From a virus: a stretch of 23,554 nt of DNA. The stretch is from positions 1-23,554 of the IMG/VR virus record IMGVR_UViG_3300020411_000004; one strand, given 5' to 3'. The notes beneath the pieces were generated by a model. The model saw only the letters and a list, made by a program, of their open reading frames with translations. It was not told where the DNA came from and did no database searches. Positions 1 to 23,554 of the stretch are shown here, piece by piece. Every line of letters begins with the position of its first letter. The stretch's first letter is position 1. Made by a program: the position numbers and the translations under genes.

Positions 1-504
1 GTATTCTTATATAAGTATGGTAAGAAAATTCATGACAAGATTGCATCAGCAATGCAACCACAGTTTGAAGATGAAACTCCAATAAATCCTTTCGATCTTT
101 GGAAGGGTGCTAACTTTAAAATCAAAATCCAAACTATAGGCGGTTACTGGAATTATGATAAGAGTGAGTTTGATGCACCATCAGTCCTAGGTGGACTAGA
201 AGATGATGCACTTGAAGCAGTCTGGAAGTCACAATACTCTCTTAAAGAGTTTACTGACCTTAAGAACTTCAAGAGTTATGAGGAGTTATCAGCACGTTTG
301 AATGTTGTGCTTAACAAGTCATCAAGACCTGTTGTACAAACAAACGAAGAAGACGAGGATTTAGTACCTCTTACTAGTCCAGTTGTTAAAGCGGACCCAC
401 CTACCCCCACAAAGTCAGGGTTTGGTGCTAAAATAGAAGAAATAGAAGAGAAGGGTGATTCACCAGATCTTTCCTATTTTGCTGCTCTAGCTAACGAAGA
501 CTAA
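1..504 (+). CDS. 32: Single-stranded DNA-binding protein gp32, 3' part
   Basis: The reading frame is open from base 1, so this is the C-terminal 167 residues of a gene starting upstream; the first internal Met (base 52) is not the true start. Seen: a core segment reading YKYGKKIHDKI, then WKGANFKIKIQTIGGYWNYD, matching the T4 gp32 segment with KFGKKIFDKI and [20 protein letters not shown]. A Pro/Glu/Asp-rich linker and an acidic C-terminal end (DSPDLSYFAALANED) follow. Known: gp32 coats single-stranded DNA in replication, recombination and repair, and its acidic tail recruits partner proteins. The zinc-binding region of gp32 would lie upstream of the window. The stop overlaps the next start by 1 nt (TAATG), which suggests translational coupling. 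Identity is confident. Confidence 0.93.
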   Translation, partial: VFLYKYGKKIHDKIASAMQPQFEDETPINPFDLWKGANFKIKIQTIGGYWNYDKSEFDAPSVLGGLEDDALEAVWKSQYSLKEFTDLKNFKSYEELSARLNVVLNKSSRPVVQTNEEDEDLVPLTSPVVKADPPTPTKSGFGAKIEEIEEKGDSPDLSYFAALANED

Positions 505-842
505 TGAAGAAACTACTACTGCTCCCACTTCTACTGATTGGTGTTACTACACCAGTCCGTGCAGAAGCATTAACTTGGAAGGAATTCTGGGAGCCGTTTG
601 TAGAGTCTTATCATCATGGACACGATCATGGCGGTGGACATTGGCATGATTGGAGGTACGACCACCATCATCCACATCCACATTACGGTCCATATCGTAG
701 AAGGTGTGAAGTAACGGTCACAAAGAAATATTGGGTACCAGGTCATTACCTAGGTCATGGCAACACATGGATCCCAGGATATTATGAAAGACGTGACGTG
801 ATCGAGTGGGAAAGGTGCAGAAGAAGAGTCAGACCACTTTGA
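504..842 (+). CDS. Small secreted His-rich protein, YxWVPGHW-like
   Basis: A 112-aa protein of unknown function. Residues 1-20 form a typical Sec signal peptide: MKK, a Leu-rich core, and a V-R-A cleavage site before E21. The mature part has an extremely His-rich stretch, with 11 His among residues 37-60, which suggests Zn, Ni or Cu binding. It is followed by aromatic/Pro/Gly motifs YWVPGHY (76-82) and WIPGYY (89-94), like the YxWVPGHW motifs of some bacterial periplasmic proteins. Two Cys (68, 105) flank these motifs and could form a disulfide in the periplasm. The C-terminus is Arg-rich. The start overlaps the gp32 stop by 1 nt and a strong terminator follows, so it is probably co-transcribed with gene 32. 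A metal-binding or envelope role is inference only. Confidence 0.85.
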   Translation: MKKLLLLPLLLIGVTTPVRAEALTWKEFWEPFVESYHHGHDHGGGHWHDWRYDHHHPHPHYGPYRRRCEVTVTKKYWVPGHYLGHGNTWIPGYYERRDVIEWERCRRRVRPL

Positions 843-871
843 TATATTATTCGACTTTTTGAACAAGAGAA

Positions 872-900
872 ACCCCCGAAAAAATCGGGGGTATTTTTTT
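872..900 (+). terminator. Rho-independent terminator
   Basis: An 8-bp stem ACCCCCGA (872-879) / TCGGGGGT (885-892) with a 5-nt A loop is followed by ATTTTTTT (893-900). It ends the gp32/His-rich unit. On the minus strand the same hairpin is followed by a weaker T-rich stretch, so it may also stop transcripts arriving from gene 53. Confidence 0.93.
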
Positions 901-921
901 GTCTGTAGGGGTCGCTAAGTA

Positions 922-1788
922 TTAATACCCACTAGACCCAAATGAGTTACTTGTAGAAGTATCCTGTTGGTTAGTTGTTGATGTTGTGACTACTGTGCTT
1001 CCATCCGATAAAACGTCACCTTCGCTAATACTAGCACCAGAGGTGTCAAACGTCTTAGATGAATAATCTGCTTCAGACGCAAATTCGATAGAACTTGTTT
1101 GACCGATATTTGTGCTATAAGTCGGTTTAACGCTCTGAAACTGCTCTTGAGTAGTATTGAAGGATTTCTTAATTTGGTCTTCATCGTTAACTTCGAGATT
1201 TGGAAGATATTGTACCAAATTGCTAAATTCTTCAACAAACCCACTTAAGTACTGTTTACGCAAAAGGTAAATATTGCGTTTTTGGTCATTTTTCTCTAAT
1301 TCATAGTCATAGACGGATATTGGTCTAACAGTGTCTTCTTTGGCAATTACAGTTCCGTCAGGTCTGGTATATGACCAATCTTCTGGTACTATACGACCAC
1401 CTTTCACTAATACACGACCTTTCATATCTTTGATTTCTTGAGTAACCCAATGATGGACTGAATCTGCGTCTTCCTCATATTCACTGTCAATATACCTTTC
1501 CATCTCATCTTCTGACATGGGCCATTCTTCATATAGATTGATTATATTGTTGCATAGTAGTACAACCCAATCTTTACCCATATCACCATATACTTCACCT
1601 GCAACTTGATCAGGTCTCTGATTGTTTTTAATCGTATATTGAGTAAAACCTAAAATAACATCATCTAACTCTTCACGGATTTTTATTCTCCTAAAGAGGT
1701 TTTTAGCAAGAGTGTATGGATCGACATTATCTTGTCTATAACTGGATGTCCTTACATAGACATCGGGTAGATTATTGAAATAACTCAT
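922..1788 (-). CDS. 53: Baseplate wedge protein gp53
   Basis: A 288-aa protein on the minus strand. Its N-terminal part carries the gp53 signature seen in T4: an early segment of short motifs leading to FTQYTIKNNQRPDQVAGEVYG and then WVVLLCNNI with a nearby W-P-M-S (T4 has YYIKGSPRPEELANAIYG and YWVLLMCND). Known: gp53 joins baseplate wedges to the central hub. T4 gp53 is about 196 aa. Here there is a middle insertion and a Ser/Thr-rich, low-complexity tail (about residues 225-288) that looks disordered. Its ATG directly follows the gene 48 stop (TAA then ATG), so the two are translated as a pair. The gene ends convergent with the 872-900 terminator. Confidence 0.88.
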   Translation of the reverse strand: MSYFNNLPDVYVRTSSYRQDNVDPYTLAKNLFRRIKIREELDDVILGFTQYTIKNNQRPDQVAGEVYGDMGKDWVVLLCNNIINLYEEWPMSEDEMERYIDSEYEEDADSVHHWVTQEIKDMKGRVLVKGGRIVPEDWSYTRPDGTVIAKEDTVRPISVYDYELEKNDQKRNIYLLRKQYLSGFVEEFSNLVQYLPNLEVNDEDQIKKSFNTTQEQFQSVKPTYSTNIGQTSSIEFASEADYSSKTFDTSGASISEGDVLSDGSTVVTTSTTNQQDTSTSNSFGSSGY

Positions 1789-2811
1789 TTACCAAAGTCC
1801 TGTAGTGTTGCCAGCCCAAGCATATAATTCATCATCATCCATTGGTTCAGACCAGTTAGTGTTTGAATCTAGGTTGAAACCAGGTGGTTCAAATGTTTCC
1901 TTAGTAAGGAATTCTGTTTCTTGGAAACTTAAGGATAAATCATACCTTAAAGCACCGAAATCTGCTTCTTTACTATTTGCCATTGTAGATCTTACTGATC
2001 TGTAGTCAGGCATATTAATTGAGAAGTTATCACATACCAATTTGGTTGGGAATTGCATTATTGAGCTTAATATTCCACCAAATCCACCATTCTTGGGATT
2101 TCCGATTTCCTCGTTACCACCACCTCTATCTACATATCGTACGATTTGAGCACGGAAGTATTCTGGGATATTTAACCAGTTTTTATCAGATTTGCCTGGT
2201 AATACTGATTGACGGAATGTTTTAATAATTTGATATATGGTTCTAACTTCCTTAGCATTCTTTGGAATCATTGTCCATGTCCAACTATGCTTTCTGAAGG
2301 ACTGTTGACCTTTAAATACTGATTCTGCGTATGGGTTGAATATCTTACCTGTTGTTAAAGATGCTAGTGAGTCTCTATCTAAACCTGCATTTTGACCAAC
2401 TACACCTAATGCACTGTTAATAGCATCAGCACCTGCTTTAAATCCTAACTGGTTAACTCCACTATCAGCGAATTGCTTTAATTCATCAGAGAAACTTGCT
2501 TGACCTAGATCTCCCTTAGCATCAATTACCTTTCTAGCAGCATCCTTAATTGCATCTCCAGCAGCACCTAGTTTAACTGCACCCCAATCCTGTGCATATT
2601 CTTCTTTTAGTGTCTTGGGTAAATATAGATATATTGTATCCTTTAATGTATTCTCTCTGTGGTCGAATATATCAAATTTTAGATAATCGATTACTTCAGT
2701 AGGAAAAGCAGATTCATCTCTGATAGTCTCTCTACTGGTAGAAGAGTTCACACCATAAGGTTTCGCCTGTGGGAAGACTAAAGGGGCTTTACTTGAAAAA
2801 ACGTATGACAT
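1789..2811 (-). CDS. 48: Baseplate tail-tube cap protein gp48
   Basis: A 340-aa protein close to the T4 gp48 length (364 aa). The diagnostic part is the central block: an aromatic RKHSWTWTMIPKNAKE segment (about 173-188), then IYQIIKTFRQ and an IPEYFRAQIVRY-like strand, then F-S-I-N-M-P-D-Y further on. Ala/Gly-rich helices occupy about residues 80-160. Known: gp48 sits on the hub and, with gp54, forms the platform on which the tail tube polymerises. It is upstream of and abuts gene 53. Its ATG (2811-2809, minus) overlaps the ATG of gene 4 inside the palindrome CATG, leaving no intergenic DNA, so any promoter for 48 lies inside gene 4. No clear Shine-Dalgarno was seen. Confidence 0.85.
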   Translation of the reverse strand: MSYVFSSKAPLVFPQAKPYGVNSSTSRETIRDESAFPTEVIDYLKFDIFDHRENTLKDTIYLYLPKTLKEEYAQDWGAVKLGAAGDAIKDAARKVIDAKGDLGQASFSDELKQFADSGVNQLGFKAGADAINSALGVVGQNAGLDRDSLASLTTGKIFNPYAESVFKGQQSFRKHSWTWTMIPKNAKEVRTIYQIIKTFRQSVLPGKSDKNWLNIPEYFRAQIVRYVDRGGGNEEIGNPKNGGFGGILSSIMQFPTKLVCDNFSINMPDYRSVRSTMANSKEADFGALRYDLSLSFQETEFLTKETFEPPGFNLDSNTNWSEPMDDDELYAWAGNTTGLW

Positions 2812-3244
2812 GAGTTACTCAGGAAAATTCCGACCATCAAACAAACATAAGTACAAAGGTGATCACACTAATATTATTTATAGGAGTTTGTGGGAAAAGA
2901 AGTTTATGCATTGGTGTGACCGTAATGTAAACGTATTAGAGTGGGGAAGTGAAGAGATTATTATTCCTTATAGGAGCCCTTTGGACAACAGGACTCACCG
3001 TTATTATCCTGATTTTTACGTTAGGGCACGAACAAAGGATGGAAGAATCGCCAAATCGATCATCGAAATTAAACCAGATGCACAGACTAAACCCCCGAAA
3101 CGTAAATCGCAGAAAGCCAGGACTTTTATAACAGAAGTTAAGACTTGGAATGTAAATAGTGCTAAATGGAGAGCTGCAAGACAGTTTTGTGCACATAAAG
3201 GCATGACATTTATCATACTGACCGAAAAACACTTAAATGTATGA
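2810..3244 (+). CDS. 4: Head completion nuclease gp4 (TnsA-like)
   Basis: 144 aa, near the T4 gp4 length (150 aa). Seen: YRSLWEKKFMHWCD (24-37), IIIPYRSPLDNRTHRYYPDFY (50-70) and IIEIKP (84-89). These give a PD-(D/E)xK nuclease set, E29 / D68 / E86-x-K88, as in the TnsA-like endonuclease fold. Known: T4 gp4 completes DNA-filled heads before tail joining, and nuclease activity has been reported for the family. All catalytic positions look intact here. It is divergent from gene 48, with start codons sharing CATG at 2809-2812. The stop overlaps the next start (ATGA at 3241-3244). Identification is confident from motif order and context. Confidence 0.9.
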   Translation: MSYSGKFRPSNKHKYKGDHTNIIYRSLWEKKFMHWCDRNVNVLEWGSEEIIIPYRSPLDNRTHRYYPDFYVRARTKDGRIAKSIIEIKPDAQTKPPKRKSQKARTFITEVKTWNVNSAKWRAARQFCAHKGMTFIILTEKHLNV

Positions 3245-3720
3245 GCATTTTTACAGACGTTAAAGATCTTGCTGAGGGTAAGGCACAGTCTAAACAATGG
3301 TATAGAGAGCAACTTCAATATGGACTGGAGGCATATGAAGGTGCTTTTACTGTGGGAGATATTATATTTTTCAATTATTCAGCTCAGACACCAGATCTGA
3401 AATTCTGGGATACCTTCCCTATGGTACTAATCACAGATGTGGATTACCAGAAACTTCAATTCTCTGGTGGTAATATGCACTATTTGAGACCTAATAGTAG
3501 ACAGAGTATGGCAAATACCTGGGCTGCTGGTAGTATTTCATATCCCATGCGTTGCCATCATAAATACTTTATGAATAGTGTCACTTCAGCATATAATGTA
3601 CCTTCCGAGGAATTGAAAGACATGACACCACTTCCAGTCGAGCAATTCGTCATTAGACCAAAAGGTCTAGGTCGTACCATGGAAGTACCAAGTAGCATTA
3701 TATGGAGTAGACTCAAATGA
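3241..3720 (+). CDS. Conserved virion-assembly protein, role uncertain
   Basis: A 159-aa protein with no signal peptide or membrane segment. Seen: an N-terminal KQWYREQL helix (about 18-25), a beta-rich middle with VGDIIFFNY (38-46) and FWDTFPMVLITDV (55-67), and GGNMHYLRP (about 76-84). The pattern of an aromatic-Pro-hydrophobic strand followed by a Gly-Gly-N-x-HYL segment resembles marine-phage proteins annotated as DNA end protector (gp2-like). In T4, gene 2 is adjacent to gene 4, which supports that reading, but I cannot confirm it from sequence alone. It overlaps gene 4 by 4 nt and the following gene by 4 nt (ATGA at both ends), so it is translated with the head and tail completion set. 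Confidence 0.88.
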   Translation: MSIFTDVKDLAEGKAQSKQWYREQLQYGLEAYEGAFTVGDIIFFNYSAQTPDLKFWDTFPMVLITDVDYQKLQFSGGNMHYLRPNSRQSMANTWAAGSISYPMRCHHKYFMNSVTSAYNVPSEELKDMTPLPVEQFVIRPKGLGRTMEVPSSIIWSRLK

Positions 3721-4451
3721 GTGCCAATAGTTTTGATATTTTTAAGGATCTGGTAGTTTCTGGTAAGAAGGAACCAGCTAGATCCAACCTGTTTGGTATT
3801 AAGGTATTCCTACCAACCTGTATGCTTGCTAATGATGCAATGACTAGGAAGGATCAAAGGACTTTACAAATATCTAATAATTACCTAGCAGATGCAGTTA
3901 CCGTACCAGGTAAAAGAGCAGATGCTATAGAGCATCCACAAGTTGTTGGTAATAAGTTTAAGTTAGCAAATGGTCAGACACATCAGGATGTGGGAATATC
4001 ATTTGTGATGACTAAGGATGCACAGCATCGTCTATTTTTTGAGAAATGGATGAATTATGCTGCACCAGATCAAGAGAATAGAGCTACATTTTATGATGAG
4101 TATGTAACTAACCTATTAGTAACAAAATGGGAGTTAGGATCACCTGTTAAGTGGGCTGGTATAACTGATAGTGGTACTCCATATACACAGAGACTTAATA
4201 GTGTGACTAGTGTTTGGCAATTCTTTGCTGCGTGGCCTATAGATATGTCACAGTTATCATTTAATAATGGTCCTACACAGTTAGTTAAATATAACGTCAA
4301 ATTTGCTTTCGAGAGATATAGATATGATACAGTCGGTGCTGATGCACTAGGAAATAATACTCCAGACAGGTTTATTAACTCTGTTACTGGTACCCTAGAT
4401 AACCTAGGACTATCTCAACAACAGAGAGATGCAGCCCAGTTTGGTGTCTAA
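3717..4451 (+). CDS. 54: Baseplate tail-tube initiator gp54
   Basis: A 244-aa protein of the tail-tube fold family. Seen: an N-terminal DIFKDLVVSGKKEPARSNLF segment, DAVTVPGKR (about 60-68), a beta-strand block ending VGISFVMTKDAQHRLFFEKW (about 91-110), then a C-terminal YNVKFAFERYRYDTV strand. Tube proteins gp19 and gp54 share this pattern. Position next to 48 and 4 and upstream of gp26 favours gp54 over the gp19 tube itself. Known: gp54 caps the hub with gp48 and nucleates gp19 polymerisation. Shorter than T4 gp54 (320 aa). ATGA overlap with the upstream gene. A late-promoter-like sequence overlaps its stop codon. Confidence 0.78.
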   Translation: MSANSFDIFKDLVVSGKKEPARSNLFGIKVFLPTCMLANDAMTRKDQRTLQISNNYLADAVTVPGKRADAIEHPQVVGNKFKLANGQTHQDVGISFVMTKDAQHRLFFEKWMNYAAPDQENRATFYDEYVTNLLVTKWELGSPVKWAGITDSGTPYTQRLNSVTSVWQFFAAWPIDMSQLSFNNGPTQLVKYNVKFAFERYRYDTVGADALGNNTPDRFINSVTGTLDNLGLSQQQRDAAQFGV

Positions 4452-4454
4452 ATA
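4447..4454 (+). promoter_or_regulatory. Late promoter-like TCTAAATA upstream of gp26
   Basis: TCTAAATA matches the T4 late consensus TATAAATA at 7 of 8 positions. It overlaps the gp54 stop codon (4449-4451) and lies 22 nt before the gp26 start. AT-rich sequence (ACTATAATAATG) follows. Late timing of tail genes makes it plausible. Confidence 0.5.
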
Positions 4455-4476
4455 GAACTATAATAATGCAATCGTT

Positions 4477-5181
4477 ATGCCATTACCTAAGTTAGCCATA
4501 CCTGAGTATGAAGCGACCTTGCCTGTCACAGGCACAAAAATATCATATAGACCATTCTTAGTTAAGGAAGAGAAACTACTCTATCTTGCTATGGAGTCGC
4601 AAGACAACAAGCAAATGGTCAAAGCAGTGAAGACTATTATTAAAAACTGTACAAACTTAAAGACTAAGGTTGAGGATCTCGCTACTTTCGAGATTGAATA
4701 TATTTTCCTTAAGATTAGATCTGTTGCAGTCGGTGAGACAAGTGAATTTAAAGTCACATGTCCAGATGATGAGAAAACACAAGTTACTGTTACCATACCT
4801 CTTGCAGATGTAGGTTGTAAAGTCCCAGATGATCATGACTCTAAAATACAGTTAGATCAGGAAGTGGGTATTAAGATGAAGTATCCATCATTGGATGTAT
4901 TCATTCAGCAAAACCTATCTGAGAATCCTAATATTGATGATATCTTTGAGTTAGCTGCTGGATGTATTGATCAGGTATATACCTCAGATGAGGTTTATGA
5001 TACTTTTAGTAAGAAAGAAGCACTTGAATTCCTTGAAGATTTGAATGCAGAGCAATTTGCTAAGATTCAGCATTTCTTTGAGACAATGCCTAAACTATCT
5101 TATACACTAGAAGTTTTTAATCCTGAGACTAAAGTTAAGAGTGATTTGGAACTGGAGGGTCTAGCGGCTTTTTTCGAGTAG
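4477..5181 (+). CDS. 26: gp26-type baseplate/tail assembly chaperone
   Basis: A 234-aa protein of the T4 baseplate gp26 family. Seen: N-terminal LPKLAIPEYEATLPVTGTKI (3-22), then YRPFLVKEEKLLYLAME (about 24-40) and a Lys-rich helix. A predicted beta-hairpin with FKVTCPDD follows, then a helical acidic C-terminal half (about 130-225). Known: gp26 is needed for assembly of the T4 baseplate hub and is thought not to be a major virion component. In this window it takes the place that tail assembly chaperones hold upstream of tape-measure genes. Its last codons (GCT TTT TTC GAG TAG) contain a T TTT TTC heptamer in the register for -1 slippage. Slippage would replace the last residue with a 67-residue extension, giving a 300-aa fusion with the next ORF. 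No clear Shine-Dalgarno. Confidence 0.85.
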   Translation: MPLPKLAIPEYEATLPVTGTKISYRPFLVKEEKLLYLAMESQDNKQMVKAVKTIIKNCTNLKTKVEDLATFEIEYIFLKIRSVAVGETSEFKVTCPDDEKTQVTVTIPLADVGCKVPDDHDSKIQLDQEVGIKMKYPSLDVFIQQNLSENPNIDDIFELAAGCIDQVYTSDEVYDTFSKKEALEFLEDLNAEQFAKIQHFFETMPKLSYTLEVFNPETKVKSDLELEGLAAFFE

Positions 5182-5235
5182 CGTTAATGCATGACAGTCT
5201 TGAGAATTACTACAAGACAAACTTCGCATTAATGC
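5169..5235 (+). promoter_or_regulatory. Programmed -1 frameshift site with stem-loop
   Basis: Slippery heptamer T TTT TTC occupies 5169-5175, in the zero frame of gp26 (codons TTT 5170-5172, TTC 5173-5175). A 5-nt spacer (5176-5180) contains the start of the stop codon. A 10-bp stem pairs 5181-5190 (GCGTTAATGC) with 5226-5235 (GCATTAATGC) with one G-U pair. Inside it a 6-bp hairpin pairs 5197-5202 (GTCTTG) with 5213-5218 (CAAGAC). After -1 slippage the ribosome reads CGA GTA GCG TTA ATG with no stop, which is the frame of the 63-codon ORF. The ORF's own ATG (5187-5189) is inside the stem. Layout matches known frameshift signals; occurrence in vivo is inferred. Confidence 0.72.
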
Positions 5236-5378
5236 AACATCACAAATATAGTCTTACTGAATTGGAGAACATGATACCGTGGGAACGTGATGTGTATGTG
5301 AACCTTCTTATTGCTCATATTCAAGAGGAAGAGAGGAGACAGAAGGCAGACGAACAAGCAGGTAGAGTATCACTCTAA
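5187..5378 (+). CDS. Frameshift extension of gp26, or separate 63-aa protein
   Basis: A 63-codon ORF in the -1 frame relative to gp26. Seen: ENYYKTNFALMQHHKYSLTE (6-25), then IPWERDVYVNLLIAHIQEEE, an amphipathic and acidic helix. The WERD-Y-LL motif recurs in short proteins next to baseplate chaperones and in the T extensions of tail assembly chaperones. The annotated ATG lacks a Shine-Dalgarno and is buried in a 10-bp stem, so expression mainly as a C-terminal extension of gp26 (total 300 aa) is the preferred reading. It ends 1 nt into the next start (TAATG). A gp51-like hub catalyst role has been given to neighbours of this type, but I see no direct support here. Confidence 0.8.
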   Translation: MHDSLENYYKTNFALMQHHKYSLTELENMIPWERDVYVNLLIAHIQEEERRQKADEQAGRVSL

Positions 5379-7627
5379 TGATTAGAAGTTACGTTAAAAT
5401 TAAACCTATAAAAGACGATGGTGCCTTTGGAGCAAATTTCAATGAGGTCCGTAAGGGTATCAATCGTACAGGTTCTGTAACTGAAAATATTGGTAATAAT
5501 CTAGTAGAGACTCATAAACTAATTCAATTTGAGAAAGATTGGTTAAGAGATAAGGCAGAGAAGGAAGAGGATGATGAGAAGGATGATGAGAAGGAATCGT
5601 TTCAAGGATTTAAACGGTGGTTTAAGGGATTCCGAGATATGTTCCGTCTCCAGAAGAGAGAGGAAAGTACTGAGGATGAAGAATTAGATAAGATAGAAGA
5701 AGAAGGTGGTAACTTTGGTCAGAAGACAAAGGAGACTGTTAAGAGTGGTCTTGAACTACTAGGTGGTTTCTTAACACCTATTTTTAAATGGGTTGTTACT
5801 ATGGGTGTCCTTAAATGGATGTCCGATCCAGAGAATGCTAAGAAAGCAGAGAAGGTATTCAAACTTATAGGTGCTATTGCTAAATTTGCCTGGAAAATAG
5901 GTAAGTTTGGTGTGGGTCTTATAATGGCAGGACTCACCAAGGTATTTGGTGTCTTTGATGGAGGAAGTACTAGTCCTATTAAGAAAGGATTCAAATTTGT
6001 ATTTGGTGCTTTACAGTTATTTGCAGGTTTTAAAACTCTTCAATATCTTTTAAATCCTCTTAAGGCAGTATCTGATGCAAAGAAATTAACTACTCTCTTC
6101 AATAGTAATGCAGAGAAGGAAGTAGAGTTTAAAAAGAATGAGCAGTGGCGTAAGTTTGGTTATAAGGATAGAGAAACAGGTGCAATCTATACAGAGAAGG
6201 AATATAAAGCACAGAAGAAGTCAGTAGAGAGACAGCAGAAGAAGTTAAGAAAACAGGGTAGAGATCAACAAGCAAAGCAACTTGGTGCTAAGTTTAATAG
6301 TAGAAATAATAATCCTACTAGACTACAACAGGGTAAGAATGTTGGTGGTAAGTTGATGAAACCTGGTGCACAGGGAGGACTTGCCATAGCAGGTGGTCTT
6401 ACTCGTATGGCATCGGGTATTGCAATGGGTGAGGATAAGACTGAAGCAGTCGGTGCAGGTCTTGGTCAAGCAGCAGGTGGTATGTTAGGTGCTGCTGCTG
6501 GTACTGCATTATTAGGTCCATTCCTAGGTCCATTTGCACCTATAGTAGGTAATGCTATTGGTAGTTTCTTAGGTGAGTGGGTAGGTAAGACATTCTTACC
6601 AATGATTAAACCACTATTTGAACCTATTCAGAAAGCATTCCAGATGTGGTGGACAATCATCAAAGGTGTTGCTGATGAGACTGGTATTACAGAGTTCCTT
6701 GGTACATTCTTCAAGTTCCTAGGACAAGTAGGTAAGGTCATGTTTGATATCCTTGGATGGATAATGAAACCTCTGACATGGTTATTAGGTGGTGCAATTA
6801 AACTTATTGGTAAGAGTATAAGTTTTATTATTAGTGCTGCTAAAAATATATTTGCGTTTATGGTTAATCCCATAGGATTCGCATGGAAAATTATAAGGGG
6901 TAAGGATCCTGGTAAGGATGTACAATTAGAGGAGATGTCTAAGGGTGGTGCTTTACAGGCAGCATTCTTATCTGGTTATGCTGAAGGTGGTAAGTATACT
7001 ATGGGATATAGAATGGGGCAGATAACCCCAGATCAATATGTCTATAATTACCAGAAGTTTACCAGTAAGACAGTAGTAAAAGGTGATCAATTAATAGAAC
7101 AATCTAAAGACTTTACTGAGTTGGGTGGATCTATTGAGGTACAAGATTTAATAGATCATAAGGAACAATTATTATCTCATCCTCTATTAAAGGCATTTAA
7201 GATAGCAGATATTATAAACAGGAAGACAGGTTTACCACCAGAGGTATTATTTCCTATCCTTATGGAAAGTGATGCTCAGAAGGCAACTTATAAGAAGATG
7301 GATGCTGCTATTGCTCTTGATGTCAAGAAGATGGAAGCGAAGTTTGGTAAGGGTAAGGGATGGAGTTGGTACGATGAGTCTTTCTCAGAGGGTGGTGAAT
7401 TTAGATCAGGCACATTAAGTGATAGTCAGATATTTGAAATGACTGAGAAGAGAGATGCAATGCATGATCAATTCAAATATAAGAATCAGAGAGATAATGA
7501 TGCAGAGATGATGATGCAAGCACCCATTGTTATTACTAAACAAGTTACAACTCCTGTAATAAATACTAAGAGTAGTGGACACATTATACCTGTAGTCGCT
7601 TCTCCATCACCAATGTTTACCTGTTAA
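5378..7627 (+). CDS. Tape-measure-like tail/hub protein, paralogue 1
   Basis: A 749-aa protein with tape-measure architecture. Seen: a highly charged Glu/Asp/Lys segment (about 55-110), a helical block with WMSDPENAKKAEKVF (147-161) and IGAIAKF, LFAGF (214-218), a Lys/Arg/Gln-rich coiled region (about 250-330), a Gly/Ala-rich hydrophobic segment (about 332-400), then hydrophobic helices to about 505. The C-terminal part has YAEGGKYTMGYRMG and SEGGEF loops. It sits directly after the gp26 frameshift pair, where tape-measure genes lie in other tailed phages. T4 gp29 (590 aa) is the functional counterpart by position and role. The downstream protein is a clear paralogue. Which of the two sets tail length cannot be told from sequence. 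Confidence 0.82.
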   Translation: MIRSYVKIKPIKDDGAFGANFNEVRKGINRTGSVTENIGNNLVETHKLIQFEKDWLRDKAEKEEDDEKDDEKESFQGFKRWFKGFRDMFRLQKREESTEDEELDKIEEEGGNFGQKTKETVKSGLELLGGFLTPIFKWVVTMGVLKWMSDPENAKKAEKVFKLIGAIAKFAWKIGKFGVGLIMAGLTKVFGVFDGGSTSPIKKGFKFVFGALQLFAGFKTLQYLLNPLKAVSDAKKLTTLFNSNAEKEVEFKKNEQWRKFGYKDRETGAIYTEKEYKAQKKSVERQQKKLRKQGRDQQAKQLGAKFNSRNNNPTRLQQGKNVGGKLMKPGAQGGLAIAGGLTRMASGIAMGEDKTEAVGAGLGQAAGGMLGAAAGTALLGPFLGPFAPIVGNAIGSFLGEWVGKTFLPMIKPLFEPIQKAFQMWWTIIKGVADETGITEFLGTFFKFLGQVGKVMFDILGWIMKPLTWLLGGAIKLIGKSISFIISAAKNIFAFMVNPIGFAWKIIRGKDPGKDVQLEEMSKGGALQAAFLSGYAEGGKYTMGYRMGQITPDQYVYNYQKFTSKTVVKGDQLIEQSKDFTELGGSIEVQDLIDHKEQLLSHPLLKAFKIADIINRKTGLPPEVLFPILMESDAQKATYKKMDAAIALDVKKMEAKFGKGKGWSWYDESFSEGGEFRSGTLSDSQIFEMTEKRDAMHDQFKYKNQRDNDAEMMMQAPIVITKQVTTPVINTKSSGHIIPVVASPSPMFTC

Positions 7628-7630
7628 TAG

Positions 7631-9823
7631 ATGGCAGTAAAGGCAGACATAAAGAAACCAGCACTTTATAAGATGATCTCTTATAAGGGTACTACTGGTG
7701 CCAAGAGTTATACTCCTCTAACTGCTGCGAAGAGATTGCGTGAGCATGAGAAGAGTATTGGTACAGGATTCAGTTCTGTAATTGCTGGTCTAAACTCACT
7801 TGGTGCTACTCTTAATAGTATTGCCTTGAATACTCAGGGTCTACTTACCACGTGGCAAGACAGTATTACAACACAGATAAAGGATGCTAATAGGGTAGAG
7901 AAGTTAAAGGCAAAGAATAAGAAGTTACAGGAAAAGAGAGATCGTAAGAAAGAGAAGGAAGAGAAAGATAGGAGAGCATTACTAGCAAGAGAGAAGAGCA
8001 CTAAAGATCCTAAAAAGAAGAAGGTAGTTAAGAATCCTGTTGTAGCAGCAGTTGCTAAACAGAGTGAAGGTTTCTTGAAATGGTTAGGTAAACTGGTAGG
8101 CAGTTTAATTAGTATTGCTATATTGGATTGGGTACGAAAGAATCCAGAGGCAGTAGAGAAACTTGTTAAGACATTAGGTGCTATAGGTAAGTTTATATTT
8201 AAGACTGTTGGATTTCTGGCAGGAATATCGTTAAGTGGTCTGGTAGATTTTCTTGAGAATCCTATAAGTCTCAAAGGAGTCTTTGGTATATTCAAGTTTC
8301 TAATTGGTGCTGTACCATTATTTGCAGGGTTTGCGATATTAAAGAATCCTGTTGGTGCTATTAAAATTATTGGTAAGGTAGTTGGTGGAATAATACAGTC
8401 TATTAAACGACTGTTTGGATTGAATAGTAAGGCAGATAAATTTAAACAATTTAAACTGAAGAAGTTAGGGAAGGGAGGTAATTTCTTCCAGAGCAAGACA
8501 GGTAAAATTGCTATGGGTCTGGGTGCTGGTGCTACAGCAGCTACAGCAGTATTAGCTGGAGGTGGATCAGGTGCTGAGGCAGCAGGTGCAGGTGTTGGTG
8601 CTGCTGGTGGTCAGATGCTTGGTGCCAAACTAGGTGCTGCTACTGGTATTCCAGGTATGGGTGCTGTCGGTGGTATGGTCGGTAGCATGGCAGGTGGTGC
8701 TGTCGGTAAGGCAATAGGAGGATTGATTGAACCTATTGTTGAACCATTTAAAGAATGGTTTGGTATGGTTAGTAAGGTATTCAATGATGTATTAAAGGAT
8801 ATTAAAGAACCATTAGAGCAATTCTTTAGTGCTCTTGGTGCATTCATGAGTAAGATACTGAAAGTGGTAGAACCTCATCTACCTATGATTACTAAGATAA
8901 TCAGTACTGGTATTCAGATTGTATTTGCTCCCTTATTCTTAGGTATTAAAGCATTAACTGCGGTATTAAAATTATTCACAGGTGGTGAAGGTAAAGGTGA
9001 AGAGAAGACTGTAGAAGTACCAGAAGACGCAGTTGAAACTCCTAGTGGTGGTAATGAGACGAAGACTCTATTGATTGCTGGTATGCCTGTAGGTGAAAAA
9101 CTCACCAAGGAACAGTTGGCGATCATTGGAATGGCTCGTCAGATGGATGAGAGTAATTTCAAGAGGTATCCACCAAACGTACAGCAGATGTACGAAGAGC
9201 AATCTGCTGGACAGCAACCAACAGAAGAGAAGTCAAGAGGTGGTTGGATTAAAGGTCCACAGTCAGGATATAAAGTATCATTAGATGGTAGGAAACCATC
9301 GTTTATTGGGCATGGCACTGAGTGGGTAGGTAGGAAAGCAGGTGGTAAAGCATTTGTGGTACCATTTGATACTCCTGCAACTAGAACTGACAGAGGTCTC
9401 ACCAATAGGAGATTGGGTGAAGCTGCCAGAGGTGGATACTCATTACCTAGGGGATTTGCTGGTGGTGGAGAATTAAAAGGATGGAAGAGATGGTTAGCAG
9501 GTGCTGCTGATCAAATGACTGGTGGTTTCTGGGATTTTGATAAAAAAGGACATTCAATCTATCAAGCATCTGGTCAGTTGCAGAAGGCAGGTGAAATCAT
9601 TGAGAATGTCAAGCAACAGATGACATCTAATAAGGCAGAGAAGTTATCACAACCATCTGTAACTCAGATTAATGATTCAAACCCAGCAGTAGTTGTTGGA
9701 GAGGAAGGTGATGATATGCCAATTCTTATTCCTGGTGAGAAGGAATTAGATGCTGATAAGTATATTAAACCTAAGTATGGTTTGATTGCTGAGTTTTTAA
9801 CTGATCCTGTGGAGTTTATGTAA
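7631..9823 (+). CDS. Tape-measure-like tail/hub protein, paralogue 2
   Basis: A 730-aa protein sharing the order of segments with its upstream neighbour. Seen: a strongly basic/acidic coiled coil (about 85-130), a W-V-R-K-N-P-E-A-V-E-K block (167-177) with LGAIGKF (182-188), PLFAGFAIL (229-237), a Lys-rich linker (about 265-292), and a long Gly/Ala-rich hydrophobic stretch (about 292-364) followed by EPIVEPFKEWFG. The C-terminal half has SRGGWIKGPQSGYKVSLDG and FAGGGELKGW, Gly-Gly loops typical of tape measures, and ends in an acidic strand-rich region. The start is 3 nt after the upstream stop, and the gp27-like ATG follows its stop with no gap. Likely role: second tape measure, hub core or membrane-penetrating tail component. 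Confidence 0.82.
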   Translation: MAVKADIKKPALYKMISYKGTTGAKSYTPLTAAKRLREHEKSIGTGFSSVIAGLNSLGATLNSIALNTQGLLTTWQDSITTQIKDANRVEKLKAKNKKLQEKRDRKKEKEEKDRRALLAREKSTKDPKKKKVVKNPVVAAVAKQSEGFLKWLGKLVGSLISIAILDWVRKNPEAVEKLVKTLGAIGKFIFKTVGFLAGISLSGLVDFLENPISLKGVFGIFKFLIGAVPLFAGFAILKNPVGAIKIIGKVVGGIIQSIKRLFGLNSKADKFKQFKLKKLGKGGNFFQSKTGKIAMGLGAGATAATAVLAGGGSGAEAAGAGVGAAGGQMLGAKLGAATGIPGMGAVGGMVGSMAGGAVGKAIGGLIEPIVEPFKEWFGMVSKVFNDVLKDIKEPLEQFFSALGAFMSKILKVVEPHLPMITKIISTGIQIVFAPLFLGIKALTAVLKLFTGGEGKGEEKTVEVPEDAVETPSGGNETKTLLIAGMPVGEKLTKEQLAIIGMARQMDESNFKRYPPNVQQMYEEQSAGQQPTEEKSRGGWIKGPQSGYKVSLDGRKPSFIGHGTEWVGRKAGGKAFVVPFDTPATRTDRGLTNRRLGEAARGGYSLPRGFAGGGELKGWKRWLAGAADQMTGGFWDFDKKGHSIYQASGQLQKAGEIIENVKQQMTSNKAEKLSQPSVTQINDSNPAVVVGEEGDDMPILIPGEKELDADKYIKPKYGLIAEFLTDPVEFM

Positions 9824-11329
9824 ATGCCATTTGCTGAGTTAATATCTGCTATCGATGATAGTTGGAGAAAAATACAATATGGTCAGAGTCAGAACAGAGG
9901 TGAGATGTATGCTGCTGACAAGCCACGTGAGTATGTTCTTGATAAGTTAGAGATCGAGATGATCAATGGTAAGAAGTATGATATAAGAGAGTTAGTAATA
10001 GATTTTGCATATCATGAATCCATTGAGTCATCATTTCTTAGATGTGAGTTTAGTATATTAGATACATTAGATTTTAATAGATTACTACAGGGTGGTGAGA
10101 CAGTTACTATTAAAGCTACTACTGCTACATCAGTTGATAAAATACCATTGGAAGTTGACCTCTTAATTTATAAGATAGGTTCTATATCTAAGAGTGAGAG
10201 AGGACAATTATATATTTTACATTGTGTATCACCTGAGATGTACAATGATGAAAGTAATAAAGTTTTTAAAGCATTTGGTCCTGGTCAAGGAGCATTGGAT
10301 GCTGATTGTATACCCAGAATGATATGTGAAAAGTATCTTAAGAGAAAGGGTAAGAAGAATAAGTTAAAGGCAGCTAATTTTGAGAATCATTCAAAGTATA
10401 CCTTTGTGGCATGTAGTTGGAAACCTAGTGATGCTATAGCATTCATATCTGATAAGGTAACTAGACTCACTAAGAGTAAGGGTGGTAATAAGCAAGGTGG
10501 ATTTTTATTCTGGGAGAATAGGAATGGGTTTAACTTTAGATCTATCGATAGTATTGCTCAAGGACAAGCTGTAACAGATAACATCTATCAGTATGAGTAT
10601 ACTATTAAATCTTTGGATGGAGTAGATGCTAGGTTTGCTATTGAGAGTATTACATATCCTGATAAAGCAAATCATCTCACTAATATGAGAATGGGTACCT
10701 ATAAAACTGCTGCTATAGGTGTGCAGATATCCGCAGCAGCAGATAGTTATGCACCTGACTCTGGTAATAAAGATGAGAATGTAGATGAAGTTACATCAGA
10801 AGGTGGTGTGGTATCTGGTACAGGATTATCTTCAACACCAGGTGGTGTGATACAACCACCTAGGATATTGACATTCAATGATGTATTTGGAAAGGCAGAT
10901 ACAATAGAAAAGGCAAGACCATATGAGATACCAGAATTCTTTGATCTTGATAAGGCACAACCTACTCGTATGAAGATCAGACCATTGCCAGCACTGAAGA
11001 ATCAAACTTCTACTACTAATACTAACAATGGTACAAATCCGAATATCGACACAATGGCAGTTGCACAATATGCATCAGCGAGGTATAATCTATTCAAGTC
11101 TATTAAGTTGGATATAACGATACCAGGTAATACTTCTCTTACAGCAGGTGGTTTGATTAAGATCATTATACCTGCTGCAAGGAATGAAGGTGAAACTGTA
11201 ATGACTGATACTAGATTCAGTGGAATGTATTGTATTGCAGGACTGACCCATGTATACAGGAAGGATGGATTCACCACAAAGCTATACCTTGTTAGGGATT
11301 CCCAACCCAGACAGTCTGAAAAAGTGTAA
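9824..11329 (+). CDS. 27: Baseplate hub protein, gp27-like
   Basis: A 501-aa protein. The N-terminal domain has KYDIRELVIDFAYHESIESS (51-70), then CEFSILDT and a Leu-Gly-Gly-turn. This corresponds to the T4 gp27 tube-like domain, where ESVTSPF and a strand ending VDT occupy the same place. Central residues include CSWKPSDAIAFI and FLFWENRNGFNFRSI. The C-terminal part has Thr/Asn-rich linkers (about 330-415), then strands ending GMYCIAGLTHVYRKDGFTT, like late-control gene D hub proteins. Known: a gp27 trimer forms the hub cylinder that carries gp5. Longer than T4 gp27 (391 aa), mainly through the linker. Normally paired with gene 5; here two metabolic genes separate them. Confidence 0.78.
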   Translation: MPFAELISAIDDSWRKIQYGQSQNRGEMYAADKPREYVLDKLEIEMINGKKYDIRELVIDFAYHESIESSFLRCEFSILDTLDFNRLLQGGETVTIKATTATSVDKIPLEVDLLIYKIGSISKSERGQLYILHCVSPEMYNDESNKVFKAFGPGQGALDADCIPRMICEKYLKRKGKKNKLKAANFENHSKYTFVACSWKPSDAIAFISDKVTRLTKSKGGNKQGGFLFWENRNGFNFRSIDSIAQGQAVTDNIYQYEYTIKSLDGVDARFAIESITYPDKANHLTNMRMGTYKTAAIGVQISAAADSYAPDSGNKDENVDEVTSEGGVVSGTGLSSTPGGVIQPPRILTFNDVFGKADTIEKARPYEIPEFFDLDKAQPTRMKIRPLPALKNQTSTTNTNNGTNPNIDTMAVAQYASARYNLFKSIKLDITIPGNTSLTAGGLIKIIIPAARNEGETVMTDTRFSGMYCIAGLTHVYRKDGFTTKLYLVRDSQPRQSEKV

Positions 11330-11336
11330 GAAAGTA

Positions 11337-11344
11337 GATAAATA
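11337..11344 (+). promoter_or_regulatory. Late promoter-like GATAAATA before cp12
   Basis: GATAAATA matches TATAAATA at 7 of 8 positions, 7 nt after the gp27-like stop and 12 nt before the cp12 ATG. It suggests that cp12/cpeT can be transcribed late and separately. Confidence 0.55.
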
Positions 11345-11356
11345 ACTATACAGCTT

Positions 11357-11596
11357 ATGGAAAGTCAAATGCAAACCATAGAACAGCATATTCAAAGAGA
11401 TAGAGATCTTCTTGATGATCCTCAAACGAATCCTGCTGCACGTCGTCACTTCAAAGAGGAGTTGCACGAACTAGAGGTGTACGCAGAGCACCATGCAGCA
11501 GAGATAGCAGCAGGTGATCACCATGATCCAAATGCAATCGAATTATTTTGCGAAATGCACCCAGATGAACCTGAGTGTCTAGTATACGACGATTAA
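11357..11596 (+). CDS. cp12: CP12-like Calvin-cycle inhibitor
   Basis: A 79-aa acidic protein. Residues 57-79 form the CP12 C-terminal signature: D-P-x-A-I-E-L-F-C65, eight residues, C74-L-V-Y-D-D. Cellular CP12 ends similarly with an E-Q-Y-C...C-R-V-Y-[ED]-D pattern. Upstream is a charged helix EELHELEVYAEHH (34-46) in the place of the conserved CP12 helix. Known: CP12 bridges GAPDH and phosphoribulokinase into an inactive complex; the C-terminal disulfide loop inserts into GAPDH. Only this C-terminal Cys pair is present; the N-terminal pair used for phosphoribulokinase in many hosts is absent. Cyanophage cp12 typically occurs with talC, which is in this window. The stop directly abuts the cpeT start. 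Confidence 0.85.
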   Translation: MESQMQTIEQHIQRDRDLLDDPQTNPAARRHFKEELHELEVYAEHHAAEIAAGDHHDPNAIELFCEMHPDEPECLVYDD

Positions 11597-12058
11597 ATGA
11601 AATTTGATGATGTAGTAGGTCACTACAGGAATAGAGATCAAGCATTTTCTAATCCAAGTACGTGGCCTCAGATTGACATTCGCATAGAAAAATGTCAGAA
11701 GTGCGATCACATGATTACCACTAAATCGTGGTACAAGTATAAAGGGGAAGAGAATCCATATAACTATATACAGTATGATTACGAGCAGATGGATGAAAAC
11801 ATCATCTATGCTAAAACTACTAATCTGCTCACTAATACTCCTTCCTGTCCTTTCATTTGGCACTGGGATGGAGTTTGGTGGAATGGAAATCCTGATGGAG
11901 AATGCATCCAAGGTAACACGAGGATGGTCTCCAAGATAAGATTTAATGGTAAAGAGTATCGTGCTATTGATACTGGATATGATTTAGAGACAGGAAAATT
12001 CCGATGGGGTAAAGAAGAATCGGAAGGAGAATTTCTCTTTAAAAGACTTGATAAATAA
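11597..12058 (+). CDS. cpeT: CpeT-like phycobiliprotein lyase
   Basis: A 153-aa protein. The N-terminal motif GHYRNRDQAFSNP (8-20) is the T-type lyase signature, followed by WPQIDIRI (23-30). KSWYKYKGEENPYNY (43-57) and YEQMDENIIY (62-71) match CpeT/CpcT beta-barrel strands. An extra CxxC (33-36) and further Cys at 84 and 103 are seen. Known: T-type lyases attach or handle bilins on phycobiliprotein beta subunits, and a cyanophage CpeT is structurally characterised. A host with phycobiliproteins is implied. The start directly follows the cp12 stop; a late-promoter-like GATAAATA overlaps its own stop codon. Shorter than most host CpeT (about 200 aa), which is usual for phage versions. Confidence 0.85.
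   Translation: MKFDDVVGHYRNRDQAFSNPSTWPQIDIRIEKCQKCDHMITTKSWYKYKGEENPYNYIQYDYEQMDENIIYAKTTNLLTNTPSCPFIWHWDGVWWNGNPDGECIQGNTRMVSKIRFNGKEYRAIDTGYDLETGKFRWGKEESEGEFLFKRLDK
12050..12057 (+). promoter_or_regulatory. Late promoter-like GATAAATA before gp5
   Basis: GATAAATA (7 of 8 to TATAAATA) encodes the last residues and stop of cpeT and lies 18 nt before the gp5 ATG. A further TATAAATG overlaps the gp5 start codon (12071-12078) but is less likely to be used. Confidence 0.55.
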
Positions 12059-12075
12059 AAGAAACAATTATATAA

Positions 12076-14787
12076 ATGGCAACACGTACTGATTATCTTG
12101 GAAGAGATGGGTATACCTGGTGGGTAGGGGAGATTGAGGATGTTCGTGACCCCTCTCAGATTGGTCGTGTTAAGGTACGTATACTTGGTTGGTATACTGG
12201 TAACAATGATGGACAGGCATATTTAAAAGAAGTCCCAATGGAGATACTCCCCTGGGCAACAGTATTATTACCTTGTGACCAACCACAAACTAAGTCGAGT
12301 GGTACCACAACAGAATTACAACCAGGAGCATGGGTATTAGGTTTCTTCCTTGATGGGGAAGAAGCACAGTTACCTTGTGTACTAGGAGCATTCAGAGGAT
12401 TCCAACAGAAGAAGGCAGACGCTAAGACAACTATTGCTGATCCTAAAGTTGCTATTGAATTAGAAACTAATACACCACACAAACAAGGTCTTGGTGGTGC
12501 TCATGCTGAGGATGGAAACCCATTCCCTAAGGTACAGAGTGTCACTCCAGCAACACCTGATGGTGCTATTGAGGAGGCAAGAGGTGGTGGTATTAATACA
12601 GCAGAGCAGGTTGTTAATGGTAATACAGTAACTAATCCAATCAAACCACCTATTAATTCTCAGTCTATTGCTGATGGTGTTGCTGGTCCTGCTGGTGCTG
12701 GATTCGCTAAGGATATGACTAGGATGCTCACTGAATTGGGTGAGATGGCATCTGCAATGTCCTCAGGTCCTGGTGGATTTGTTTCTGTTATCACTGGTAA
12801 TAAGATGGCAGGAGACAAGGTGAGAGAGCACCTTGGTAAGACAATGAACTTCCTGTCTGGTGGTATTGCTGGTATTCTTGCACCTCTGAAGGAGATGTTA
12901 GCGAAGTTAATCGCTGAGGTTGTAGCGATGCTTGTTAAGATTGTATCTCAGTTTGTACCAATAGCAGTCGTCAACATGTTGATGACATTCTTAGATCAGA
13001 TCTTTGCATTATTCTGTGCTAAGAAACCAATGTGGTTAGGACTGGTGAAGGGAGCACTGAGTGATACGGCGAACTTCGCTAACCAAATGGCGAGCCTGGC
13101 GGTAGATAAGATAGCCAGTAGTAAGATCGCTGGTAAGATTGACTCTGCTGTTAAAGGTCTAAGCAACCGTATCCTTGAGGGTATCACCTCTGCAATGAAT
13201 CGTGTAAGAGACGTAGCAGGTGATGTTATAAGTGCTGTTAATACTGCTAAAGGTATGGTAGCAGGAGCAGCAAAGTTAGGAGAGACAGTACAATCTATAT
13301 TTGAATTTGATTTCACTTCACTAGACTGGGGTAGTTTAATCCAGATCCTTCTTGCTATTCTAGGAGCACTATTTAAGAAGAGTTGTAACAGGAAGATAAA
13401 ACGTCCGAAGTCGAAGTCGTGGTTCCCACTGATAGGATCCACGGAATGTGACAACATAGATGATGCTATTAAAGGCACACCATATGAGAATGTTGATGAC
13501 CTTTATAGTGAGGGTACATCTACTGTTAATATGGCAAGTCAGTCTGCTGGTATGGGTAGTTACATCGATAAGATGTTCCAAGATTGTAATCCATACTTAA
13601 TGCAGGTTAGCACTCATTTGAATGGTGCTAGAATTATAAATGATGCTACAAAGGATAAAGAGAAGAGAGTTATTTCTGGTCCTGGTGGTGTTAGTAGTTT
13701 TGAAGATGCTTTTGGTAACATACACTATAATATACCAAACAATGAGACTAAGATCATTGCTAAGGACAAGTGTGAGAATATTAAAGGTAATTACTGTCTA
13801 ACAGTAGAGGGTGACTTCTATGTTAAGGTCATGGGTAACATGCACCAAGAGGTAGCAGGGTCATGGAATGGTCACTACTCTCAAGGTCCACAGGCAGAGT
13901 CAGAAGGAGATTCTAGACAACCTGATACTGCTGGTACTGGTAATGCTATGGAGTCAGTAGATACTAATGTTACTCAAGATAGATTATCTGCTGAGGTAAC
14001 ATCTAACCAAGCAGCAATACAGGCAGATACTGCTACTGCTTTTTATAGTGATACAGATACAAGGAATAAGAAGTTAGCAGAGAATAATCTTGGTGGTTTC
14101 TATCCTGTAGATAAGATTCCTTTCGCACCTGGTGCTGATCACTGGGGTCGTACACAATATGGTCCTCAGTTAGCAGGTAACTTGAAGGATAGTACTGAGC
14201 AGAAATCTTCTGAAAGATTTGAAGGTGATAGAGATATATCAGTAGGTGGTGAATGGAAACATCAATCAGCTAAAGCAAGTATCGCTGGTATTGAATCGGT
14301 GATGATTAACTCTCAAAACGTCAAGATAGAGGGTAATACTATTGAAGAAATCGCTGATGGTGAGATCATTCAACAGGCCAACTGGATAACATCATTCTTA
14401 AACTCAGGTAGATTTGAGTTTATAGCACTGTTTAATATGACTGCTACATCCTTAACAGGTCAGTTTAGTATCGTTAAGGGTTGTATCATTGATATTACTA
14501 CAGACCTACCATTCCCAGCAGTAGCACCACCTACACAGATTAGAATCTCAGTAGGTCAGACTAAACCTAGCAGTATGGCAGATATACTTGCTGGTTCACA
14601 GAATTCATTCCATGCTACCTTTATCTCAGCACCTACTGGAGTTATTGCTGAGTTTGTACCACAAGGTGCTATTATTAACCAATGTAACACTGGTATGGGA
14701 GCATATGTGGTCAACTCTGGTTACCTAGCAGTGGGTTGTAGTGCTGGTCCTTGCCAAGTGTTTGGACTTCCTGTCTTGTTGAATTGA
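12076..14787 (+). CDS. 5: gp5-like baseplate hub/spike, no lysozyme domain seen
   Basis: A 903-aa protein. Residues 14-110 match the T4 gp5 OB-fold: WWVGEIEDVRDPSQIGRVKV (15-34), ILPWATVLLP (57-66), WVLGFFLDG (86-94) and VLGAFRGF (102-109). In T4 a lysozyme domain follows. Here residues about 205-440 are instead Ala/Val/Leu-rich helices with very hydrophobic runs near 268-312 and 418-434, and no E...D...T muramidase pattern was seen. The C-terminal half (about 500-900) is beta-rich with short repeats such as GNYCLTVEGDFYVKVMGN, suggesting a triple-stranded beta-helix spike. Known: gp5 is the membrane-puncturing needle base. It should bind the gp27-like hub. The stop overlaps the -35 box of an early promoter. 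Confidence 0.8.
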   Translation: MATRTDYLGRDGYTWWVGEIEDVRDPSQIGRVKVRILGWYTGNNDGQAYLKEVPMEILPWATVLLPCDQPQTKSSGTTTELQPGAWVLGFFLDGEEAQLPCVLGAFRGFQQKKADAKTTIADPKVAIELETNTPHKQGLGGAHAEDGNPFPKVQSVTPATPDGAIEEARGGGINTAEQVVNGNTVTNPIKPPINSQSIADGVAGPAGAGFAKDMTRMLTELGEMASAMSSGPGGFVSVITGNKMAGDKVREHLGKTMNFLSGGIAGILAPLKEMLAKLIAEVVAMLVKIVSQFVPIAVVNMLMTFLDQIFALFCAKKPMWLGLVKGALSDTANFANQMASLAVDKIASSKIAGKIDSAVKGLSNRILEGITSAMNRVRDVAGDVISAVNTAKGMVAGAAKLGETVQSIFEFDFTSLDWGSLIQILLAILGALFKKSCNRKIKRPKSKSWFPLIGSTECDNIDDAIKGTPYENVDDLYSEGTSTVNMASQSAGMGSYIDKMFQDCNPYLMQVSTHLNGARIINDATKDKEKRVISGPGGVSSFEDAFGNIHYNIPNNETKIIAKDKCENIKGNYCLTVEGDFYVKVMGNMHQEVAGSWNGHYSQGPQAESEGDSRQPDTAGTGNAMESVDTNVTQDRLSAEVTSNQAAIQADTATAFYSDTDTRNKKLAENNLGGFYPVDKIPFAPGADHWGRTQYGPQLAGNLKDSTEQKSSERFEGDRDISVGGEWKHQSAKASIAGIESVMINSQNVKIEGNTIEEIADGEIIQQANWITSFLNSGRFEFIALFNMTATSLTGQFSIVKGCIIDITTDLPFPAVAPPTQIRISVGQTKPSSMADILAGSQNSFHATFISAPTGVIAEFVPQGAIINQCNTGMGAYVVNSGYLAVGCSAGPCQVFGLPVLLN

Positions 14788-14812
14788 CAAAATCACTTTC
14801 GGCCTATATAAT
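14784..14812 (+). promoter_or_regulatory. Sigma70-type early promoter
   Basis: TTGACA (14784-14789), a 17-bp spacer, and TATAAT (14807-14812): a perfect consensus. The -35 box overlaps the gp5 stop codon (14785-14787). It drives the ParB-like gene through a leader of about 75 nt starting near 14819. The leader has an 8-bp inverted repeat at its 5' end (14819-14826 with 14853-14860, one G-U) and a strong AGGAG (14882-14886) 7 nt before the ATG. Host RNA polymerase should use it without phage factors. Confidence 0.88.
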
Positions 14813-14893
14813 AATGTGAGTGTTGGAAGCATCTCCTAAACCAGGTGCGTCGCTAACACTTAATTTCCATAAACCCAAATTAGGAGAAAAACC

Positions 14894-16090
14894 ATGTCGT
14901 TAGACGAAACGCTTAGTTCCTTAGCGAACCCAGATATTCAACCTGAATACAAAAGGAACCTAATCAGCCTTGTTGACTTAGCAAAGGCACAATTTGATGA
15001 AGAAACTATCCAGAAGTATAGAGATCTGGGAGTTGCAAAGAATAAGTTAACAGGTAACCCAGAGAAACCAATTAAATATCCTTTCTGGGAGACAGTAGTA
15101 CAAGATTTTGAAGTAGATTCACCTACACCTGCGTACATTCCCGTACATGCATGTGTAGGTGATGCTTCGTACAATAGAACTGTTGAGATTAATTTCAAAT
15201 CAATAGAAAACAACCTCTATTATAGCAAGGGCTTCTCATACAGTGCCTGCGGTACAATAGAGGTTAATTATGTACGTGAGACTGGTCAATTCATTGTTAC
15301 TAAAGGACAGCACCGTGTGATAGCAGCATGGTTAGCACTAGGTGAAGGTGCTTCTATACCTGCTAGTGTTAAAGTATGTGGTGAATACTCTGAAGAGGAG
15401 CAGATTAAAGCAGAAGCACATGATCATCATGTGGATGCACAAAAAGTGACAAGACAGAAGGCACATCAATCTGGTCTCAGTGGATTCATTGCTGGTGATA
15501 AGGAAGAGGTGAAGTATACAGAATGGATACTATCACGAGGTATCGGTATTAAGGGTAAGATGCATCTCTTCCCTAACCTTAAATACCCTAGGATATGTGA
15601 GACACCTTGGGCAGTTAGATCTGCTATCCAGATCAATGAAGCTAATTGCTCACAGGCATTGAAACTTCTTAATAGGTATCTACCTGACTCAGATACAATC
15701 ATCAATGGTAAGTCTATTAAGGCAGTCACACAATTTCTAACACTTCTCCAAGAGAAGATTGAAAAGACTGCTAACATCAACAACATCACACCAGATCAGT
15801 TTGTTGATGATGTATTCTGCTATATCTTTAAAGGTAGGAAGATCAAGACTGCTGCATGGTTGAAAGGATCCAATGCACTTAGAGGAGAGAATATCATCAT
15901 TCCTTTAGGACGTTTGATTAGATTCACCAACTCATACTGCCAAGAGAATGACATTAGACTACCAGATGGTAGGAAGACTGAGGATAGTGTATGGTGCTCA
16001 GTCAATGAGATATTCTGGGTTGACTTCCTTAACAAGACCACACCCAAGGAATTACATGGTAGTGTCAACGCTATCGTGACCGAGTGTTAA
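14894..16090 (+). CDS. ParB-like domain protein, function unknown
   Basis: A 398-aa protein. Residues 119-160 resemble the ParB/Srx N-terminal fold: a strand CGTIEVNYV, a turn, then FIVTKGQHRVIAAWLALG (133-150) with the G-x-x-R box (G138, R141), then IPASVKV. The rest is helical with no recognised DNA-binding or partner domain. Cys-rich positions and HDHH (176-179) are seen. Known: ParB-like folds include CTPases, nucleases and sulfiredoxin; no catalytic set can be assigned here. It has the clearest translation start of the window (AGGAG, 7-nt spacing) and a consensus host promoter, so it is probably expressed early. A role in takeover of the host is inference. Confidence 0.85.
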   Translation: MSLDETLSSLANPDIQPEYKRNLISLVDLAKAQFDEETIQKYRDLGVAKNKLTGNPEKPIKYPFWETVVQDFEVDSPTPAYIPVHACVGDASYNRTVEINFKSIENNLYYSKGFSYSACGTIEVNYVRETGQFIVTKGQHRVIAAWLALGEGASIPASVKVCGEYSEEEQIKAEAHDHHVDAQKVTRQKAHQSGLSGFIAGDKEEVKYTEWILSRGIGIKGKMHLFPNLKYPRICETPWAVRSAIQINEANCSQALKLLNRYLPDSDTIINGKSIKAVTQFLTLLQEKIEKTANINNITPDQFVDDVFCYIFKGRKIKTAAWLKGSNALRGENIIIPLGRLIRFTNSYCQENDIRLPDGRKTEDSVWCSVNEIFWVDFLNKTTPKELHGSVNAIVTEC

Positions 16091-16095
16091 GGGGC

Positions 16096-16135
16096 TTGAC
16101 AGGGGGTCATCCCTGATATATACTGTATCTACAGT
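16096..16135 (+). promoter_or_regulatory. Sigma70-type early promoter with two palindromes
   Basis: TTGACA (16096-16101), a 17-bp spacer, and TATACT (16119-16124). One inverted repeat fills the spacer: CAGGG (16100-16104) with CCCTG (16111-16115). A second, perfect ACTGTA-TC-TACAGT (16122-16135), covers the end of the -10 box and the expected start site. Such placement is typical of operators. The first gene starts at 16149, so the leader is short. It is likely to drive the operon 16149 to 18475, including talC. Confidence 0.82.
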
Positions 16136-16148
16136 TAAACCCATCGAA

Positions 16149-16352
16149 ATGGCACACATTACAGGTGACAACGAGACCTACCTAGAGCACATCTGGGTGG
16201 ACGTTGCAAAAAGAGAAGTAAAAATCATGGATAATGAAGGATATGATGAGATAGTGACTTGGGAGTTCAGTGAGGATGGAGTCGATGGGTTTACTGAAAC
16301 ACTCAAACACTTTCGTGAAACTGTCCCAGAGGAAATGATTACTTACACATGA
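16149..16352 (+). CDS. Small acidic protein, unknown
   Basis: A 67-aa protein, first gene after the 16096 promoter. Seen: a beta-hairpin-like N-terminal half (HIWVDVAKREVKIMDNEGYD, 14-33), then WEFSEDGVDGFTETLKHFRE (38-57) as a helix. Strongly acidic, no membrane segment, no Cys. The start is chosen because it is the first ATG after the promoter; there is no clear Shine-Dalgarno. The stop overlaps the next start (ATGA). Function not recognised; small acidic early phage proteins often bind host enzymes, but nothing here shows this. Confidence 0.8.
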   Translation: MAHITGDNETYLEHIWVDVAKREVKIMDNEGYDEIVTWEFSEDGVDGFTETLKHFRETVPEEMITYT

Positions 16353-16606
16353 ATATCATAGAGTTAACTCAGGGAGAATTGCAAGACAATCTCCCTTTTT
16401 CATTGAACCTAGTAGAGAAAGGACATACCCTTAAGGTCACTACTGACAAGGGTATTGTCTGCATTATCTCACCAGTAGCATCGGTTGCTCAAGACCCACA
16501 AGAACCAGACCTAAATATTCCAAACCCTGATGAATTTGTCCCAGATCCAGTTGGTACACGAGCATTTGTGGACGGAGCATTGAGGGAGATGACACAAGGA
16601 TTCTGA
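16349..16606 (+). CDS. Small protein with Phd/YefM-like N-terminus
   Basis: An 85-aa protein. Residues 1-45 follow the Phd/YefM pattern: an initial strand with ELTQGEL, a helix, then LVEKGHTLKVTTDKGIVCII (21-40), which fits the family's (V-E-x-G-x-x-[VI]-x-[VI]-T-x-x-G) core. The second half is Pro/Asp/Glu-rich with a short amphipathic end. Known: Phd/YefM proteins are DNA-binding antitoxins that dimerise. No toxin partner is next to it. ATGA overlap upstream; 1-nt gap to the next gene. The similarity is modest and based on pattern only. Confidence 0.8.
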   Translation: MNIIELTQGELQDNLPFSLNLVEKGHTLKVTTDKGIVCIISPVASVAQDPQEPDLNIPNPDEFVPDPVGTRAFVDGALREMTQGF

Positions 16607-16607
16607 C

Positions 16608-16874
16608 ATGAAAGGACGTATCACTCGCAATTACTGTTATTTGGATGACAAAATTGTGGATATGTGGTATATTCAAGGTATCCCTTTCACGTTTGAGGAA
16701 TTACCTCAACCAATGGCAGAATTAGATGAGGTTGTGGAAGAAGCAGAAGATACCACAGGTTATACTATGGAAGACATGATGACCTGGTCTGACTATCTGA
16801 TAGCAGAGGAGTGCCATCCTTTACTATTTCCTATTACTGAATTTATTGAAAACTACGAGGAAGTTCCTGAATGA
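16608..16874 (+). CDS. Small acidic protein, unknown
   Basis: An 88-aa protein. The N-terminus is basic (MKGRITRNYCYLDDK), followed by an aromatic segment MWYIQGIPFTFEELPQP (19-35). The rest is strongly acidic with many Glu and Asp. No membrane helix or signal peptide. It begins 1 nt after the previous stop, and its stop overlaps the talC start (ATGA at 16871-16874), so it is translated together with talC. Function not recognised. Confidence 0.78.
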   Translation: MKGRITRNYCYLDDKIVDMWYIQGIPFTFEELPQPMAELDEVVEEAEDTTGYTMEDMMTWSDYLIAEECHPLLFPITEFIENYEEVPE

Positions 16875-17569
16875 AAATCTTTTTAGATACTGCTGATGTA
16901 CCAACTATTCTCAAACATTTTGAGACTGGGTTGATCGATGGTATCACAACAAATCCATCTCTTATTAAGAAGAGTGGTCGAGATCCATTAGATGTCTATC
17001 GTGAACTTGTAATGGCAGGTGTCCCTGACATTAGTATGGAAGTCGTAGAAGACATGGAGTTTGAAGCAAGAAGACTTGCTGCTGAATTTGGCGATGTTTG
17101 TACTGTTAAGGTACCATGCACACCAGAAGGTTTAAATGTATGTAAAAAATTATCTGATGATGGAGTTAGAGTAAATGTTACGCTTATATTCAATGCTGCT
17201 CAGGCTATCTTATCTGCAAAGGCAGGTGCTACGTACGTCTCTCCTTTTATTGGGAGGTTGGATGACAATAGCGTTGCTGGGTTGGAGGTTATCCGATCAA
17301 TAAGTGAAGTGTTTAGAGTGCAACAAGTCAAGAAGACACAGATACTTGCTGCATCTATTCGTGATGTATATAAAGTAACTAGAGCATTCTGGAATGGTGC
17401 ACATATAGTTACCATGCCACCTAAAATCTTTGAAGGAATGTATAAGCATGTCCTTACAGACAAAGGTTTAGAAATTTTTGATGCTGACTATCAATCAACT
17501 AAGAAAGCAGTATTCAATCCACCAGTATTTGCAACTGGAAAGCATGGTAAAGATCTTGATTCTTTTTAG
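16871..17569 (+). CDS. talC: Transaldolase TalC
   Basis: A 232-aa protein of the short TalC/fructose-6-phosphate aldolase-type family. Seen: MKIFLDTAD (1-9, with D6), GITTNPSLIKKSG (24-36), SMEV (55-58), TVKVPCTPEGL (78-88) with the Schiff-base lysine K80, AGATYVSPFIGRLDD, ILAASIRD and ITMPP-type strands. All expected barrel positions are present, so the enzyme should be active. Known: cyanophage TalC (about 215-230 aa) is an auxiliary metabolic gene for the non-oxidative pentose phosphate pathway. With CP12 it redirects carbon from the Calvin cycle to NADPH and nucleotide precursors. Start chosen for the ATGA overlap and exact family N-terminus. Transcription probably starts at 16096. Confidence 0.95.
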   Translation: MKIFLDTADVPTILKHFETGLIDGITTNPSLIKKSGRDPLDVYRELVMAGVPDISMEVVEDMEFEARRLAAEFGDVCTVKVPCTPEGLNVCKKLSDDGVRVNVTLIFNAAQAILSAKAGATYVSPFIGRLDDNSVAGLEVIRSISEVFRVQQVKKTQILAASIRDVYKVTRAFWNGAHIVTMPPKIFEGMYKHVLTDKGLEIFDADYQSTKKAVFNPPVFATGKHGKDLDSF

Positions 17570-17571
17570 TT

Positions 17572-17751
17572 ATGAGATTAACCCAAGAAGTTATTGATAA
17601 GATTGCAATAGCAATGCAACACACCAAAATGAATGGTGAAACCAACTGGAAAGATGGTGATGAGATAGATGTCTGTCTTGGTGGTACATTTGCAGGTGAT
17701 AAGTTTATTAGCATCATTAATCGTACACGTAGTAATACAACGAAACAATGA
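17572..17751 (+). CDS. 59-aa protein, unknown
   Basis: A 59-aa ORF 2 nt after the talC stop. Seen: MRLTQEVIDKIAIAMQHTKM as an amphipathic helix, then a GETNWKDGDEIDVCLGG turn/strand and FISIINRTR. The first half resembles the start of small helical proteins; no known family is recognised. It is supported as a real gene by its tight fit between talC and the next gene, with a 4-nt ATGA overlap (17748-17751), and by an uninterrupted frame. No clear Shine-Dalgarno. Confidence 0.75.
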   Translation: MRLTQEVIDKIAIAMQHTKMNGETNWKDGDEIDVCLGGTFAGDKFISIINRTRSNTTKQ

Positions 17752-18191
17752 GTGTAACGCATCTACCATGTTGGACCCAAGTAGATATACATTGGGATCA
17801 GATTATCGAAAAGATAAATGGTGATGTAATGGATGGTCACTGGGGTTATTCTAATGAAAAGACTCCAGATGAAATACTTCCTACAGTTATATTAGAGGGT
17901 GATACGTTACCCTCTTCTTTTGTGCCTGTTGCTGAGAAGGTATATCATGAGTTTGGATTTGGTTTACTAGATACCTATGTGTCATTCACACCACAGTCGA
18001 AGACACTAGGTAGACATTGTGATCGTCAAGATGTATTCATAGTTGGTGCGATAGGTGCCACTAAGTATAGATTTGACGACGGTAAACAATACACCATATG
18101 GCCAGGATGTGGTATTTACATACCTGCTGGTGTATATCATGAACCTATCAGTTGTACACCAAGAGCAATTCTAAGTTTTTCCGATGGATGA
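17748..18191 (+). CDS. Cupin-fold oxygenase-like protein
   Basis: A 147-aa protein with a JmjC/cupin_4-type metal site. Seen: GRHCDRQDVFIVGAIGATKY (88-107) with H90-x-D92, then IYIPAGVYHEP (123-133) with the distal H131. R139 lies eight residues later and could bind 2-oxoglutarate. The same layout (G-x-H-x-D-x-x-D-V-F-I, then Y-I-P-P-G-x-x-H-E) occurs in ribosomal-protein hydroxylases of the RoxA/YcfD type. This version is much shorter, with no clear C-terminal dimerisation region. Known: T4-like cyanophages often carry 2-oxoglutarate/Fe(II) oxygenases of unknown substrate. ATGA overlap with the 59-aa gene. Confidence 0.8.
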   Translation: MSVTHLPCWTQVDIHWDQIIEKINGDVMDGHWGYSNEKTPDEILPTVILEGDTLPSSFVPVAEKVYHEFGFGLLDTYVSFTPQSKTLGRHCDRQDVFIVGAIGATKYRFDDGKQYTIWPGCGIYIPAGVYHEPISCTPRAILSFSDG

Positions 18192-18321
18192 AATCGAATG
18201 GGATTATGAAGATTTGAAGAAGGCACTGCTTGACAGTGCGTCAGACTATGATAGAATAGTCCAAAGTATGAAACAAAATGACACTAAAGAGCGAGAAGAG
18301 AAGAGCACAAGTAAAGAGTAG
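18184..18321 (+). CDS. 45-aa acidic protein, overlapping both neighbours
   Basis: A 45-aa ORF starting 8 nt inside the end of the cupin gene and ending 44 nt inside the next gene. Seen: MDEIEWDYEDLKKALLDSAS (1-20), an acidic amphipathic helix, then a charged Lys/Glu C-terminal end. Its reading register and charge pattern look protein-like. It also carries a candidate promoter (18230-18257). Function unknown; the overlap with two other frames lowers certainty. Confidence 0.6.
   Translation: MDEIEWDYEDLKKALLDSASDYDRIVQSMKQNDTKEREEKSTSKE
18230..18257 (+). promoter_or_regulatory. Candidate sigma70 promoter, extended -10
   Basis: TTGACA (18230-18235), a 16-bp spacer, and TAGAAT (18252-18257) preceded by TG (18249-18250) as in extended -10 promoters. 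It lies inside the 45-aa ORF, about 20 nt before the start of the small membrane protein gene at 18278. Confidence 0.55.
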
Positions 18322-18475
18322 ATTTTACTATATCTTCTGGGGTGCAGCAACTGTATCTGTATTCCTTGGACAGTTGTACGTTGGATCTGGATATAGACAG
18401 TTTGCAAATACACTTAATAGATTATTTGATACTATTGAAATCCAAGTAAATGACCCAATCCAGAGATTTTATTGA
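18278..18475 (+). CDS. Small membrane protein, unknown
   Basis: A 65-aa protein. A basic N-terminus (MTLKSEKRRAQVKSR) is followed by one membrane helix, FYYIFWGAATVSVFLGQLYV (16-35), and a polar C-terminal tail predicted outside. Positive-inside charge suggests the N-terminus stays in the cytoplasm. The start overlaps the preceding 45-aa ORF in another frame. A convergent terminator follows 6 nt after the stop. No family recognised; possible envelope, photosystem or lysis-related role cannot be told apart. Confidence 0.75.
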   Translation: MTLKSEKRRAQVKSRFYYIFWGAATVSVFLGQLYVGSGYRQFANTLNRLFDTIEIQVNDPIQRFY

Positions 18476-18480
18476 ACAAT

Positions 18481-18502
18481 GAAAAACCCCCTTTCGGGGG
18501 TT
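18481..18502. terminator. Convergent terminator
   Basis: A 7-bp stem AACCCCC (18485-18491) / GGGGGTT (18496-18502) with a TTTC loop. On the minus strand it is followed by T5, a proper terminator for the 18564-18725 gene; on the plus strand the T tract is short, so it stops the talC operon less strongly. Confidence 0.82.
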
Positions 18503-18563
18503 AAGTATCTACACATAACGATAGCCGCTGTTGCAGATTGAAAAAGTTTGAAACACTCCAGAG

Positions 18564-18725
18564 TTAGCAGAGCAAATGTCTACAGAGTCTTTCTTGCTCA
18601 TAGCTGTCACTTTCAATAAGACAAGAGAAGTAATCATCGATTAATTCATCTTGTGGTGTGTTTAAGCAACGGTCTGAAGAGTGCTTCCACTCAGCTAATT
18701 GATTTTGCGGTCTAAGGTTATGCAT
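18564..18725 (-). CDS. 53-aa Cys-rich small protein on the minus strand
   Basis: A 53-aa ORF, complete from ATG (18725-18723) to TAA. Seen: MHNLRPQNQLAEWKHSSDRC, then an acidic DELIDDYFSCLIESD (26-40), then RLCRHLLC at the end, with four Cys (20, 35, 48, 53). The Y-F-x-C-L-I-E-[SC]-D pattern with spaced Cys looks like a small helical-hairpin protein of the kind common in cyanophages and marine cyanobacteria. It is supported by a perfect late promoter 70 nt upstream and a terminator downstream on the same strand. Alternative frames through the same DNA look unlike proteins. Function unknown. Confidence 0.72.
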   Translation of the reverse strand: MHNLRPQNQLAEWKHSSDRCLNTPQDELIDDYFSCLIESDSYEQERLCRHLLC

Positions 18726-18794
18726 ATGATACTCGAATTGGGGATAATAACAAAAATAGTTTTCACTTCATCTTGTCTTTCCTAATTCTACCAC

Positions 18795-18802
18795 TATTTA
18801 TA
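18795..18802 (-). promoter_or_regulatory. Late promoter TATAAATA, minus strand
   Basis: TATTTATA on the plus strand reads TATAAATA on the minus strand, a perfect T4-type late element. It lies 70 nt before the 53-aa minus-strand gene and faces away from the late promoter at 18890. Confidence 0.65.
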
Positions 18803-18814
18803 TCCTGGTATCAA

Positions 18815-18841
18815 CAAATACCATTATTTGCTTAACAAATA
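18815..18841. repeat. Three phased CAAATA elements
   Basis: CAAATA occurs at 18815-18820 and 18836-18841, with the inverted TATTTG at 18825-18830 between them. Centres are 10 and 11 bp apart, one helical turn each. The cluster lies between two divergent late promoters. It could be a protein-binding array or alternating hairpins; AT-richness makes chance possible. Confidence 0.4.
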
Positions 18842-18889
18842 TTATTGCCTACTAACATATACCTAGTGAAAAGGGTAGCCCGTTAGTCG

Positions 18890-18897
18890 TATAAATA
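18890..18897 (+). promoter_or_regulatory. Late promoter TATAAATA, plus strand
   Basis: A perfect TATAAATA, 28 nt before the GTG start of the fibre gene. It opens the structural block that runs to the window end. Confidence 0.8.
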
Positions 18898-18925
18898 AAA
18901 CTGTAAGAAATTGTGTTGAAATTTC

Positions 18926-20269
18926 GTGGCAACTAAACGTATATCCCAGTTAGAAACAATCTCAGATGCTCTGGTAACTGGTGAAGCCGTACTGCCTATA
19001 GTTATTTCTGATCCACTAATACCAAATAGAAAGGCAAAGGTTAATCAACTCTTTCGGGGTCTTAGTGCAGGATCAGCGACAGCTCCAGGATTGGCTTTTG
19101 ATTTGGACAGAGATACTGGAATTTACCAAAGTGCAGTAGACGAAATTGGTCTTGCCTTTGGTAGTGCTGCTCTATACAATACTAGGAGAGCAAATACAGA
19201 TGGATCGTCAACTCTAATAATTAGAGCAATCGATAGTGCATCTGCAACTTCTAGTGTGGAGATAACACCACAAGGTAGCGGTTATATGACCGTTAATGGT
19301 GATTTAGTACAAACTGACACGCAATTTTATCTTGCAGGTGACCAAAACCCTGCTAAGAGAGCACACTTTAACGTAGATACTATTTCTACACAGTCTGGTA
19401 CCAGAAGGTTTGACCTACCCAATGTAGGTGTCAATACTAGTACTACTATAGTTGCTAATGATACTTTCCAGACTTTAACTAACAAGACTATACTTGTTAA
19501 GGACGCAGAGTTACAGATCATTGGATCCTCTGCTTCTGATAAGATAGCAAAGTTTGAGGTTGATGCATGGGAATCTCCAGGTGCTCATACATATAAGTTA
19601 CCTGACTTCGGTGCGTCTAATACACAATCAACTCTTCTTGATGACATTACAGAACAGAATGTCTTCAATAAGAATATGGTTAATCCTACATTCTCTAATA
19701 CTCCATCTAACGATGAGAATAACCCTACGAGATATGTAATATTTGATCAATCAGGATTAACTCAGGATCGTAATGTTGTATGGCCAGACCTCAACATTAA
19801 GGTTGTAGGTGAAGAATCAGCACAAACAATTTCTAACAAAGTTTTCAAAGGGGCAGTATTCTGCGATACTGATCCTAGTGATGGAGAAGGTAGAAAGATC
19901 CAATTCGATCTATCTAATATAGAGGACAACCAGTCCTATACCTTTGCTTTTCCTGACAATGAACCAACAGCACCATTGAATAATGGTACTGATCCTAATA
20001 TGCTAGTTTCTGAGAAGAAAACTCAGACACTGTATAATAAAACGATGGAATTGATGAAGATAAATAATCCTAACAACCTTAATGGGGTTGTTACGGTTGA
20101 CGCATCAAACATTGAAGGGGCAGTTTCTATACAGTTTCCCAACGCAGATGCAACTCTACTATCTACTAACAACATTAGTGATGTTGCAATTAGTTTCGGT
20201 GGAGCACTCGCAGCACCTGTTTTAGGTGGACAAATAAGACTACAATCACATTTCATGTCTGGATGGTAA
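18926..20269 (+). CDS. Tail fibre-like structural protein with repeats
   Basis: A 447-aa protein with a GTG start; the nearest in-frame stop lies a few codons upstream, so no longer form exists. The N-terminal part (MATKRISQLETISDALVTGE) looks like a fibre attachment segment. Residues 55-80 have GLAFDLDRDTGIYQSAVDEI, a motif common in phage fibre shafts. Four related units follow, each marked by QTLTNKTI (182-189), QNVFNKNM (244-251), QTISNKVF (300-307) or QTLYNKTM (367-374), spaced about 56-67 residues, each with an F/Y-x-L-P-D or F-P-[DN] strand. The C-terminus is a short hydrophobic-to-aromatic tip. Trimeric fibre shaft is the likely structure. It is the first gene after a perfect late promoter. 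Confidence 0.85.
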   Translation: MATKRISQLETISDALVTGEAVLPIVISDPLIPNRKAKVNQLFRGLSAGSATAPGLAFDLDRDTGIYQSAVDEIGLAFGSAALYNTRRANTDGSSTLIIRAIDSASATSSVEITPQGSGYMTVNGDLVQTDTQFYLAGDQNPAKRAHFNVDTISTQSGTRRFDLPNVGVNTSTTIVANDTFQTLTNKTILVKDAELQIIGSSASDKIAKFEVDAWESPGAHTYKLPDFGASNTQSTLLDDITEQNVFNKNMVNPTFSNTPSNDENNPTRYVIFDQSGLTQDRNVVWPDLNIKVVGEESAQTISNKVFKGAVFCDTDPSDGEGRKIQFDLSNIEDNQSYTFAFPDNEPTAPLNNGTDPNMLVSEKKTQTLYNKTMELMKINNPNNLNGVVTVDASNIEGAVSIQFPNADATLLSTNNISDVAISFGGALAAPVLGGQIRLQSHFMSGW

Positions 20270-20276
20270 TTAACAA

Positions 20277-22472
20277 ATGACAGCAGGAAGATTAGCCGCC
20301 AGTAAGCCTGGGGCAACAACAAATACGGTTCTATATAAATGTCCGATTACTCTCAGTGGTAGCACAGTTTTAAATGTGTGTAACCAAAGTGGTGGGGCAT
20401 TGTCATATAGAGCAGCATTAAGGGATTATGACCAAGTATTGCACTTAGACGGATTAAATACATCCGAATATAAGTTTGCAAAGGGTAATCCTATATCAGG
20501 GTATAAAATAACTCTTAACCCAGGTTTCCAAGATTCGGATGCTATACCTGGTACGACATTTACAACTACTAATGGTGCTACTGCTACTATTTTAGATGTA
20601 TTTAAACCAACAGCTGATGTTAACTACTACGTCCAGACTAAATCTGTAGGTGCAACGGCTCTAGGAGAAGATAGTCTTGCTGGTACTTTACAGAATGGTG
20701 AGACACTGACTGGAGCAACATCAGGTTTCACTGCTTTATTCCGTGGTATGAATGGTACCAGTGGTATTTTTGCACAGTATACAGATACAGGAGCAGCAGC
20801 GACTAGCGTCCAGATTTCAAGGACAACTGGTCTTGCTGATGGAATGTATCTCAGTATTGGTACAGATCCTTCCACATTTGTTGGTGGTGAGGTTGCAACA
20901 ATTAATGTTGCTGGAATCAATACCACAACCAATGCGTTAACAATAACAAGAGCACAACTAGGTACTACTGGTGCTGCAATTCCTGCTGGTAGTGCAGTAA
21001 ATGCTTGGTCTGCTTCTGCTACTGTTACCACTATTGCTGAGGGTGCGACATATGTTGCTGGTGATACCACACTGACTGTTGCTAACTCAACTGGATTTAC
21101 CTCTGGTGGTATTATTCAGGTTGATAATGAATTACTACAGATCAGTGAAGTTAATGGTAATGACTTAACTGTTGTTAGAGGACGTGTTGGTACTGCTGAC
21201 GTTGATCACAACGATGGTGTTAACGTAACTCTATTAACTAATAATGGTACATACCTCTTAAACTATTGGTCTGAATCAGAGCAAATTACTGGAGCAGCAT
21301 CTAATGCTACTGCAACTATGGGATTCGACCCATCAACTGCTCAAGTTATTTCTAACAGATATGTTTTCTCATTAACTGGTGTAGCAGCAACTGATCATTT
21401 TGTCCCACAGGGTTTGAGTGCTATATCATTCAATGAAGGAAGGACATATAAGTTTGACTTAGTTGATGCTAGTAACAACAACCATCCACTTAAATTCTCA
21501 GCAGATGATGCTGAAGGTACTAATGGATCAGGTACTGAATATACTGCTGGAGTCAGTAAGGTAGGTACTGCTGGTACTGCTGGAGCATATACATCTATTG
21601 AGGTTACATCAGATACACCTGCATCGGTATTCCTTTATGCAGATGGCACACCTGCTGGATCTACAACTGGTGTTGGTCAGTCTATACAGATAGTTGATGA
21701 CCCAACTTATACTGATGTTTACATATATGATGTTAAAGGTGAGACATTAGCAGCAGCAGATACATTCACTATTGCTGATGTTACACAAACTATCCAACCT
21801 AGTGGTGTTACTGTTGGTCCTTTTGGATATGTCCAAGATTTTGATGCATCATTATGTCATCTTAAGGTTACTGTAGGTGTAGGATCTCAAAACTTTGCTA
21901 ATAATGATGCATTCTATGACTCTCCTACATTGAATAATGGTACTCGTACCTTAACCACAGTGAGGACAGGTAAAGCATTGTCATTAGGATCTCCTAGTGC
22001 TGCTGACGCATCAAGGACAGCAGGTACTTACACTAACATCTCACCTAACTCATCAGGTGGATCTGGAGACTTAGCAACTACTAAAGTTACTGTGGTGGTT
22101 GATGGATCAGGTGCAGCGACTGTCACACTATTGAATGGTGGATATGGTCATGCAGCATCAGATACCTTAACAATTAATGATGCTCAATTAGGTGGTGGAG
22201 GTGCTGCTAACCTAACGATTGATGTTAGTACAATTAGCACAGGTATTCATACCGATGCAACTGGAATATATTCAGATGAAGATTACTTCTTCTATGGTAG
22301 TTCTATAGCAGCAAATACTACAGATAAGAATACTTCAATTATAGTTGGTCCTGGTCAGAACCTTCTAGTTTATTCCTCAGCAGGTGATATTAGTTACGTC
22401 CTTAATGGATTTGAAACAACAAGTGATGACTATGAAGTCGTCAACATGACCAAGATAAGTTCAGGTGGTTAG
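20277..22472 (+). CDS. Virion structural protein, beta-rich modular
   Basis: A 731-aa protein, Thr/Gly/Ala/Asn-rich, with almost no long helices. Two related modules are seen: about 185-245 (ATINVAGINTTTNALTITRA...) and 265-320 (IQVDNELLQISEVNGNDLTV, then RG, then H-x-D-G-x-x-V), both ending in a V-x-R-x-x-x-GT-like pattern. Residues 386-456 form a cupredoxin-like module (TYKFDLVDASNNNHPLKFSA at 390-409) whose usual Cu-ligand strand with Y-C-x-x-H is replaced by VFLYADGTP. The C-terminal region has IIVGPGQNLLVYSS and VLNGFE. No enzyme motif seen. It begins 7 nt after the fibre gene stop. Likely a tail or fibre-associated component. Confidence 0.85.
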   Translation: MTAGRLAASKPGATTNTVLYKCPITLSGSTVLNVCNQSGGALSYRAALRDYDQVLHLDGLNTSEYKFAKGNPISGYKITLNPGFQDSDAIPGTTFTTTNGATATILDVFKPTADVNYYVQTKSVGATALGEDSLAGTLQNGETLTGATSGFTALFRGMNGTSGIFAQYTDTGAAATSVQISRTTGLADGMYLSIGTDPSTFVGGEVATINVAGINTTTNALTITRAQLGTTGAAIPAGSAVNAWSASATVTTIAEGATYVAGDTTLTVANSTGFTSGGIIQVDNELLQISEVNGNDLTVVRGRVGTADVDHNDGVNVTLLTNNGTYLLNYWSESEQITGAASNATATMGFDPSTAQVISNRYVFSLTGVAATDHFVPQGLSAISFNEGRTYKFDLVDASNNNHPLKFSADDAEGTNGSGTEYTAGVSKVGTAGTAGAYTSIEVTSDTPASVFLYADGTPAGSTTGVGQSIQIVDDPTYTDVYIYDVKGETLAAADTFTIADVTQTIQPSGVTVGPFGYVQDFDASLCHLKVTVGVGSQNFANNDAFYDSPTLNNGTRTLTTVRTGKALSLGSPSAADASRTAGTYTNISPNSSGGSGDLATTKVTVVVDGSGAATVTLLNGGYGHAASDTLTINDAQLGGGGAANLTIDVSTISTGIHTDATGIYSDEDYFFYGSSIAANTTDKNTSIIVGPGQNLLVYSSAGDISYVLNGFETTSDDYEVVNMTKISSGG

Positions 22473-22478
22473 ACCACA

Positions 22479-22486
22479 AATAAATA
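22479..22486 (+). promoter_or_regulatory. Late promoter-like AATAAATA
   Basis: AATAAATA matches TATAAATA at 7 of 8 positions, 6 nt after the previous stop and 19 nt before the ATG at 22506. Spacing matches the other late elements of this window. Confidence 0.55.
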
Positions 22487-22505
22487 ACTGAATAGGGACT
22501 ATTAA

Positions 22506-23554
22506 ATGGCACTCACACGTCTTAAAAATATCATAACGTCGAGGACTGGTCGTATTATATACGTCAACCCCGACGACTTTGATGCATCGGATGCTTATGA
22601 TAACCGAGGTAACTCTGCATTGCGTCCGTTTAAGACGTTACAACGTGCATTCCTTGAAGTAGCAAGATTTTCATATAGGGTTGGTCTTTCAAACGACGAA
22701 TTTGACGCATTCTCAATCTATCTCTACCCATCTGAGTATGTGGTGGATAATAGACCAGGTATTGCTGACTATAACAATATTCAACCATTTAACGAGAATA
22801 CTAACTTTGATCTCACATCACCTTCAAACGAACTTTATAAATTCAATTCGACTCGTGGTGGCATTATCGTCCCAAGAGGTTGTTCCGTTGTTGGATCTGA
22901 CCTTAGAAGAACGAAGATTACACCTAAGTATGTTCCTTATCCTACAGTACAAGGATCTCTGGGAATAACTGCTGCTAACGAACCTGTCCCTGCTGGTATA
23001 TTCAAACTAACTGGTGGATGCTATTTCTGGCAGATGTCATTCTTTGATGGTGACAACACTGGTGTATATTATCGTGATGATTTAGCACAAATCGCTCCAA
23101 ACTTCTCACACCATAAACTCACATGTTTTGAGTTTGCTAACGTAGAAGATCTAGAGTTATATTATCAGAAGATATCAAAAGGATACGCAGTTATCCCAGA
23201 TACATCTGGTATTGTTTCTCAAGACCAAATGCAGGCAAGGGTTGAGGAAAACAGAATTGTAGGTCCGATTTCTGATGAATTCGCTGTATCACAGATAATA
23301 AGAAATGGACAAACAGCAACAGCATTTACCGTGGACCAACTTGGTAACCCCAAGAACCACGGATTCTCTGTGGGTGTGGCAGTTAACATCTCTGGTGTTA
23401 CTGGTCCTACTGATCAGGATGCTCTCCTTTATAACGGATCATTCCTAGTCACCTCAGCACAGGGTAACCAATTTACGTACCAGATGTCTGCTGAGCCATC
23501 AGGTAACGCACTAGGTAGCAACGTACTAGTCAAGGTCGAGATTGATACAGTTGA
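22506..23554 (+). CDS. Large structural protein with beta-helix-like start, partial
   Basis: The frame is open from the ATG at 22506 to the window end (349 codons, no stop), so the gene continues downstream. Seen: MALTRLKNIITSRTGRIIYV (1-20), then NPDDFDASD and NRGNSALRPFKTLQRAFLEV (36-55), the N-P-F-K-T-L-Q-x-A pattern that starts many pectate-lyase-like right-handed beta-helices. Further rungs include GGIIVPRGCSVVGSDL (about 119-134) and GGCYFWQMSFFDGD. Known: such folds occur in phage tail spikes and fibres; the DUF1565-type start is similar. No catalytic residues can be assigned. A late promoter-like site precedes it. Confidence 0.85.
   Translation, partial: MALTRLKNIITSRTGRIIYVNPDDFDASDAYDNRGNSALRPFKTLQRAFLEVARFSYRVGLSNDEFDAFSIYLYPSEYVVDNRPGIADYNNIQPFNENTNFDLTSPSNELYKFNSTRGGIIVPRGCSVVGSDLRRTKITPKYVPYPTVQGSLGITAANEPVPAGIFKLTGGCYFWQMSFFDGDNTGVYYRDDLAQIAPNFSHHKLTCFEFANVEDLELYYQKISKGYAVIPDTSGIVSQDQMQARVEENRIVGPISDEFAVSQIIRNGQTATAFTVDQLGNPKNHGFSVGVAVNISGVTGPTDQDALLYNGSFLVTSAQGNQFTYQMSAEPSGNALGSNVLVKVEIDTV

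Follow-up and report, generated by a model that had tools for sequence, protein, structure and literature searches.

In phage lambda, the genes of the tail assembly chaperones gpG/gpGT lie between the tail tube and tape-measure genes, and the slippery heptamer is G GGA AAG. Close to where the first ORF ends, ribosomes reportedly slip into the -1 frame, which gives a short and a long chaperone, as credited to Xu, Hendrix and Duda in 2004. The stretch of DNA analysed here (the window) is a virus record of 23,554 bases, from a T4-like cyanophage judging by its relatives, and its heptamer T TTT TTC differs from that of lambda. Frameshifting is said to be kept in several T4-like groups, with T4 using the separate genes 26 and 51, a view ascribed to Vladimirov et al. 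in 2022.

The tail assembly chaperones of T4-like phages are dealt with in Vladimirov, Gautam and Davidson 2022 (Virology 566:9-15), judging by the portion of that paper available to us. PolyT -1 signals are known in the TAC-N genes of T4-like phages, according to the accessible part of PMC12846349. The same part describes Vandenendeviridae and Andersonviridae in which, like in the window, an invariant T-rich motif ends TAC-N and the -1 frame is open in every genome examined; unlike in the window, the motif is GTTTTT and the phage families are others. Some T4-like phages carry a short gene plus a separate fused gene instead (PMC10885494, available portion). The literature searched on cyanophage frameshifting and tail chaperones gave, in its accessible parts, no account of a frameshift at cyanophage gp26/gp51, and the available portions of PMC11821841, PMC8785237, PMC12671138, PMC13222765 and PMC11131426 contain nothing on the gp26/gp51 site. 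Novelty is nevertheless doubtful because Vladimirov et al. (2022), in the portion available, treats the T4-like tail chaperones, and the principle is in print, probably along with this gene pair. Our additions are the wide range of relatives, the start codons that many of them lack, the replacement of stems between lineages and the exceptional phages.

The gp26 ORF of the window (4477-5181, plus strand) has a zero-frame product of 234 aa, the putative short tail assembly chaperone (TAC-N), and its end reads GCT TTT TTC GAG TAG. The heptamer T TTT TTC occupies 5169-5175 of the plus strand in the gp26 register, as the preliminary description had it. A single sense codon separates it from the gp26 stop, and a 5-nt spacer takes up 5176-5180. 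The previous stop codon of the -1 frame is at 5142, and the frame is open from 5145 through the stop ending at 5378, which agrees with the earlier claim that it leads into a 63-codon ORF. That 63-aa ORF with its own ATG (5187-5378, plus strand) is the gene-finder version of gp51 and probably no independent gene, its start codon being absent from many relatives. The -1 extension itself (5175-5378, plus strand) has 67 codons and a stop, and would be gp51, the C-terminal domain of the long chaperone (TAC-C). Slippage would thus yield a product of 233 + 67 = 300 aa, so that the two lengths proposed earlier, 234 and 300 aa, follow from the sequence. The junction of the predicted fusion protein is spelled AAFFRVALM, and the window peptide across it would be AAFFRVALMHDSLENYYK.

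In-register T TTT TTN is rare. Among the 6959 codon positions of 22 window ORFs it occurs once, at the end of gp26, and the same ORFs hold 17 sites of the XXXYYYZ form in all. Inside the gp26 bodies of 136 non-redundant loci it occupies 8 of 28,424 positions. The heptamer at the gp26 end with its open -1 frame is therefore confirmed as real and far above chance. A +1 frameshift was rejected, as the +1 frame of the window hits a stop 13 nt beyond the first base of the gp26 stop.

An extensive comparison with relatives indicated that this site is very well conserved. The loci were fetched through gp26 protein similarity, and the heptamer played no part in their choice. T4 (L093), a copy of the window (L094), L187, which comes from the same record as L085, and four incomplete loci were removed before the first 262 loci were counted. 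Of 287 related junctions, 283 carry an in-register T TTT TTN that starts 7-31 nt ahead of the gp26 stop and has the -1 frame open; by set, these are 260/262 first loci, 16/17 further contigs and 7/8 further named phages. "Open" means open as far as the sequence reaches, since 12 of the 260 loci and 4 of the 16 heptamer-bearing further contigs run out of sequence before the -1 stop. The heptamer-bearing junctions span cyanophages to phages of Vibrio, Aeromonas and Pseudomonas, and isolate genomes with the window-type gp26/gp51 arrangement include P-SSM2 and S-RSM4. A conserved heptamer, which the preliminary description had named as possible support, is thus present.

The form of this conservation points to the nucleotides. 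The exact T TTT TTC is present in 85/85 sequences, namely the window and an initial set of 84 loci. Measured from the heptamer start, the gp26 stop is 7, 10, 13 or 31 nt away in 45, 182, 4 and 29 of the 260 loci, respectively. As the loci are related and their counts non-independent, they were also reduced to 136 clusters at <85% identity, in which the distance is 10 nt in 107, 7 nt in 20, 31 nt in seven and 13 nt in two. The gp26 stop codon itself varies among relatives. The last heptamer base is C, T, A or G in 111, 16, 8 and 1 of the 136 non-redundant loci, and the zero-frame residue becomes Leu in nine. With the 136 clusters treated as independent, TTT for the first Phe in every one of them would have a chance of 10^-29, and a T-ending codon before it in every one a chance of 10^-33; kinship makes both figures too small. 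With 67 clusters (<75% identity) both chances are still about 10^-17 each. The varying last base and the varying stop distance point to selection on the slippery site, not on the Phe-Phe residues.

Only Cygsa01, K362, K452 and the contig L285 depart from this pattern. Cygsa01, K362 and K452 (L088, L092 and L291) are without the heptamer and have an open -1 frame; their gp26 stop TAA is followed by TG, and the gp51 ATG overlaps it in a TAATG or something close to it. In Cygsa01 and K362 there is one gp26 copy each, and a scan for further relatives of K362 gp26 found none. L285 was scored as a miss because its gp26 frame is broken, and its junction does show the T-run and then TAA. The break lies upstream of the junction near a T-run (positions 3000-3200 of that contig) and reflects an indel or an assembly error. 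Bakedbeans (L289), whose gp51 is similar to that of the Cygsa01/K362/K452 group, keeps T TTT TTC.

Downstream of the slip site, an RNA fold of 5176-5245 reaches -21.7 kcal/mol (z -5.2, with 0/200 shuffles as stable), and both the 10-bp stem and the nested 6-bp hairpin of the preliminary description are found in it. The putative stimulatory RNA (5181-5235, plus strand) consists of an outer stem of ten pairs, one of them G-U (5181-5190/5226-5235), and an inner hairpin of six pairs (5197-5202/5213-5218). The flank is sufficient for RNA-stability and start-codon tests in 255 of the 260 heptamer loci. Across 136 loci, a 54-nt stretch that opens with the third codon after the slip-site start has a mean z of -2.16 against synonymous shuffles, compared with -0.49 (n=272) in control windows from the gp26 body and -0.17 (n=136) from later gp51. 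The signal is weak in a Melnitz-like group (mean z -0.77, n=28). Extra RNA structure after the slip site is general and its shape is lineage-dependent.

Compensatory changes, which the preliminary description had named as possible support, were found at the inner hairpin. The inner hairpin has double-sided changes at 5/6 pairs with 85.7% of cells paired. Of the 21 closest loci (>=55% protein identity), 13 have this hairpin complete and 7 have a complete outer stem. Taken together, both window stems pair in 76.2% of cells versus 28-44% in slid versions; their cells with double-sided changes were reached by 2/500 shuffles and the number of such pairs by 79/500. Beyond this lineage, the outer stem keeps a mean of 4.25 of 10 pairs in 106 loci of <55% identity, where slid stems keep 2.3-3.9 (all loci tested), so that an exact 10-bp stem kept across all relatives was rejected. 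A stimulatory structure with covariation thus appears to stand just 3' of the slip site, the outer stem of the window being lineage-specific. Other lineages show other stems. P-SSM2-like loci have an 11-bp stem in 32 cases with U-A, A-U or G-C at one pair; these rows were picked for having the stem, so that what counts as evidence is their covariation alone. In 24 loci the stem is a 5-bp hairpin of GGUCC type and in 45 it is of GCCUC type, these loci likewise having been picked out by their stems. Rfam at gathering scores gave no match anywhere in the window.

The gp26 ORF matches Pfam T4_baseplate (PF12322, E 2.6e-66) and phrog_150. Starting at 5178, 66 residues of the -1 frame give a match to phrog_634 (E 5.8e-32; 'baseplate hub assembly catalyst', gp51), and the -1 extension also matches phrog_150 positions 237-276 (E 1.5e-5). 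By these sequence matches the two parts belong to the T4 gp26/gp51 family (PF12322/phrog_150 and phrog_634). The small ORF is therefore gp51, a name that GenBank records of relatives already use.

The AlphaFold2 model of gp26, built from 52 rows including P0001 (the other 51 out of 125 usable loci), has a pLDDT of 85.8. Among 998 re-aligned PDB chains its best two are 2ob9, the HK97 tail assembly chaperone (Z 7.5, rmsd 4.1, 83 aligned; a Z below 8, where chance arrangements are common), and 3klu, YqbN (Z 6.9, rmsd 4.0, 85 aligned), with the next-best chain at Z 5.1. YqbN is presumably a prophage relative of tail assembly chaperones. The matched region is residues 1-87 of the gp26 model (1-85 for 2ob9). 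A Foldseek comparison of the gp26 model with the PDB gave no significant match, the HK97 chaperone ranking third at E 0.54, and gp26 compared with the PDB by sequence gave no meaningful match (best E 0.11). The gp26 model is thus suggestive of a chaperone-like fold in the N-terminal domain of gp26. Three helices are predicted for the gp51 domain (37 rows including P0002, the other 36 out of 123 loci), and comparison of this model with the PDB revealed no solved relative or chaperone among the 3 chains compared (best Z 3.0). A 182-aa viral protein in BFVD, A0A8S0HX62, is matched by the gp26 model at 45% identity and by the gp51 model at 56%, and may be a gp26-gp51 fusion.

T4 (NC_000866) offers a useful comparison. 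PF12322 occurs in two of its genes, 26 and 51, and the T4 gp51 is a PF12322 domain followed by a phrog_634 domain in a single ORF, that is, an in-frame gp26-plus-gp51 fusion. PF12322 in both products, with gp51 adding the phrog_634 domain, is common to T4 and the window. In contrast to the window, 26 and 51 of T4 are separate genes on opposite strands, so a frameshift between them is impossible. The 12 other named phages have one PF12322 gene apiece. A phrog_634 match is present in 10 of these 12; Mendera and K362 have none, yet an open -1 frame follows their gp26. With the T4 gp51 fusion on one side and one PF12322 gene elsewhere, the frameshift and the second gene look like two routes to one pair.

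All the above indicate a possible mechanism for the production of both chaperone forms. The zero-frame product of gp26 would be the short tail assembly chaperone TAC-N. The structured mRNA just ahead would hold up ribosomes at the last gp26 codons, and a fraction of them would move back by one nucleotide on T TTT TTC, both tRNA-Phe re-pairing with TTT. The slipped ribosomes would bypass the gp26 stop, continue in the -1 frame and append the 67 residues of gp51, the result being the 300-aa TAC-NC; the predicted short and long forms share their N-terminus. If lambda gpG/gpGT are a guide, these two forms might act as chaperones for the tape measure and aid the start of tail-tube assembly. We consider it highly probable, on the strength of the sequence comparisons, that a -1 frameshift on the gp26 heptamer makes a short gp26 and a long gp26-51 chaperone; that slippage occurs, at what rate, and with what role in tail assembly is what we infer. 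The assignment of gp26 as the short and gp26-51 as the long chaperone is made because of the gp26 model, suggestively like the HK97 chaperone, and the T4 gp51 fusion. The proposal of a gpG/gpGT-like pair in the preliminary description is likewise favored by the homologs, the missing start codons and the T4 gp51 fusion, and less firmly by the gp26 fold.

In many relatives, a separate gp51 has nowhere to begin. From the previous -1 stop to a conserved His codon, 156 of 255 loci have no ATG, GTG or TTG in the -1 frame, and 101 of the 255 have none through codon 16. The His codon is kept in 236/255 loci. In this stretch, substitutions fall on -1 frame codon positions 1/2/3 in 34/20/46%, a split near that of the gp26 tail read in its own frame (33/20/47%). 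Conserved residues upstream of any start would be made only by a ribosome arriving from gp26, and because start codons are absent in many loci, a separate gp51 start cannot explain the conservation. A strong independent start for the small ORF, which would have spoken against the earlier proposal, is therefore not the rule in this family. For these reasons it is very unlikely that gp51 is a separate gene translated by termination-reinitiation at an ATG by the gp26 stop, with an incidental T-run, even though an ATG lies in the -1 frame 5, 8 or 14 nt past the stop in 70 of the 85 nearest loci, deposited records call gp51 as its own gene, and the three distant phages without the heptamer have the ATG at the stop. 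Such coupling gives the heptamer no reason to persist in 283/287 junctions, and the gp51 calls are themselves uneven: in the P-TIM40 and S-RSM4 records gp51 is cut to begin 50 nt past the gp26 stop, leaving 48 and 44 aa, and in those of Aeromonas phages AsFcp_4, P19 and avDM6 it is not called in the deposited annotation. A joined gp26-gp51 gene is annotated in 0 of 19 annotated records besides T4. The idea that reinitiation at the gp51 ATG could by itself explain the data was rejected, starts being absent in many relatives, also upstream of the heptamer. As the window has a gp51 ATG 8 nt downstream of the gp26 stop, counted from its first base, and many near relatives also have one soon after it, an additional free gp51 may be made beside the frameshift product. 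The missing Shine-Dalgarno of the small ORF, offered earlier as an argument, is uninformative because by a simple motif test 5/20 window ORFs have one and 15/20, including gp26 itself, lack it. A homopolymer sequencing or assembly error in a really single ORF would suit a break on a run of six T and the unbroken T4 fusion, but the arrangement recurs in 283/287 junctions, shared by contigs and by isolates such as P-SSM2 and S-RSM4, and relatives differ in the stop codon and in how far it lies from the start of the heptamer, which makes this reading negligible.

A different question is whether a real frameshift serves baseplate hub assembly, as the names imply, and not tape-measure chaperoning. 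GenBank records of relatives use 'baseplate hub subunit' and 'baseplate hub assembly catalyst', and the downstream ORFs are no clear tape-measure proteins. The preliminary description had placed the site upstream of tape-measure genes; the identity of those ORFs is weakly shown. The 749-aa ORF after gp51 (5378-7627, plus strand) matches phrog_90 'endolysin' (E 1.6e-32) and tape-measure PHROGs at best at E 2.1e-6, and the 730-aa ORF at 7631-9823 (plus strand) matches phrog_1200 'endolysin' (E 1.1e-74) and the tape measure phrog_167 (E 3e-10). Both are candidate tape-measure or tail-lysin-like genes with endolysin PHROGs as best and tape-measure PHROGs as weak matches. Upstream, the ORF at 3717-4451 is the phrog_45 tail tube, and the short/long pair in its place after this gene fits the chaperone pattern, as does the suggestive fold of gp26. 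A reassignment for T4-like phages is also in print, as far as the available portion of Vladimirov et al. (2022) indicates. We therefore regard a baseplate hub role as unlikely.

With the tail assembly chaperone reading, the 'baseplate hub' pair of common marine phages is tied to the tail assembly chaperones of lambda-like phages, and the locus provides a natural frameshift signal that is very well conserved, with a stimulatory RNA that differs by lineage. It is almost certain that what these phage genomes list as gp51 forms the second half of a chaperone and is no gene of its own; its annotations and start-codon calls would then be wrong in the records examined. We tentatively suggest, as a possibility somewhat short of even, that the slippery heptamer was frozen across T4-like phages as unrelated stems repeatedly replaced the stimulatory RNA, that Cygsa01, K362 and K452 swapped the heptamer for a stop-start overlap, and that T4 swapped the frameshift for a second gene. 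If true, one chaperone pair would have three interchangeable ways to its two forms.

Over the gp26 region, the closest DNA matches of the window are P-RSM6, P-TIM40 and S-SZBM1 at about 70% identity. The adjacent 749- and 730-aa ORFs (5378-9823) share overlapping PHROG sets (endolysin, tape measure), which suggests related tape-measure/lysin genes. The 398-aa ORF at 14894-16090 matches phrog_15918, of unknown function, with an E of 3.1e-94 and has a marginal ParB-like match (E 0.00048). A transaldolase-like gene at 16871-17569 (phrog_440, E 2.3e-86) stands among the tail and head genes; transaldolase is a common auxiliary metabolic gene of cyanophages.
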